From Leptolyngbya sp. SIO1E4 (GTDB taxonomy: Bacteria; Cyanobacteriota; Cyanobacteriia; Phormidesmidales; Phormidesmidaceae), in NCBI GenBank assembly GCA_010672825.2, contig JAAHFU020000007.1, forward strand, positions 62,001-126,000: DNA of 64,000 nucleotides. Reading direction: 5' to 3'. Below the pieces are notes generated by a model, which saw only the letters and a program-made list of their open reading frames with translations, did no database searches and was not told where the DNA came from. Each line of letters begins with the position of its first letter. Position 1 is the first letter of the stretch. The position numbers and the translations under genes were made by a program. Shown piece by piece: positions 1 to 64,000 of the stretch.

Positions 1-1455
1 ACGGAACATATGATTTGCCCATTCCTGCACATCATATTTCTGCACAGCCTCGTACAGCTTTTGCATCCGCTTTTGCTGCTCTTCTGGGCTCATCGCCAGT
101 GCCTGGTCAATGCACTCATCCATATGCTGGTCTGAATAGGGATTCGTCAAAATAGCATCTGGCAGTTCCACAGAAGAACCCGTGAATTCTGACAAAATTA
201 ACACCCCATTCCGGCCCTGGTGAGCGGAGATGTACTCCTTGGCAACCAAGTTCAGCCCGTCGCGCAGGGGGGGAATCCAGGCAATGTCTGCTGTTTGATA
301 AAACGCCATCAAGTCATGGAAAGGAACCGGCTCAGTAAATAGAAGAATTGGGGTCCAGTTGAGCTTAGAAAAGCGCCCGTTAATCTTGCCGACTAGCTGC
401 TCGATCTGGCTTTGGGCAAGCTTATAGACCCGCATCCCCGCTGCAGCTTTGACCGCAGTCATGACCAGGTTGACTTTACCCTGTAGTTCAGGCTGACGTT
501 CAAGCAAGCGCTCATAGCACAGCAGCATTTCCTTCGCGCCTTTCACATAGTCAACCCGGCCAGCAGAAACAATCAGCTTGTTGTCCCCAATGTCATCTCG
601 GATCTTCTTCACCTGCCGCTGCACCTCTGGTGAATTCACCACCTCTGCGATGTAGCCGGGGTTGGTGCCGACCGGAAAGGCGTCTAAGTTGACAGTACGG
701 CCCTGATATCGCAGCTGCTTGGTCATTTCTGGCTCTGCTAAAGCCAATCCATGGGGCGTAAAGGCAGAACGCACCGGTTCCCGCTCTACAATGTCGACTT
801 CTCGCAGGCTGCGGGCCACCGATACAAAGTTCTCCACATAGCGAGGAATATGGAAGCCGCAAAGATCACAGCAAAGTAGGCTATCTACGATCGCCTGCCG
901 CCAGTGCAAGATATTAAACACATCAGCCGCGGGGAAGGGGGTGTGGTGGAAGAAAGCAATTTTGACATTGGGCATCTTTTGCCGAATGTAGTAAGGCGTT
1001 AACCACAAGTTGTAATCGTGAATCCAGATCAGCGCATCTTCCGCAGCATCCTCACAGGCGGCATCTGCGAAAAGCTGGTTGATGTGCTGAAAGTTTTCCC
1101 AGTCTGAACTTTCATAAGTGAAATGCTCTGGAAAAGAATGCAGAATGGGCCAAAAGGCTTCTTTCGCGGTGATGTGATAAAAGTCCTTGACCTGTTGTGC
1201 CGTCAGCGGAATACGTCGCACTTCACAGCTCTCACTACCCCCTTCCATAACCACACGCTCTTCAAAGTTGGCCTGCTGCTTGCTTGTGACTTGTTTCCAG
1301 GCAATCCAAGTGCTGCTCTCGGCATTCGCAAAAAATGTTTTCAGCGTTGGGACAATGCCGTTAGGACTTTTTTTATCCCGGTAGACAATCTTGCCATCTA
1401 CATTGACTTCGTCGTAAGGCTCGCGGTGGTAGAGAATTACGAGGGAAGATTTCAT
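1..1455 (-). CDS. ggpS: Glucosylglycerol-phosphate synthase (3' end beyond window)
   Basis: Makes glucosylglycerol phosphate from ADP-glucose and glycerol 3-phosphate, the first step in synthesis of the compatible solute glucosylglycerol; a cytosolic GT20 enzyme. The minus-strand reading frame starts MKSSLVILYHREPYDEV, the characteristic N-terminus of cyanobacterial GgpS rather than trehalose-phosphate synthase, and continues through KKSPNGIVPTLK. An AGGAGGT ribosome site lies just upstream of the ATG at 1455. 485 codons are present of a family length near 500, so only the last few residues are missing. It diverges from gghA across a 0.94 kb region, so synthesis and breakdown of the same solute sit side by side. 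Family assignment is by remembered similarity and is strong. Confidence 0.92.
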   Translation of the reverse strand, partial: MKSSLVILYHREPYDEVNVDGKIVYRDKKSPNGIVPTLKTFFANAESSTWIAWKQVTSKQQANFEERVVMEGGSESCEVRRIPLTAQQVKDFYHITAKEAFWPILHSFPEHFTYESSDWENFQHINQLFADAACEDAAEDALIWIHDYNLWLTPYYIRQKMPNVKIAFFHHTPFPAADVFNILHWRQAIVDSLLCCDLCGFHIPRYVENFVSVARSLREVDIVEREPVRSAFTPHGLALAEPEMTKQLRYQGRTVNLDAFPVGTNPGYIAEVVNSPEVQRQVKKIRDDIGDNKLIVSAGRVDYVKGAKEMLLCYERLLERQPELQGKVNLVMTAVKAAAGMRVYKLAQSQIEQLVGKINGRFSKLNWTPILLFTEPVPFHDLMAFYQTADIAWIPPLRDGLNLVAKEYISAHQGRNGVLILSEFTGSSVELPDAILTNPYSDQHMDECIDQALAMSPEEQQKRMQKLYEAVQKYDVQEWANHMFR

Positions 1456-2397
1456 CTGGACCTCCTGACTGTTAGTTGCCTGACACGGTCTTCAACACGG
1501 CTCAGCACGGATGCTAAAGGCGACTTTGGCTTCTAAGACATGTGCAAGATTACAAGAAATCAAGAGACCCCTCTCAGGGTGTAGAGAAACATTGTTCAGT
1601 TTATTAAGGAATCTAAAGATTGTTGTGTATTAACGCTTAATGAATGCTCCTGTTCTCTGCACGCTGTGTTAATTAAGCCCTGGGATACTAGAGTTGCCCC
1701 CAAATCCTTCGCCATTCAGGCTGGCCAAGTGGCAGTAAGCTTTGCAATGCTGGCTGCACGGTGAAATTGGTCAGTGTTGTAAATAGAGTGTGAACGTTAT
1801 CACCCTACCCAACTTTTTGAAAAAACTGGTTAGGGTTCTAGGCCCACACAAAGGCTAAGAAAGCGCCTCTAGTATATCGAACTGTTTCATCCGCCCTTGA
1901 GCATCCCTCGTCAGGTAGAGATTTGCGGCTCAATCGCAGCATACTGAGACCCCTGCACAACGCTGATTCCGGGAAAATCATGAGGTTAGCGTCTCTAATC
2001 CTTGCGAATTAAGTAATTATGGTGATTTACTGACGACTGCCGGGCACTCTTGAGTGCTAATCATTAACGACGCTGCTGTTATATTTAGCCGCATCCTCAA
2101 AGAAAACACCGCTCGACCTTTAGCAAACTTGACAGAAAGCGCAGTCAAAGTTGTTTCTGAACATCTACAATGCCTGCCAGACTATAAAGATGTCGCTAAT
2201 ATTCGACGCGATCTTCTGTTGACCTTTGGCAGAGACACCCCCAGTTGTTCAAGAGACAGTGTCTCTAGACAGTCTCTTCTGCCCTTTGGCAGAGACACCC
2301 CTAGTTGTTCAGGAGACAGGTTTCTAGGTAGTCTCCTCTGCCCTTTCTCAGTCAACTTCATTTGTGACCTCACATCCCCTTCAAGAGAACAGACATC
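1456..2397. promoter_or_regulatory. Divergent ggpS-gghA control region
   Basis: 942 bp without a convincing gene. It must hold the ggpS promoter (minus) and the gghA promoter (plus). The gghA-proximal part contains the 60-bp tandem repeat annotated separately. The only open frames run antisense into ggpS or overlap the gghA start and have no recognisable protein character. Confidence 0.6.
2221..2340. repeat. 60-bp tandem repeat, two units, upstream of gghA
   Basis: Units 2221-2280 and 2281-2340 share CTTTGGCAGAGACACCC, AGTTGTTCA and GAGACAG, followed by a GTCTC-rich tail with a 1-nt indel. Unit 1 contains the palindrome AGAGACAGTGTCTCT at 2252-2266 (7-bp arms). The array ends 57 bp before the gghA start, so it falls in the promoter or leader. 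A role as operator or RNA structure is inference. Confidence 0.75.
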
Positions 2398-4977
2398 GTG
2401 GCAGTCAAGCGCATCCCCAACATATGTCTCGTAGAAGATGAGACCCAGACGTTACTAAACTGGGCTGCATCAGTTATGGCCTCGGATGACACCTATTTCA
2501 GTCGGGGTCAGCGGCTGGCCAAACGTTTAGGGGCTCACTACCGACGAGATGGCCTGACCGAATTTGGCTTTTGGACTCCAGAGTTAACTGCAGACGTGAT
2601 CCAGTCGGAACGAACCCTGGAACTGGAAGTTTTGACCCCATTAGAGCCCATCAACTTTCGGACGCCTCAGCAAACGCTGCAATTTCAGCGGGATCGGGTT
2701 CCCGTGGCACAGCAAGGAGAGTTCCTGTGGGCCGTCGTATCAGGGGTTCGGGCAGGCAGCCGTAACGCTATAGGCGCCTTTTATTGGCTGCGCTATGTCG
2801 ATGCTGAGCAGCGGGTACATATGATTCGCGACCCCTTAGCGTACTCAGTTCCTTACGGGGTGTTTGCCCCGGCGGAAGTTTATGACATGCGACAGGTGCA
2901 GCGGCGACGGGCTGATCTCAGCTATCTACGGCGGACATCGGCTCCTAAAGGCGTGCCTGATGCTGAAATTCCTCGCATTCCCCCTCCTACTAATATTTTG
3001 CAAGTTCACGTCAAAACGGCTTCTCCAGAGGGCACCCTGGAAGGGCTTACCCGAGTCTTTCAACGGGTGTCAGACAAATTAGCCACAGGGGAGTTGCTGA
3101 CACCTGCAGAGGAAGTCTATGCGGGCTATGAAGCCGTTCAACTCTTGCCCGTCGAGCCGACGATTGAGTACCGGCGCGAAGATCCCAATAGCGAGCATGA
3201 GGTCTTTGCTATCCATCCCGACGCTGACCTCGACCCCTCTGGTGAGAAGGCACGTGAGCAGGGGGCGGAAGACACCCCAGAGCCAGAAGCAATTAATACG
3301 GTAGAAGTAACGCTCCGTAAGCCCAATACCCAGAACTGGGGATACGATGTGCCTATTTTGGCCTCGTCTGCTACAAACCCGGCTGTATTGGGGAGCTTAC
3401 GACCTGATGAGGTCATTGACTTTACCGCCACCCTGCATAATTTTTCCACTGGGCCGATTCAGCTGATTTACGACCTGGTATATGGGCATTCCGATAACCA
3501 AGGGTTAGAGCTGCTTGCACAGCAGTTCTTTAAGGGCCCCAATATGTATGGGCAAGACTTAAATCACCAGCTGCCTCAGGTGCGAGCCATTTTGTTAGAG
3601 ATGCAGCGGCGAAAAATCAATACCGGCGCTGATGGTATTCGAGTCGATGGAGGGCAAGACTTTCGCTTTTTCAATCCCCTGTCGGGGCGAGTCGAGCAGG
3701 ATGATGCCTATCTATTGGCCATGAGTGATGTGGTGCAAGACATCTATGGCTATCGGCGGTTGCTGTTTACGATTTTTGAAGATGGTCGCCCATGGCCTGA
3801 GGAAGGTTGGGAAGAAAAATCAACCTATCGTGAACTGATTGAAATGAAGCTGGGTTCCTTCCAGTGGGGGCCGCTAATTTTTGCCCATAACACCCCTACC
3901 CTGAAAGGCTTTTGGGATCGCAAGTGGCGACGGGTCTGCGAAGTGATTTTTCAGGGCGACCACTGGATCACAGGCTGCGGCAACCACGACACTGTGCGCC
4001 GGGGTAATCAGCTTGCTCCAGAGGCTGACATCAACTGGAACCTGGGCAAAACCTTACCTCAGGTGTTGCATCGCGCATACAACAACTCCGCCACGCTGCT
4101 GTGGGTGCATGGCTTTTCGCCGGGCCTACCGATGGACTTTTTGAATGCCAATGTAGGCACCCCGTGGGGCTTTTTCCGTAATACCGACGATCGCTATGGG
4201 GTTAAGGTGGTCTCTGAAGAGGTCGGGTTTCTCGATTGGGAAATTGAGCCTGCAATGTATTCCGAAGTGGATGCCTTTCCGCAGCTCAAGGCATTGGGCT
4301 TTAAAGATTATGACCAACTGCGGGATTTTGCCTACGCGCTGCGGGATGCCATGATCGAAACTGATTACGACTTACAAGAAGTGGCCCAAATTTGCCAGCA
4401 TTGTTTAGGGGGAGAAGACGGCATTACCTGCGAAGTCCCGGCGTTAGAAGAACTCAATGAGCCGAGTTTGCCCAATTTCTTAGCGACGCTGGATGTGCCT
4501 AAGCTAAAGGCATTTGCCATGGCCTTTATGGAAGATGGGCATGACATGTGCAACGTGACCCGATACCTAGAAGATTTAGATGGCTCGACCAGTCACTTTG
4601 GATTGCGGCTGCGGCAGTTTCGTACCCGTCGTCCATGGCTGCGGGAAAATTTAACCGGTCGCGATCGCTTCAACCGCATTAGTGATGACCAGCGTACGAT
4701 TTTCTATGGCTATCGTACAGAACCTAACGCAGAGGACGTCCTGCCTGATGAGATTGTGCTTCTAGCCCATATGGGGGGAGAGCCCATGGTGGTTAATCCA
4801 GGAGATTGGCTGCAGCTAGACATGTCGCAATGGACCGTTGCCCTGGCAACCCCTGGCCTCAATTTGCAGCGAGACTTGAAGGATCTGCGCTCGTTTGAAC
4901 TCCGGGATGGCGAAGGGGTTTTACTAGAACCCTTAAAAACGATGCAGTCTCGCTTGGAAAATGGATTGAGCGCTTGA
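2398..4977 (+). CDS. gghA: Glucosylglycerol hydrolase
   Basis: Hydrolyses glucosylglycerol to glucose and glycerol and so lowers the solute pool, for example after a drop in salinity. The 859-residue protein has a long N-terminal region and a GH13-like barrel: GADGIRVDGGQDF carries the nucleophile-type Asp of region II, and GCGNHDTVRRG matches the region IV NHD motif. This is the domain pattern of Synechocystis Slr1670-type GghA. The start is GTG at 2398 (MAVKRIPNICLVEDE) with only a weak purine-rich ribosome site. Divergence from ggpS supports the call. A general alpha-glucosidase role is the main alternative. Confidence 0.86.
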   Translation: MAVKRIPNICLVEDETQTLLNWAASVMASDDTYFSRGQRLAKRLGAHYRRDGLTEFGFWTPELTADVIQSERTLELEVLTPLEPINFRTPQQTLQFQRDRVPVAQQGEFLWAVVSGVRAGSRNAIGAFYWLRYVDAEQRVHMIRDPLAYSVPYGVFAPAEVYDMRQVQRRRADLSYLRRTSAPKGVPDAEIPRIPPPTNILQVHVKTASPEGTLEGLTRVFQRVSDKLATGELLTPAEEVYAGYEAVQLLPVEPTIEYRREDPNSEHEVFAIHPDADLDPSGEKAREQGAEDTPEPEAINTVEVTLRKPNTQNWGYDVPILASSATNPAVLGSLRPDEVIDFTATLHNFSTGPIQLIYDLVYGHSDNQGLELLAQQFFKGPNMYGQDLNHQLPQVRAILLEMQRRKINTGADGIRVDGGQDFRFFNPLSGRVEQDDAYLLAMSDVVQDIYGYRRLLFTIFEDGRPWPEEGWEEKSTYRELIEMKLGSFQWGPLIFAHNTPTLKGFWDRKWRRVCEVIFQGDHWITGCGNHDTVRRGNQLAPEADINWNLGKTLPQVLHRAYNNSATLLWVHGFSPGLPMDFLNANVGTPWGFFRNTDDRYGVKVVSEEVGFLDWEIEPAMYSEVDAFPQLKALGFKDYDQLRDFAYALRDAMIETDYDLQEVAQICQHCLGGEDGITCEVPALEELNEPSLPNFLATLDVPKLKAFAMAFMEDGHDMCNVTRYLEDLDGSTSHFGLRLRQFRTRRPWLRENLTGRDRFNRISDDQRTIFYGYRTEPNAEDVLPDEIVLLAHMGGEPMVVNPGDWLQLDMSQWTVALATPGLNLQRDLKDLRSFELRDGEGVLLEPLKTMQSRLENGLSA

Positions 4978-5004
4978 GGGCAAACAGGATTTGCCCTTGG
5001 GGAA

Positions 5005-5080
5005 TATAGCGGTTTGCATTCGGAAACCCTAGCCCCTGTTTTGACCCAGATGTACTGGACTCTACTGAAAAAGGCTGTAG
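5005..5080 (-). repeat. MITE-like element, copy 1 (shortened)
   Basis: Begins TATAGCGGTTTGCATTC and ends GGCTGTAG. The interior has the family block TTGACCCAGATGTACTGGAC. It is inverted relative to the copies at 28445 and 62387 and shortened in its middle. Confidence 0.75.
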
Positions 5081-5179
5081 GGAGGGTTATTTGAGCATAG
5101 CCTCCCCCAGCATTGGAGGATTGGCCAGGAATCTTCTGGTGGGTGCAGGGGGTTAGTGATTCGGTTTACTCGAACTCTG

Positions 5180-5209
5180 AAGAGCCCTGAGGTTATGAAC
5201 CCAGGGCTC
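5180..5209. terminator. Hairpin between convergent genes
   Basis: AGAGCCCTG (5180-5188) pairs perfectly with CAGGGCTCT (5201-5209), with GGTT/AACC pairing inside the loop. It sits between two converging genes but has no clear T-run on either side, so termination is likely rather than shown. Confidence 0.45.
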
Positions 5210-5331
5210 TATGTTATGGGGGCTTAAGTAAGAAAATTACAGCTGCTGATAGAAAGACAATAAGGGCACAGGGTTGTCAGCCCTTGGGGGAAGGGAAACC
5301 CAGCCTGAAGATTGTATGTAGTGCCCTACCG

Positions 5332-6636
5332 TTAGAGGGGGTTAGATTTGACCGGAGCTGGAGGACGTATCCTGGGCTTGCTCTTGGATTGAGGTGCGCT
5401 GGGTTGGTGACGAGGGCCATGGCTAGGTCGCCGCTGTCCGCCACCTGGAGGACGACCTCTCTTTTTGCGCTTCGCTTTCTTGGGCGGCACGATGCCAACG
5501 GCCCGGCCATCAATCAGAACCAGTTGTTTACCCTGACGCTCTACATCCAGTTCCCAAAAGTAGCCGACAATTTTGCCAGAAATCTGTCCTGCAATGTGCA
5601 GTCGAAAGGCTCTTTGGCTCTTATCTTGCCGCTTGGCTGCCTGCAAAATCTTGACCTGAATTTGACTGGTATCCTCATCAAATTCCAGGATCTCACCTCG
5701 AATGGAGAAATAGTTTTCTGAGGGGAGTTCTACTGATGCAGCCCCGGCGTTGTCATCGGCGGGCGTTTCAGAGGGGGACTCTGCTGCCCCGTCTGGTTCA
5801 GGCATGTCAGAGGCTTCAGGGGATGCAACTGTTTCCGGCTCAGAAACATCAGCGGCTGTGACCGCTTCAGGCTCAGGGACTTCAGGGGTCGCAGCGGCTT
5901 CAGGTTCAAGCGTGGCTTCAGGTTCAGGCATGGCTTCAGGTTCAGCAATTTCAGCCTCAGCTGTTACCGACGCTTCAGCTGTTTCATCTACCTCAGCTGC
6001 CGATATTTCAGCATCTTCCTGATCAGCGCTTTCTTGATCTGATTTTCCTTGGGACTCCTGCTCTGCGTCAGGGGTTTCTCCAGGCATGCCCAGGGTCTCT
6101 GGTTCCCAGACCCCGACAATTTGCAAATGCAAATCTGTTTCTTTAGTCCCTTCTTTATTCGCTTCGTCAGCCTGACGAGTCCGTGGGTACACCACCCATA
6201 GGTGAGATGTTTCTAAATCAATATATTTCTTAACTAAACTCGTGACTCGCCCCAGCAGCACCGAGTCAACTTCTGTGCCGTCTTCAGTCTTTAAGCAGCC
6301 TCGGTTGATCTGCTCTTCAGTGGGAGTGTATGTGCCCCGTACAAGCCCGATCGCCCGGTATTGCATCCGCTCACTGGGGGGCGAGATAGGATGTAAGGCA
6401 ACGGCTGGTTTGCTCGTTTCTTCAGCGGGTTTTTGAGTATCTTCAGTTGAAGACTGAACTTCTGGTGAAGACTGAACTTCTGGGCGCGACGGTTTAGCTG
6501 GGGCAGGGACAGCCTCCGAGGAGGGAGTTGGCGAACGATGGGGAGGTTCCGTCAAAGAGGGCCGCTGAGGCGGCTGCTTCAAGGATTTCCCAACTGATTG
6601 AGATGAATTCGATGATTGATGCTCCGCAGCACTCAT
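5332..6636 (-). CDS. Cyanobacterial protein of unknown function with acidic Pro-Glu-Ala linker
   Basis: No named family recognised. A Pro/Ser-rich N-terminus leads to a folded-looking block (around YRAIGLVRGTYTPTEEQ to HLWVVYPRT), then a long acidic linker dominated by PEA/PEP repeats, a second folded block (around NYFSIRGEILEFDEDTSQ to LVLIDGRAVGIVPPK), and a very basic Lys/Arg/Pro tail. The charge segregation suggests binding to RNA, DNA or a large complex, which is inference only. The ATG at 6636 is preferred because AGGAGG and CGGAG lie just upstream; ATG at 6696 or TTG at 6747 would lengthen it. I recall similar blocks only from cyanobacteria. Confidence 0.72.
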   Translation of the reverse strand: MSAAEHQSSNSSQSVGKSLKQPPQRPSLTEPPHRSPTPSSEAVPAPAKPSRPEVQSSPEVQSSTEDTQKPAEETSKPAVALHPISPPSERMQYRAIGLVRGTYTPTEEQINRGCLKTEDGTEVDSVLLGRVTSLVKKYIDLETSHLWVVYPRTRQADEANKEGTKETDLHLQIVGVWEPETLGMPGETPDAEQESQGKSDQESADQEDAEISAAEVDETAEASVTAEAEIAEPEAMPEPEATLEPEAAATPEVPEPEAVTAADVSEPETVASPEASDMPEPDGAAESPSETPADDNAGAASVELPSENYFSIRGEILEFDEDTSQIQVKILQAAKRQDKSQRAFRLHIAGQISGKIVGYFWELDVERQGKQLVLIDGRAVGIVPPKKAKRKKRGRPPGGGQRRPSHGPRHQPSAPQSKSKPRIRPPAPVKSNPL

Positions 6637-6948
6637 GGATCTCCGATCCTCCTGAACCTGAAAACTTACACCCCCGATGGGCTGAACGGGCGGCATTCCC
6701 TCAAGGTTAACACTGCTGTTGGATATCCCAATTGTGATGGGTTCCAATTTCCACCCTCAGGGTAAGGACGTTTTTTAGTCATCCTCCCTCTTCATCCGCA
6801 ATGATCTTAGAAAAATCCGTACTGTTCTTAGGAAAATCCCTATTGTTTTTACCAAACCTTATAAAAGAGACAACGTTTACCTCATTTTCCAGGTTGTGAG
6901 GGCAGACGAAAGCGCTAAGATGAGCACGTTGAATTTAGGATCGCTGCT

Positions 6949-7872
6949 GTGGCTGTAAAACGCAACCGCTGGCTAGTTATTAGCGTTTTGGTCGTTGCTA
7001 TTGGGGCCTTTTTGACGCTGTCTTTGCTGCCATTGCTGGCAGGACGGGGCGGTCACCACACGGCAACTCCGGCTGAGCAAGCCTCAGGAACAGCGGATGC
7101 CCAGGCCGAGCTGGAAGACAGGGCTCGAGGCTATGAATCAGTCTTGGAGCGAGAGCCTGATAACCAGACAGCTCTCCAGGGGTTGGCGGATACCCGCAGC
7201 CGCCTGAATGACTTGGAAGGGGTTGTTGAACCGCTAGAGAGGCTGGTTGAGCTAAATCCTGACATTCCTGAATATCAAATCTTGCTGGGGCAAACGAAGC
7301 AAACTTTAGGAGACCTGGAAGGTGCTGCCCAGGCATACCGAACCGTGCTCACTGAAAGCCCGGGCAACATGGATGCCTTGCAAGCACTGGTCGCCCTTTT
7401 GTTTGAGCAAGAACGCCCGCAAGCGGCGATCGGGCTCCTGCAAGATACCTTGCAGACTGCAAGTCAGGCAAACGAAGTGACTCCTGGCTCCATTGATGTG
7501 GTGTCGGTGCAGTTACTCTTAGCCCAAGTTTATGTAGAAGATGGGCAGGTAGATGATGCCCTTCGTGTTTACGATGAGGTCATCGAAATTGCTAGCGATG
7601 ATTTCCGCCCCCGCCTAGCTAAGGCACTGGTGCTGACAGACATTGGCAACGTGGCTGAAGCCGCCCTCCTGTTTGAGCAAGCTGAAGAAATGGCCCCCGA
7701 TCAATATAAAGATCAGGTGCGTGAGCTAGCAGCGGGCTCTACAGGCACAGGGGCTCCCTCCCCAGCCGGTGAAGACACCCCCGCCAAGGATGATTCAGCG
7801 GCAGAAGCAGATCCGTCCGATGCTTCAGAAGCTGGGGATGCCTCTGAAGAAGGGAATGATTTTATTGAGTAG
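6949..7872 (+). CDS. Membrane-anchored TPR protein
   Basis: 307 residues. A single hydrophobic segment at about residues 8-30 (WLVISVLVVAIGAFLTL) acts as a signal anchor. It is followed by at least four tetratricopeptide units (from LEDRARGYESVLEREPDNQ onwards) and an acidic Asp/Glu/Ala-rich tail. TPRs mediate protein-protein contacts, probably in assembly of a membrane complex; the partner is unknown. The start is GTG at 6949, because the ATG at 6920 is in another frame that stops at once. It is divergent from the acidic-linker protein across about 300 bp containing the tandem motif TTAGAAAAATCC/TTAGGAAAATCC, which may belong to their promoters. Confidence 0.78.
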   Translation: MAVKRNRWLVISVLVVAIGAFLTLSLLPLLAGRGGHHTATPAEQASGTADAQAELEDRARGYESVLEREPDNQTALQGLADTRSRLNDLEGVVEPLERLVELNPDIPEYQILLGQTKQTLGDLEGAAQAYRTVLTESPGNMDALQALVALLFEQERPQAAIGLLQDTLQTASQANEVTPGSIDVVSVQLLLAQVYVEDGQVDDALRVYDEVIEIASDDFRPRLAKALVLTDIGNVAEAALLFEQAEEMAPDQYKDQVRELAAGSTGTGAPSPAGEDTPAKDDSAAEADPSDASEAGDASEEGNDFIE

Positions 7873-7918
7873 AAACGGGGGCTAGCACCTCTTTAAACCC
7901 TCAGGGTGCTGTGAATCC

Positions 7919-9745
7919 TCAATTTGTCGCTGGCGACAGAAAAACGCCGAGCCCGTTGTGAACCCGACCGACGGTGCCGCGATGGCGGTTGATTAAGCTA
8001 CCTCCGAGATAAAGGCTAGAAGAACTGCCCCCATCCAGGTTTAGGGCATCCTGCGCGCCGAGCTGCACCATCATCTGTGCGGCTTCTTGGAGGGTGGGGC
8101 CTCGCCCCCCTGGACTGTAGTGCATGGCCACTAGCAGGAGCTTGCCATCGGCGGTGACGCCTACAGCACTTCGGGGCGCTGCCTGGGCCGCAAAGGCATC
8201 ACTAAAGCCCTCAGCCTTGGCATCTACTACAATTTGCCCCCCTTGCACCAACAAGGGGCCTCCCCCGATCGCGTGTGGCAATTCCCCAAAAGCAGGGGGA
8301 CGCACTTCTGGGGTCAGGGTCAGGGTCGTTCCAGGGGGGAGCGATCGCGCCGCTTCCGCGTAGGAGCGCACGGCTAGCAAGTATCCCTCTAAAGGAATGG
8401 GATAAGCCCCGCTGCCAACAGCCCCTGCTGGGGTTTGCTGCGTTACCTGATTTTGGGTGACGGTCACCAGGGTCTCATTCTCGATCACCGGGGCATAGGT
8501 GCTGCCCCAGGGCGAAGTGTAGAGGCCAATGCCGGCTTGCACGTAGCCGCTGTTAATTTGCCCCACAGAAAAACTGCCGCCCTGGTTCGTCGTCAAGCGA
8601 TGGGCCAAAAAGAGACGACTGAGGAGAAAGCGCCCCTGATTGTTCCAGGCGATCGCGCCGCGATTCAAAATCGGGCCAGAAATCCAGCGGTTTTCGGTGC
8701 GCACGGCCCCCAGGGGTAACTGGTTATTGCGGTTAAAAAATCCGGCGTTGATGGCTGCCACCGCACCCCAATTTTGGGCGGTGGTGATCAGCGGTGCCGT
8801 CCCCGGCATCTGCCCTGGATTTGGCCAAATGGGGCGCATCGCCACCTCTGGCCCCAAATCGAGCCGCAGCTGGTGAACCGGAAAGGCACGATTACCGACG
8901 GTGAGATATTCATCTCGCCACTGCAGCCCTGGTGCCCAGAGAATGTCCCGAGGCATGACATCTGCCTGAGTCAGGTCGATCACCACCCGATGAGGGTTTG
9001 TCAGACTCCAGACGCGAGGGCGGGCGGTGTCATCAAAAGTGCCCTGAATTTGTATCGTGCCCCGCCCTGGCTGAACTTGAAGGGTCTTCAAGGTATTACC
9101 TTCGCCTGTAGTGAGGGCGGTGGTCTGAAAGGAAGCCGCCGCATTGGCCTGCAGTGTCAGGGTAAAGGCGGTGGGGTCTTCTGTCAGGCTCCAGAGTACG
9201 GGGCGATCGGTCTCTAGCACCAGGCGATCGCCCCAGGATTGTCGTCCCCGTCTGCCCACGAGTACCGAGGCGGCTGGTGCCTGAATGCTTAACTGGTTGC
9301 CAGCAGGCTGGAGTTGCCAGCCCTGTTGAGCAGCCCAGGCGGTGATATCAACATAGCGATAGCCGTTGTCAATCCAGGTAGGCAGGGACTGTGGCTGTTC
9401 TGCAAACCAGAGAACGGGCTGCTGCCCTGCCACGGCAGTGTTCTGCAGATCCACCCCTAGGTGGCGCATCAGGGGAATATCAGCCAACCCAATGCGATCG
9501 CCCCGCTGCTGCCAGGGAATCGGCACCGTTGTGTTGCCGACGCTCACCGCAGTGCCTTGCAGAGCCGCCGTTTCGAGCTGAGCTAAATGCTGTGCCCGTT
9601 GGGGTTGCCCACTGTTTTGAGCCGTGAGAGCGATCGCAGCAGACCCGTGGAGTAACGTCATTCCGGGCAGTAGCCCAATCAGCCCTAGCCTTAGCAAACG
9701 TACCCGTAGCGGATGTGCAAATCTCCAGGCTCTGATGGCTGTCAT
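7919..9745 (-). CDS. Exported phosphodiester glycosidase (NAGPA-domain) family protein
   Basis: The C-terminal half is a NAGPA/DUF2233-type domain, recognisable by INAGFF, GGGPLLVQGG and the hallmark LNLDGGSSSSLYL. Family members uncap or cleave phosphodiester-linked sugars or are surface polysaccharide enzymes; the substrate here is unknown. The N-terminus has an Arg-rich stretch and a hydrophobic segment ending in a likely signal peptide (LIGLLPGMTLLHGSAAIA), followed by a middle beta-rich region resembling AMIN-type domains. ATG at 9745 is preferred: GGGAGG lies 6-7 nt upstream, whereas the in-frame GTG at 9790 has no comparable site. It converges on the TPR gene with a 46-bp gap. Confidence 0.82.
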   Translation of the reverse strand: MTAIRAWRFAHPLRVRLLRLGLIGLLPGMTLLHGSAAIALTAQNSGQPQRAQHLAQLETAALQGTAVSVGNTTVPIPWQQRGDRIGLADIPLMRHLGVDLQNTAVAGQQPVLWFAEQPQSLPTWIDNGYRYVDITAWAAQQGWQLQPAGNQLSIQAPAASVLVGRRGRQSWGDRLVLETDRPVLWSLTEDPTAFTLTLQANAAASFQTTALTTGEGNTLKTLQVQPGRGTIQIQGTFDDTARPRVWSLTNPHRVVIDLTQADVMPRDILWAPGLQWRDEYLTVGNRAFPVHQLRLDLGPEVAMRPIWPNPGQMPGTAPLITTAQNWGAVAAINAGFFNRNNQLPLGAVRTENRWISGPILNRGAIAWNNQGRFLLSRLFLAHRLTTNQGGSFSVGQINSGYVQAGIGLYTSPWGSTYAPVIENETLVTVTQNQVTQQTPAGAVGSGAYPIPLEGYLLAVRSYAEAARSLPPGTTLTLTPEVRPPAFGELPHAIGGGPLLVQGGQIVVDAKAEGFSDAFAAQAAPRSAVGVTADGKLLLVAMHYSPGGRGPTLQEAAQMMVQLGAQDALNLDGGSSSSLYLGGSLINRHRGTVGRVHNGLGVFLSPATN

Positions 9746-10270
9746 CCCTGCCTCCCTTATCATCTTCAGCGTAAAAGCGTAATCAACCACACAACAGTCA
9801 TGGGCGTTTTAGATTAAATTTATGTTTTAGATTAGGCGTAAAGACAGATTTCTCCTGCTTTACCTAGAAATGTCTCGATATTTCTGTTGCATTTCTTAAC
9901 TGATGGGCCAATTGGCCCCGACCGTTACAGCCAAGACGCCAGGGCAGAGGGGTATAATCAACAATCCAGGCGCCGATTGGGAATGCCGAGTTGAATCCCC
10001 GCACTAAGCCAGGGCTCGCTCCAGAAAAGGGAGTTTGGCTTACAGGGTGTTTGCACTGTTGCCACCTTGGGGTCAAAATTCCCAACCTGGTTGCCAGGAA
10101 GTTATGTCTGGTTGTTCCACCCACTTACCGATCTGCTAGGTACTTGAAGTAGCTACCCCTGGTCAGTGGGTCAGTCACAGCTTTGCTATGGCTAGGCTAT
10201 GGCTAGCTAGAGTTTTGAGTCGCCTAGAGGCGACACGAAGTCTGTTAAAAGTCACTTTGAAGGCCGTCTC
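9746..10270. promoter_or_regulatory. Divergent region upstream of Fd-GOGAT
   Basis: 525 bp with no convincing gene. It contains the repeat GTTTTAGATTA (twice, 9807-9835) near the exported glycosidase start and a tandem CTATGGCTAGG motif around 10185-10205 on the GOGAT side. I looked for an NtcA site (GTA-N8-TAC) and found no convincing match. Confidence 0.45.
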
Positions 10271-13200
10271 ATGGGGAATACACCTTTGAACTCGAATCAG
10301 TCTATCGATCAGGAAGCTAATACCCAGCCCTATTGGGGGCCTCGTTCACTGGTGGAAGAACGAGACGCTTGTGGGGTTGGTTTCTTGGCAGATCAACAGG
10401 GGCGGGCCAGTTTTACCCTGGTACAGCAGGCACTGGGCTCGTTGGCCTGTATGGAGCATCGTGGTGGGCGCTGTGCCGACCAGGAGTCGGGCGATGGGGC
10501 TGGGGTCATGACGGCGATTCCTTGGGGATTGTTCCGCCCATGGGCGCAGGCGCAAAATATCACCACGGCCCTAGAGCCCGAGCGAACTGGGGTCGCGATG
10601 ATGTTTTTGCCGAAGTCTGCAGCGGCGGCGGCGATCGCCCGGCAAGCCTTTGAACAGGCGGCTGCCGAGGCTGGGCTGGCGGTGTTGGGCTGGCGGCAGG
10701 TGCCGGTTAAACCCGACGTTTTAGGGCTGCAGGCCAAGCAAAACCAGCCCCAAATCGAACAGTTTTTTGTGCATTCCCAGGGCACAACAGGGGATGAACT
10801 GGAGCGAGAACTCTTTCGGGTGCGACGGCAAGCTCACCGGGCCGTGATGGCGTGGACTGGAGATGTGGCGATCGCGGAACCTCTCAAAGAAACCTATGTG
10901 TGTTCTTTCTCTTGCCGCACCCTGGTCTATAAGGGGATGGTGCGATCGGAAGTGTTGGGTCAGTTTTACCTGGATCTGCAAAACCCAGACTATGTGAGCC
11001 CTTTTGCCCTCTATCATCGCCGCTTTAGCACCAACACCATGCCCAAGTGGCCGCTGGCCCACCCCATGCGTCTGGTTGGGCACAACGGAGAAATTAATAC
11101 CCTGGTGGGCAACCTCAACTGGATGAAAGCGCGGGAAGCGGAATTAACCCATCCCATCTGGAAAGGTCATATCCAGGAGCTGCTACCCATTGTCAATATC
11201 GACAACAGCGACTCTGCCAACTTAGATGGAGTGCTAGAGCTGCTGGTGCGGTCAGGACGCAGCCCCTTAGAGTCGCTGATGGTCATGGTGCCAGAGGCAT
11301 ACCAGAATCAGCCCGATTTGGAACAGCATCCCGAAATCACAGATTTCTACGAATATTACAGCGGTCTGCAAGAGCCCTGGGATGGCCCAGCGCTCATTGT
11401 GTTCAGTGATGGTAAGCAGGTTGGAGCGACCCTGGATCGCAATGGTCTGCGCCCGGCCCGCTACGTCATCACCCGCGACGGCCTCATTATTGTTTCCTCT
11501 GAAGCCGGGGTGGTTGATGTCCCCGTCGAAACAATTGTGGAGAAAGGTCGCCTGGGGCCAGGCCAGATGATTGCGGTGGATTTCCAAACCCAGGAAATTT
11601 TGAAAAACTGGGACATCAAGCAGCGGGTGGCGGCCCAGCAGCCCTATGGGGACTGGCTCGCCCAACATCGCAAGGCTGTGCAGCCGCAGCTTTTCCCGGA
11701 AACAACCTCGTTAATTGGGGCCGGTCTTCTGCAGCAGCAAACGGCTTTTGGCTACACCGCCGAAGATGTCGAGATGATTATTCAAGACATGGCCGCCCTG
11801 GGCAAAGAGCCCACCTACTGCATGGGGGATGACATTCCACTAGCGGTACTCTCAACGAAGGCCCACCTGCTGTACGACTACTTTAAGCAGCGGTTTGCAC
11901 AGGTCACCAATCCAGCGATTGATCCGTTGCGCGAACGCCTGGTCATGTCCCTCAAGACCGAGTTAGGCCCTCGGGGCAATCTGCTGGAAGAGCACGCGGA
12001 ATATGCCCGGCTTTTAAAGCTGGAGTCTCCTGTATTGAATGAGGCTGAGCTAACCCTGGTTCATGCCTCTGGGTTTAAAGCGACGACGCTGTCTACCCTG
12101 TATGCCATGGCAACGGGGCCAGACGGCTTGGCTACTGCGATTCAGGCTCTGTGCGATCACGCCGCCGCTGCGGTTCGATCAGGCAGTGAAATTTTAGTTC
12201 TCAGCGATCGCATTGATGAAGCTGGGCGCAATCGTCAGCTCGATGCTGAGATCACCTACATTCCCCCCCTGGTGGCCATTGGGGCGGTGCATCACCACCT
12301 GATCCGTGAGGGGTTGCGCATGAAGGCCTCCCTTGTCGTCGAAACGGCCCAGTGCTGGAGCACCCATCACTTTGCCTGCCTGGTTGGCTATGGTGCCAGT
12401 GCCATCTGCCCTTACCTGGCGTTGGAATCTGTCCGTGCTTGGTGGCAAGACAGCCGTACCCAAAAGCTGATGGAAACCGGCAAGATCCCAGTTACCACCC
12501 TAAACGGTGCCCAGGATAACTACCGCAAGGCGGTGGAAAATGGCCTGCTGAAGATCTTGTCGAAAATGGGGATTTCCCTTATCACCAGCTATCAGGGGGC
12601 ACAAATTTTTGAAGCGGTGGGCATCGGTGCAGATCTGCTGGAGACAGCTTTCCGGGGCACCACCTCCCGCCTGGGGGGTCTGACCTTGCAAGAGCTGGCC
12701 CAAGAGACCAACACCTTCCATCAGCGAGCGTTCCCTGATCTCAGTGGCAAGCGGTTGGAAAATATGGGCTTTGTGAAGGCCATGCCCAAGGGTGAGTACC
12801 ACATGAACACCCCGGCTTTGACAAAAGCTCTCCACAAAGCGCTGAAGTCTAAGCAGTACGATCATTACGAGGTTTACCAGGGATATTTGCAAGGGCGCAC
12901 CCCCACTGCTCTCCGGGATCTATTAGAGTTCACCGGCGATCGCGACCCCGTTCCCCTGGATGAGGTGGAATCCGTCGCCAGCATCATGACGCGGTTTTGT
13001 ACGGGGGGCATGTCTTTAGGGGCGCTATCGCAGGAAGCTCACGAAGTGCTGGCGATCGCCATGAACCGTATTGGTGGTAAGTCTAACTCCGGGGAGGGAG
13101 GCGAAGACCCTCGGCGGTTTAAGACCTTACAAGACGTCAACGAAGCAGGAAAATCACTGCTATTCCCCAATTTGAAAGGGCTCCGCAATGGGGACACGGC

Positions 13201-14947
13201 CAGCTCAGCCATCAAGCAGGTGGCTTCAGGACGCTTTGGGGTGACCCCCGAGTACCTGATGCACGCTAAGCAAATTGAGATTAAAGTGGCCCAGGGCGCT
13301 AAGCCGGGGGAAGGCGGGCAGCTGCCGGGGAAAAAGGTCAGCCCTTACATTGCTATGCTGCGGCGATCGAAGCCGGGGGTGCCCCTGATTTCACCGCCGC
13401 CGCACCACGACATTTACTCCATTGAAGACCTGGCGCAGCTCATTTTCGACCTGCACCAGATCAACCCCCAGGCAGGGGTTTCGGTAAAACTGGTGGCAGA
13501 AATTGGCATTGGCACCATCGCGGCGGGGGTGGCAAAGGCCAACGCCGATGTGATTCAAATTTCGGGACACGACGGTGGCACCGGTGCCTCGCCCTTGAGT
13601 TCCATTAAGCACGCTGGGCTGCCTTGGGAACTGGGGCTCACTGAAGTTCACCGGGTTCTGCTAGAAAATCAGCTGCGAGATCGCGTCCTGCTGCGGGTTG
13701 ATGGGGGCTTCAAGACGGGCTGGGATGTGATTATGGGAGCCCTCATGGGGGCCGAGGAATTTGGCTTTGGCTCCATCGCCATGATCGCAGAAGGCTGCAT
13801 TATGGCGCGGGTCTGCCATACCAACAACTGCCCTGTCGGCGTCGCTACCCAAAAGGAAGAATTGCGGAAGCGATTCACTGGTCTGCCTGAGCATGTCGTC
13901 AACTTCTTCGCCTTCATTGCTGAGGAGGTGCGATCGCTATTGGCCCGGCTGGGCTTCCGTTCTCTGTCAGAGATTACGGGCCGCACCGACCTGTTGACAC
14001 AGCGGGCAGCGGTTACCCTGACCAAAACAGACTCCCTAACGCTATCGGCTCTGCTCAATCTGCCGGATGTGCGAGACGAGCGAGCCTGGCTAGACCATGG
14101 CGGCATTCACAGCAATGGCCCCGTGCTAGATGATGACATGCTGGCGGATGCGGATATCCAAACGGCGATCGCCCAGCAGGGCACCGTTAGCAAAACCTTC
14201 AAGGTGATCAATACTGATCGAACTGTGGGGGCGCGTGTGGCTGGGGCGATCGCCAAACAGTATGGCAACAGTGGCTTTGCAGGGCAGCTCAACCTCACCT
14301 TTGAGGGCAGTGCCGGGCAAAGTTTTGGGGCTTTTAACCTGCCGGGCATGACCCTGACCCTGGTTGGTGAGGCTAACGACTATGTGGGCAAGGGGATGCA
14401 CGGCGGTGAACTCATCGTCAAACCCTTCCCTGGCATTACTTACGACCCGTCGCAGAATGTCATTATCGGCAATACCTGTCTCTATGGTTCCACTGGCGGC
14501 ACCTTGTATGCCCTTGGCATTGCAGGCGAGCGCTTTGCTGTGCGCAACTCTAAGGGGCAGGCTGTGATTGAAGGGGCTGGAGACCACTGCTGTGAGTATA
14601 TGACCGGTGGCGCGATCGTGGTGCTGGGCCATGTTGGACGCAATGTCGGCGCCGGGATGACCGGTGGGCTGGCCTACTTCTTAGATGAAGCGGGGAACTT
14701 CCCGACTCGAGTCAACCCTGAAATTGTGAAGGTGCAGCGGGTGATTACCGCGGCAGGTGAGCAGCAACTGAAGGCCATGATTGAGCGCCATGCCCAATGT
14801 ACGGGCAGTCAAAAAGCCGCCCACATTCTGGCGAATTGGGACGCCTATCTGCCTCAGTTCTGGCAAGTTGTGCCTCCGTCTGAGGCAGACAGCCCCGAGG
14901 CAAATCCTGATGCGGTGACTGAAGACAAGGTGCTGAGTTCGGTCTAG
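10271..14947 (+). CDS. glsF: Ferredoxin-dependent glutamate synthase (Fd-GOGAT)
   Basis: Transfers the amide of glutamine to 2-oxoglutarate to give two glutamates, using reduced ferredoxin; the second step of the GS-GOGAT ammonium-assimilation cycle. At 1558 residues it is full length. A 33-residue propeptide precedes Cys34 (ERDACGVGF), the amidotransferase nucleophile after cleavage. A central domain and an FMN-binding domain ([18 protein letters not shown]) follow. The 3Fe-4S ligands are in C-x5-C-x4-C ([15 protein letters not shown], near residue 1176), and the C-terminal Gly-rich beta helix is present. The FMN-domain wording matches ferredoxin-dependent rather than NADPH enzymes. GAAGG precedes the ATG. 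No small NADPH subunit is nearby, which agrees with the ferredoxin type. Confidence 0.95.
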
Positions 14948-15017
14948 CACATGCCGTAGGGGTGGGTTTTGGTTGTTATCGGGTAGATCCGACTGTGAAA
15001 CTATCGCTTGAACCCGC

Positions 15018-15125
15018 TCCTATAGCAAAAGGCAGAAATCAGAAGGCGGAAGGCAGAAATCAAAACCTTGCCGCATAAGGATTCCAGGAACTTTAACTGT
15101 CCTAACCAGCACTTCAGGTGCAATA
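15018..15125 (+). repeat. Dispersed repeat with exact 30-bp core, copy A
   Basis: The core 15096-15125 (starting ACTGTCCTAACCAGCACTTC) is identical to the reverse complement of 43594-43623. Both copies also have GCAAAAGGCAGAA at the distal end at a similar distance, with a diverged middle containing AGGCAGAA-like words. Confidence 0.7.
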
Positions 15126-15236
15126 AGGGGCGATCGGGGTACGGTTGTTTAACGCTGAAGCCTGATGCCGTATCTGTTGATGATGACTGGTCATGGACAC
15201 CTTTTATCTAAGGTGTGTTTGCATGGTCAGAATTGT

Positions 15237-15587
15237 ATGGGATACAACCCAGAAAACCATCATCGGCGATCGCGGCGGCTACCCGGCTATGGTTACACCA
15301 CCCCAGGTCACTCTTTCATCACCATTTGCACGCATCAGCGGCAGCGTCTCTTTGGTGGACTTGTGGCAGGTGAAATGCGATTGAATGAATCAGGGGAGTC
15401 GGTCAGATCGCATGGTTGAGATTACCGCAACACCCCCCATGTACGATTGGATGAATTTGTCGTGATGCCCAATCATTTTCACGGCATTTTGGTATTGACC
15501 AATGATCACCCAACCACTGTAGGGGCCGGTTTAGCTAACAACCGACTGGATTCACCTGAAATTATTCAGGGGTTCAAAACCCTATGA
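15237..15587 (+). pseudogene. Decayed REP-associated HUH (Y1/RAYT) transposase
   Basis: The frame reads MGYNPENHHRRSRRLPGYGY, then FITICTHQRQRLFG and GEMRLNESGE, the usual RAYT N-terminus. It hits an in-frame TGA at 15417-15419 and then continues in the same frame with LDEFVVMPNHFHGILVL, which contains the metal-binding HUH motif (HFH), and EIIQGFKTL before another stop. The tyrosine-bearing C-terminus is absent or unrecognisable. It is therefore a dead copy with an internal stop and a 3' truncation. The family normally mobilises REP-like hairpins; no intact RAYT is in the window. Confidence 0.8.
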
Positions 15588-15840
15588 CAAGAACATTCCA
15601 GACAAGGTCGATCAGGAGGTCTGATAGTTACCGAGTTCCTGAACAAGTAGAACTTTCAAGGCCAGAGGATGGCTCCAGAGAGCGCATCGTGGGTTCATGA
15701 CGTTAAATCACTTCTCTAGCTCACCACCGGTACACCCAAGAGACCCAGAACACTCCAAAATCCAAAACTCAAAATTTAAAATCCCCAACCGCCCTGGGCT
15801 ATAACTGAGGCGTTAGCCAAGTACCGAGAGAGCACCTGCG

Positions 15841-18834
15841 ATGGTACCAGACGAGGCATACCGCGAAGCAGAGCGACGGATTGAGGCGGCTCGGAAGGAG
15901 GGGGCTACGAAACTCGATCTCAGCCACATGGAGCTGAACTCAGTGCCGAAAGAATTGGGCAATCTCAACAATCTGACTGAGCTTTCCCTTTCCCATAATC
16001 AACTCACTGCGGTGCCGAAAGAATTGGGCAATCTCAATAATCTGACCGAGCTTTCCCTTTACCGGAATCAACTGAACTTGGTACCAAAAGAATTGGGTAA
16101 TCTCACCAATCTAACTTGGCTTTACCTCTATCAAAATCAACTCACTGCGGTGCCGAAAGAATTGGGCAATCTCACCAATCTGACTCGGCTTGACCTTGAC
16201 CAAAATCAACTGAATTCGGTGCCGAAAGAATTGGGTCAACTCGCCAATCTACAAGAGCTTTATCTCTCCGACAATCAACTCACCACAGTGCCGAAAGAAT
16301 TGAGTCAACTCAGCAATTTAAAGGTGCTTGACCTTTCCCAAAATCAATTCACCATAGTGCCCTTGGAATTGGAACAGCTTGCCAACCTGACAGAGCTTAA
16401 CCTCTCCCAAAATCAACTCACCACGGTGCCGAAAGAATTGGGCCAACTTGCCAATCTAATGGTACTTTACCTCGACCAAAATCCTTTAGACCCGGAATTG
16501 GCAGCAGCCTATGGACAAGGACTTGAAGCAGTTAAAGAATACTGGCAAGCCTTAGCTAAAGAGCAAATTGTCCTCAATGAAGCCAAGCTTATTTTGGTAG
16601 GAGAGGGAGAAGTGGGCAAAACTAGTTTGCTAGGCGCGCTGCGAGAAGATGAATGGATTGAGAGACGTCCGGCTACTCAAGGGGTCGAAGTAGACATCAA
16701 GTCCCTAGTAGTTACTGATCAAAACAGCGGTACAAAAATTACTCTTAATGGTTGGGACTTTGGAGGGCAAAACATTTACCGCCATACTCATCAACTCTTT
16801 TTCACTGCACCAGCCATTTACCTGGTTGTGTGGAATCCCCGTCGTGGACCAGAGCAATGTCGAGTGGATGAGTGGATCAAAATGATCAAGCTCCGAACTC
16901 ATGACGCCCAACCGGATGCTAAGCCCTACATTTTTGTCGTGGCAACCCACGGTGGCCCGAAGGAGCGACTTGACCACATCGACGAACAGGCCTTACGCGA
17001 AGAATTTGGTGATCTGATTGTTGGCTTTCATCATGTCGACAGCAAAACCAAGTATGGTCTGGATGAATTGAAGCAGCTGATTGCCCACTCAGCCGCTAAT
17101 ATTCCTCAAGCGGAGCGCACTGTTCCGGTTAGTTGGAAGCGGATGCTATATGCGATCCGCCAGCGCGGTGAAACTGATGCCTGGATTACTTACGAGCAAT
17201 TTCAAACCCTCTGTGGCGAGCAATCAATTAATTTAACCCTGGTCAAAACCTACGCCGCTATCCTCAATGAATTAGGGTATTTGATTCACTACAGCACCGA
17301 CCCTGTGTTGAAAGATACTGTTATCCTCAAGCCCGAGTGGCTCAGCAAAGCTATCAGCTTCGTTCTAAAAGACGAGCAAGTTAAGGAAAATAATGGGTTG
17401 GTACGCCATAGCCGCCTCAGTGAATTATGGGATGACCCTGCACGTGGTGAAGATCGCTATCCTCCTCATCTGCATCCTGTGTTTCGCAAACTGATGGAGC
17501 GTTGCGATTTGTCCTATCAGGTGGAATTGCCTGAAGCTGATGCGCCTACTACTACCCTGATAGCGCAACTGGTGCCCAGCAAACGCCCCGACGACTGGGA
17601 GCAAGATTGGGTATTGAAACCAGGTGACACCGAATGCACCCAAATCTGCCGCCTGTTGGACAAGGAGTCCGGGCGCTTGGTTGAGGCTAAAGGACTGATG
17701 TATCGCTTGATTGTACGGCTGCACCGCTACTCCCTCGGACGCCACAATTACTACCTCAGTCGCCACTGGAAAAGTGGCCTAATGCTTGATGATGGCTTTA
17801 ACGGTCGTGCCTTTATTGAAGAAATTGGCAGCGATGTCTACGTCACTGTACGAGCGGCATACCCTAGTGGGTTTCTAGGATATCTCTGTGCCGACATCCA
17901 CTGGCTAGTGCAGTTTTTTTGGCCAGGGATTGACCCTAGGCTTTATATCCCCTGCCCGACAGAAAGCTGTAAAGGTTTGCTGGAGCGAGATGAAATCATT
18001 GAGTTCAAGGCTGAGGGAATACCCAAAGTTCGCTGTCCTGTCTGCCGCCAGTTCCACAGTATTGATTCATTAATGGCGACCACCATTGCTCAGCCCGAAT
18101 GGCAAGATGCAGTCACTGAACTCAAGCAAGGCCAACAGCAAATTCTTGCTGCCTTTGATACGGGCTTCGACTCCCTGAGTGTCCAACTCAAAACCTTAAT
18201 GAGTCAAGCCGATGAACAGTTCGAAGCACTGCTCACTACATTGACCGATCCAGCCAAAGATGGACCAAGACTTTTCAGCTTTGAACCCGTTGACCCTAGC
18301 TTCTGGAATAAACCCAAATGGGTTGCCCAACGGTTTCGACTTACCCTATGGTGCGAACATCGACGGTTGCCACTCCCTGTGCTGAACGGTGAAGGCGATA
18401 ACCGGGGCGTCTATGAGCTTGAGCTAACACGGGACTGGATTAAGCGGGCCTCACCTCTGCTGCGAATCCTCTCCGTCACGCTCAAACTTGCCCTACCGAT
18501 CGCTATTCCTGGAACCAAACTCGCTACCAACGAGACGGAATATAACGCCATTGCTGAACAGCTTGAATTTGGGGTAAAGTCTGCAAATTCCTTTCTCTCA
18601 GGTAGTGACCCAATCGGTGATTGGTTGGTGGATGGGAATGCTACTAATTTTGATCAGACTAGAGCCAACACCAGATCCGTGATTCGTGCTCAAGGCTCTG
18701 TGCTACGCGAACTGCATGCCCTCTTAAAGGAGCAAGATCCTGCCAACAGCTTTGGTGGACTCGAACTAGTGCAAAACAAATGCCAAGAGTTTCTCTGGGT
18801 ACATGCCGATTTTGTCAGCGAATATTATCAGTGA
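15841..18834 (+). CDS. LRR-Roc-COR (Roco) family GTPase
   Basis: 997 residues. About nine leucine-rich repeats of 23 residues (consensus LTxLxLxxNQLTxVPKELGxL; residues ~22-215) precede a Roc GTPase with P-loop GEGEVGKTS (254-262) and a G3-like WDFGGQ. A COR-type dimerisation region follows (from about LKPEWLSKAISFVLKDEQ), then a Cys pair set (CPTESC...CPVC, around 700-735) that could bind zinc, and an uncharacterised C-terminal domain. Bacterial Roco proteins are dimeric GTPases whose cycle is tied to dimerisation; their cellular roles are mostly unknown, and relatives of LRR-NTPase sensors are plausible. The LRR units are very similar to each other, indicating recent expansion. It stands alone 10 bp upstream of a hydrolase gene. 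Confidence 0.88.
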   Translation: MVPDEAYREAERRIEAARKEGATKLDLSHMELNSVPKELGNLNNLTELSLSHNQLTAVPKELGNLNNLTELSLYRNQLNLVPKELGNLTNLTWLYLYQNQLTAVPKELGNLTNLTRLDLDQNQLNSVPKELGQLANLQELYLSDNQLTTVPKELSQLSNLKVLDLSQNQFTIVPLELEQLANLTELNLSQNQLTTVPKELGQLANLMVLYLDQNPLDPELAAAYGQGLEAVKEYWQALAKEQIVLNEAKLILVGEGEVGKTSLLGALREDEWIERRPATQGVEVDIKSLVVTDQNSGTKITLNGWDFGGQNIYRHTHQLFFTAPAIYLVVWNPRRGPEQCRVDEWIKMIKLRTHDAQPDAKPYIFVVATHGGPKERLDHIDEQALREEFGDLIVGFHHVDSKTKYGLDELKQLIAHSAANIPQAERTVPVSWKRMLYAIRQRGETDAWITYEQFQTLCGEQSINLTLVKTYAAILNELGYLIHYSTDPVLKDTVILKPEWLSKAISFVLKDEQVKENNGLVRHSRLSELWDDPARGEDRYPPHLHPVFRKLMERCDLSYQVELPEADAPTTTLIAQLVPSKRPDDWEQDWVLKPGDTECTQICRLLDKESGRLVEAKGLMYRLIVRLHRYSLGRHNYYLSRHWKSGLMLDDGFNGRAFIEEIGSDVYVTVRAAYPSGFLGYLCADIHWLVQFFWPGIDPRLYIPCPTESCKGLLERDEIIEFKAEGIPKVRCPVCRQFHSIDSLMATTIAQPEWQDAVTELKQGQQQILAAFDTGFDSLSVQLKTLMSQADEQFEALLTTLTDPAKDGPRLFSFEPVDPSFWNKPKWVAQRFRLTLWCEHRRLPLPVLNGEGDNRGVYELELTRDWIKRASPLLRILSVTLKLALPIAIPGTKLATNETEYNAIAEQLEFGVKSANSFLSGSDPIGDWLVDGNATNFDQTRANTRSVIRAQGSVLRELHALLKEQDPANSFGGLELVQNKCQEFLWVHADFVSEYYQ

Positions 18835-18844
18835 ATATTAATTG

Positions 18845-19684
18845 ATGCCGTTTGCCAAAACAATGCTGCCTCAACCCTACTTCTCAGGATTTGACCCGCT
18901 GCCCTCTGACATCGAAACCAGACTGATGCCAGAGGCAAAGCCGCAGTCTCTAACCCCCAACCCCTCTGCCGATGCCGTGGTCATTTGCCTGCATGGATTT
19001 ACCGGCACACCCTACGAAGTGGGGCCAGCAGTCAGGGCGATCGCAGATAAGGGCCTTTCTGTCGTTGTGCCTTTATTGCCGGGGCATGGGTATCGAGACC
19101 GTGCAGAACAAAAGCAAAAATTTGCCCGTATCACCCCAGATGGGATGCTGGCTGCCGTCCGTCAAGAAATTGCTCGGGCTCGGGAGCGATACCGCCATGT
19201 CGGCATGTTTGGCTTTTCCATGGGCGGGGCGATCGCCCTGACCATGGCAGCTGAAGGGCTGTTGGATGTCTGTGCGGTGGCGGCCCCGGCACTGCGACTG
19301 CCCCGTAAAGCTGAAATCTTGATTCCGTTGTTAAGCTGGGCGAGTTTTACCCTGGCGGCTCCAATCACTGAAGAGTTCTACCTACCGGCTTACGAGTTTT
19401 ATCATTCCCGAGCGTTGAGAACGCTGTGGCAGTTATCTCGTCATGCTCAGCAGCAATTGCCGCAGATCCACTGTCCGATGCTGGCGGTACACTCCCACAA
19501 TGATTTGACCGTGCCACCGGTCGTGTTGCAGATGATGCAAGCACGCATGGCCGTGCAAATCGAAACGGCTTGGTTTGATAACTCTGGACACTCGATGCTG
19601 TTAGACGCTAGCGGCCCCGTTGTGTCTACTACTATTGCTGAATTTTTCAGCCGTCAGTTTATCGGAGAAGCCGTGTCTCGATAG
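18845..19684 (+). CDS. Alpha/beta hydrolase (carboxylesterase-like)
   Basis: Serine hydrolase of the Est30-type carboxylesterase group. CLHGFTGTP forms the oxyanion region, GFSMGG the nucleophile elbow, HSHNDLTVP holds the acid-residue loop, and NSGHSMLLD the catalytic His. The natural ester is unknown. ATG at 18845 is chosen; a TTG three bases earlier is in frame. It follows the Roco gene by 10 bp and may be co-transcribed. Its 3' end overlaps the end of the convergent TPR gene by 31 bp. Confidence 0.83.
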   Translation: MPFAKTMLPQPYFSGFDPLPSDIETRLMPEAKPQSLTPNPSADAVVICLHGFTGTPYEVGPAVRAIADKGLSVVVPLLPGHGYRDRAEQKQKFARITPDGMLAAVRQEIARARERYRHVGMFGFSMGGAIALTMAAEGLLDVCAVAAPALRLPRKAEILIPLLSWASFTLAAPITEEFYLPAYEFYHSRALRTLWQLSRHAQQQLPQIHCPMLAVHSHNDLTVPPVVLQMMQARMAVQIETAWFDNSGHSMLLDASGPVVSTTIAEFFSRQFIGEAVSR

Positions 19685-21864
19685 CAGCCTAACCGTTGCA
19701 GCAAGGCAGTACGCTCGCTTTCATCCGTAATCATTTCAGCAATTTGGGCCGCCTGGGTAGACTGTCCAAGGGCTGCATACCGAATGGAGAGCGCGCTGAA
19801 CGTACTGGCTCGATCCCACTCGTCCATCGGGCGAACGTCCGGCCCTGCAATCGTTTGGGCAACCTCCAGTGTTTGCGACAGGAGGTCAGTCGCTAAATCA
19901 CGATGACCAACACCGATGGCGTCATCTGTCAGGGCTATCAGAAGTTGTGCTTTTCCCTCAGGCGTCGGGACTTCTTTTACCAACGATCTTGCCAGCTCAG
20001 TTTTGCCTTGTTCGAGCAACTGCAAGACGACCTCGTGCCATCCAGCCCCCTGAACGAAGGTATCTTCCAGGTTCTGAGCAAACTGGACTGCCAACTCAAC
20101 CTGTTGTGTTCTCAAGAAGTCACCTATGACCTGCCGAGTTAATTCAGCAGCGATAAAGTACTCCAGGGTATTGAGCCTATCGATTAGCTGGTCGCGCCAG
20201 TCTGCGGCCTGGTCAACTTGCCCGACGAGGCTGTGCTGAATGGCATATTGGGTGGAGAGTTCTATCCAGATGTCTCGATTGCTGTCTGGGGCCTGCGCAG
20301 CTTTTAGGATTTCATGGGCCTGATCAAGCAGCATCAATGCTGTCGCAGGTTGCCCGCCTTTGGAAACGGCCTCTGCCACTGCAATGAATGCAGTTGCCTG
20401 ACAGGCTTGCTCATTACAGAGCCCCATGGTTTGGACAACCTCTAGAGCCTGGTCAGGGTTCCCTGAGCGCGCGTATCCCACAGCGACTTGCTGCAGGGCT
20501 GAATTGCGGTAATATCCTTCTTCCGCAGGAATCATCTCTGCGATTTGCAGGGCAGGGTCATAGGCTCCTGCTGTCGTCGTGTGCTCAGTCAACAGCATCA
20601 ACATTTGGGACGGAAAAATAAAACGCTGTCTCTGAGCAGTGTTTGCCAACTCCAGGAGCAACTCAGTTTGATGGTTGGCTGCGAACGTCTCAGACCAGCT
20701 TAAGAGGGTCTGCTCAGGTTCTTCATGAAAGGGGACTTCGTCCAAAGCTGAGATCGCTTGAGTCAGCAGTCTCTTAGCCCTGTCTATTTGATTATGCTGG
20801 CCGTAAATAGCGGCCAACTCCGCTAGCGCATTTGCCTTGATTGCGGGAACCTCTAAGCCATCAATTACAGATAAGACAGTCTCGGAAGGCGCAGCTTGAG
20901 CGTAGCGTAAGGCGACCTCAGCCAGCGCTGAGTCGGGAGGAAAGCCAGTGTTAGATAAGGACTGGGCCACTGTAATCGCCTGCTGAAACAGGGTCTCTGC
21001 TTGGGCAGGCTGCCCTAACTTGACATAGGCCCCCGCTGCGGAGGCCAGTGCCCTGGCGCTAGCACTGCCCGCTTCGATACGTTCAGCGATTTGAATGGCC
21101 TGCTCGACCTCACCTGCCTGGGCAAAGGCTACGGCAATGGGCTCCAATATCTGAGCCTGATAAGACTCGTCTGCCTGAGTGATCGTTTCAGCAGCCTGTA
21201 GCGCCTGGTTGAGAATGGTCATTGCTTGTTCGGTATGCCCCAGCTCAAGGTAGCCTTGGGCGATGGGGGCAACGGTGATGGCAAAGGCCCCCCCATCCGC
21301 AAAGCTAGCCGTTTGCCAGGCTTGGGCTAACAGCCTTTGTGCTTGCTCGGGCTGTTCTAGCTGCAGATAGGTATTGGCTAATCGGGTCAAAACCCGGGTT
21401 TTGGTCGAAAGTGCAGGATACAGATCGTCAAGGGGTTGGGCAATGGCTTCAATCTCGGGCAAGAACGCTAGGGGAATATCGAGTTGCTGTGTTGCGATCG
21501 CATCGTCAAGAATTTGCTCCAAGGTACTGGGCTGGGCTCCAGTTAGCCCAGACGTCTCGCCAACTAGCTCGGTTCTCAGGAGTGGGTCGGTGGTGACCTC
21601 AGCGATCGCGATCGCCCGCCTCAAGGCGTAAACTGCCTGCTCCATGTCTCCTGCCCGGGCATAATGCCAGCTTCTGTACACAAGCGTATCCCGGGCAAAT
21701 CTCTCAACAATCCCCGTTGGCTGATCGAAAAAACAGCCGATTCCAGTTTCATCGCCTGGGCTTTGGGCAACTGCAGGTACAGTGCTTACTGCGCTAGGAA
21801 CCCCCAACAGGCATCCAGCGGCAATGGCACCAATCACTGCTTGGGGAATCGATACGCGCATCAT
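19654..21864 (-). CDS. Exported TPR-repeat protein, function unknown
   Basis: 736 residues: an N-terminal signal peptide (AVIGAIAAGCLLGVPSAVSTVPAVAQ) followed by degenerate tetratricopeptide repeats over almost the whole length (recurring patterns such as LGQPAQAETLFQQAITVAQ and RSGNPDQALEV). It is predicted periplasmic, with a scaffold role by family logic only. I do not recognise a named family. It overlaps the 3' end of the plus-strand hydrolase by 31 bp. Confidence 0.8.
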   Translation of the reverse strand: MMRVSIPQAVIGAIAAGCLLGVPSAVSTVPAVAQSPGDETGIGCFFDQPTGIVERFARDTLVYRSWHYARAGDMEQAVYALRRAIAIAEVTTDPLLRTELVGETSGLTGAQPSTLEQILDDAIATQQLDIPLAFLPEIEAIAQPLDDLYPALSTKTRVLTRLANTYLQLEQPEQAQRLLAQAWQTASFADGGAFAITVAPIAQGYLELGHTEQAMTILNQALQAAETITQADESYQAQILEPIAVAFAQAGEVEQAIQIAERIEAGSASARALASAAGAYVKLGQPAQAETLFQQAITVAQSLSNTGFPPDSALAEVALRYAQAAPSETVLSVIDGLEVPAIKANALAELAAIYGQHNQIDRAKRLLTQAISALDEVPFHEEPEQTLLSWSETFAANHQTELLLELANTAQRQRFIFPSQMLMLLTEHTTTAGAYDPALQIAEMIPAEEGYYRNSALQQVAVGYARSGNPDQALEVVQTMGLCNEQACQATAFIAVAEAVSKGGQPATALMLLDQAHEILKAAQAPDSNRDIWIELSTQYAIQHSLVGQVDQAADWRDQLIDRLNTLEYFIAAELTRQVIGDFLRTQQVELAVQFAQNLEDTFVQGAGWHEVVLQLLEQGKTELARSLVKEVPTPEGKAQLLIALTDDAIGVGHRDLATDLLSQTLEVAQTIAGPDVRPMDEWDRASTFSALSIRYAALGQSTQAAQIAEMITDESERTALLQRLGCYRDTASPIN

Positions 21865-21910
21865 GTTGTCCTTAGTACATGGGGTTTGATTCTATGTCAG
21901 GAGCCAGGTG

Positions 21911-21940
21911 TTGACATTTAAGCAAATGCTTATCTATACT
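21911..21940 (+). promoter_or_regulatory. Sigma70-type promoter of the arsR-SRPBCC operon
   Basis: TTGACA (21911-21916), an 18-bp spacer and TATACT (21935-21940). Operator 1 fills the spacer and operator 2 lies just after the expected start point, a layout typical of steric repression. Confidence 0.65.
21919..21932. promoter_or_regulatory. Putative ArsR-family operator 1
   Basis: The inverted repeat TAAGCAAATGCTTA lies between the -35 and -10 boxes. It is matched by a second site 31 bp downstream. Confidence 0.65.
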
Positions 21941-21949
21941 GACCTCAAT

Positions 21950-21963
21950 TAAGCATTCGCTTA
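21950..21963. promoter_or_regulatory. Putative ArsR-family operator 2
   Basis: The inverted repeat TAAGCATTCGCTTA has the same half-sites as operator 1, about three helical turns away, and ends 17 bp before the arsR start codon. Confidence 0.65.
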
Positions 21964-21980
21964 AGTATCTTGAATCTGAC

Positions 21981-22304
21981 ATGGGTAGGCTACCTGCTAA
22001 TACAGATGTGTTTGCCGCGATCGCGGATCCCACCCGGCGATCGCTTCTAGATCGGCTACGCGAGGGGGAGCAGCCGGTCAAGGAGTTGGCCGCTCCTTTT
22101 GACATGTCCATGCCAGCCATTTCCCAGCATCTCAGCGTGTTGTGTGAGGTAGGGCTGGTCATTCAACGGCGGGTCGGGCGACAGCGATTTTATCGGCTGA
22201 ACCCTGAACCGCTCAAGCAAGTGGCTGATTGGGTCGCCTACTACGAGCGCTTTTGGCAAGACAAGTTGGCAAGTTTGGGGGATTATTTGGAGGAAGAGTC
22301 ATGA
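21981..22304 (+). CDS. ArsR-family transcriptional regulator
   Basis: 107-residue winged-helix repressor: FAAIADPTRRSLLDRL and the recognition-helix region MPAISQHLSVLCEVGLV are the family pattern. No cysteine metal-site motif is evident, so it belongs with the SdpR/AHSA1-associated subgroup rather than metal sensors. Its stop overlaps the next start (ATGA), giving translational coupling with the SRPBCC protein. Two palindromes in the promoter point to autorepression; the signal is unknown. Confidence 0.87.
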   Translation: MGRLPANTDVFAAIADPTRRSLLDRLREGEQPVKELAAPFDMSMPAISQHLSVLCEVGLVIQRRVGRQRFYRLNPEPLKQVADWVAYYERFWQDKLASLGDYLEEES

Positions 22305-22864
22305 CATCTACGCTGGTCTTCAAAGCACAGTATCCCCACGCGCCAGAGCGAGTTTGGCAGGCACTCACCCATCCCCAAGCCCTGGCTGCCTGGCTCATGG
22401 ACAATGACTTTGAACCCTGTGTGGGGCACCATTTCCAATTTAAGGAAGCCTCACTGCCCGGTTTGGAAACGGTGATTGACTGTGAGGTAATTGCGCTGGA
22501 ACCGCCCACCCGCCTGGTCTATACCTGGCAAGCCTCCGGAATGCCCACCCCCTCCCTGGTAACCTGGATGCTCACACCCATTGAGGGCGGAACGCAACTG
22601 CACCTGCACCACAGCGGATTGACCCCAGCCGCATCCCCATTGAACCCAGTCTCTTTACTGCAAAAGCAGTGGTCCGGATCGCAACTCCAAAGTCAATCGC
22701 CGATTCCCCAAGCGCTGCTGACTATCCCGAGCCCTCAAGCCCAGCTTGATACAGCAGGGGCAGTCCTCCCCGAAGCCTTGTTAGGAATGATGTTTGAAGC
22801 TGAATGGAACCACCGGCTGTATGAAGCCTTACCCAGGGTGTTGACACAGCTAATGAATGCATGA
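22301..22864 (+). CDS. SRPBCC/AHSA1-domain protein
   Basis: 187 residues with an AHSA1-like ligand-binding fold: VFKAQYPHAPERVWQALTHPQALAAWL, then VTWMLTPIEGGTQLHLHHSGL. The family binds hydrophobic ligands or modulates partners and is commonly paired with ArsR-type regulators, as here. ATG at 22301 is preceded by GGAGGAAG inside arsR. The stretch before the last helix is unusually long and Ser/Pro/Gln-rich (about residues 110-150). The ligand is unknown. Confidence 0.83.
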   Translation: MTSTLVFKAQYPHAPERVWQALTHPQALAAWLMDNDFEPCVGHHFQFKEASLPGLETVIDCEVIALEPPTRLVYTWQASGMPTPSLVTWMLTPIEGGTQLHLHHSGLTPAASPLNPVSLLQKQWSGSQLQSQSPIPQALLTIPSPQAQLDTAGAVLPEALLGMMFEAEWNHRLYEALPRVLTQLMNA

Positions 22865-22907
22865 GTAGGTTCCTTTTCCCTCAACGGAGACCAGCGATTT
22901 CCGATGA

Positions 22908-23264
22908 CAAAATGATGCGACGCCGGATGCTGTCATTGTTTTGTTACGGGCATTGCATGAAGGGCAAAGCCTTTCAGACGTGAGTCAAGCGTTGTTACTG
23001 CAACTGATGACAGAAACACCCACTGGCACACAGCGCATTAAAGGGCGCTTGCCTAACGATGCAGTTGTGGCACATAAGACCGGCACATCGCGCACGGTAG
23101 ATGGCATCACAGCCGCCACCAATAATGTCGGACTTGTGACGTTACCGAATGGCCAAAATTTCGCGATCGCGGTCTTTGTCTCAGATTCCACAGCAGATAC
23201 GACTACCCGCGAAGGGGTGATCGCCCAGGTTGCGCGAGCTGCCTGGGACGAATGGAATCAATAG
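22908..23264 (+). pseudogene. Class A beta-lactamase C-terminal remnant
   Basis: The frame after a stop at 22905 reads DAVIVLLRALHEGQSLSD, then LMTETPTGTQRIKGRLP and VAHKTGTSRTVDG, ending near NFAIAVFVSDS. This is the C-terminal third of a serine beta-lactamase with its KTG motif. The SxxK nucleophile and SDN portions are absent and no start-proximal coding sequence precedes it, so it cannot be active. An ATG-less 5' end and position directly after the SRPBCC gene suggest leftover DNA from a deletion. Confidence 0.8.
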
Positions 23265-23315
23265 CCCCAAAGTTTTAGAACACGCACTTTATTTAAATTT
23301 CCACCATGGAGGCTG

Positions 23316-23924
23316 ATGATGATGTCTGCCCACATTCCTGTGGTGCCCTATCGTTTTCCAGGACAGTCCGAAAGTCAGGGTTTGAACCTCTACGATCGCC
23401 TGCTGCAAGAACGTCTGATTTTTCTCAATCAAACCATTGATAGTACCGTTGCTAACGAAACCATCGCCGCGCTGCTCTATCTGGATGCTGAAGATACGGG
23501 CCGGGATATTCGGCTGTACATCAATGCGCAGGGTGATGTGGGGAGAGAGTCACTCACGGCCGGTTTCGCCATTTACGACACGATGCAGTGTTTAAGGAGC
23601 GATGTCATGACGCTGTGTACAGGCGTGGCAAGCGGGGTGGCGACATTTCTCTTAGCCATGGGGACGCCAGGCAAGCGGTATGCCCTGCCCAATGCGCGAC
23701 TGATGTTGGGCCAGTCGAGGCAGGTTATCTCGGCGCGATCGGTTACCGAAATCGATATTGAGGCCAAAGAACTGTTGCAGCTACAGCAAATGCTGGCTGA
23801 AATGCTGGCGCAAAGAACGGGGCAAGCGGTTGAGACGATTTTAGAAAACACCCAGCGAGACTTTTATCTATCGGCACAGGCTGCTCTGGACTATGGCTTG
23901 ATGGACCAAATTGTTTCACGTTAG
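23316..23924 (+). CDS. ClpP-like protein lacking catalytic Ser and His (ClpR-like)
   Basis: 202 residues with the ClpP fold: LYDRLLQERLIFLNQ, ALLYLDAED, FAIYDTMQCLRSDVMTLC, FLLAMGTPGKRYALPNAR and DFYLSAQAALDYGLMDQIV. The active-site segment reads CTGVASGVATF against the usual C-x-GQAASMxxF, so the catalytic Ser position is Gly107. The His position in the usual MIHQP is Gly132 (LMLGQ), and the substrate-binding SPGG loop is AQGDVGRES. The aligned Asp seems kept. It is therefore a pseudo-subunit, as ClpR is in cyanobacterial Clp rings, but more altered and standing alone. GGAGG lies just before a run of three ATGs. Confidence 0.82.
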   Translation: MMMSAHIPVVPYRFPGQSESQGLNLYDRLLQERLIFLNQTIDSTVANETIAALLYLDAEDTGRDIRLYINAQGDVGRESLTAGFAIYDTMQCLRSDVMTLCTGVASGVATFLLAMGTPGKRYALPNARLMLGQSRQVISARSVTEIDIEAKELLQLQQMLAEMLAQRTGQAVETILENTQRDFYLSAQAALDYGLMDQIVSR

Positions 23925-24048
23925 CGGAGTCATTATGACGATAAGGATGGAGATTTACAGATCCTATAATCCTGCTGAAATCATCAGAAACATTAAGCAA
24001 AATCGAAAACTTTAGGATCTTTTTTTGAGACTTATTTTGGAGAGATAG

Positions 24049-24930
24049 ATGCCTATCTTAAGTCGCTTAGAAGCTTTAGAAATTGCTGACGTTCCGCTAC
24101 TGTTACGACCGCCTGTCAGGCGTGATCGTCAGACTCCTTTAATCCTCTTATGGCATGGGTTTGGCTCGCCAAATTGCGAAGCTGATATTGCTGAGGTATT
24201 TCCTTTACAACAGGTCAATGCTTGGAAAGCCTATTTAGGATTACCTCTATTTGGTAAACGGTCAATTGGTCATGAAGCCTCGATGCACCGTCTAACAGAA
24301 GATTATGTTCTGAAACTGCTTTTACCGGTTATGGAGCAGGCAGCAGCAGAATTGCCTAAGGTAGTGGAACGACTGCGATCGCACTGTCATCTAGAGGATA
24401 ATGCTCCTCTAGGTCTATTTGGATTTTCTGTCGGTAGCCTCACAACACTTTTAACGCTGGTAGAAAATCCACTTCCCATTCAAGCAGCAGCAGTTGTAGG
24501 CGGTACGAAAGATCTTTCATCTGTAGTAGACGGTTATGAAAGGTTCGTTCAGACATCCTATGAAGCGCTAAAGCAGCAATATCCCAATCTCAAGTTGAAT
24601 TACGAATGGTCTGAAGAATCTGAAGCAGCTAAACCTCGTCTTGATTTTGTAGCTAATTCAAATAGGATTGCTCAAAGAAAACCTGCACCAGCCATTCTAT
24701 TAACCCACGGCGTTCAGGATGAAGTGTTTGATATCAGCGATGTCGAAACCTTGTATAGAGCACTCAAAACTGAGTATCAGGCAATTAATCACTCTGAAAA
24801 GGTGTCGCTGAAAATATTCCAGCATTTGAAACATGCGATTGACTTAACCTCAAATCCATCTTCAGAACAAAGCGCTGACCTGGTTGAAATGGAAAGCGCT
24901 ATCGCTGACTGGTTTAATCAATTTCTCTGA
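24049..24930 (+). CDS. Alpha/beta hydrolase
   Basis: 293 residues with LLWHGFGSP, the nucleophile elbow GFSVGSL and LTHGVQDEVFD followed by HLKHAIDL, giving a likely Ser-Asp-His triad of the dienelactone-hydrolase/prolyl-oligopeptidase-like group. GGAGAG precedes the ATG. By eye its codons are more AT-rich than neighbouring genes, hinting at separate ancestry. It ends 13 bp before the next gene. Confidence 0.78.
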   Translation: MPILSRLEALEIADVPLLLRPPVRRDRQTPLILLWHGFGSPNCEADIAEVFPLQQVNAWKAYLGLPLFGKRSIGHEASMHRLTEDYVLKLLLPVMEQAAAELPKVVERLRSHCHLEDNAPLGLFGFSVGSLTTLLTLVENPLPIQAAAVVGGTKDLSSVVDGYERFVQTSYEALKQQYPNLKLNYEWSEESEAAKPRLDFVANSNRIAQRKPAPAILLTHGVQDEVFDISDVETLYRALKTEYQAINHSEKVSLKIFQHLKHAIDLTSNPSSEQSADLVEMESAIADWFNQFL

Positions 24931-24943
24931 GGGTATCCACACT

Positions 24944-25975
24944 GTGAACATTCTCGTAATCGGGGGAACGAACTTTATCGGCCCCCATGTAGTTCGTCAA
25001 TTGGTGGAACAAGGTCATCAGGTAACCGTGTTCCATCGAGGCAAAACCCAGGCAGACTTGCCGCCAACTGTGCCGCATATTTATGGCGATCGCGCCCAGC
25101 TATCCGACTATCAAGACACCTTCTACAAACTGGCTCCTGAGGTCGTGTTGGATATGGTTGCCCACACCGAAGCAGAGGCTCAGGCGTTGGTTGACCTGTT
25201 TAGAGGGCACGCTCGACGGGTCGTTGTCATTAGCAGTCAGGATGTCTATCGGGCTCGCGATATTATTTTGGGAGTAGAAACCGGCATCCTGGAGCCGACA
25301 CCATTAACGGAGGAATCGCCGCTGCGATCTCAGCTCTACCCCTATAAGGATTTACCTGAAGTGCGGGGGAGTCTGCCCGCCGACTACGACAAAATTTTGG
25401 TCGAGCAAACCTGTCAGCGTGACCCTGAATTACCGGCTACGGTGCTGCGCTTGCCGATGGTGTACGGTCCTGGCGATTACCGACATCGTTTCCAGGCTTA
25501 CCTCAGGCGCATGGACGAGCGCCGCCCTGCGATTGTGTTAGAAACGGGCATCGCTAACTGGTGCGGGTGCTATGGCTATGTGGAAAACGTGGCTGATGCG
25601 ATCGCCCTTGCAGTTACCGATGAACGTGCCGCTGGGCGCACCTACAACATTGCCAACCCTGACAGCCTCTCAGAGGCCGACTTGATCAGAGCCATTGGCC
25701 AACAGGCCGGTTGGGAAGGACGAGTAGTGAGTATTCCTGCAGCTCAAATGCCCGCATCTTGGCAGATGCAGCTCAACGCCGAGCAGCACTGGACAACGGA
25801 TTCAACCCGCATTCGTCAAGAATTAGGCTTTGTCGAGAAGGTTCCGCGAGAAGAAGCGCTGCGCCGCACGATTGCTTGGGAGCGAACTGCCCCTGAATCC
25901 AACATTGTCCATAACCCGACGCTGCTGGATTATGCTGCAGAAGACGCACTGTTAGCAACGCTGACAAAACGCTGA
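24944..25975 (+). CDS. NAD-dependent epimerase/dehydratase family protein
   Basis: 343 residues of the extended SDR fold: NILVIGGTNFIGPHV is the nucleotide-binding loop, VVLDMVAHTEAEAQ the next strand, DYDKILVEQ the modified active-site region and LRLPMVYGPGDY the substrate domain. The GGTNFIG form resembles the CSP41/atypical SDR branch. GTG at 24944 is chosen because the fold begins there; upstream codons lie in the preceding hydrolase. The substrate is unknown. Confidence 0.82.
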   Translation: MNILVIGGTNFIGPHVVRQLVEQGHQVTVFHRGKTQADLPPTVPHIYGDRAQLSDYQDTFYKLAPEVVLDMVAHTEAEAQALVDLFRGHARRVVVISSQDVYRARDIILGVETGILEPTPLTEESPLRSQLYPYKDLPEVRGSLPADYDKILVEQTCQRDPELPATVLRLPMVYGPGDYRHRFQAYLRRMDERRPAIVLETGIANWCGCYGYVENVADAIALAVTDERAAGRTYNIANPDSLSEADLIRAIGQQAGWEGRVVSIPAAQMPASWQMQLNAEQHWTTDSTRIRQELGFVEKVPREEALRRTIAWERTAPESNIVHNPTLLDYAAEDALLATLTKR

Positions 25976-26028
25976 GCGTAGGCGCAAGAAACCACATACA
26001 GCATTTCTCACTATTTTCGCTATCTGCC

Positions 26029-26805
26029 ATGCCTCAACCCCTGACCGATCCTACCCGTCGCTTTTCTGACCGCGTTGAGAACTATGTCCGGTATCGTCCC
26101 CACTATCCTGAAGCAGTGTTGCAGGTACTGCGGCAGAAAACGGGGCTCACGGCCTCAGCTGCGATCGCAGATATTGGCTCAGGTACAGGCATTTCTGCTG
26201 AGCTATTTCTGCGGAATGGCAATTCGGTATTTGGAGTCGAGCCGAATTTAGACATGCAACAGGCAGCGGCAAGGCTGCTTCAAACCTATTCGCAGTTCCA
26301 TAGCATTACCGGAACTGCCGAGGTCACTACGCTACCGAGTCAATCTGTAGACTATGTGCTGGCAGCCCAAGCCTTTCACTGGTTTAAGCCACAGCCAACC
26401 CAGCAAGAGTTTGCCCGAATTCTTCGGCCGGGTGGGTGGGTGGTGTTGATGTGGAATTCTCGACGAACAGAGTCAACCCCATTTCTGCAGGACTATGAAG
26501 CTTTGCTGCACCAATACGGCACTGACTATCGAGAGATTCGACACAAAAACATCGATCTGCAGGCTTTACAGGCATTTTTTGCGGGCGGGCCACTTGAGAC
26601 ACAAACCTTCTACAACGAACAACGCTTCGACTTTGAAGGGCTGAAGGGGCGACTGCTTTCCTCGTCCTATACTCCCAATGCGGGCCATCCGAACTACCCG
26701 CCCATGGTGCGGGCATTGAAGCATCTCTTCGAGCAGTATGAGGAGCAGGGGCAGGTACGCTTTGAATATGATACGGAAATCTATTTTGGGCAGCTGTTGC
26801 CGTGA
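26029..26805 (+). CDS. Class I SAM-dependent methyltransferase
   Basis: 258 residues. The SAM site is AAIADIGSGTGISAELFL with the acidic FGVEPN; AAQAFHWFKP and ILRPGGWVVLMWN are typical of the UbiE/Methyltransf_11 group. The substrate is unknown. It lies 53 bp after the epimerase. Confidence 0.82.
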   Translation: MPQPLTDPTRRFSDRVENYVRYRPHYPEAVLQVLRQKTGLTASAAIADIGSGTGISAELFLRNGNSVFGVEPNLDMQQAAARLLQTYSQFHSITGTAEVTTLPSQSVDYVLAAQAFHWFKPQPTQQEFARILRPGGWVVLMWNSRRTESTPFLQDYEALLHQYGTDYREIRHKNIDLQALQAFFAGGPLETQTFYNEQRFDFEGLKGRLLSSSYTPNAGHPNYPPMVRALKHLFEQYEEQGQVRFEYDTEIYFGQLLP

Positions 26806-26860
26806 TGGGCTGCAGTTGAACCTTAGAGATCAGCAAGCGGGCCTTCCATTGTCCTGACCC

Positions 26861-27676
26861 ATGGCCAAACGAACCTACCGATTACCCCCCGACAGAGGCA
26901 GAAATCCCAGACAGCTAAGCCTCTCCTGGCATCGTAACTGGACAGCGCTCAGGGTTTATCTCGACGATCGCCCCCTGGGCTCTATTCCAGATCTCAAAGC
27001 CCTGCCCCAACAGCAGATGTCTTTTCGGTTACAGGAGGGGGCAGTGCTTGATATCAAGCTGACGTACTCCGGAGTTTTTCCGGTGGATATTATGGTGCTG
27101 CTAGACGGTGTCCCCGTTGCTCAGAGGGGGAAGGGCCAGTCTCTGATCGCAGCGGGAAGCGCTATTTTTCTCATTGCTGGCGGAAATCTGCTGGCAGGGC
27201 TGCCTCCGGGTGTCTGGGATACCCTTGCCGGTAACCCATTAGTGGGCTGGTTATCGTTTGGAACGGGATCCGTTCTGCTGACCATTTTCCCCAGCGAAAG
27301 CGCGCTGCTGAGTCACCGCGCAGCCCTGATCATCGGGAGCCTGTACCTCTTTCTGGGGATCCGAGTGCTGCAGCGATCGTGGGTAGCCTTGACGATCGCA
27401 GCGGGTCTTTTCTGTCTGGATGCGATCGGTTGGCTACTGTATGGGGCCAGAGTTCCTGGTGAGGCGCTGACAATTTTTATGGCTGTCTTCATCGGGCGCT
27501 TTTTCATCTTGACCCTGGTGGGCTTAGGGTTTGAAGCCTTCGATGAGTCAGCGTTAGTGCCGTCTGGCCCCGCTTTTATGTACAGGCTCTTTCGCGCTGC
27601 CAAGACTGTCACCCGCCTCTGGTTGTGGGGCCTGGGCTACGCTATCGTCCACATGCTGCTGTTTCCATCCTTATAA
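26861..27676 (+). CDS. Predicted membrane protein, unknown function
   Basis: 271 residues. A soluble N-terminal region of about 95 residues (RPLGSIPDLKALPQQQMSF, then VLDIKLTY) precedes four or more hydrophobic helices (for example LIAAGSAIFLIAGGNLLAG and LIIGSLYLFLGIRVL). I do not recognise the family. It lies between a methyltransferase and an SDR gene with short gaps, so co-transcription is possible. Confidence 0.7.
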   Translation: MAKRTYRLPPDRGRNPRQLSLSWHRNWTALRVYLDDRPLGSIPDLKALPQQQMSFRLQEGAVLDIKLTYSGVFPVDIMVLLDGVPVAQRGKGQSLIAAGSAIFLIAGGNLLAGLPPGVWDTLAGNPLVGWLSFGTGSVLLTIFPSESALLSHRAALIIGSLYLFLGIRVLQRSWVALTIAAGLFCLDAIGWLLYGARVPGEALTIFMAVFIGRFFILTLVGLGFEAFDESALVPSGPAFMYRLFRAAKTVTRLWLWGLGYAIVHMLLFPSL

Positions 27677-27688
27677 ACGCTTTCACTT

Positions 27689-28435
27689 ATGGAAAAAGTT
27701 CTGGTGATTACCGGGGCCAGCCGGGGGATTGGGGCTGCCACTGCCCGTCTCGCAGCTGAGCGGGGCTATGCTGTTGGCGTCAATTATCGCCACAATCAAG
27801 AGGCGGCTGAGCAAGTGGTAGATGTGATTCAACAGCGAGGAAGCCGTGCGATCGCCGTCCCTGCGGATGTTGCCTCCGAAACAGATGTCGTGAATTTGTT
27901 CAAAACCGTTGATGAGCAGCTCGGAAAAGTCACTGCCCTGGTGAACAATACTGGCATCCTGGAGCAGCAAATGCGGGTTGCAGAGATGGATGCGGCCCGG
28001 CTGAATCGCATTTTTACCACCAACGTTACCGGAGCATTTCTGTGTGCCCGAGAGGCGATTAAACGCATGTCTACCCAGCAGGGTGGGGCAGGCGGTGCGA
28101 TCGTGAATGTTTCATCCGTGGCGGCACGGTTGGGGGCTCCCGGCGAATATGTAGACTATGCCGCCTCTAAAGCTGCGATGGATGCGATGACCCTTGGGCT
28201 GGCCAAGGAAGTCGCGGCAGAGGGGATTCGCGTTAACGCCGTGCGGCCAGGGTTTATTTACACCGATATTCACGCCAGTGGGGGTGAACCCAATCGGGTT
28301 GAGCGCGTTAAAGCCTTTGTGCCCATGAAAAGAGGGGGGCTCGCGATCGAGGTGGCGCAGGCGATTTTGTGGTTATTATCAGACGAGGCTTCGTACACCA
28401 CCGGCGCGTTTATCGAGGTTGCAGGCGGTCGGTAG
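27689..28435 (+). CDS. Short-chain dehydrogenase/reductase
   Basis: 248 residues of the classical SDR type: cofactor loop TGASRGIGAAT, NNTGI (variant of NNAG), catalytic Ser in IVNVSSVAA, and YAASKAA (YxxxK). NYRHN after the second strand suggests NADP(H) preference. It resembles the YgfF-like oxidoreductases; the substrate is unknown. It starts 12 bp after the membrane protein gene. Confidence 0.85.
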   Translation: MEKVLVITGASRGIGAATARLAAERGYAVGVNYRHNQEAAEQVVDVIQQRGSRAIAVPADVASETDVVNLFKTVDEQLGKVTALVNNTGILEQQMRVAEMDAARLNRIFTTNVTGAFLCAREAIKRMSTQQGGAGGAIVNVSSVAARLGAPGEYVDYAASKAAMDAMTLGLAKEVAAEGIRVNAVRPGFIYTDIHASGGEPNRVERVKAFVPMKRGGLAIEVAQAILWLLSDEASYTTGAFIEVAGGR

Positions 28436-28444
28436 CTGCATTTT

Positions 28445-28547
28445 TGTAGCCTTGTTCAGGTGAGTCCAGCACATCTGGATCAAGACAGGGTCTAGGGTCT
28501 AGGGTTTGGGGTCTAGGGTGGGCATTATCCACATGCAAACCGCTATA
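28445..28547 (+). repeat. MITE-like element, copy 2 (full length)
   Basis: 103 bp from TGTAGCCTTGTTCAGG to TGCAAACCGCTATA, with internal AGGGTCT/AGGGTTT heptamers. It differs from copy 6 (62387-62489) at only three positions. Confidence 0.85.
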
Positions 28548-28709
28548 GGGAGTTGTTTTTTGAGGCTCGGCGGCTGTGACCGAGTGACAAACAGCGGCTG
28601 GTTGGCCCCTTTATCTTTTTTGATCACCTGGGGTCAGCGATTTTCCCGCCTGGCCAAGGGCTTGATGTCCGTCCTCATCCCCACATCAACTTGGCCACGG
28701 TGACCTACC

Positions 28710-28805
28710 TATAGCCATATTCAGGTCAATCCAGTACGTTTTGGTGAAGGCAGGGTCTAGGGTTTGGGGTCTAGGGTGTGCTTGATCCGAATGCACACCG
28801 CTATA
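28710..28805 (+). repeat. MITE-like element, copy 3
   Basis: TATAGCCATATTCAGG to GCACACCGCTATA, with the internal GGTCTAGGGTTTGGGG block. It is diverged from copies 2 and 6 but keeps both ends. Confidence 0.8.
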
Positions 28806-28909
28806 TTTTCAGGGGCTTTGCTCCATCGCGACAGTTTGGGAACTGTGCAGGAAATTCGCCACGGTGAAGTGAACTGGATGACGACAGGCAGGGGGATTGC
28901 TCACTAAAC

Positions 28910-29530
28910 CTACCAGCGGGCGATCGCAGCTTCAATCTCTGTCTGGGCTTGAGCAACGGCTTTTGCTTTTACGTCCTCTCCGCCCATCAGGTTTTCGATA
29001 TGAATGATCTCAATCTCGGTGATGCCTATAAAGCTGAAAATCAACCGCAGATAGGGTGCTTGCATGTCATAAGCCTCAAAGGCTGACCCCTGGGGATAGC
29101 TGCCTCCCCGAGCAGTGATAATGAGCATTTTCTTGCCGTGAACCAGACCTTTATACCCGTCAGCCTCGATGCTAAACGTCCGACCCACCCGCACAATTTG
29201 GTCAACATAGGCCTTGAAATTGGCCGGAATGCTGAAGTTGTACATCGGCACGCTAAAGACATAGCGATCGGCCGCCAAAAACTCATCCACCAGTTCGTTA
29301 GAAACACGAATGGCTTCAGCCTGTTCCGGTGTGTGCTGCTCAGGGGAAGAGTAAGCCGCTGCAATCCAGGATTCGGTCACAAAAGGAAGGGCTGTGTGTC
29401 CGATATCTCGATAAGCCACTGTGTCGCTGGGATGGGCAGTTTTCCAGCCGGTTATAAATTCTGTTGCCAGGGTGCGAGAAACTGAGCGATCGCCACGGGG
29501 GCTTGCATCGAGATGGAGAATATGTGCCAT
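28910..29530 (-). CDS. azoR: FMN-dependent NADH-azoreductase
   Basis: 206-residue flavodoxin-fold quinone/azo reductase. It opens HILHLDASPRGDRSVSR (phosphate loop), followed by FSVPMYNFSIP and ITARGGSYPQG, all close to AzoR. It uses NADH and FMN for two-electron reduction of quinones and azo compounds, limiting redox cycling. It is the first gene of the redox-stress region. The SD is weak. Confidence 0.88.
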   Translation of the reverse strand: MAHILHLDASPRGDRSVSRTLATEFITGWKTAHPSDTVAYRDIGHTALPFVTESWIAAAYSSPEQHTPEQAEAIRVSNELVDEFLAADRYVFSVPMYNFSIPANFKAYVDQIVRVGRTFSIEADGYKGLVHGKKMLIITARGGSYPQGSAFEAYDMQAPYLRLIFSFIGITEIEIIHIENLMGGEDVKAKAVAQAQTEIEAAIARW

Positions 29531-29723
29531 GGGTGGTTCTCAGCAATAAAGAGTGCGACGTTCACAGATACCTGGATGCCGATAAAAGGCCTTGAAGACG
29601 ACTAACTAGTGAGCTGCTTTGTCGCTTGGGCATGCTCGAGCGATCGTATCAGGCAGGGCTGAACCCCCTGACTTTTCGTCGAAAAATCGACGTTTACACC
29701 AACATCTAGCCGCTCCCGCCTCC

Positions 29724-29818
29724 TATAGCGGTTTGCATTCAGATGAAGCAGACCTAGCCCCCAACCCCATACCCTGTCTTGACCCAGATGGACTGGACTC
29801 AACTGGACAAGGCCATAG
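29724..29818 (-). repeat. MITE-like element, copy 4
   Basis: TATAGCGGTTTGCATTC through CTTGACCCAGATGGACTGG to AAGGCCATAG, inverted relative to copies 2, 3, 6 and 7. Confidence 0.8.
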
Positions 29819-29941
29819 CAGCATCCTGATATCGGTAAACAGCATACCGTTAATGGGTCTTCGCAACTGGGTTAGCGCGATACCCCGAGAAATGCCTTGA
29901 GGTGGGCGTACCCGGCTTAGCTTCTATGATTATTGCCAAAG

Positions 29942-29987
29942 CTAAGTAATTATCTCTATTGATTAATTCAAATCTCAGAATTATTCT
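29942..29987 (+). promoter_or_regulatory. Bipartite redox element, catalase copy (putative PerR box)
   Basis: CTAAGTAATTAT at 29942-29953 and AGAATTATTCT at 29977-29987, the latter inside the 15-bp palindrome TCAGAATTATTCTGA (29975-29989). The same two blocks with identical 35-bp register occur upstream of the peroxiredoxin gene (33961-34006); 36 of 46 positions match without a gap. AGAAT-N-ATTCT resembles Fur/PerR boxes. Binding is inferred. Confidence 0.7.
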
Positions 29988-30053
29988 GATTTAAATACAA
30001 GTCTGATCTAGTTATAGAGCCTACAGGCGAGACATCTTCTGGAAAGGAGCCGC

Positions 30054-30119
30054 ATGATGCTGTGCCGTGCCCCGCAGGAACGTTGTGAATCTATTCTGCG
30101 GGTGTTGCTGAATCGGTAG
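30054..30119 (+). CDS. Possible 21-residue leader peptide upstream of catalase
   Basis: ATGATG preceded by AAAGGAG at good spacing, encoding MMLCRAPQERCESILRVLLN plus Arg and TAG. It overlaps a 7-bp hairpin (CCCGCAG at 30070-30076 with CTGCGGG). It ends 138 bp before the catalase ATG. Two cysteines in so short a peptide are suggestive, but chance is a fair alternative. Confidence 0.3.
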   Translation: MMLCRAPQERCESILRVLLNR

Positions 30120-30257
30120 ATTACCTCACCCAAAGGCTACTGAGACAACGACGGCAACTTCTTCCGATATCCCTTTGGATGATTGATTGTCTTTTAAGGC
30201 CGTTGTAGACAGACCTCTTCTACTTAATTCAGGAAAGAAACCAAGGAAGTTATCACC

Positions 30258-31835
30258 ATGAGATTTCCACGATTCTCGGCTAGGTTCTTCAAGAAGTCTC
30301 GGCCAGTTTGGACATTCGTATTAGCCATTGCACTCATTGTTAGTTTTTCAACGCTGGCCGTTGCTGAAGTACCTCTGCAAACCCGAGATAATGGTGCACC
30401 CGTGGGAGACAACCAAAACTCCCAAACTGCGGGTGCTGGAGGGCCTGTCTTACTTCAAGATGTTCATCTCATTGAGAAACTAGCCCGCTTTGACCGTGAG
30501 CGCATCCCTGAGCGCGTGGTGCATGCTCGCGGAACCGGCATTCACGGAGAATTCGTCAGCAGCGCGGATCTCTCAGACATCACAATGGCTGCACCCTTCC
30601 AGGGTCGGGGCAAGAAAACGCCCGTATTTTTGCGGTTCTCTAGCGTTATCCACCCTAAAGGCTCACCAGAGACTCTGCGCGACCCGCGTGGATTTGCCGT
30701 TAAGTTCTATACCGATCAGGGCAACTGGGATCTCGTGGGTAACAACTTGCCGATCTTCTTTATCCGAGACTCCATCAAGTTCCCAGATATGGTGCATTCC
30801 CTCAAACCCTCACCCATCACCAATCGGCAAGATCCGAATCGCTTCTTTGACTTCTTCAGTCACATTCCAGAAAGCACCCACATGCTCACTCAGGTTTACT
30901 CTGATTTAGGCACCCCCAGAAGCTACCGAGAAATGGATGCGAATGGCGTTCATGCCTACAAGTTTGTTAACCGCAACGGTGACTTCCAGTACGTTAAGTT
31001 CCATTGGAAAAGCCTGCAAGGGGTGCACAATCTATCAGGGCCAGAGGCTAAGGCCATGCAGGCAGAAGATTTCAACCACTATACGGGTGACTTGTATAAC
31101 AACGTAGCCCAGGGCAAGTTTCCTAAGTGGGATCTCTACATTCAGACTATGAGTCCAGCGGACATCGATAATTTTGATTTCAATCCCCTGGATGCGACCA
31201 AGATTTGGCCCACAGAGTTAGTGCCTGAGCGTAAAGTCGGTACCCTTACGTTGAATCGAGTCCCGACTAACTTTTTCCAAGAGACAGAGCAGTCTGCCTT
31301 TGCCCCCAGTAATATTGTCCCCGGGATTGAACCGTCTGAAGATCGACTGTTGCAGGGACGTCTATTTTCCTATGCGGATACCCACCGCCATCGCTTAGGC
31401 GTTAACCACATGATGCTGCCCGTTAATCAACCCCAGGTAGAGGTTCATAACGGCAACCAAGATGGCTTCTCCAATGTTGCTCGCACCAACTCTAATATCA
31501 ACTTTGAGCCCAGCCGTCAGCAAACCTTTGAGGCTCGTGAGGAGTTTAATCCTTCCAACCTGCCGATCGCAGGTGTTACGCAGAATGTGCCGATTGAGAA
31601 AACGCTGAACTTCGCTCAGGCTGGTGACTTTTATCGAGCGTTAAATGCAACTGGAAAAGAGCATTTGATCTCTAACTTAGCTGGAGACTTGGGTCAGGTC
31701 AGAGATGCTGGCATCCGTACTGAAATGACGGCTTTCTTCTACAAAGCGGATGCTGATTACGGTACTCAGCTTGCCAGCGCGGTTGACGTTAACCTCAATG
31801 CGGTTAAGCAACGGGCAGAGCAGCTATCTGAGTAA
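30258..31835 (+). CDS. Exported monofunctional heme catalase
   Basis: Splits hydrogen peroxide to water and oxygen. The 525-residue protein has a cleavable-looking signal peptide (Lys/Arg start, then TFVLAIALIVSFSTLAVA), so it should act in the periplasm or lumen, unusual for catalase. The catalase core has distal His89 (RVVHARGTG), distal Asn near 163 (VGNNLPIFF) and the proximal heme ligand Tyr372 (GRLFSYADTHRHR). Its length fits small-subunit (clade 3-like) catalases. AAGGAAG precedes the ATG. The upstream element shared with the peroxiredoxin gene suggests peroxide control. Many cyanobacteria rely on catalase-peroxidase instead, so this may be an acquired gene. Confidence 0.9.
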   Translation: MRFPRFSARFFKKSRPVWTFVLAIALIVSFSTLAVAEVPLQTRDNGAPVGDNQNSQTAGAGGPVLLQDVHLIEKLARFDRERIPERVVHARGTGIHGEFVSSADLSDITMAAPFQGRGKKTPVFLRFSSVIHPKGSPETLRDPRGFAVKFYTDQGNWDLVGNNLPIFFIRDSIKFPDMVHSLKPSPITNRQDPNRFFDFFSHIPESTHMLTQVYSDLGTPRSYREMDANGVHAYKFVNRNGDFQYVKFHWKSLQGVHNLSGPEAKAMQAEDFNHYTGDLYNNVAQGKFPKWDLYIQTMSPADIDNFDFNPLDATKIWPTELVPERKVGTLTLNRVPTNFFQETEQSAFAPSNIVPGIEPSEDRLLQGRLFSYADTHRHRLGVNHMMLPVNQPQVEVHNGNQDGFSNVARTNSNINFEPSRQQTFEAREEFNPSNLPIAGVTQNVPIEKTLNFAQAGDFYRALNATGKEHLISNLAGDLGQVRDAGIRTEMTAFFYKADADYGTQLASAVDVNLNAVKQRAEQLSE

Positions 31836-32496
31836 CCTTCTCGCCTGCCACCTCTGACCTTTTCATAAAACGTTAGCGGTCAGTTTAACTCGCATTATTG
31901 CCATGATTTTCACCGGCGCTACCTGGAATGAAATTGCACTACTGCATTTCCTTATCTAGGTGAGGTACAGCTTATTTCCTGAGATCAAGGGTTCTAGGTA
32001 GAGCTGTATACCCCACTGGATTCAGAAACGCTGTATGCAGGTTTCAACATTACTCGTAGCGCCTTTTTCATTTCTTGAAACACTTTGTTGGACTGTGATC
32101 ACCACCTTGGAGGAACTATGGGTCTGGTCGACGAAAAAGTTGAAAACCGACAGCAAATAAAGTCAATTTCATCTGTGGCAGCAGGCAGGCAATATCAAAT
32201 TCCGATCGCGCTGCTGGACGAAACTATCTGTGCTATGACCCATCATTACCCTTGCTTCGAAATCAGAAGTCAGAATTTATCCAGGATATTGTGTAAGTAG
32301 AGATAGTCATGAATACAGATTTGATTTGAACGCTATCTCAATGGATTTAAAGTGCACATTTATTTGCTCCCCAGCTTTGCCTTTCTGCTTGTCAAAATGG
32401 GCGACAGGGGGGGCAATATCTGTTCTATAGCTGGAATGGGGATAAGTGCTTGAGCGGAGTAACAATTGCTCAAGTAATTTATGACCCTTTTGGAGA
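31836..32496. other. Intergenic region after catalase
   Basis: 661 bp between catalase and the response regulator. An open frame of 71 codons (32085-32300) has no recognisable feature. Nothing else is seen. Confidence 0.4.
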
Positions 32497-33201
32497 ATGA
32501 ACGTCGAAATCATGCAAGCTCATATCCTCTTGATTGGAATACAGCCTAATTTAGTAACTTGCCTCACAACCCAATTGTGTCAGCAAGGGTACCGTGTGAG
32601 CTTTTTATCTCCCACAGTACCCTTGCTGAAAATACAACAGCTGAGGCCAGACTTACTGATCATGAGTCTACAGACTGCAGGCAACCTGGATTTAGAGTCC
32701 TGCCGTTGCCTATCGTCAGCAATGAAAAAGACTCCCATCATGCTGCTAGGAAATGCCAGTAGTCAGGAGCAAATAGAGAGCTTAAATATTTGTGCTAATG
32801 ACTATTTATCTGTGCCTTTTGCGATTGAAGAATTTCTGGCCCGAGTCCGGGCTAAGGTGCGGCGTGTCGGTTGGGAAAAGGCAGATGAAGTCTTTACCTT
32901 TGAAGATTTATGGCTGAATGTCCAGACCCATGAAGTGTTCTGCAATAGCCAAAAAGTTGAGCTGACGGCCAAAGAGTTTGACCTGCTGAAGTACTTCATG
33001 ATGCATCCTCAGCAGGTATTAACTCACCAACAAATTCTAGACACTGTTTGGCCTGACACCTTTTTAACCAACAATACCAATATCCTGCATGTCTATATTC
33101 GATATCTGCGTCGGAAATTAGAGGCGGCTGGACATCTGATTCAGACGGTGCGCGGGGTTGGGTACATCCTGAAAGGAGAGCATGGGGTTACTTCAAGCTG
33201 A
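32497..33201 (+). CDS. OmpR/PhoB-type response regulator with degenerate receiver
   Basis: 234 residues. The C-terminal winged helix is normal (VELTAKEFDLLKYFMMHPQQ, then HVYIRYLRRKLE and IQTVRGVGYIL). The receiver lacks phosphorylation residues: the usual DD pair is GI (LLIGIQP, residues 14-15), the phosphoacceptor Asp is Ser57 (PDLLIMSLQ), and the switch Lys in KPF is Val (LSVPF). It should bind DNA without phosphorylation or respond to another input. No histidine kinase is adjacent. It lies between catalase and perR, so a redox-linked role is reasonable inference. The start is uncertain: GGAG is very close to ATG 32497, and ATG 32512 is the alternative. Confidence 0.85.
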   Translation: MNVEIMQAHILLIGIQPNLVTCLTTQLCQQGYRVSFLSPTVPLLKIQQLRPDLLIMSLQTAGNLDLESCRCLSSAMKKTPIMLLGNASSQEQIESLNICANDYLSVPFAIEEFLARVRAKVRRVGWEKADEVFTFEDLWLNVQTHEVFCNSQKVELTAKEFDLLKYFMMHPQQVLTHQQILDTVWPDTFLTNNTNILHVYIRYLRRKLEAAGHLIQTVRGVGYILKGEHGVTSS

Positions 33202-33400
33202 ATCGGATGATGTCAAGAATGTGGGTGAGCCCTTGCCCTTGGGCAAGGCTCTCTGCCAGCCGTAGCGGCATGCAGCTAAATCGAGGACACCCCGTTCTCT
33301 ATTTCCCTCAAGCAAACGGGATGTCCTTGACCAAAATACATAGGGCTATCGGTGAATACCCCTTTGCATCCACCCTGCAACCTTGATCAGGTTAGTGCAC

Positions 33401-33817
33401 TTACTGGCAGCGATCGCACGTTCCGTGAACCGTCACTTCGTAACTATCGACTTGAAGCCCGGGTCGCAGTTGGCCGAGATCAATTTGCGCAAACCTTTCC
33501 CAAGGGATATCTTCGATGGCCCCACAGGCCTTGCAACGAAAGTGGTGGTGCAATTCCACATTGGCATCGTAGCGGCACACCCCCTCATCCAGCAGAACCT
33601 CGCGTATCAGGCCCACATCGCGCAGGGCTTGAAGTGAACTGTAGATAGTTGCCTGTGAAGATGTCGGGGCATCCTTATTAAGATCGTGCAAGATCTGATC
33701 TGCCGTGGGGTGATCTGCACGGGCAAGAAGGTTGGCATAGACAGCGAAACGCTGGGGAGTTACCCGCAGATGCTTCGACTTAAGAGTTTGTACAATTTCC
33801 TCTGTCCACTGAGACAT
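33401..33817 (-). CDS. perR: Fur-family peroxide regulator
   Basis: 138 residues. The winged helix (LRVTPQRFAVYANLL and SQATIYSSLQALRDVGLI) is followed by the metal-site region RYDANVELHHHFRCKACGAIED, with Asp and three His as in PerR-type proteins, and two CxxC motifs (CKAC, CDRC) for structural zinc. PerR senses peroxide by metal-catalysed His oxidation and represses peroxide-defence genes. It is divergent from the type II peroxiredoxin, the same arrangement as perR (slr1738) and sll1621 in Synechocystis. ATG at 33817 has GGAAG upstream; the longer frame from 33859 adds 14 residues not typical of the family. Confidence 0.88.
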   Translation of the reverse strand: MSQWTEEIVQTLKSKHLRVTPQRFAVYANLLARADHPTADQILHDLNKDAPTSSQATIYSSLQALRDVGLIREVLLDEGVCRYDANVELHHHFRCKACGAIEDIPWERFAQIDLGQLRPGLQVDSYEVTVHGTCDRCQ

Positions 33818-33944
33818 CGCTAATCTTCCAACGCAACTATCTGCCAACGCAATTTGCAATAAGCATCCAGCAATACATAAGTAGTTTGCTGTTTTAACTT
33901 ATATTACAAGCATAGCATTGGCTCATAAGGATCATAATCGCATA

Positions 33945-33955
33945 AGAATTATTTT
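33945..33955. promoter_or_regulatory. Secondary PerR-box-like site
   Basis: AGAATTATTTT differs by one base from the AGAATTATTCT core, 51 bp upstream of the perfect site. It lies on the perR side, so it could serve autoregulation. Confidence 0.5.
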
Positions 33956-33960
33956 ATTTT

Positions 33961-34006
33961 CTAAGTAATTATATGGATTGAAAAATTCTCAATTAAGAAT
34001 TATTCT
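33961..34006 (+). promoter_or_regulatory. Bipartite redox element, perR-prx copy (putative PerR box)
   Basis: CTAAGTAATTAT at 33961-33972 and AGAATTATTCT at 33996-34006, in the same register as the catalase copy. It stands between perR (minus) and the peroxiredoxin gene (plus). Confidence 0.72.
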
Positions 34007-34232
34007 AGATTAGGCAGAGGTAATTCGGTAGCTGCAAGACTGTGGATTAGCCGCACCTATGCCACACTCAAGGACTGAACCAGCAATGCAGGGCAAGTGG
34101 CAGGCTCTTAATATACTGCTAAGCCCATGTCGCTGGGGATGTGTGTGTTTGGACTCTGGTCTCGCTTAGCATTTACTGCTATCGAACTGTTTGGTTTTCC
34201 AATTCGCTTAGACCATGTATTAGGAGGTTATT

Positions 34233-34805
34233 ATGGCCGCTATTGAAAAGGTGCCTCACGTCGTTTTCAAGACTCGTGTCCGTGATGAGTCTGTTGAAGG
34301 CCCTAACCCTTATCGCTGGCAAGATACAACCACCGAAGACATCTTTGCTGGCAAGAAGGTTGTTGTATTTTCTCTCCCAGGGGCATTCACACCTACTTGC
34401 TCTTCTAACCACCTGCCTCGTTATGAAGAGCTTTTCGATGAGTTCAAGGCCCTGGGTGTTGATGAGATCTACTGCGTCTCGGTCAACGATGCCTTCGTGA
34501 TGTTCCAGTGGGGCAAGCAACAGGGTGCAACCAAGGTTAAGTTGTTGCCCGATGGCAATGGCGAATTCACCCGCAAGATGGGGATGCTGGTTGACAAAGC
34601 TAACCTGGGCTTCGGTATGCGTTCCTGGCGCTATTCCATGCTGGTGAACGACCTCACCATTGAGAAAATGTTCATTGAGCCTGATTTTGCTGACAACTGT
34701 CCGACTGACCCCTTTGAGGTCTCTGACGCTGACACGATGTTGGCTTACGTGAAGGGCCAAGATGCCCCCGGAGTCTCTGAGCCTCGCATGGCTTTCGTTG
34801 GCTAA
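34233..34805 (+). CDS. Type II (Prx5-like) peroxiredoxin
   Basis: 190-residue thiol peroxidase that reduces peroxides with electrons from thioredoxin or glutaredoxin. The peroxidatic site is [14 protein letters not shown] with Cys56; further Cys residues (near 80 and 156) could act in resolution. It matches Synechocystis Sll1621 in sequence style and in its position next to perR. AGGAGGTTATT precedes the ATG. A terminator follows at 34881, then a disulfide-reductase-like flavoprotein that may recycle it or its thioredoxin. Confidence 0.93.
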
Positions 34806-34880
34806 TTGCCGAACTGCTCAGTCACGTTCGTAGGTTAAGGCCGATTGTCTAAATCAGGTCATCGGTCTTAACAGCGCCGA

Positions 34881-34922
34881 GGCAAAGAAGACGGCCCCTG
34901 TTGTCTCTTCTTTGCCTTTTTT
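34881..34922 (+). terminator. Rho-independent terminator after peroxiredoxin
   Basis: GGCAAAGAAG (34881-34890) pairs with CTTCTTTGCC (34907-34916), followed by TTTTTT. It lies 47 bp before the next start codon, so it may also act as an attenuator for the flavoprotein. Confidence 0.8.
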
Positions 34923-34968
34923 CGTTGCTTTTTTTGCCGCTATTGTATTCGAGTGCCGTAGGAAAACC

Positions 34969-35976
34969 ATGAAACTTTCTAGCAGTAATATCGAAAATCA
35001 CCTAGACACTATCTACGATGCCGTAGTGGTGGGCGGGGGCATGGGGGGGCTTTCTGCTGCGATTTATTTAGCTCGGTACGGGCTTAAATGTTTAGTGATT
35101 GAAAAAGGTAGAGGGCGATCTTTATGGATGCAGGAGACGCGAAATTATCTGGGCTTAGATCCCAGTACGCCCGGTCGGGATATTTTGACCCAAGGGACTA
35201 AACAAGCACTGGAGTGGGGCGCTGATCACTTACGAGCCTTTGTTGAAACGGTGACTGATGAGGGTGACGCGCTGGCCATCAAGGTCAAAGTGGGCAAGAA
35301 AAACAGCAAGTTTTACACGCTGCGGAGCAAATATTTGATCGCCGCTTCTGGCGTCATCGATTTATTGCCTGAGCTAGACGATATGCAAAATGTTTATGAC
35401 TATGCTGGGTATACGCTGCACGTGTGTATGATCTGCGATGGCTTTGATATGTGGGATCAAAAAGCCGTTCTGATTGTTCAGCGTGAAGCTCAGATTAATG
35501 CAGCCTTTGTGCTGAATTGGTTTACTCCCTACATTTCGGTTTTAACCAATGGCCAATGCCTTGTCAGTGATGCGATGAAACAACAGCTGGCCGACCATGG
35601 TTACCCCTTGTATGAAGCCCCCATCGCTCGCTTCCTGGGGGAGAATCACAAAATGAGTGGGGTTGAGCTGACTGATGGCACCCTGATTGAGGCCACGACA
35701 GGTTTGATCAACATGGGGTCGATTTACCATAACCAATACCTAAAGGGGATTGAAGGTCTTACCTGGGATGGGGAAAACCTGGTGACCAACTCGATGGCTC
35801 AGACAACTCACGATCGCATCTTTGCCATTGGCGATTTAAAGCAAGGTCTGAACCAGGTCTCTGTGGCGGTTGCCGATGGCACCCTGGCGGCAACTCAGAT
35901 TTGGCGCAACATTCGGCGGGCGGGCGAACCTCGTAAGTGGGAAGAGAATCTGGCAAAAGCAACGACTGCGGTCTAG
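34969..35976 (+). CDS. Thioredoxin-reductase-like flavoprotein lacking the NADPH motif (DDOR/FFTR type)
   Basis: 335 residues. The FAD-binding motif is VVGGGMGGLSAAIYLA (GGGMGG at 22-27); the redox-active pair is CMIC (Cys153, Cys156), in the place of CATC in thioredoxin reductase; the C-terminal FAD site is IFAIGDLKQG. In the second nucleotide domain, where NADPH enzymes have GGGDSA-like sequence, this protein has VQREAQINAA, so normal NADPH binding is unlikely. Such proteins include ferredoxin-dependent flavin thioredoxin reductases and the diflavin-linked disulfide oxidoreductases of cyanobacteria; I cannot decide between them. ATG at 34969 with AGGAAA upstream is chosen; codons upstream belong to the terminator. 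Confidence 0.82.
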   Translation: MKLSSSNIENHLDTIYDAVVVGGGMGGLSAAIYLARYGLKCLVIEKGRGRSLWMQETRNYLGLDPSTPGRDILTQGTKQALEWGADHLRAFVETVTDEGDALAIKVKVGKKNSKFYTLRSKYLIAASGVIDLLPELDDMQNVYDYAGYTLHVCMICDGFDMWDQKAVLIVQREAQINAAFVLNWFTPYISVLTNGQCLVSDAMKQQLADHGYPLYEAPIARFLGENHKMSGVELTDGTLIEATTGLINMGSIYHNQYLKGIEGLTWDGENLVTNSMAQTTHDRIFAIGDLKQGLNQVSVAVADGTLAATQIWRNIRRAGEPRKWEENLAKATTAV

Positions 35977-36074
35977 CGTACAGCCATCCACTGGCTGAAA
36001 TGGGTGTTAAGGGGTGTTGACTATTTTCGACATCTTAAAATAGAGCCATTTCACGTTCAGGGGAAGCTCGACCT

Positions 36075-37172
36075 ATGCAGGATTTAATTGCCGCCGCATT
36101 GGCCCAAAAAGACTTCCGGACGGCGGCAGCGCTGCTGAAACAGTGGAAGCAAAAGGATCCTAAAGATCCTCGATTGTTGCTCATGATTGGGCAATACCAG
36201 GAAGCAACCGAACGCTGGGAATTAGCTGAAAAAACCTATCTCAAGCTTTTGCGCCAGGCGGCCAGCCAAAAATTAATGGGGCAGGCACGACAGGGCATTC
36301 AGCGGGTGCAGTCTCAAATTGCGGAAGCTCGGGAAGATGCTCTGGAAACTGCACGAGCGCAGCCAGAAAGTCAAGAGCCTGGGCTCCTCTGCCTAGAACC
36401 GGTGCAACGGGATCATCGCAAAGCGGCTGCCCAGGGGTTAGCTAAAATCATGCAAATTGATCCTTACACGGCGGGGTTGCAGCTTCCTAGCAAAGGGTGG
36501 CGGCTATATCGAGTCGGCCCGATTGGTGAGATGCAGTACTACGGTCAGGCATTGGTTGCCGCTCAAACACCTGCGTTTTGGGTGAAGCAGGCAGATGTAA
36601 ACGCGCTTCAGGTATTTCGTCTGCAGTACTTTCGGCGGGTGCAGGCCCAGGCAGAGGTTGTTTGTCAAAATGTAAACGGGCAATCGGGGGCGATCGCATT
36701 TAATTGGGCAGAAGTCACTCAAGTGGTGAGTGGTCAGCTGCCGCTGTTTGAGTCTGTGGTAGATACCAATGCCTGGGGAAAGCTGCAGCGCAAAGAAAAA
36801 ACCCAGGACTATGCTGAGATAATTGACCTCCATCTGCATGAGCGTAAATGCATTCTGAGAGTGTGCGATCGCACCTACGATTTTCGTCAGGGCAACCCTT
36901 TACCGAATGCCGATACGATTCCAGATCAAACCCTGTCTACTCGCCCCCATTGGAACGCCCTTACCGCTTACATTCGTGAGCAGGTACAGGCACCGATGCA
37001 CAGCGGGTTTGCCCAGTTTGGGGAAGGTGCCTTGGAATATTTAGACCTTTTGCCTACGCTAAAACACCACATTTCACTGCCCAGAAGCGGCCCCACGAAC
37101 TGGGATCCTGCCTTTCACCTTTACAGTGGCCTTCACTTTCTCCGGCCTTCTGGGGCATCTTTGCCGGTATAA
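36075..37172 (+). CDS. Cyanobacterial TPR-containing protein, function unknown
   Basis: 365 residues. The N-terminus has two TPR-like helical pairs (LAQKDFRTAAALLKQWKQKD and EATERWELAEKTYLKLL). A longer domain follows (from GLLCLEPVQRDHRKAAAQGL, through MQIDPYTAGLQLPSKGWRLY) that I recall only from cyanobacteria and cannot name. No signal peptide or membrane helix. Just upstream, 36021-36043 is an inverted repeat CTATTTT/AAAATAG next to a TTGACT box. Confidence 0.75.
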   Translation: MQDLIAAALAQKDFRTAAALLKQWKQKDPKDPRLLLMIGQYQEATERWELAEKTYLKLLRQAASQKLMGQARQGIQRVQSQIAEAREDALETARAQPESQEPGLLCLEPVQRDHRKAAAQGLAKIMQIDPYTAGLQLPSKGWRLYRVGPIGEMQYYGQALVAAQTPAFWVKQADVNALQVFRLQYFRRVQAQAEVVCQNVNGQSGAIAFNWAEVTQVVSGQLPLFESVVDTNAWGKLQRKEKTQDYAEIIDLHLHERKCILRVCDRTYDFRQGNPLPNADTIPDQTLSTRPHWNALTAYIREQVQAPMHSGFAQFGEGALEYLDLLPTLKHHISLPRSGPTNWDPAFHLYSGLHFLRPSGASLPV

Positions 37173-37423
37173 GGCTGGAGACCCCTGGCAACGGCGACTC
37201 AAAGTTTAGTAACAAAACAGCTTGGGAGCTTGGTGAATAGTACAATTGAACCAAATAATATTTGTTTAGGCTGATTATTAAACTAGTAGGGCAATAGCGA
37301 GTTTAGGTAGTGAGCGTGTGTATCTTGCTCACAACCTTTAAAGAGAGGTCGCCAGCCTCCCAGCTCACGCGACGGTTGAACAAACGGTTGAGTCTAAATC
37401 TGTCTTCCTACGAGGTTGATAAC

Positions 37424-38218
37424 ATGACCGAATTCAAATCGTATGCACCTGGCACATTTTGTTGGGTTGACTTAGCGACAACAGATGCCCCAGCGGCAAA
37501 AAAGTTCTACGCTGAGCTTTTTGGGTGGGGTACAACGGATGTGCCAACCGGTGAATCAAGCACCTATACGATGTTTGAAAAAGGCGGTAACAGTGTCTGT
37601 GGGCTTTACCAGATGGATGCAGCCATGCAGCAGCAAGGGTATCCGCCCTATTGGCTCAGCCATATTTCAGTGCAAAATGTTGATGACAGTACAGAAAAGG
37701 CCAGAACCCTCGGTGGCATAGTGCTACAGGCCCCCTGTGATGTCATGGAATCAGGTCGTATGAGCCTCATTCAAGATCCGACTGGGGCGGTTGTTTCACT
37801 ATGGCAGCCCAAGCAGCATATCGGGGCTGGGCTAGCAAACGAGCCTGCTACCTTCTGCTGGAATGAGCTACAGACTAAACAACTGGAAGCGGCTACCGGG
37901 TTCTATACTCAGCTTTTTGGGTGGACAACTCGGAAAAGTACGAATGCCCTGGGGGGAGACTATATTGAGTTTCTGCAGGGAGAGCGATCGGCTGCAGGCA
38001 TGCTTGAGATCCAAGCGGATTGGGGTGAAGTTCCCCCTAATTGGGTGGTCTATTTTGCGGTTACCAATTGTGACGCGACGCTTGAGAAAGCTAAAGCCAT
38101 TGGCGGCCATGTTGACATGGCCCCTATCGATCTTGAGGATGTTGGCCGGTTTGCAATTATTCAAGACCCCCAGGGCGCCTACTTCACCGTCATTCAGCTG
38201 CAGGAAGGCGTCAACTAA
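37424..38218 (+). CDS. VOC-superfamily protein with two glyoxalase-like domains
   Basis: 264 residues in two tandem modules, each opening with a similar pattern (GTFCWVDLATTDAPAAKKFY and ATFCWNELQTKQLEAATGFY) and each ending in a D-P-x-G-A motif (LIQDPTGAVVSLWQ, IIQDPQGAYFTVIQ). Such proteins bind metal or small substrates (glyoxalase, dioxygenase, resistance types); the reaction is unknown. GAGG before the ATG at 37424 decides the start. Confidence 0.85.
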   Translation: MTEFKSYAPGTFCWVDLATTDAPAAKKFYAELFGWGTTDVPTGESSTYTMFEKGGNSVCGLYQMDAAMQQQGYPPYWLSHISVQNVDDSTEKARTLGGIVLQAPCDVMESGRMSLIQDPTGAVVSLWQPKQHIGAGLANEPATFCWNELQTKQLEAATGFYTQLFGWTTRKSTNALGGDYIEFLQGERSAAGMLEIQADWGEVPPNWVVYFAVTNCDATLEKAKAIGGHVDMAPIDLEDVGRFAIIQDPQGAYFTVIQLQEGVN

Positions 38219-38284
38219 GGCGATCACCCCCCGCAGTTCTGGTGAATGACGGTGGACGTTACCCCCGTTTCATAACACCTAATA

Positions 38285-38381
38285 CCAGTTCTCGTTTCTA
38301 CAGCTACAGATCAGACCCCTCCCAGCCTCCCCTTGCCAAGGGGAGGCGCCGCAGGCGGTGGGGTGGCGATGTGCAGCGCTG
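38285..38381 (+). repeat. Double-hairpin dispersed repeat, copy 1
   Basis: CCAGTTCTCGTTTCTA, then the palindrome CCCCTTGCCAAGGGG and GCCGCAGGCGGTGGGGTGGC. It matches 54682-54793 over most of its length. Confidence 0.8.
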
Positions 38382-38493
38382 ATTTGGAGAATTGGTAAAG
38401 GCCAGGCTTAGACAGCCTGGCCTTAGGCCACTGCAGCAGTCGCTGTCACGGCCAAAATCAACAGGGCGATCGCAATGACAATCAGCCGTGGTG

Positions 38494-38988
38494 TTAAGCA
38501 CCCGCTCGTTTAAAGGCCGGGAGCAGCGATCGGTGAGCCAAATAATTATGCAGTTCTTTAATGCTCATACGGCAGAGGTCTTTCGTGACCTCATGTACGG
38601 TGAGCTGCCGGGTTAAGCTTGGCGCCATGACGTCGCGCATAATGCCTAAAATCTGGGGCTCTGCCACCAAAATTAGCTGCTGTACCTGGTGGGCCTGGCT
38701 GAGGTGGGCAATGCGGCTAGCGATGGATTGGGCAAAGCGACGTTCAAACTCCATCATATGGTTGCTGCGATGGTCGTCATAGCCGTGGGCTTGCCCAGAG
38801 GTGCCTCGGTTGCGTCCCGTTTTTGTGTTGGCCCACAAATCTTGCCCCTGCATTTCTTTTTCGGCACCGTGTAATCCTTCATGCTCGATTAGATTCGGGC
38901 CGGCTTCATATTCATCAAACTCTGCAGGGCTCAGGGTTAAAAAGCGGGCTTTGGTGCCATCGATGACCGCCACAAGATATTGACTCAT
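38494..38988 (-). CDS. Host attachment family protein
   Basis: 164 residues of the Host_attach family: YLVAVIDGTKARFLTL, a central His/Arg/Gly-rich region, and QLILVAEPQILGIMRDVM. Despite the name the fold is related to archaeal Pelota/eRF1-like and RNase H-like domains and the role is not settled. ATG at 38988 (MSQYLVAV) is chosen; the upstream in-frame ATG at 39051 adds 21 residues that do not fit the family. Confidence 0.82.
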   Translation of the reverse strand: MSQYLVAVIDGTKARFLTLSPAEFDEYEAGPNLIEHEGLHGAEKEMQGQDLWANTKTGRNRGTSGQAHGYDDHRSNHMMEFERRFAQSIASRIAHLSQAHQVQQLILVAEPQILGIMRDVMAPSLTRQLTVHEVTKDLCRMSIKELHNYLAHRSLLPAFKRAGA

Positions 38989-39122
38989 GAATTCTTTCCC
39001 AATATCTATCGTGTTTTTGATCGTAGCGATGTTAAGTAGCCCAGACGACACCCGCTAACAAAGCTTATGGCTTTGTTTTGCTACCCCTAAAAATTCAGGA
39101 TTAAATATTGCCCAATACAACA

Positions 39123-39145
39123 AAACCCTTTCTTAGAAAGGGTTT
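39123..39145 (-). terminator. Terminator after the tRNA pair
   Basis: AAACCCTTTC / GAAAGGGTTT with a 3-nt loop. On the minus strand it is followed by TGTTGTATTG and sits 7 bp after the tRNA-Thr 3' end. Confidence 0.65.
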
Positions 39146-39152
39146 GCCCAGA

Positions 39153-39224
39153 AGCCCATGACGAGAATTGAACTCGTGACCTCACCCTTACCAAGGGTGT
39201 GCTCTACCGCTGAGCTACATGGGC
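39153..39224 (-). tRNA. trnT-GGU: tRNA-Thr (GGT)
   Basis: 72 nt without an encoded CCA. Acceptor GCCCATG/CATGGGC, D-arm GCTCAGCGGTAGAGC, anticodon loop CCTTGGTAAGG with anticodon GGT, and T-loop GTTCAATTC. It lies 11 nt downstream of tRNA-Tyr, so the pair is probably co-transcribed. Confidence 0.96.
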
Positions 39225-39235
39225 TCTTTTCGTGG

Positions 39236-39317
39236 TGGGCCGGGCTGGATTCGAACCAGCGTAGGCATAGCCAGCGGATTTACAGTCCGCCCCCATTAAC
39301 CACTCGGGCACCGACCC
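39236..39317 (-). tRNA. trnY-GUA: tRNA-Tyr (GTA)
   Basis: 82 nt with a long variable arm. Acceptor GGGTCGG/CCGGCCC, anticodon GTA in ACTGTAAAT, T-loop GTTCGAATC. The 3' CCA is encoded (39233-39235), unlike the tRNA-Thr next to it. Confidence 0.96.
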
Positions 39318-39717
39318 GCCATCCACGATTGATAATCGTAACACACAGTGGAGCCTGCGCCAGGAAATTTCTGAGGGAATGCTGAAATCGTTGAATTTTT
39401 GAGGCGTTTAGGGAGTTTGACCGGCAGCCCCACGGTCTGCGATCGCCCCCAACCTGTTCGACTGGGGATGCCATTTGTTAGCAACCCTACAAACCCTACC
39501 TCAAACCTGAACCTTGGCTTAAGCTTCTGTGCTTATACTCCTCCACGTCTCTAGGATGACCCTATGCCGATTATTCCTGAACCCAAGGAGACAATGGCAT
39601 CGCTTGAGGTATTCGAGCCGCTCTCGATACCTGTTTGAGCGATCGCTCAGTGAGCCCATCAGCTTTCTAGTTAGCCCTGAACGAATAGACCTGATTATTT
39701 GGAGATAGTTGATACCA
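39318..39717. promoter_or_regulatory. xfp upstream region
   Basis: 400 bp. It contains a stem-loop at 39607-39632 (AGGTATTCGAG with CTCGATACCT, one bulge) and a 14-codon ORF at 39594-39638 (MASLEVFEPLSIPV) with AAGGAG just before it, overlapping the stem-loop. Either could be a leader signal for xfp; nothing else is seen. Confidence 0.4.
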
Positions 39718-42132
39718 ATGGTTGTCGCAAGTCCTCCGAGCATTCGCCCCCTCTCTGACGAAGATCTCAGGAGAATCGATGCCTACTGGCGTGCCTGTAA
39801 CTACCTCGCTATTGGCATGATCTACCTGCGGGACAATCCGCTGCTGAAAGAACCGCTCCAACCCGAACATGTGAAGCATCGACTGCTCGGACATTGGGGA
39901 GCTTCCCCCGCGTTAAGCTTCACCTACATCCATTGCAATCGGCTGATCAAAAAGTACGACCTCGACATGATTTTCATGGCGGGGCCGGGGCACGGAGCCC
40001 CGGGGGTACTCGGTCCGGTGTATCTAGAAGGCACCTATTCCGAGATATATCCCGATAAGAGTGAAGATGCCGAGGGCATGCAGAAGTTCTTCAAGCAGTT
40101 CTCGTTTCCTGGTCATATCGGCAGCCACGTGACCCCTGAGACCCCCGGTTCTATTCATGAAGGGGGTGAACTCGGCTATAGCGTGTCTCATGCCTTTGGT
40201 GCTGCCTTCGACAACCCCGACCTCATTGTGACTTGCGTCGTTGGGGATGGCGAAGCTGAAACAGGGCCACTGGCAACAGCCTGGCACTCCAACAAGTTTC
40301 TCAACCCCATTCGCGATGGGGCGGTGCTCCCTATTCTCAACCTCAACGGCTACAAAATTGCCAACCCCACCCTGCTGGCTCGTATCTCTCCAGAAGAACT
40401 GGAGTCCCTATTCCGAGGCTATGGCTACACGCCTTATGTCGTTGAGGGGAGTGATCCTGCTGAGATGCATCAAAAGATGGCCGCCACCCTGGAACTCTGC
40501 GTGAAAGAGATTCGCAATCTCCAGCAGGAAGCCCGCAATAGCGGCAATGCAGAACGGCCCCGTTGGCCCATGATTGTTTTGCGGACCCCTAAGGGGTGGA
40601 CAGGGCCGCAAGAGGTGGATGGCCATAGAGTTGAAGGGTTCTGGCGCGCCCACCAGGTGCCGATGGGGGGCATGCACAGCAACCCCGATCACCTGCGTCG
40701 TCTAGCAGAATGGATGCGCAGCTATCGCCCAGAAGAGTTTTTCGACGAAAACGGCACCCTGATTCCTGAGCTGAAGGAACTGGCCCCGGTGGGTCACCGT
40801 CGCATGAGTGCGAATCCCCATGCTAATGGGGGCCTCATTCGCCATGAGCTGCGGATGCCCAACTTCCGGGACTATGCCATTGATATTGCCCGACCCGGCT
40901 CTATAGAAGTCGAAAACACCCGCATTATGGGCTATTTTCTGCGGGATGTGATGCGTGACAATATGACCAACTTCCGGGTGTTTGGGCCAGATGAAACGGC
41001 CTCAAATCGCTTGGCTGCCCTCTATGAAGTCACCAAGAAAGCCTGGATGGCGGACTTATATCCAGAAGACCTGGATGGCAGTGAGCTATCCCGAGATGGT
41101 CGCGTGATGGAAATGCTGAGTGAGCATACCCTACAAGGTTGGCTAGAAGGGTATCTGCTCTCAGGGCGCCATGGTCTTTTCCATACCTATGAGGCGTTTG
41201 CCCATGTGGTTGATTCCATGTTTAACCAGCACGCGAAATGGCTGGATATTTGTAAAAATGATGTCCCTTGGAGAGCCCCCGTTTCTTCCCTCAATATCTT
41301 GTTGTCTTCCCTCGTGTGGCGTCAGGATCACAATGGGTTTAGCCATCAAGATCCGGGCTACATCGATCTGGTAACCAACAAGAGCCCTGATGTGGTGCGG
41401 GTGTATTTACCCCCCGATGCGAACTGTTTGCTGTCAGTGACGGATCACTGCTTGCGCAGTACGGACTATGTCAATGTGATTGTGGCAGACAAGCAAAATC
41501 ACCTCCAATATTTGACCATGGAGGATGCTGTTAAACACTGCACGAAGGGCATTGGTATCTGGGATTGGGCCAGCAATGACGACTGTGGCGTTGAACCAGA
41601 TATTCCAGATGTGGTGATGGTGAGCTGTGGGGATATTCCAACGATGGAGTCTCTGGCTGCAACGGCTATTTTGCGAGAGGAGTTTCCTGAGCTAAAAGTC
41701 CGTTTTGTGAATGTGGTCGATCTCTTTAAGCTAGTTCCTGAAGCGGAACATCCCCATGGGCTTTCTGATAAAGACTTCGATACCTTGTTTACACCCGATA
41801 AGCCTGTCATCTTTAATTTCCACGGCTATCCCTGGTTGATTCACAAGCTGACGTATCGTCGCACGAACCAACATCGCATTCATGTTCGTGGATACAAAGA
41901 AGAAGGCAATATCAATACGCCTCTGGAGCTTGCAATTCGGAACCAGGTCGATCGCTTCAACTTAGTCATTGATGTGATTGATCGCGTTCCTAAATTAGAA
42001 TCGGCTGCTGCCCATGCCAAAGAGCGTATGAAAAACAAAATCATCGAATGTCTCAACTATGCCTTTGAGCATGGTAAAGATATGGATGAAATTGTCCATT
42101 GGCAATGGCCCTATGGTCAGTCAGATTGCTAA
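39718..42132 (+). CDS. xfp: Phosphoketolase
   Basis: Thiamine-diphosphate enzyme cleaving xylulose 5-phosphate (and often fructose 6-phosphate) with phosphate to acetyl phosphate plus glyceraldehyde 3-phosphate or erythrose 4-phosphate, a carbon shortcut used in the dark and under high light. The full 804 residues include [11 protein letters not shown] near the N-terminus, [10 protein letters not shown], the [19 protein letters not shown] active-site loop, the ThDP motif GDGEAETGP, and [10 protein letters not shown] in the C-terminal part. ATG at 39718 is preferred; the in-frame TTG at 39709 is closer to GGAG and is possible. A strong terminator follows. Confidence 0.94.
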
Positions 42133-42199
42133 CCCAGCAGTGCCGTAACCCGTGAAAGTACGGGCTTAAGGTTGGTTTTCCCACCATTACGTAAAAAAA

Positions 42200-42230
42200 G
42201 GGCGTTTCAGCGAAACGCCCTTTTTATTTT
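42200..42230. terminator. Bidirectional rho-independent terminator
   Basis: GGGCGTTTC (42200-42208), loop AGC, GAAACGCCC (42212-42220), then TTTTTATTTT; AAAAAAA on the other side provides the T-run for the minus strand. It serves xfp and the converging NYN gene. Confidence 0.92.
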
Positions 42231-42279
42231 GAACCCTTAGTGACTGATAACAATGCTAGACTTCTCCGCGCTGGAAGCC

Positions 42280-42807
42280 TTAATGATAGACATCTAATTT
42301 TTCGATGTGAGGGCGGACGGCGTTTAAGTCAATATAGCGATCGGTTGCATTCCTGAGTTCACGAGCAATCATGCCTTCTGTAGACACGACCGTAATGTGC
42401 GTGTTTTTGGAACGGAGCAGTTCGATCGCGCGCTCAAAATCGCCGTCACCGCTGAAGAGTAAAACACGGTTGTATTGCTCAACCGTGTTAAACATGTCCA
42501 CGACAATTTCGATGTCTAGGTTTGCTTTTTGAGAGTAGCGGCCAGACGAATCGTCATAGTATTCCTTCAAGATTTTCGTCCGCACGGTATAGCCTAAACT
42601 AATGAGGGCATCTCTAAATCCTCGCTGATCTTGAGGATCTTTCAAGCCGGTGTACCAGAAGGCATTGACCAGGCTGAGTCCACCATCTTCAGCAGTAAAG
42701 TATCCGAGCACACGTTTGGGATCAAAAAACCAGCCATTTTTTTGCTGGGCGTAAAACATATTGTTGCCATCTACAAAAATAGATAGGCGTTGGGTTGCAA
42801 CAGACAT
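42280..42807 (-). CDS. LabA-like NYN-domain protein
   Basis: 175-residue PIN-like NYN domain: FVDGNNMFYAQ, KANLDIEIVVDMF and LLFSGDGDFERAIELL provide the acidic residues of the putative nuclease centre. It resembles LabA/LalA of Synechococcus, which take part in circadian output, and the DUF88 family. The activity is probably RNA cleavage, not shown. It converges with xfp and has a 1 kb upstream region. Confidence 0.87.
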   Translation of the reverse strand: MSVATQRLSIFVDGNNMFYAQQKNGWFFDPKRVLGYFTAEDGGLSLVNAFWYTGLKDPQDQRGFRDALISLGYTVRTKILKEYYDDSSGRYSQKANLDIEIVVDMFNTVEQYNRVLLFSGDGDFERAIELLRSKNTHITVVSTEGMIARELRNATDRYIDLNAVRPHIEKLDVYH

Positions 42808-43857
42808 AGACTTTCAAGAGTTGATTTAACAGGGAACGGCCACACGCTTGCCACGGCGTATGGGTAAAACTACCGGCTTCTGATTCTGGCAATGGTGCCT
42901 CAGAAACAAGAAACCTAGCATAACCGGTAATGTCATGCTAAGTAGTGTATGAAACTCCCGTGAGATTGCTTTTAAGGAAATCGCTCCAACCTGAAGGCCG
43001 AGGCGCTTCATAGTAAGAAGACTATAAGGATGAGGGTTTGGTAGACCTAACTACTGGTCGAAACTACTTCTATAGAGATTCAGACTACGTTGCACCCGTG
43101 TTCAGTTGGATTTGGCTAAATAGCAAAACAGACAAAAGAGTTATCATACTCAAAACATTATAATCGTACCCTGAACCGTTTGACTGGCTAACCCAGAACA
43201 AAGCCCTCTAAACATCAGAGACATTTCTAGGTAACTCAGTATACAGACGGAACTGGCTGCTTTAAGAGTTGGGAGACATCGGTAAATAACTATTCCTCTG
43301 CGATCGCGACTGTTTCAGGAAGAAATGCCTGTCATTGTCTGAATTCTACGTCCTAAGAGACGAGTTTTTAGCCCTGTTTAAAGGGGCTTCGAAACGTCAT
43401 ATTAGATACTTGCTACCCCCAAGAACGTAGGCTAAAAATTACATTTTTCCGAACACTTTTTAAGGTTGAGCAGGGCTCAACTCCTCTGTTCAAATATCTT
43501 CTTAGAAATTTACTGTGCTGATGACACGGCTTCGCATCGCTAGGGGTATGAAGGTCTCCACCTCTACCGTTCGAGTGGTCTGGATACAGATACTATTGCA
43601 CCTGAAGTGCTGGTTAGGACAGTCCAGATAACTCAACTGTTCTCTAATCAAGCGTTTCTATTTATCCTTCATGCTTCTGCCTTTTGCCACAGCGGGTGAA
43701 ATCAACGAGAAACCTAAGGAAAGTTCAGAAAAAATTGGTTTTGATTTCTATCCCTATTGTTTGATTGTGTTAAGTTGCGTCACTAAGGCTTAACAAGCCT
43801 CGCTGCTTCTTCTGGCGAACTGATGGCGGCGTGCATTCGGGAAAAGCTGTTACCCCT
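42808..43857. other. Long intergenic region
   Basis: 1050 bp between the NYN gene start and the end of the WD40 gene. It holds a dispersed repeat (43594-43701); no convincing ORF or RNA gene is seen. It should include the NYN promoter. Confidence 0.5.
43594..43701 (-). repeat. Dispersed repeat with exact 30-bp core, copy B
   Basis: 43594-43623 is the exact reverse complement of 15096-15125; the distal block TTCTGCCTTTTGCCAC matches the GGCAAAAGGCAGAA end of copy A. Confidence 0.7.
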
Positions 43858-46800
43858 TCAGTTGGGCAATTCAGTGGGAATGCCGTCGCAGAGGGTGCGT
43901 TCTTCCTCTGTGACATTGGCATTATGCTGCAAGTAATCGCGCAGCCAGTTACAGCCCCGAACCAGCAAATGCTCAGGGTTAAGGTCATAGAGCATCACAG
44001 TGTCATCGTCGCTAGCGGAGGCGAGGGTTTGACCATCGGGGCTAAAACTCACACTCCAGACCGCGGAGCGATGACCTTCTAAGGTTATGAGTTCTTCTCC
44101 CTGCCGGCTCCAGAGCTTGACGGTGCTATCGGCGCTAGCGGAGACGAGGGTTTGACCATCGGGGCTAAAACTCACACTCCTGACCCCGAAGCGATGGCCT
44201 TCTAGGGTCATGAGTTCGGCACCCTGCAGGTTCCAGAGCTTAACAGTGCTATCGGCGCTAGCGGAGACGAGGGTTTGGCCATCGGGGCTAAAACTCACAC
44301 TCCAGATCCAGTCGCGATGACCTGCTAGGGTCTGGAGCTCGGTACCCTGACGACTCCAGAGCTTAATGGTGCCATCGGCGCTGGCAGAGGCGAGAATTTG
44401 GCCATCGGGGCTAAAACTTACACTCAAGACCCAATCACGATGACCTTCTAAAGTCATGAGTTCTTCTCCCTGCCGACTCCAGAGCTTGATGGTGCCATCG
44501 GCGCTGGCAGAGGCGAGGGTTTGGCCATCGGGGCTAAAACTTACACTCAAGACCCCGTCGCGATGACCTTCTAGAGTCATGAGTTCGGCATCCTGCCGGC
44601 TCCAGAGCTTGACGGTGCCATCAGCGCTGGCAGAGGCGAGGGTTTGGCCATCGGGGCTAAAACTTACACTCAAGACCCAGTAGCTATGACCTGCTAGAGC
44701 CTGGAGTTCGGTGCCCTGACGACTCCAGAGCTTGACGGTGCCATCGGCGCTGGCGGAGGCGAGGGTTTGGCCATCGGGGCTAAAACTCACACTCCTGACC
44801 CAGTCGCGATGACCGGCTAGGGTCATGAGTTCGGTGCCCTGCCGACTCCAGAGCTTGACGGTGCCATCGGCGCTGGCAGAGGCGAGGGTTTGGCCATCGG
44901 GGCTAAAACTCACACTCAAGACCCCGTCGCGATGACCTTCTAGAGTCATGAGTTCGGTGCCCTGACGACTCCAGAGCTTGACGGTGCCATCGGCGCTGGC
45001 AGAGGCAAGGGTTTGGTCATCGGGGCTAAAACTCACACTCCAGACCCCGTCGCGATGCCCCTCTAAGGTTAAGAGTTCTTCTCCCTGCTGGCTCCAGAGC
45101 TTGATGGTGCCATCGGCGCTGGCAGAGGCGAGGGTTTGACCATCGGGACTAAAACTCACACTCCTGACCCAATAGCGATGCCCCTCTAAGGTTAAGAGTT
45201 CTTCTCCCTGCCGGCTCCAGAGCTTGATGGTGCCATCGGCGCTGGCAGAGGCGAGGGTTTGGCCATCGGGGCTAAAACTCACACTCCTGACCCAGTCGTG
45301 ATGACCTTCTAGGATCATGAGTTCGGTGCCCTGACGACTCCAGAGCTTGATGGTGCCATCGGCGCTGGCAGAGGCGAGGGTTTGACCATCGGGGCTAAAA
45401 CTCACACTCCAGACCCCAGAGCGATGACCTTCTAGGGTCAAGAGTTCTTCTCCCTGCCGGCTCCAGAGCTTGATGGTGCCATCGGCGCTGGCGGAGGCGA
45501 GGGTTTGACCATCGGGGCTAAAACTCACACTCCAGACCCCGGAGCGATGACCTTCTAGGGTCAAGAGTTCTTCTCCCTGCCGGCTCCAGAGCTTGATGGT
45601 GCCATCGGCGCTGGCGGAGGCGAGGGTTTGACCATCGGGGCTAAAACTCACATTCAAGACCCCGTCGCCATGACCTTCCAACTGGTTTTCCTCTTGCATC
45701 CCCTGCAATAGCGTCCACAGTTGGCTGGTGGTTTCCAGTTTTTCTGCGCCAGGCAGGTTAATCCGTGGCATTCGACGAACCGCCCCAACACTGGCAACCA
45801 ATGCCTCTAACTGGTTATCCGATAAAAAAAGCGCTTGCGAGGCGGTACTGAGCGCTTCGATTTCGCTCCGTTCTGCCCGAATTCGTTGGCGGTCTCTCGC
45901 TTGAGCAATGGAGTAGGTCAAGATACCCAGAAGCCCCACGATGCCTAAGGCAATGCTTGTGACCATCGTGGCCCGTTTTTGCAGTTTCAACCGCTGTTCC
46001 AGAGCCTGACTTTTTCCCGCCAGGGCTTCATTCTTATCGGCCAGGGCTTTATTCTTTTCCGTTAACAACAGTGCTGCTTTCTCGTCTGCTACCTGCTTGG
46101 CTAACAGCGCCTGCCGCTCCCCTTCTTTGGCTGCTTCCAACTCCGCCATCAACCCTGGCGTCTGCACAGTCCGCACATAGCGCACCAAATAGTCGTGCAC
46201 CAGCTGATACCGGTCTTCCGGTTCCTCTGGGATCTCAAACACCAGCCCCGAACCCACCAAAATCGACAGCACCATGCTCAGCTGGTCAGGCTTAAACGGC
46301 ATCTCCAGCAGCGACAGCTCATATTCAATCTCCTCCCGCGTCTTCAACGGGCGATAGAGGCGCTGGTCGCGATCCTCCTCGGTGAGCAGATATAGCACCA
46401 CCCAGGCCAGCCGTTCATTGGGGGGGCCGCAGTCATGCACCACATAGGCCAAAAACTCCTGCACCAGGGTTTCCTTGGGTGACTCCCCCAGCGCCTCATA
46501 CTGGGCCAATGTGTTCACTTCCTTGCGCTGCAGCTGCGCCCCCACCACCTGCAGCTCAATGGGGCGCACGTCCCCGGTTTCTGCCGCCAGATCCGCCACC
46601 AACCGCTGCACCAGTGCCTCTTCCAGCGTGTACTGAGCCGCTGTCGTCAGCTGCCGAATCACCGCTTCCGCCGCCGTGGGGGTAAAATTCGCCAGCGAGT
46701 AGCGCACCTCCTGACTCAGCATGTCCAGAACTTCCACCCCGCTCATGGGGCTGACCTGGTTGATGATGCGCTCTGCCTCAAGCAAGTGGTGCAGGTAATC

Positions 46801-48879
46801 TTCCCGTAGGGCCAACACCACCTTGACCCACGGCTGGTCAATGCACTGCTGCAGAAATTCATAAAAGCTGCGCCGCTCTGGCAGCGTCATCTTGTCAAAA
46901 AAGAACTCCTCAAACTGGTCAAAAATGAGGATAAAGAAGCGGTTTTTGGCCACCCCGATGCGGAACTGAGCCAACAGCGTTTCTGGGGTGGGGGTGTCGG
47001 AGGCATCAGGGGTGGGGGCGTCGGGGTCACGCCAGGGGGCCAGGGCTTTGTTGAGTTCGGCGGCAATGCCCTGCTGCCAATTGCCGTAGGTCTGCACCAA
47101 AATCGGCAACGTGATACGACCCTGGGGATACACGGTTCGAATGGCGGGCAACAGTCCGGCACTGAGGATAGAGCTTTTGCCCACCCCCGATGGCCCATGG
47201 ATGATGATCAGCTGATGCTGATCGGCCTGGAGGCGATTGACCAGCGCTTCGACATCCTGCAGACGACCCGACGCTCGGATTTCAGCAGCGACGGCGGTAT
47301 GGGTCGCCTCATCCAGACGCTGGGCTACGGCGGTTCGCTGATGGGGCTGCACGGCTCCGGCCCCAACGAAGGCCCGCAGGTTATAGCGATATTCCACCTG
47401 ACGGAGTTCTTGCTTTGCGTCAAAGGCTTCCCAATAGTGGCCCAGGTCAAAGTGGTGGTGAATCAGCTCTTCTAAGACCTGACGATGCAGGGTCAGGTCT
47501 ACTTCGGGGTCCGTTTCCCAGCGGGCCGCTTCCAGATATTGGATTGCAGCCTCTGGGTCGTGCAGGTGCATCTGGGCTTCCCCCAGCAGGAAGCGATACC
47601 AGCCCCGTTGAAAGCTATTGGCAATGTCTAGGGCATTGGCGAGATCAATGTTTTCTGGATTCGCGGTGAGGCCCTGTTGCGCAGTTTTGAGCAGGGCCAG
47701 TGCCTGGTTTGCTTCGCTCTGGGCGGTGAGCCAGTCTTCACGAATTAGGGCAACTTCTGCCAGAAAGCCGTGGTCTCGGGCCAAACGAATGGCATCCCTG
47801 GTTTCTTGATGGAGGGTAATGCCTTCTACGGCTAAAGTTTCTAGCATTTCCCAATCGCGCTGCTTTTGGCGCACTTCGGCCAGCACATGGATAAAGCGCG
47901 CTAATCGGAGCCGCTGATCTTCTTCTCGAAAATGCTGCAGAAGCTGTTCAAAATACTGGCGGGCCTGTCGCAATGAGGGCTGGTAGGTAACCCGTTGTAA
48001 GACGGCATAGCTACGCCACCAGAGGCCTAAGTGCAGCCAGAGCACGGCTCGCTTATCGGCTGGCGTTGGGGGTGGGGTCAGGGTGTCTGCCCGGGTATCG
48101 GGGTGAATACCGGTCTCTACCTGGGTTTGCCAGTGGGCCAGGCTGCGTTCATAGCAGACGCGGGCGGTGTCCATTTCTAGACGGCTGTGAGCTTCTCGCC
48201 CGCGCAAAAAATCCAGGCTGGCAGTCAGATCGGGGTCGGGGGTGTAGCCGCTGGCAACCAGATCTTGAATGGCAAATTCGACTTCACTGCGGAGGGCGTC
48301 GCTGCCTTTTAAGCGAATTGACGGAGGGGTGAGGTCGCGATCGCCCCCCTGCTCCAAAATATTAAAGAAAAGCTGGTTGGTGCCTGCGTGGAGAGCATAG
48401 AGCAGCTCGCCTGGCGGCAGGCTGAAGGCAATGGCAGAGGGGCTAAAGCTCCGCAGGTCTGGGGCATAGCGGGCAAAGTGCTGCCGCACCCGCTCTGTCA
48501 TCCACAACACGATGGGGAAGGGAAAGTGCTTGCGAAACTCATCGCGTGAGAGGTTGGCCCCTTTTAGCACGGCTATCAATTCTGCTTCCCCCAGCAGCTC
48601 TAGCCCGGTGACTAGCAGGGCCGGTGGCGGGGCGCGATCGATGTAGGTGTGGATGGTCTCGATGAGGCTGGTAATGGGGGACGGTAGTCGCAGCACCATG
48701 GCCTGGTTTGCCTGGGCAAACTGATCGACCACTAGATTGCGCAGGCGATTATAGTTGCAGGCCGCCACTGTGAGAGAAAATTCGCCAGCTTCTCGCCGCA
48801 GTACGATGCGCAACTCCTCCAGGCTGGTCTGGTTGGACTGCAGGAGTTCGGCATCTGAGTGGGGATGGGAGTCGACCAT
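43858..48879 (-). CDS. STAND NTPase with TPR-like region, coiled coil, membrane helix and 14 WD40 repeats
   Basis: 1673 residues. Order: N-terminal ATPase-like domain without P-loop (LLVTGLELLGEAELIAVL, FPFPIVLWMTERV), TPR-like helices, a STAND-type NTPase (Walker A GPSGVGKSS near residue 560, Walker B FILIFDQFEEFFF near 650), a coiled coil (about 920-970), one membrane helix (IALGIVGLLGILTYSIA, about 976), then fourteen 41-residue WD40 repeats (1066 to about 1640), enough for two seven-blade propellers. STAND proteins oligomerise on ligand binding and serve in signalling, apoptosis-like and immune roles. The WD40 part probably senses the ligand. The partner and output are unknown. An AAA-type ATPase gene lies 151 bp upstream on the same strand. 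Confidence 0.9.
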   Translation of the reverse strand: MVDSHPHSDAELLQSNQTSLEELRIVLRREAGEFSLTVAACNYNRLRNLVVDQFAQANQAMVLRLPSPITSLIETIHTYIDRAPPPALLVTGLELLGEAELIAVLKGANLSRDEFRKHFPFPIVLWMTERVRQHFARYAPDLRSFSPSAIAFSLPPGELLYALHAGTNQLFFNILEQGGDRDLTPPSIRLKGSDALRSEVEFAIQDLVASGYTPDPDLTASLDFLRGREAHSRLEMDTARVCYERSLAHWQTQVETGIHPDTRADTLTPPPTPADKRAVLWLHLGLWWRSYAVLQRVTYQPSLRQARQYFEQLLQHFREEDQRLRLARFIHVLAEVRQKQRDWEMLETLAVEGITLHQETRDAIRLARDHGFLAEVALIREDWLTAQSEANQALALLKTAQQGLTANPENIDLANALDIANSFQRGWYRFLLGEAQMHLHDPEAAIQYLEAARWETDPEVDLTLHRQVLEELIHHHFDLGHYWEAFDAKQELRQVEYRYNLRAFVGAGAVQPHQRTAVAQRLDEATHTAVAAEIRASGRLQDVEALVNRLQADQHQLIIIHGPSGVGKSSILSAGLLPAIRTVYPQGRITLPILVQTYGNWQQGIAAELNKALAPWRDPDAPTPDASDTPTPETLLAQFRIGVAKNRFFILIFDQFEEFFFDKMTLPERRSFYEFLQQCIDQPWVKVVLALREDYLHHLLEAERIINQVSPMSGVEVLDMLSQEVRYSLANFTPTAAEAVIRQLTTAAQYTLEEALVQRLVADLAAETGDVRPIELQVVGAQLQRKEVNTLAQYEALGESPKETLVQEFLAYVVHDCGPPNERLAWVVLYLLTEEDRDQRLYRPLKTREEIEYELSLLEMPFKPDQLSMVLSILVGSGLVFEIPEEPEDRYQLVHDYLVRYVRTVQTPGLMAELEAAKEGERQALLAKQVADEKAALLLTEKNKALADKNEALAGKSQALEQRLKLQKRATMVTSIALGIVGLLGILTYSIAQARDRQRIRAERSEIEALSTASQALFLSDNQLEALVASVGAVRRMPRINLPGAEKLETTSQLWTLLQGMQEENQLEGHGDGVLNVSFSPDGQTLASASADGTIKLWSRQGEELLTLEGHRSGVWSVSFSPDGQTLASASADGTIKLWSRQGEELLTLEGHRSGVWSVSFSPDGQTLASASADGTIKLWSRQGTELMILEGHHDWVRSVSFSPDGQTLASASADGTIKLWSRQGEELLTLEGHRYWVRSVSFSPDGQTLASASADGTIKLWSQQGEELLTLEGHRDGVWSVSFSPDDQTLASASADGTVKLWSRQGTELMTLEGHRDGVLSVSFSPDGQTLASASADGTVKLWSRQGTELMTLAGHRDWVRSVSFSPDGQTLASASADGTVKLWSRQGTELQALAGHSYWVLSVSFSPDGQTLASASADGTVKLWSRQDAELMTLEGHRDGVLSVSFSPDGQTLASASADGTIKLWSRQGEELMTLEGHRDWVLSVSFSPDGQILASASADGTIKLWSRQGTELQTLAGHRDWIWSVSFSPDGQTLVSASADSTVKLWNLQGAELMTLEGHRFGVRSVSFSPDGQTLVSASADSTVKLWSRQGEELITLEGHRSAVWSVSFSPDGQTLASASDDDTVMLYDLNPEHLLVRGCNWLRDYLQHNANVTEEERTLCDGIPTELPN
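43961..45682 (-). repeat. Fourteen 123-bp tandem repeats encoding WD40 blades
   Basis: Each unit encodes x-GHxxxVxSVSFSPDGQTLA followed by SASADGT and KLWSRQG. Most differences fall in the three residues after GH, the first residue of the strand (L/W/R), and the linker (EELLT, TELMT, TELQA). Outer units 12-14 are the most diverged. Confidence 0.95.
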
Positions 48880-49030
48880 GGCGAGACTGTCGAGATATCT
48901 GTCGTCGGGGCAGGCCTAGTGCCCTGCCCTGATAGTAGGGCGTGTGGGGATGCGGGGCACACAGGGGGCATGGGGGGATATCCGCTGTCGAGGTAGGCTT
49001 AGTGCCTGTTCCTGCCCTGTCAAGGGTGGA

Positions 49031-50332
49031 TTACTGCTGGGTTTCCCACTGTTTAAAGACCTCGGTTTCCGCCAAAACGGGGTTGATATCGACCCAGCGC
49101 CCGCGATCGTCTCGATACTCATAGAGAAAGAGACTCCGTAGCAAACTATTGTAATCACTGTCGCCCTGAAGGTTACGGGCCTTAACGGCTCGAAACAGCA
49201 GTTGCCACTCATGCGCGTCAATTAACCCCAGCATGTCGTTGCGTTCATCTCGAATGACCCGCTCCAGGGTATCGCGAGAAATGGGCGGATCTTGCTTCCG
49301 CAGACAGCTATAGAGATAGCGCACCAGGTTGCGCATGTGGCCACCGCTAATGGTACAGAGGCGATCCAACGTATTGGCGTCATCAAAGAGAGTGTGTAGG
49401 TGAGCCAGGCGATCGCGCGCTGACAAATCAGGAAACGCTCGGGCCAGCACCATCTGGCGCAGTTTTGCCAAACTCAAGGCGTTGATCTGACCGTCCAGGT
49501 TCGTGACGGGTACCATTGACAGCACCACGGGGCTGACCCCAAAGCGATTGGTCAACACGGGCAGGTCATCGGAGAACACTAGGGAGAGGGGAATGGTATA
49601 GAGCACATGGCAGTTCAGCCGTTTGAGCTGCTCTCCCCGATCTACAAAGAGATATTCGGGCTGCAGGCGATCGCCCAGCTTGCGGGTTGTATAGACCCGA
49701 TCGAGGTTGTCGACCACCGCAACCAGCCCCGCCTTGCCCTGGGTTTTGAGACGGGCGATCGCAGGCTCCAGCAGTTCTTGATTGATGGCATCGAGAATGT
49801 TTTTCGTGCGCGGCTCCAGATATTGGTGCAGCTGGCTGCGCAGGTCAGCGCTGTCTTTAGACTGGGTTGTGATGGTGGCAATGCCCATCGACAAGCTGAC
49901 ATCAGAAATTTCCACCGGCATCCGCAAAGTGTCAGAAATGCTCTGAAACAGCCGCTGGAAATAATTAGGCTGCAGGCTAATGCCCACGGATTCTAAGCTG
50001 GCGCTGATTTGCCGGGCAATGACCAACAGAATGTCGGTCACTTCTACATCAGACATTTCCAGGTCGCGATCGGACTCAAAATAGACGACATGGTAGTCAG
50101 CGGCCTCGAGTTGAGCCTTCAAGCGAAACAGCTCCGTCGATTTCCCAGAGCCAATATGCCCGGTAAGCAACTGCGTGGTGGGCTCGTCTGGTGACAGCCG
50201 AATAATGGTGCGAGCCAGCTCCTGGACAATGTCGCCCCCTCTAACTTCCGAAAAGTCGATGTAGTACCGATTATCTTGAATCGGGCTACTCGGATTTGAG
50301 GCCTTAAAGAAGCGATTGATATCCAGCAACAT
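49031..50332 (-). CDS. AAA-type ATPase partner of the STAND protein
   Basis: 433 residues. N-terminal YYIDFSEVRGGDIVQEL, Walker A GHIGSGKST (58-66), Walker B GLVAVVDNLDRVY, sensor-like LYTIPLS, and a C-terminal region with SGGHMRNLVRYLYS typical of STAND/ORC-like helices. A regulatory ATPase by family; substrate unknown. ATG at 50332 has GGGAG 8 nt upstream, better than the in-frame GTG at 50353. It lies 151 bp before the WD40-STAND gene in the same direction, suggesting one operon. Confidence 0.85.
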   Translation of the reverse strand: MLLDINRFFKASNPSSPIQDNRYYIDFSEVRGGDIVQELARTIIRLSPDEPTTQLLTGHIGSGKSTELFRLKAQLEAADYHVVYFESDRDLEMSDVEVTDILLVIARQISASLESVGISLQPNYFQRLFQSISDTLRMPVEISDVSLSMGIATITTQSKDSADLRSQLHQYLEPRTKNILDAINQELLEPAIARLKTQGKAGLVAVVDNLDRVYTTRKLGDRLQPEYLFVDRGEQLKRLNCHVLYTIPLSLVFSDDLPVLTNRFGVSPVVLSMVPVTNLDGQINALSLAKLRQMVLARAFPDLSARDRLAHLHTLFDDANTLDRLCTISGGHMRNLVRYLYSCLRKQDPPISRDTLERVIRDERNDMLGLIDAHEWQLLFRAVKARNLQGDSDYNSLLRSLFLYEYRDDRGRWVDINPVLAETEVFKQWETQQ

Positions 50333-50427
50333 GGGCGCGGCTCCCAACGGCACGCCCTTTATAGCACGTGTGTTTGCGTCTCTCTGGCAGATTTGAAGGA
50401 ATCCTTCAAGTCAGGTTGGCCGTCATT

Positions 50428-52353
50428 TCACCGGGGCTCTGACTTGAGGGGCCGGGTCTCTGACTGCTCTAAATAATGCTCAAAGCGGGATTTTAGGGCT
50501 GTAGATGACACCCCTTGTGTCCAATATTCCACCAGTGCCTGACCCCAAGCCCAGGCATTGTGGGCCGGGGGGCGATCGTTGTTGAGCAGCAACAGCGGCC
50601 ACAATGTGAGCATCTCGCTGGGACGAAAGACGCGATTTTGCTCAGTCAAGAGACCTGCGAGTTCGGCGGTTAGCATGAGCTTATTGACGACCACGGGCAC
50701 CTGCTCAGCAGGAATCGTTTGGGCCAGCAGATTGCCGAAGTCTGGCGTGCCAGTCAGCCGAGCGGAAAGAGCCGCAAACACTGGGGTCTTGACCATGGCT
50801 ACAAGACCTTGGCCCCCCGCCATTTGCAGTGCATAACGCTCAATCAGGCGGGCGGCGGCGGCGATGCGGGCGTCGCGGCTGCGCAAAAACTGGGCCAGTC
50901 TTTCTGCCTTGGCAGGGGCGATCGCCGCCAGCAGCTGTAGCGCTAAGGCATCACTTCCCCAAGCGGGACGACCGTCAGCCGTCCCAGCGGTCACGACTGG
51001 AAATATCTGCTGTACCCAATCTCCCAACTGCTCCTGACGGTAGGCCACCGCGTCACGAATATTGCGTTCTTTCAGGCGATCGCCCCGTTGCCAATCGTAA
51101 GGCGGCTGCCATTCTCGTAGGGGCCGCAGCCGATCTACCTGGGTCACCACCAGCAATACTGGGTTCTCTCGGTTGGGCTGAGCCACTGCTTGCAAAAATG
51201 CCAGGTCGGCTTCCAGGGCTGGATCCATGGCTGGGCTAACGAGTAACAGCACATCTGCGATCGCCGCTTGCGCTAACACCTGCTGCCGTAAATCGGCCCG
51301 ATCCACCTGTTCATAGCCAGGGCTATCCCAAAGGATGAGGGCTTCTTGGGTCGGGGTTTCCCAGCGATAGCTGGTGATTTGATCGGTGCTGGGCAGCACA
51401 TCCACCGCTGCCTGCTCCTGTTGAAACAGGGTGTTGATCAAACTGCTTTTACCGGCCCCCGTCCGCCCGACTAGCAGCAAGTTGATGGGCTCAGCCGCGA
51501 TCGCCTCTGGGGAAGCTGCCTGCTCCATTAAGTCCCGTAGGGTTTGGGCTTGGGCTGGAAGGGGGGGTGGGCTTTCTAAGACCAGCGCCGTTTGCCCGCC
51601 ATAGAGCGCGATCGCCTGACGACAGAGAATGGTCAGCGCCATTTCCCGCAGGGTTTGGCTAAAGGTGATCAAAAGCTGCTGATTGGCCTGTTCACCCAAA
51701 GGACGACTCATGCGCTTGGCCGCCGCCGCGATCGGATTCCAAAGCCATTCCCCCAGATTCAGCACCTTCGAGATGCGTCGCAATGGCCCTTCGAGCGCCT
51801 GGTAGGTTTCGTAGGTTTGATAAACCTGGCCGACTGTAACCTGATTGAGGGTCGGGGCAGCCACCTGCATCCAGCGATCGAGGTCATCTACGGTGCCGCG
51901 AATTAAGCCGTAGGCTTGGGGCACATAAATGTTCAGCAGTGGATATTTCACCTCGGGGTGATACAGGTGAGCAATGTCGAGCACCAATTTCTGGCAGCGT
52001 TGGCCGAAGGTGGGCCAATCTTCCCACAGGGGTAAATCTTCCCGCGCTGCTTCCAGGGTTTGTCGCAGCACCGCCTCAACCTGCTCAGGCGAAACGGTTT
52101 GAGCTGTTTCAGCAAGGGTGTTCTGTAGCTGTGACTGGGCGGTTTCTAAGGTCTGTTCTAGGGTGACCGAACTCGGCCGTGTCCAGCGACTCAGCAGCCA
52201 GCGCCAGCCCACTGCCCCAACGGCAACCAACCCCCACGCCCAACTCAGCCCCCAGGCATGCATCTGAATAGCGGCAACAATGCCTAACCCACTGATCAGT
52301 AAAATCGGCGGTGCTAGCAACAGTCCCCACTGCCAACGGTTTAGCCTTACCAT
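50428..52353 (-). CDS. Membrane-associated GTPase
   Basis: 641 residues. Two N-terminal hydrophobic helices (LLLAPPILLISGLGIVAAI and LSWAWGLVAVGAVGW) precede a helical region and a GTPase domain with G1 GRTGAGKSS (near 294), G3 WDSPGYEQ and G4 TQVD, then a helical C-terminus. It belongs with TRAFAC-class GTPases of the YfjP/dynamin-like surroundings; exact family not recognised. It starts 6 bp after the next GTPase gene, whose stop overlaps its ribosome site, so the two are coupled. Confidence 0.83.
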   Translation of the reverse strand: MVRLNRWQWGLLLAPPILLISGLGIVAAIQMHAWGLSWAWGLVAVGAVGWRWLLSRWTRPSSVTLEQTLETAQSQLQNTLAETAQTVSPEQVEAVLRQTLEAAREDLPLWEDWPTFGQRCQKLVLDIAHLYHPEVKYPLLNIYVPQAYGLIRGTVDDLDRWMQVAAPTLNQVTVGQVYQTYETYQALEGPLRRISKVLNLGEWLWNPIAAAAKRMSRPLGEQANQQLLITFSQTLREMALTILCRQAIALYGGQTALVLESPPPLPAQAQTLRDLMEQAASPEAIAAEPINLLLVGRTGAGKSSLINTLFQQEQAAVDVLPSTDQITSYRWETPTQEALILWDSPGYEQVDRADLRQQVLAQAAIADVLLLVSPAMDPALEADLAFLQAVAQPNRENPVLLVVTQVDRLRPLREWQPPYDWQRGDRLKERNIRDAVAYRQEQLGDWVQQIFPVVTAGTADGRPAWGSDALALQLLAAIAPAKAERLAQFLRSRDARIAAAARLIERYALQMAGGQGLVAMVKTPVFAALSARLTGTPDFGNLLAQTIPAEQVPVVVNKLMLTAELAGLLTEQNRVFRPSEMLTLWPLLLLNNDRPPAHNAWAWGQALVEYWTQGVSSTALKSRFEHYLEQSETRPLKSEPR

Positions 52354-52359
52354 ATGCCC

Positions 52360-53553
52360 TCAATTGTCCGGCGTATACGTGTTTTGCCACTCCTGCTTCG
52401 CTTGTTGAAAGGTCTTACCCATGAGCTGTTGGATAGCTTTAGGGTCAGGCACTTTTCCAGCCATCAAATCCCCAAAATAGACGCAGGCCCCTTCCCCTAA
52501 AGCCCAGGTATAGGCAACCGACCAGGAAGTGGCCACAATGCTGCCAATCCCAGGGACGAATTTGATCAGCTCTCGCCCGACGGCCTGTGCGAAAAACCCT
52601 CCCGCCAGGCTGCTAACCACCCCCAATGCCTGGGACACGTTCAACGTTTGGTTATAGACGCGGCCCAAGACAACCACCATCGAGACTTGCAGACTGGTGA
52701 GCACTGGCATCGTGGCAAAAGGGAGGGGCACCGCTGCCGCCACCCCAGCCATGACGGCAAAGGCGCTGATGTAGCGACGAGCCACCTGGCGATAGATATC
52801 TCCGATCGCTTTGCCCCGACTATCGGTTGTCAGCAATTGATGGATGGCCTGGGCTTCTGCCTGGGGCAACAGTTTATCCAGGGTATCTCTCAACGCTTCC
52901 AGGCCATAAAACATCGGGGTATAGCCATCTTCCTCCAAGGTAAAGTCAAGCAGCAGGGTGCGATCGCAGCAGGCTGCAAAGTCCGTCTGAATGGCCTCGA
53001 CGGCCCGGGTAATCGCGGTCTGCTGGGGCGGATAAGGGGGATGATTCTCTGCCGGTGATGGGTACAGCTCGTGAAGGCAGGTCACCGCTAGCAGACATGG
53101 AATATGAGGAGACGCCTGTCTCAGCTGCGTAATCACATGGCGCAGGCTATCTGTCGCAAAGTCGGTAACTTTGACGGTCAAGATAAAGAGGCGCGATCGC
53201 TGAGGGGCTTGGGTTAAAGTCTGCTGCAAAGCCGTTGTGATATCTGCCGTTGTGCGCTCCACATCCCCTAACCCAACCGTATCTGTGAAGATGAGCAACG
53301 GTAGCTCCTCGGAAGGGTAGGGGTAACGCTGGGTATGACGAGTGTGGGGACGAAATCCCTGACCCACGATATCTGCTGGTTGCCCCGTCAGCCCTCGCAC
53401 AATGGAACTTTTGCCTGCCTGTGGTTTCCCAATCAAAATGACTTCAGTCGTAGGCAACTGGTCACGCACGGCCTGTAGATGAGCGGCAATCTGAGCCTCG
53501 CTGACAAAAAAACGCTGCCAAATATGCCGTAGCGGTGTCAGAAATCCCTTCAC
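52360..53553 (-). CDS. GTPase with DUF697-like membrane region
   Basis: 397 residues. G1 GKPQAGKSS (near 43), switch region HTQRYPYP, G3 DTVGLGD. The G4 position reads TCLHE rather than NKxD, so guanine specificity is uncertain. The C-terminal half has hydrophobic helices (AFAVMAGVAAAVPLPFA, VSSLAGGFFAQAVG) as in DUF697 GTPases. It is the upstream member of the tightly spaced GTPase pair. The role is unknown; membrane stress or remodelling would be a guess. Confidence 0.82.
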   Translation of the reverse strand: MKGFLTPLRHIWQRFFVSEAQIAAHLQAVRDQLPTTEVILIGKPQAGKSSIVRGLTGQPADIVGQGFRPHTRHTQRYPYPSEELPLLIFTDTVGLGDVERTTADITTALQQTLTQAPQRSRLFILTVKVTDFATDSLRHVITQLRQASPHIPCLLAVTCLHELYPSPAENHPPYPPQQTAITRAVEAIQTDFAACCDRTLLLDFTLEEDGYTPMFYGLEALRDTLDKLLPQAEAQAIHQLLTTDSRGKAIGDIYRQVARRYISAFAVMAGVAAAVPLPFATMPVLTSLQVSMVVVLGRVYNQTLNVSQALGVVSSLAGGFFAQAVGRELIKFVPGIGSIVATSWSVAYTWALGEGACVYFGDLMAGKVPDPKAIQQLMGKTFQQAKQEWQNTYTPDN

Positions 53554-53729
53554 AGATTCATCCCGCTCCCTGCTCTCAACGGGTTTACTGATGTCTACTT
53601 ATCAGCATAATTCAGCATAATAAAGACCCTGCGCAGAATTCCGGGAAGGTGGCATAAGTTATGGCGGTTGGTGTTGGTTGGCATGAGGAAACACCAGAGA
53701 CCACAATCACCGTCGTCGCTACAGTCCGC

Positions 53730-54074
53730 CTAAGCTGATGGAGAGATGTCAAGCGAGGTCTTTGAAGGAGAACTTGGGGTTCCAGAACTGCCGGGTGTGC
53801 CTGCGCGAGACAGCATACTCAGATCGGTACTCGCAGATAGCGCAATCCACAGACGATATTGGGGGCGGGTGCTCTGGGACACTGTAAGGACGACGTCATG
53901 ATTGCTCGCCAACTGGCAGCCGCGCTCATAGGCGGCTGCACGGTTGTCTTCAGAAAAGCAATCCAGCAGCGCATACAGGCATCCACCCACAGACATGCCC
54001 GGGCGCACTTCTCCTTCCCAATAATAGTTAAAAGAGCGAATTTGCTTCTCAGACAACAGCGTTGGCAAATTCAT
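53730..54074 (-). CDS. Small conserved-looking protein, unknown function
   Basis: 114 residues with a compact N-terminal part (LLSEKQIRSFNYYWEGEVRPG, then LDCFSEDNRAAAYERGCQLA, YRLWIALSAS) and a Ser/Pro/Thr tail. It looks like a real cyanobacterial protein, but I cannot name a family. It reads toward the GTPase pair across a 176-bp gap. Confidence 0.6.
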   Translation of the reverse strand: MNLPTLLSEKQIRSFNYYWEGEVRPGMSVGGCLYALLDCFSEDNRAAAYERGCQLASNHDVVLTVSQSTRPQYRLWIALSASTDLSMLSRAGTPGSSGTPSSPSKTSLDISPSA

Positions 54075-55318
54075 AAGTCGTCCCCCAATTGTCCCTCAAG
54101 AGTAGATCCCGCTCTACAAAGATTGCTTTGGCAACGCTCAATCACCCATCGCCCTTCGAAAGGTAAAATCTGCATCCCTAGGAAAAGTTTTGACTGGCTG
54201 GCTGGTGAACAAAAATTCCAGACTGAACCAGTCCCGAAAATTCAGAGCAGAAACCAGGAAGCTTATCGCTACAGTGCCTAGCCCCTGAAGGGTCACACCC
54301 TTTGCAAAGAGAGTATTCCCATACAGCCCACAAGAATAAGTGGTTTGAAATATGGGTTTCTTAAATAATAGTGTCCATAGGGTCTTTTCAATGGTGGAGC
54401 GATGGGGTTATTCATAAAGACTTCAGGTTTTTGTAGATTTAGACAAAATCTACAGTTAAGTACTTTTCCCAATGAGGCTGGTTATCTGCTATCAGAATGG
54501 CGGGGTGTTTCATGGTTGAGAAAAGAACAATTAAACAGACGTTCTAAATTTATGAAGAACGCAACCCAGAATTTACGGGTATTAATTTTCTCTCGCGATC
54601 TGAAAAATTATCCCGGAAATGAGGCATCTGGTTTTGGGGAGAGCCGGTGACAGCCGTCTTTAATCGATGACTGCTCTTATCCCAGTTCTCGTTGCTAAAG
54701 CGACAGATCAGATCTCTCCCAACCGCCCCTTGCTAAGGTCCCTTGCCAAGGGGCAGTGCCGCAGGCGGTGGGGTGGCGATAGGTAGCGCTGCTAAGGCAT
54801 CGTCTTTCTAAGACAAGTCCTCATTTCTTGACATTGCCCCCTGCCTACCAACCCATCGACCTGTAGAAAGATGTAGTTATGTAACGGAAAATCGATGGCG
54901 TTTAAGGGTGCGCACTCGCTACAAGCTGAAAAGGGGAACTGTTCTGGGCTTTGGGAGACGTTTCAAACTGTATCAAGCTTAACAACTCGTAAATTACAAG
55001 ATTCTGGCAGCAGTGTATATAAGTTCTGGAGGGTTTAAATTCTGGAGTTTGAAAGCATTTCACGGCAATGGCTTTGCCATTAAAACGAGTCATGTTTTTC
55101 CAGGGCAAGTCTCTCTTGTTTGCACAGATATGCTTAAAGCTTTTGAATCAGGCCGGTTACCGGCACTTGTGGCGAAGTTTTAAGAAATGTCAAGAAAATA
55201 AGAGTCGACTATGACCTATCTTTAAGATCCTCTCATATATGCGTCTTAGGCAGTCTCGAGCTGGCTAACTGCGATTTCAGTCAAAACAAACCCAAACTCA
55301 AGAGGAGATTTGAGTCTA
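54075..55318. promoter_or_regulatory. Long region upstream of the cpc operon
   Basis: 1244 bp. It contains a double-hairpin repeat (54682-54793), three TTCTGG words at 55003-55050 and an AT-rich tract before cpcB. Phycocyanin operons usually have long leaders and multiple promoters, which would fit here. An 82-codon frame at 54402-54650 has no recognisable character. Confidence 0.55.
54682..54793 (+). repeat. Double-hairpin dispersed repeat, copy 2
   Basis: CCCAGTTCTCGTTGCTA, then CCCTTGCCAAGGGG and GCCGCAGGCGGTGGGGTGGC. It matches 38285-38381 with an insertion of about 15 bp before the first palindrome. Confidence 0.8.
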
Positions 55319-55837
55319 ATGTTTGATGCATACACTAAGGTTGTTTCCCAAGCAGACGCTCGTGGTGACTTCTTGTCCATGGATCAGATCGACGCTTTAC
55401 AGAAAATGGTTGCCGATGGCAACAAGCGTCTAGATTCCGTGAACCGGATCACTGGTAACGCTTCCAAGATTGTTGCTGACGCTGCTCGCGCTTTGTTCGC
55501 TGAGCAACCTCAGCTCATCGCTCCTGGTGGTAACGCTTACACCAACCGTCGCATGGCTGCTTGCCTGCGCGATATGGAAATCATCCTGCGTTACATCACC
55601 TACGCTATCTTCACTGGCGATTCCAGTGTTCTGAACGATCGCTGCTTGAACGGCCTCCGTGAAACCTACGTTGCTCTTGGCACTCCTGGTGCTTCCGTAG
55701 CAGCTGGTGTTGAGAAGATGAAAGAAGCTGCAGTTGCAATCGTTAACGATCCTGCAAACATCACTCCTGGTGATTGCAGCTCTCTCGTTTCCGAGATCGG
55801 CAGCTACTTTGATCTCGCTGCTGCAGCTGTTGCTTAG
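55319..55837 (+). CDS. cpcB: Phycocyanin beta subunit
   Basis: 172 residues, the family length; starts [20 protein letters not shown]. It carries two phycocyanobilin-binding cysteines, Cys82 in [14 protein letters not shown] and Cys153 in [17 protein letters not shown], and Asn72 in GGNAYTNRR, the methylated position. It forms alpha-beta hexamers in phycobilisome rods that absorb near 620 nm. AGGAGA precedes the ATG. Strong codon bias and first place in the operon fit very high expression. Confidence 0.98.
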
Positions 55838-55925
55838 TTTTAGGCAGCTTCTCAGTGCGTTTTACGCACACACACTCTCTAACAACCAAGACCAACGTTT
55901 GTACATTAATTAGGAGATATTTGCG

Positions 55926-56414
55926 ATGAAAACTCCTCTGACTGAAGCAGTAGCTGCTGCTGATTCTCAAGGTCGTTTCCTCAGCACCAGTGAAATGCAG
56001 GCCGCTTTTGGTCGTCTGCGTCAGGCTCAGACTGGTTTGGAAGCTGCTAAAGCTTTGACTTCCAAGTCTGACTCCTTGATTTCTGGTGCTGCTCAAGCTG
56101 TTTACAACAAGTTCCCCTACACCACTCAAATGCAGGGGCCTAACTACGCATCTACCGAAGTCGGCAAGCAAAAGTGTGCTCGCGACATCGGTTACTACTT
56201 GCGCATGGTTACCTACTGCCTCGTTGCTGGTGGCACTGGTCCTATGGATGAGTACCTGGTTGCTGGCCTTGATGAAATCAACAGCACCTTCGAACTATCT
56301 CCTAGCTGGTACGTCGAAGCGCTGAAGTACATCAAAGCTAACCATGGCTTAAGTGGCGATGCAGCCGTTGAAGCTAACTCCTACATCGACTATGCAGTCA
56401 ACGCTCTAAGCTAG
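55926..56414 (+). CDS. cpcA: Phycocyanin alpha subunit
   Basis: 162 residues, exact family length; starts [20 protein letters not shown]. Chromophore Cys84 is in [15 protein letters not shown], loaded by the CpcE/CpcF lyase encoded downstream. It is 88 bp after cpcB with TAGGAGAT before the ATG. A hairpin follows the stop. Confidence 0.98.
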
Positions 56415-56426
56415 ATTGCTCTGATT

Positions 56427-56485
56427 TGCCCGGAGGGGTAAACAGTTGTTAGCACGCTGTTAGCAGTTGTTTGCCTGTCCGGGCA
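56427..56485 (+). promoter_or_regulatory. Intercistronic stem-loop between cpcA and the first linker
   Basis: TGCCCGGA (56427-56434) pairs with TCCGGGCA (56478-56485), with GTTGTTAGCA/CTGTTAGCAG direct repeats in the loop. No T-run follows. Similar hairpins after cpcA lower linker expression relative to the subunits in other cyanobacteria; here this is inferred. Confidence 0.6.
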
Positions 56486-56518
56486 TTGTTGTATCTGAAA
56501 TTGCCGAGGAGAGGGCAA

Positions 56519-57340
56519 ATGGCAGTAACAACTGCGGCTGGACGCCTTGGGGTGTCTCCTTTTGACGAGTCGATGAAGGTAGAGCTGCGCCAGAACTGGA
56601 CCAAGACGACGGATATCGAAGCTGTGATTCGGTCTGCGTATCGTCAAGTCTTTGGCAACCAGTACATCATGGCAAGTGAGCGTCTCACCAGTGCGGAGTC
56701 TCTTTTGCGTCAGGGTGATATTTCCGTGCGCGACTTTGTGCGGGCACTGGCATTATCCGACTTATATCGAGAAAAGTTCTTTCTTTCTGGGCCTCAAAAC
56801 CGGTTCATTGAGCTGAACTTTAAGCACCTTCTAGGGCGTGCACCCTATGGGCAAGATGAAATTGCTGCCCATGGCGCTATCTATCACGCTGAAGGCTATG
56901 AGGCTGAGATCAATTCTTATATTGATTCTGCTGAATACCAAGCTAACTTTGGGGACAACATTGTTCCCCGCAATCGCGGATATTTGACCCAGCTTAGCCA
57001 GAAGACCGTCGGGTTTACCCGCTTCTTCCAGCTATATAGGGGATACGCGACGAGCGATCGCACCCAGCAGGCTGGCGTACGTGCTCGTCTCGTGCAGGAG
57101 ATCGCCAAAAACTCTGCATCCCCTGTAAACGCTAGCACGACTTCTGCCGTTGTGGGAACTACGGGCGGTGGACGTGAGAAACTCTATCGCGTTCGGGTCA
57201 TGCAAGCGGCTGCACCTGGGCAGTTACCTCAAGTGCGTCGTAGCAATACTGAGTATTTGGTGTCTTACGAGCAACTGTCTCGCAAGCTCCAACAGATTAA
57301 TCGTGCAGGCGGCCGGGTAACGGGTATTACCCAGGCTTAA
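56519..57340 (+). CDS. cpcC: Phycobilisome rod linker, first copy
   Basis: 273 residues. N-terminal PBS-linker domain (about 17-150: [44 protein letters not shown]), then [16 protein letters not shown], a short Ser/Thr/Gly linker, and a C-terminal CpcD-like domain ([10 protein letters not shown] to INRAGGRV). It sits in the hexamer cavity and joins phycocyanin discs. ATG at 56519 preceded by GAGGAGAG. Confidence 0.93.
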
Positions 57341-57362
57341 GTCGGCACCTGTTTGTAAAACT

Positions 57363-57418
57363 GCCCTGATGGGACAGCTCACCTCCTAAGTTATAGGAAA
57401 AGAACTCTCTCATCGGGC
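57363..57418 (+). promoter_or_regulatory. Hairpin between the two rod-linker genes
   Basis: GCCCTGATG (57363-57371) pairs with CATCGGGC (57411-57418) with one bulge, followed by CAGTTTT. Possibly a partial terminator setting the ratio of the two linkers. Confidence 0.4.
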
Positions 57419-57458
57419 CAGTTTTCCTGTGACTGTAGTTTTTAAGGAGGATGAGATC

Positions 57459-58328
57459 ATGCCTATTACGGCTGCTGCATCCCGTTTGGGTACTGTACCC
57501 TTTGAGGAGACTGGTAAAGTCGAACTGCGGGCTAGCTGGACCCAGGAAGATGCGAAATATGTTATTCGAGCGGTGTATCGTCACCTCTTGGGTAACGACT
57601 ATTTGATGAAGGCTGAGCGCCTAACGAGCGCTGAGTCTTTGTTGTGCAATGGCTACATTTCTGTGAAGGAATTTGTGCGAGCCGTTGCCAAGTCCGAGCT
57701 TTATAAGAACAAGTTTTTCTACGGTAGTTTTCAGACCCGTGTCATTGAGCTCCAGTTTAAGCATTTGCTAGGCCGGGCTCCTTACGATGAGTCGGAAGTT
57801 ATTGAGCACCTGGATCGCTATGAAAATGAAGGGTACGACGCGGATGTCGATTCCTTCATTGACAGCGAAGAGTATCAGGCTAACTTTGGCGACAACGTGG
57901 TGCCGTTCTATCGCAGCTTTGTTTATCAGGCAGGGCAGCGGAGCACTGGTTTCACACGGATATTTCAGCTCTATCGGGGCTATGCCAATAGCGATCGCGC
58001 CCAAATGGCAGGCCGGTTGTCCCACTTAGCAGAAGAGTTAGGCCGCAACCAGGCGACTTCGATTACGCCGCCCAGTGCTCCGGGGTCAGCCGTCACCCGT
58101 AAGGGCAACTCGGCTCCGAAGAAAGCGCTAGGAGGCTCGACGCCATTTGGGGGGCAGCCTGGGAAAGTCTACCGCGTGGAAGTTGTTGGAATGGCTGGGC
58201 CGGGATATCCTCGTGTCCGTCGTTGCAATATGTCGTACCTCGTGCCTTATGAGCAGCTTTCCAAGAAGCTGCAGCAAATCAACCGCATGGGAGGCCGGGT
58301 CTCTAGCGTTACCCCTGCTAGCCTTTAG
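57459..58328 (+). CDS. cpcC: Phycobilisome rod linker, second copy
   Basis: 289 residues with the same two-domain plan: [65 protein letters not shown], then a longer Pro/Gly linker and CpcD-like [20 protein letters not shown]. The [14 protein letters not shown] end is close to that of the first copy, so they are paralogues for different rod positions. ATG at 57459 follows AAGGAGG; an upstream GTG in frame is less likely. Confidence 0.93.
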
Positions 58329-58490
58329 GTTTGACCCAGTTGAAAAAGCTGGCTGATGTCAGAGTGGAGTCCGCTCATCTGCCGGTTGCTCATTACACCA
58401 GCAAATGATTGCGGTACTCCGCTTTAGCGCTGAAAATGATTGTATGCTTTTTCAGCCGCCCATAGGCTGTTCCAGATTGTGTAGGAGAAG

Positions 58491-58742
58491 ATGAATACCA
58501 TGATGGGTCAGAACGCTTTCGGGACTTCGACTGCATCCCCTGCTCAGGGGCGAGTATTTTTGTATGAAGTCAGCGGTATGCGTCAGAACGAAGAAACCGA
58601 TAAGAATGGGTACCCCATTCGTAGTAGCGACAACGTCTTTATTAAGGTGCCTTATAGTCGCATGAATCAAGAGATGCAGCGCATCACTCGCATGGGCGGG
58701 AAGATCGTAAGCATTCAACCGTTGAATTCTGCAGATGCCTAA
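58491..58742 (+). CDS. cpcD: Small rod-capping linker CpcD
   Basis: 83 residues: GRVFLYEVSGMRQNEE, IKVPYSRMNQEMQRI and RMGGKIVSIQPL form the CpcD domain that caps rod ends. Three in-frame ATGs (58491, 58500, 58503) lie close to AGGAG at 58483; homologues usually start near MxGQ, which favours 58500 or 58503. It is preceded by 162 bp without a gene. Confidence 0.92.
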   Translation: MNTMMGQNAFGTSTASPAQGRVFLYEVSGMRQNEETDKNGYPIRSSDNVFIKVPYSRMNQEMQRITRMGGKIVSIQPLNSADA

Positions 58743-58932
58743 GGTGGATGGCCCTAGTGCCTTTGCCTAAATCATTTGATCAGAATAGGGGTTCTCTGTC
58801 TTGTTGGCTAGAGACGCCATTATGGGAGTTGAGGGTTCGCAAGATCCGGTCGCTGAAGGGGCGGGTTCTTGTTAACGTCTTGAGGTTCCATAAGGGCGTC
58901 TCTTTGTTTTGATTCTGGATTCCTTGACCGCA

Positions 58933-59751
58933 ATGGCTGATATCGAAATTACAGGCGAGTCGCTGACGGTTGATCAGGCGATCGCAAACCTCCAGCAAAC
59001 GGAAGATTCTAGCCTGCGATACTATGCTGCCTGGTGGCTGGGCCGCTTTCGAGTGAAGGAGCCGTTGGTGATTGCCGCCCTAGAAGCTGCTTTGGACGAT
59101 ACGACCGATCGTTCTCCAGAGGGGGGGTATCCTCTCCGGCGCAACGCGGCACGGGCATTAGGTAAGCTAGGAGACCTGTCCGTTGTGCCTGCGCTCACCC
59201 GCAGTTTGGCCTGTGAAGATTACTACGTGCGCGAAGCCGCTGCCCAGGCATTAGCAGAATTGGGAGATAGTCAGTGTGTTTCTGCGCTTCTGGCCCGTTT
59301 AGAGGGTGGCATGGACGCCGCCGTACAGGTGCCTGGAAAGCCTCATCTGACTGAACCCTATGGGGCCATTTTGGAAGCCCTCGGCGCCCTCGGGGCAACG
59401 GTCGCGATTGCCCAAATTCAGCCTTTCTTAACCCATCGTTTTGCGACTGTGCAAAATGCAGCGGCCCGTGCGCTGTATCAGCTTACCGGTGACGAGCAGT
59501 ATGCCGCTCGCCTGATGACAACGCTGCAAGATAACAACCTGCAGCTGCGCCGATCTGCCTTGATGGATTTGGGGGCGATCGGTTATTTACCAGCAGCAGA
59601 GGCGATCGCAGCCACCCTCACCGAAAATAGCCTCAAGCTGATTGCCCTCAAGGGGCTGCTAGACCATCAACTCAGCAATTCGCCAGATTATCCCCTCGAC
59701 CTCACCCCTCGAACCCTTGAAGTCATGGCTCTGATGGATGGCTTATTATGA
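58933..59751 (+). CDS. cpcE: Phycocyanin alpha-subunit bilin lyase subunit CpcE
   Basis: 272 residues of HEAT-like repeats (LRYYAAWWLGRFRV, PLRRNAARALGKLGD, YYVREAAAQALAELGD, LRRSALMDLGAIGY). With CpcF it attaches phycocyanobilin to Cys84 of CpcA. ATG at 58933 (MADIEITGESLT) is preferred to the upstream in-frame start at 58909. The ribosome site is weak, in keeping with low lyase levels. Confidence 0.92.
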   Translation: MADIEITGESLTVDQAIANLQQTEDSSLRYYAAWWLGRFRVKEPLVIAALEAALDDTTDRSPEGGYPLRRNAARALGKLGDLSVVPALTRSLACEDYYVREAAAQALAELGDSQCVSALLARLEGGMDAAVQVPGKPHLTEPYGAILEALGALGATVAIAQIQPFLTHRFATVQNAAARALYQLTGDEQYAARLMTTLQDNNLQLRRSALMDLGAIGYLPAAEAIAATLTENSLKLIALKGLLDHQLSNSPDYPLDLTPRTLEVMALMDGLL

Positions 59752-59774
59752 AAACTTTTGCCAACTAATACCCT

Positions 59775-60230
59775 ATGGCCCTTGTCCCCGCATCCTTTAA
59801 AGTTCCTACAACGCTCGTCACTGACTCTTTTTGCCTGCGTCCCCTGACCATTCACGACATTGTGCGAGACTATGACGCGGTGATGACTAGCCAGCCAGAA
59901 CTCTGGCAGCGCTTTAGTGAGCCCTGGAGCTGGCCTGCCGCTAATCTCTCCCTAGAGCAGGATCTGATTGATTTAGCCTGGCATCAAAAAGAAGCCCAGA
60001 GGCGACAGTCTTTTGCCTATGCTGTGATGAATCTGGAGGCAACCCAGCAGGTGGGCTGTGTCTATGTTGACCCGCCCTTGAACCCTGGCTATGAGGCCTC
60101 CGTGTGGTATTGGGTGCGCACCAGTGAACTGTCATCGGGGCTAGAAGAGCACCTGGGAGGGGCCATACGCCAATGGATTGAGGCAGATTGGCCCTTTCAT
60201 CGCGTAGAGTATCCAGGCAGGGAGGCATAA
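59775..60230 (+). CDS. GNAT-like acetyltransferase-family protein between cpcE and cpcF
   Basis: 151 residues: FCLRPLTIHDIVRDYDAVM, a central AYAVMNLEATQQVGCVYVDPP and EASVWYWVRTSE resemble GNAT strands, but the Q/RxxGxG/A acetyl-CoA loop is not clear, so activity is uncertain. It is 23 bp after cpcE and 5 bp before cpcF, so certainly co-transcribed. Its function in phycobilisome assembly, if any, is unknown. Confidence 0.72.
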   Translation: MALVPASFKVPTTLVTDSFCLRPLTIHDIVRDYDAVMTSQPELWQRFSEPWSWPAANLSLEQDLIDLAWHQKEAQRRQSFAYAVMNLEATQQVGCVYVDPPLNPGYEASVWYWVRTSELSSGLEEHLGGAIRQWIEADWPFHRVEYPGREA

Positions 60231-60235
60231 CCTTC

Positions 60236-60868
60236 GTGAAAGATACCCTTTCAATTTCAAACCTGATTGATGCTGTTGAGGCTGCGGACTCTGCTCCCGC
60301 TTTAGTGCAGGCGGTGCGATCGCTGGCTGCAGCCCAGTCTCCAGAGGCAATTCCGACGCTGATTAAAGTGCTGGGGTTTAATAACCCAGGGGCTGCCGTG
60401 GCAGCGGTGGATGGGCTTGTGACCCTAGGTCGAGAAGCGGTTCCTGCCCTGCTGGCGCAGTTAGACGGGTATAACTATGGCGCTCGGGCTTGGGCGATTC
60501 GTGCCCTGGCCATCATTGGCGACCCTCGGGCGCTGGATATTTTGGTGGAGACGGCTCGAGGAGATTTTGCCCTGAGTGTTCGACGGGCAGCCGCAAAAGG
60601 ATTGGGATTGATCGATTGGCGACAGCTGCCAGTTGCAGAAAGAGCGATCGCACAAGCCTCAGCCCTGTCAGCATTGCAGGTTGCCTTAGCAGATCCAGAG
60701 TGGGTGGTGCGGTATGCCACGGTGATGGGCCTTGCTGGCCTGGCAGCAACCCTCAAAGCTCAGGGGGAAGACATTTCTGAAATTCAAGCCCAGCTCCAAA
60801 CCTGTGCCCGTGACGATAGTGAGGTTGTGGTGCGCGCCCGAGCCCAGTGGGCGCTGACTCAGGGGTAA
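60236..60868 (+). CDS. cpcF: Phycocyanin alpha-subunit bilin lyase subunit CpcF
   Basis: 210 residues of HEAT-like repeats (LVQAVRSLAAAQSPEAIPTL, AVAAVDGLVTLGREAVP, YGARAWAIRALAIIGDPRAL, VVRYATVMGLAG). Obligate partner of CpcE. GTG at 60236 is chosen, with GGGAGG about 10 nt upstream; longer frames run into the preceding gene. Confidence 0.91.
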   Translation: MKDTLSISNLIDAVEAADSAPALVQAVRSLAAAQSPEAIPTLIKVLGFNNPGAAVAAVDGLVTLGREAVPALLAQLDGYNYGARAWAIRALAIIGDPRALDILVETARGDFALSVRRAAAKGLGLIDWRQLPVAERAIAQASALSALQVALADPEWVVRYATVMGLAGLAATLKAQGEDISEIQAQLQTCARDDSEVVVRARAQWALTQG

Positions 60869-60885
60869 CCCCGAGACGGGTCGGC

Positions 60886-60941
60886 GTCTTGACCCAGATG
60901 TCCTGGACTCAACTGAACCAGGCCATTGAACAAGACCATAG
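60886..60941 (-). repeat. MITE-like element, copy 5 (fragment)
   Basis: GTCTTGACCCAGATGTCCTG, GACTCAACTGAAC and CCATAG match the inner half and one end of the family; the TATAGCGGTTTGCA end is missing. Directly after cpcF. Confidence 0.7.
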
Positions 60942-60980
60942 CAATTTGCGACAAGGATTGTTGCTGAGGATGATTGCGGA

Positions 60981-62186
60981 CTATTTTGAACTTGGGGTGA
61001 GCAAAATGAGGTTTTGCTGCTGGAGCGATCGCACATGATTCAGCGTGATCTCTGACCCCTGTAACAGCTCACCCACAGATTTAGAGGGGTCTTGGGCGTT
61101 GTCACAGGCGAGTAAAAACTGCCACTCTAGGGGCTCTAAGTTCACCAGCTGATAGTCCTGGTTGAAAAATTGCGGACTGTCTCGCCACTTATCTAAACAC
61201 GGGCTGGGTTCAGGGAGGGCGCGTAGCAGTTCGTCATCTGCGAGCCAGTCTTGTTTGGGCAAGGGGGGGCGCGCCAGGAAAAACTCGTAATGGGTAATGG
61301 CTGAAGGATCTAGGAGTTCAATCAGTCGATATCGTTGGCGATCGCTCAAATGTTGCGCCCGTTCTAGTAAATCAGGAGCTTTGCCAATTAAGCGAGCCAG
61401 ATCCCACACCTGGGGGTTAGAAAAGCCGACAAACTCTAATCCAGAGGCATCGATTAACTCAAAAACTGTATTGACGTTGTAGTCAATCTCCTGGGGGTGC
61501 ACATACATATCAGCAAAGCATTCATCTCGCTGATTCTCCCAAGACCAGCGTTCTTGCTCTCGCTGGCGGAGTCGATTGTTTTCAGGCAGGGTGGCAAATA
61601 GCTGTCGCCCTACGGCAACGCCGTCCTGATAGTTACCCCGCTGCTCACCCTGTAACAGGGCAATGGCTTCCTGCATGAGTTTGATTTCCCAGCGGCCCAG
61701 TTCCCCATACACAAAAATATGGAACAGACCACCAGGGGCAAGTTTTTTCGCCAGCGCCTGAATCCCCCGAATAGGGTCTGGTGTATGGTGCAAAACCCCA
61801 ACACAGTTGATCAGGTCAAACTCTCCTGGTACCTGTTCAACATCAAACAGGCTCAGGTGTTGAAACTCGACCCGAGTCGCCCCAGATTTTTGACACCGCT
61901 CTTGGGCCACGGCTAAGGCCCCAGCGCTGAGGTCAATGCCCACTACGGTGGCTTCTGGGTTGAGATGTACCAAATATTCTGTCCCTACCCCCGTGCCGCA
62001 ACCAGCGTCTAGGATTCGAATTCTTGGGTTGACAGGCTTTTGCCCGGTGCAAAAGGCATAGGCAGTTAACCAGTTCCACCGCCAGTTATAGCCCGGTGGG
62101 GGTTCATCTAATAACGGTTCTGGGGGAAAAGGGTAAGTATCGTAGAGCTTGGCGACAGCTTCACTGATGCGTAGAGCCTCTGACAT
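60981..62186 (-). CDS. Class I SAM-dependent methyltransferase
   Basis: 401 residues. The N-terminus has YDTYPFPPEPLLDEPPPGYN; the SAM site is ILDAGCGTGVGTEYLV followed by VVGIDLSAGAL; CVGVLHHTPDPIRG is the post-III motif. A C-terminal domain of about 200 residues of unknown role follows. I recall this long form from cyanobacteria; the substrate is unknown. It converges with the cpc operon. Confidence 0.83.
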   Translation of the reverse strand: MSEALRISEAVAKLYDTYPFPPEPLLDEPPPGYNWRWNWLTAYAFCTGQKPVNPRIRILDAGCGTGVGTEYLVHLNPEATVVGIDLSAGALAVAQERCQKSGATRVEFQHLSLFDVEQVPGEFDLINCVGVLHHTPDPIRGIQALAKKLAPGGLFHIFVYGELGRWEIKLMQEAIALLQGEQRGNYQDGVAVGRQLFATLPENNRLRQREQERWSWENQRDECFADMYVHPQEIDYNVNTVFELIDASGLEFVGFSNPQVWDLARLIGKAPDLLERAQHLSDRQRYRLIELLDPSAITHYEFFLARPPLPKQDWLADDELLRALPEPSPCLDKWRDSPQFFNQDYQLVNLEPLEWQFLLACDNAQDPSKSVGELLQGSEITLNHVRSLQQQNLILLTPSSK

Positions 62187-62386
62187 AGTGTGTGAGTGCT
62201 TAATTGCGCTCCTCGCTTAAGGGGTATCGCCCTCTCTAGCCGCGATCGCACACCGAACTCAAGAAACAAGGTGGGATAGCAACTTTGAAAGTTTAGAGAC
62301 TAAGGCGATGGTTGCAGCCTATTATCTCGCAAAACCCGACCACCGTTAAGCGCTCTCATCCGGCAAAAATTTCTAAAGCCGTCTTC

Positions 62387-62489
62387 TATAGCCTTGTTCA
62401 GGTGAGTCCAGTACATCTGGGTCAAGACAGGGTCTAGGGTCTAGGGTTTGGGGTCTAGGGTGGGCATTATCCACATGCAAACCGCTATA
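62387..62489 (+). repeat. MITE-like element, copy 6 (full length)
   Basis: 103 bp, TATAGCCTTGTTCAGG to TGCAAACCGCTATA. It differs from copy 2 at three positions, showing recent spread. Confidence 0.87.
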
Positions 62490-62580
62490 TTTCCGGTCCC
62501 CTCACCTTGCCCGAATGCTTCTAAGGTTGCTCACCCCCGGTGCTGGGTATCTTGAAACCCAGAGGCAGCCTGCGGATTGC

Positions 62581-62674
62581 TATAGCCTTGTTCACTTGAG
62601 TTCAAGACATGTCTGGGTCAAGACAGGGGCTAGGGTTTGGCGGCTAGGGCGTGCTTGATCAGCCTACATATAGC
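62581..62674 (+). repeat. MITE-like element, copy 7
   Basis: TATAGCCTTGTTCACTTGAG, then GTCTGGGTCAAGACAGGGGC and GGGCGTGCTTGATC, ending near CATATAGC. A diverged copy 91 bp after copy 6 in the same orientation. Confidence 0.75.
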
Positions 62675-62907
62675 GCTAAGGCGTTGGGCAGCGTATTCAG
62701 ACCGTTGACTAGGTGTGGCTGTGTTCTAACCCCTGGCGTTACGTTTCGTAATCCTGAAGGAGTGCCCTTGCTCAATCATTGAGTAGTGCGCTTTAGGGCG
62801 ATGTGACTCAGGGACAGGCCGTATGGCCGTCAGCCCTGATGCAGATCCACACGAATCAAATATTTTAGGTTAAGGATACCTTGAAAGGACTTAAGCATAG
62901 GGGCCCC

Positions 62908-64000
62908 ATGGAGCTAAGCCAACTAACGCTAGTGAGCGGCAAGGGAGGGGTGGGTAAAACCACGTACGCCTGCGCGATCGCCCTGTCCTATGCCCTTCAG
63001 CATCCGGATGAGCAGGTGTTGCTGTTGTCGACTGATCCAGCCCATTCGTTAGGCGACGTGCTGCTGCTACCTGTGGATGACGACGAGCGATCGCACCCTG
63101 ATGCTTCTAATTTGCAGGTGCGTGCCTTAGATGCAGACCGCTTGCTGCAAACTTTTAAGTCTCGCTATGGCCAGGTTCTAGAAACCTTGGTTGAGCGGGG
63201 CAGCTTTGTGGAAGACGATGACCTCTCCCCCATTTGGGATATGGACTGGCCGGGGCTAAATGAACTGATGGGACTGCTGGAAATTCAGCGCCTTTTACGG
63301 GTTGGGGCAGCGGATCGGGTGGTGGTTGATATGGCCCCCAGTGGTCACACCCTCAACCTTCTGGGGCTGACAGACTTTCTAGATATCTTTTTGGCATCGC
63401 TGCGCCTCTTTCAAGAAAAGCATCGCTACCTGATTGAGACGCTGTCTGGGCAATACACCCCAGATGAGGCTGATCGCTTTTTAGATGACATGACCACAGA
63501 TCTGGCATCTGGGCGATCGCAGCTACAAGATCCCCAACGCACTGCCTGCTGGGTGGTGGCCATTCCAGAACCCCTAAGCATCCGAGAGACAGAGCGGTTC
63601 GTCACAGCCCTTGAAGATCTCCAAATTCCCCTGGGGGGCATTGTTGTCAACCGACTGACAGGGAGTGTTGCCCAGCAAAAATACTTGGCCGAATTTGCTC
63701 AGATTTATCCCGGCACCCCAGTGTGGGGGCTGCCTCTGCAGTCGCAGGAACCGGTGGGAAGCCAGGCTTTGCAAAGCTTGTTGGCTCAACTCGCGACAGC
63801 CGCCGCCTGGCGCGATCGCACCATTACCTCGATTCCCCTGATATGGCCCATTCCGGTTGCCCCTGGTTTTAGTGACTTCATTGCAGAAGGGCGGCGGTTA
63901 GTGCTGATTGGCGGTAAAGGGGGGGTAGGCAAAACCACAGTAGCAGCGGCGATCGCCTGGGGCATGGCAACCCGTCATCCGGCTGCGGCAGTACGTGTCA
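62908..64000 (+). CDS. ArsA/Get3-type tandem ATPase (3' end beyond window)
   Basis: Starts MELSQLTLVSGKGGVGKTT, an ArsA/GET3 deviant Walker A with signature Lys; DPAHSLGDVL is switch I and VVDMAPSGHTLNLLGL matches switch II. A second P-loop, GGKGGVGKTT, appears near residue 334, so two ATPase halves are fused as in bacterial ArsA. Without ars genes nearby, a role in membrane-protein targeting or stress is as likely as arsenite export. 364 codons are in the window. Confidence 0.88.
   Translation, partial: MELSQLTLVSGKGGVGKTTYACAIALSYALQHPDEQVLLLSTDPAHSLGDVLLLPVDDDERSHPDASNLQVRALDADRLLQTFKSRYGQVLETLVERGSFVEDDDLSPIWDMDWPGLNELMGLLEIQRLLRVGAADRVVVDMAPSGHTLNLLGLTDFLDIFLASLRLFQEKHRYLIETLSGQYTPDEADRFLDDMTTDLASGRSQLQDPQRTACWVVAIPEPLSIRETERFVTALEDLQIPLGGIVVNRLTGSVAQQKYLAEFAQIYPGTPVWGLPLQSQEPVGSQALQSLLAQLATAAAWRDRTITSIPLIWPIPVAPGFSDFIAEGRRLVLIGGKGGVGKTTVAAAIAWGMATRHPAAAVRV

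Follow-up and report, generated by a model that had tools for sequence, protein, structure and literature searches.

What do fourteen closely similar WD40 blades do at the C-terminal end of a STAND protein from Leptolyngbya sp. SIO1E4, and do the few positions at which they differ form a recognition surface? The gene lies in a stretch of 64,000 nucleotides (the window). A sequence-only reading of it had proposed a fast-evolving recognition surface on a membrane-anchored STAND switch with a pattern like that of fungal HNWD NLRs.

The STAND gene and its WD40 array

The following features are relevant here (window coordinates, strand):

43858..48879 (-): STAND-WD40 receptor gene, ORF of 1673 aa
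48295..48879 (-): N-terminal domain (residues 1-195), kept in relatives; candidate signalling or effector part
47440..48198 (-): TPR-like helical region (approx. residues 228-480), with profile matches to PDB TPR proteins
46180..47268 (-): nSTAND1 NTPase domain (residues 538-900), Pfam PF20703, E 3.6e-30
45898..45972 (-): predicted transmembrane helix (residues 970-994), from a simple hydropathy scan
43960..45681 (-): array of 14 WD40 units with 41 aa each; unit positions 5, 6, 7 and 9 vary (29, 37 and 40 too)
43858..43959 (-): C-terminal tail past unit 14, stop codon included
49031..50353 (-): companion P-loop ATPase of 440 aa, directly upstream of the STAND gene; the pair is conserved in relatives

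The assignment as a STAND protein was borne out by the nSTAND1 domain, which scored 106.3 bits against a cut-off of 27.1 and is a P-loop domain. In Pfam, NACHT reached only 20.8 bits and stayed under its cut-off of 26.7, and a HET domain was absent among the families listed. No known effector domain was found with Pfam or PADLOC. None of the PADLOC defence models matched the protein significantly; LmuB (E 0.0017) matched the P-loop only. Residues 1-195 gave no match in Pfam or among PDB sequences, and an AF2 model of residues 1-200 was set aside as unusable with a pLDDT of 38. The best PDB profile matches of the TPR region were located at residues 280-384, and TPR_12 was present in 21 of the 28 family members scanned. 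A charged stretch lies between the nSTAND1 domain and the hydrophobic helix. This one predicted helix agrees with the proposed membrane anchor.

The array starts at residue 1067 and runs from window position 45681 down to 43960 (unit register L1 E2 G3 H4). It consists of 14 units without any indel, each with 41 residues or 123 bp, exactly as the sequence-only reading had it. Tandem Repeats Finder detected 13.7 copies of 123 bp in the window with 89% matches and a score of 2357. The description of the units as near-identical holds for units 1-13 with a mean DNA identity of 87% (76-94%) and a mean protein identity of 84%, but not for the diverged unit 14 with 67-76% DNA identity. Over all 14 units, the median blade identity was 83% and thus above the 60% criterion for highly repetitive (WRAP-like) propellers.

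The triplets after GH are GDG, RSG, RSG, HDW, RYW, RDG and RDG in units 1-7 and RDW, SYW, RDG, RDW, RDW, RFG and RSA in units 8-14; the list given earlier was correct on recount. The same applies to the switching at the first strand residue, position 9, which is L in five, W in five and R in four units. Codon 9 (TTG/TGG/AGG) and codon 7 (GGG/TGG/GCG) showed amino-acid-changing differences only and none that were synonymous. Protein differences among the units cluster at positions 5, 6, 7 and 9, but are not confined to them, as 29, 37 and 40 vary too. Positions 25 and 27 are nearly fixed.

All four gametes were present at 166 of 253 informative site pairs, with 177 expected under free exchange, a pattern that can also arise by recurrent change. 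Neighbouring units were slightly more alike (rho -0.22, p 0.04). No closely similar units were found elsewhere in the genome; the next-best DNA was 66-76% identical over parts of a unit pair, and the best match outside the array had 83% identity over 47 bases. Other WD40 genes of the genome were therefore rejected as exchange partners, the similar DNA being either short or only 66-76% identical, which points to homogenisation or exchange within the array. Judged by its units, the array is a recent, mosaic amplification in which the framework was kept while positions 5, 6, 7 and 9 vary. Unequal exchange and conversion among units would supply the variants, and selection would retain new combinations.

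Elsewhere in the window, a 997-aa LRR protein (15841-18834, +) carries a GTPase-like P-loop region after its repeats, Roc-like on visual inspection. The LRR part consists of tandem 69-bp units with 76% matches and represents another candidate for a repeat-amplified sensor. An AGGGTCT heptamer repeat occurs twice (28487-28519 and 62429-62461) at a distance of 34 kb.

Variable positions, selection and geometry

Positions under selection in fungal repeats served as a yardstick. According to excerpts of two papers, diversifying selection acts on the WD40 codons 7, 9, 25 and 27 of Podospora anserina, which are located at the top of a propeller model (PMC1805685, PMC2873952). A 2025 paper lists, in the part available, high dN/dS at positions 10, 11, 12, 14, 30, 32 and 39 of another register (PMC12222747). 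These would be 5, 6, 7, 9, 25, 27 and 34 in the present register, with a shift of five deduced from the correspondence of 12, 14, 30 and 32 to 7, 9, 25 and 27. Both position sets derive from independent data; the seven-position set was met after the variation in the window was known.

The seven-position set ranked high in the variability of the window array (permutation p 2.7e-4), followed by the four-position set with p 0.013. Among related arrays, namely 13 family proteins with at least 6 units and a median identity of at least 60% (L098 with 13 of its 14 units), which fall into 8 framework groups, the seven-position set reached p 4e-5, or 4.5e-5 without the window. This part of the proposed likeness to fungal HNWD proteins stood, but the nearly fixed positions 25 and 27 of the window array and the lack of closely similar units elsewhere in its genome do not fit the fungal pattern. 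Over the 13 family arrays, the most variable positions were 7, 25 and 9 (top three of 41), followed by 6, 2, 40 and 37. In L053/L074 and L102, position 27 has a low variability rank.

Ten further arrays were most variable at 7, 9, 25, 6 and 34. They are ten out of twelve with a median of at least 0.59, L139 and L149 having been dropped with fewer than five gap-free units, and four of them (L140, L142, L143 and L144) are contig-edge fragments from which the N-terminus, and with it the basis for a family assignment, is absent. In the six intact arrays of proteins outside the family, positions 25, 7, 9, 6 and 34 ranked first, and none of 100000 random sets ranked as high. Of these proteins, L128, L141 and L146 carry TIR and L123 carries nSTAND1; L124 has neither of the two among the families listed, and L122 lay outside the domain scan. 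In L128 (255-5165, +) and L146 (4695-8027, -), three TIR_2 matches per protein precede a repetitive WD40 array with a median identity of 61% and 79%, respectively.

Selection was estimated as pairwise dN/dS over all but the final unit of every array, a measure that ignores recombination and saturation. For the 12 youngest arrays, it amounted to 2.50 at positions 7 and 9 (bootstrap 1.77-4.48), compared to 0.33 at 2, 37 and 40 and 0.20 outside the seven-position set. The seven young arrays of the STAND family alone gave 4.24 (2.92-9.85), 0.36 and 0.21, respectively, and all 23 arrays together 1.36 (1.07-1.81), 0.43 and 0.24. Since dN/dS of the whole seven-position set is only about 1 (1.06, 0.83-1.39), the excess lies at 7, 9 and 25, which exceeded the remainder in 23 of 23 arrays. 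The expected concentration of amino-acid changes at the variable positions was thus observed in the young arrays of relatives, but not in the window alone. There, the overall dN/dS was 0.40 and the four-position set was not significant (Fisher p 0.06 with 14 units, 0.17 with 13 units), a weak test because a single array is too small. Six proteins outside the family were scanned for non-receptor control arrays and none was clearly non-receptor: next to the TIR and nSTAND1 proteins named above, L139 carries nSTAND1 as well, and L124 showed a P-loop pattern only, with 25 families listed.

An AF2 model of the array (pLDDT 62, pTM 0.45) was used for strand limits only. It places four strands per unit at approx. 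positions 8-13, 19-24, 29-33 and 38-42; its global fit to 2YMU was poor (rmsd 25.5) and its overall arrangement is unreliable. Since strands alternate up and down within a blade, the loops 5-7 and 25-28 would be on one face with position 9 just inside the first strand.

Among 56 WD40-bearing proteins, the hydropathy scan predicted one hydrophobic helix between STAND and WD40 parts in 39, none in 16 and two in one; the scan is crude and flagged an additional upstream hydrophobic stretch in 26 of the 56, including the window protein. The N-terminal side of the helix was richer in Lys/Arg in 36 of 40 scored cases, with four ties (the window protein among them) and no reversed case, a count that may be biased by a lysine-rich stretch preceding the helix. 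Following the positive-inside rule, the Lys/Arg-rich flank lies on the cytoplasmic side. Together with this charge bias, the rule suggests that the propellers are located outside the cytoplasm.

Distribution, companion ATPase and array turnover

Of the 63 genomes from the host's family, 53 contain the STAND body (residues 1-1066) at E 1e-30; class-wide, it was detected in 113 of 290 sampled genomes at E 1e-60. The host genome contains one copy, and no second genome of the host genus was among those searched. A scan of genome contigs gave one distant match in a Planctomyces MAG; viral contigs yielded no match with an N-terminal alignment. For comparison, 81 loci were used, i.e. the window and 80 regions taken non-randomly from the better matches; set A1 comprises 28 of the 81 loci and set A2 13 ATPases.

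In 72 of the 81 loci, the ATPase gene precedes the STAND gene on the same strand at a distance of at most 1.5 kb; the median gap was -3 bases. Its nearest Pfam family is nSTAND_NTPase5, under the cut-off of that family. In the host's family, both genes were adjacent in 46 of the 53 STAND-bearing genomes (hand count). Of the seven others, the contig breaks off within the gene or shortly before it in three (G018, G029, G060), and G059 is undecidable; the ATPase was lacking upstream in G048, G050 and G062, where approx. 0.9, 1.9 and 4.7 kb of sequence are present. Two adjacent GTPases (50428-53553, -) are encoded just upstream of the pair in the window. They showed partial similarity to LeoA/LeoBC dynamin-like defence models (E 3e-12 and 9e-7) and no match at E 1e-10 in 40 relatives' regions (L032-L071) with limited flanks.

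As counted with our own profile, 27 of the 81 loci have 14 WD40 units, 23 have none and the others between 3 and 19; the median internal array identity ranged from 28% to 93%. The 23 unit-less loci include contig fragments (e.g. L033, L041, L042) and L034, whose contig ends inside the array. Four of the 23 carry propeller-like repeats of another type (ASYEG..GFTPD..GLVT), namely L073 (2871-8066, -), L054, L066 and L067, with bodies 66-87% identical to those of WD40-bearing relatives. In seven close relatives (L032, L035-L040) with body identities of 50-69%, the array is missing and the protein stops before, in or just past the transmembrane helix. Thus, the array was either gained or rebuilt in the lineage of the window gene, or lost in these relatives, and it may be dispensable.

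Bodies and arrays were compared in four sets of loci of our own choice. In genus g8, the bodies of L053, L055, L056 and L065 were 87-93% identical, while their arrays of 10-16 blades shared 38-86%. L073, with a body 85-86% identical to these four, has near-identical repeats of another propeller type. Going by these identities, the array was replaced in this genus while the body remained nearly unchanged. The body of L072 was 77-80% identical to those of the four, and its array showed 76% identity to L055, 74% to L065, 63% to L056 and 39% to L053; compared with L055 (body 79%) and L065, it evolved no faster than the body. The pace was also similar in clades g7 (L046, L047, L049, L050) and f32 (L091-L094) with arrays at 73-83% and bodies at 69-80%. 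In both clades, blades pair one-to-one across species, with same-index best matches in 168 of 168 (g7) and 164 of 168 cases (f32). The set L084-L086 was intermediate (bodies 66-82%, arrays 46-74%). Fast evolution, as originally claimed, is therefore supported from the side of relatives by the turnover in g8 and by dN/dS in young arrays, but two clades of the family are slow.

The slow clades differ in their treatment of the variable residues. Within one protein of g7, blades differ at positions 6, 7, 9 and 25 in 0.71-0.80 of comparisons, but orthologous blades differed there in only 0/84, 6/84, 0/84 and 3/84, respectively. Positions 2, 35, 37 and 40 differed between g7 orthologues in 0.36-0.63, position 34 was not conserved (0.57) and position 5 was average (0.20). 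In f32, orthologous blades differed at 7, 9 and 25 more often than at an average position (0.26-0.31 compared to 0.20), and at 5, 6 and 34 in 0.43-0.52. This pattern and position 34 in g7 speak against a uniform constraint. One stable clade thus conserves the variable residues strictly, a second lets them diverge mildly, and in young arrays they are diversified.

Alternative readings and known systems

The gene is best read, with a probability of about 0.64, as encoding the sensor of an NLR-like system of two genes that is widespread in Cyanobacteria and most likely recognises a fast-changing non-self partner, which could be a phage, a predator or a competing strain. In this system, a P-loop ATPase would be followed by a membrane-anchored STAND protein made up of N-terminal domain, TPR region, nSTAND1 domain, transmembrane helix and WD40 array. 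As in WRAP (2YMU), the 14 blades would fold into two propellers of seven blades each, with the variable residues lining one face and binding the changing partner. Binding is then expected to flip the STAND switch and to cause oligomerisation, and the signal would pass via the N-terminal domain, the companion ATPase or both. A more far-reaching version is tentative and, taken as a whole, rather doubtful. It describes a transmembrane NLR with cytoplasmic STAND part and ATPase, whose propellers beyond the membrane would read an external, fast-changing partner through a code at 5-7, 9 and 25 (27, 34) shared with fungal allorecognition NLRs, and whose lineages would alternate between frozen and re-amplified sensors.

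A neutral young repeat would also gather its differences where a WD40 blade tolerates them, with no role in recognition. WD40 propellers have often been amplified recently, and decaying forms are among them, as reported in excerpts of a 2022 paper (PMC9218822); the selection tests on the window alone were not significant, several close relatives do without an array, and f32 orthologues diverge somewhat faster than average at 7, 9 and 25. This explanation is nevertheless unlikely: dN/dS exceeds 1 at 7 and 9 but is 0.33 at the likewise variable 2, 37 and 40, and positions 6, 7, 9 and 25 are so well conserved between g7 orthologues, despite their differences between blades, that they are not free there. 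That same clade, keeping blade-specific residues across species, behaves as expected for a constant partner. The propellers might accordingly be a scaffold for a cellular component, the variation tracking co-evolution with the cell's own proteins, and the STAND protein has no known effector domain. Such a self partner leaves the replacement of arrays on 87-93% identical bodies in one genus unexplained and appears slightly less probable still than a neutral repeat.

Mutation of the variable codons by error-prone reverse transcription was considered as well, given that retroelements diversify STAND sensors of multicellular bacteria according to part of PMC10907252. The codons GGG/TGG/GCG and TTG/TGG/AGG are not adenine-centred, and the variation is spread over 14 units. 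Diversity-generating retroelements leave an adenine signature at mutated codons. This mechanism was rejected on codon patterns alone and is highly improbable.

If recognition of a changing non-self partner is the correct reading, bacteria and fungi have reached, or inherited, the same solution for a rapidly renewable receptor, namely a constant switch with a copied WD40 blade of which few top-face residues carry the specificity. Frozen and young arrays within a single protein family would then be a natural before/after pair for studying code and ligands. STAND proteins with a WD40 sensor of recent amplification are a known kind, and WRAP-type amplification is known as well. What the present case adds are variable positions in common with fungal receptors, the occurrence of both frozen and renewed arrays in a single family, and the pairing with a companion ATPase. 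Searches of the open full-text PMC literature led to papers on highly repetitive propellers and on fungal NLRs; in the sections seen, neither a fungal position code in bacterial arrays nor this ATPase-STAND pair was found.

The best PDB match was WRAP (Npun_R6612) from Nostoc punctiforme (PDB 2YMU, E 2.1e-228), which shares the W/R differences at unit position 9 but has a different blade framework. To our knowledge, no binding partner of WRAP-type propellers is known. Excerpts on WRAP describe 14 near-identical WD40 blades that form two 7-bladed propellers in the crystal (PMC6805158). According to the 2022 paper, as far as its text was available, WRAP has no synonymous changes, whereas the window array has many; that text reports independent propeller amplification and no recognition-surface code, and cites Dunin-Horkawicz et al. 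2014 on WRAP and innate immunity (PMC9218822).

Fungal HNWD/HET-E NLRs resemble the window protein in their NTPase switch and highly similar mosaic WD40 repeats, as described in portions of three papers (PMC1805685, PMC2873952, PMC12222747), and their diversified unit positions overlap those of the window family. They differ in having a HET domain and NACHT, a varying repeat number and, in nature, an exchange of repeats both inside single family members and from one member to another. The window protein instead has nSTAND1, an uncharacterised N-terminal domain, a transmembrane helix and a companion ATPase, gives no indication that units were exchanged with genes elsewhere in the genome and belongs to a family in which 14 is the most frequent count. 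Avs and bacterial NACHT systems share the tripartite STAND architecture with a C-terminal sensor, going by part of PMC10907252; unlike them, the window protein has no known N-terminal effector and no significant PADLOC match, and carries a membrane helix before the sensor. STAND sensors diversified by retroelements in multicellular bacteria likewise place a hypervariable C-terminal sensor on a STAND protein, as an excerpt of the same paper indicates (PMC10907252). Their sensor is a C-type lectin mutated by the retroelement, whereas in the window WD40 blades are varied by repeat turnover.
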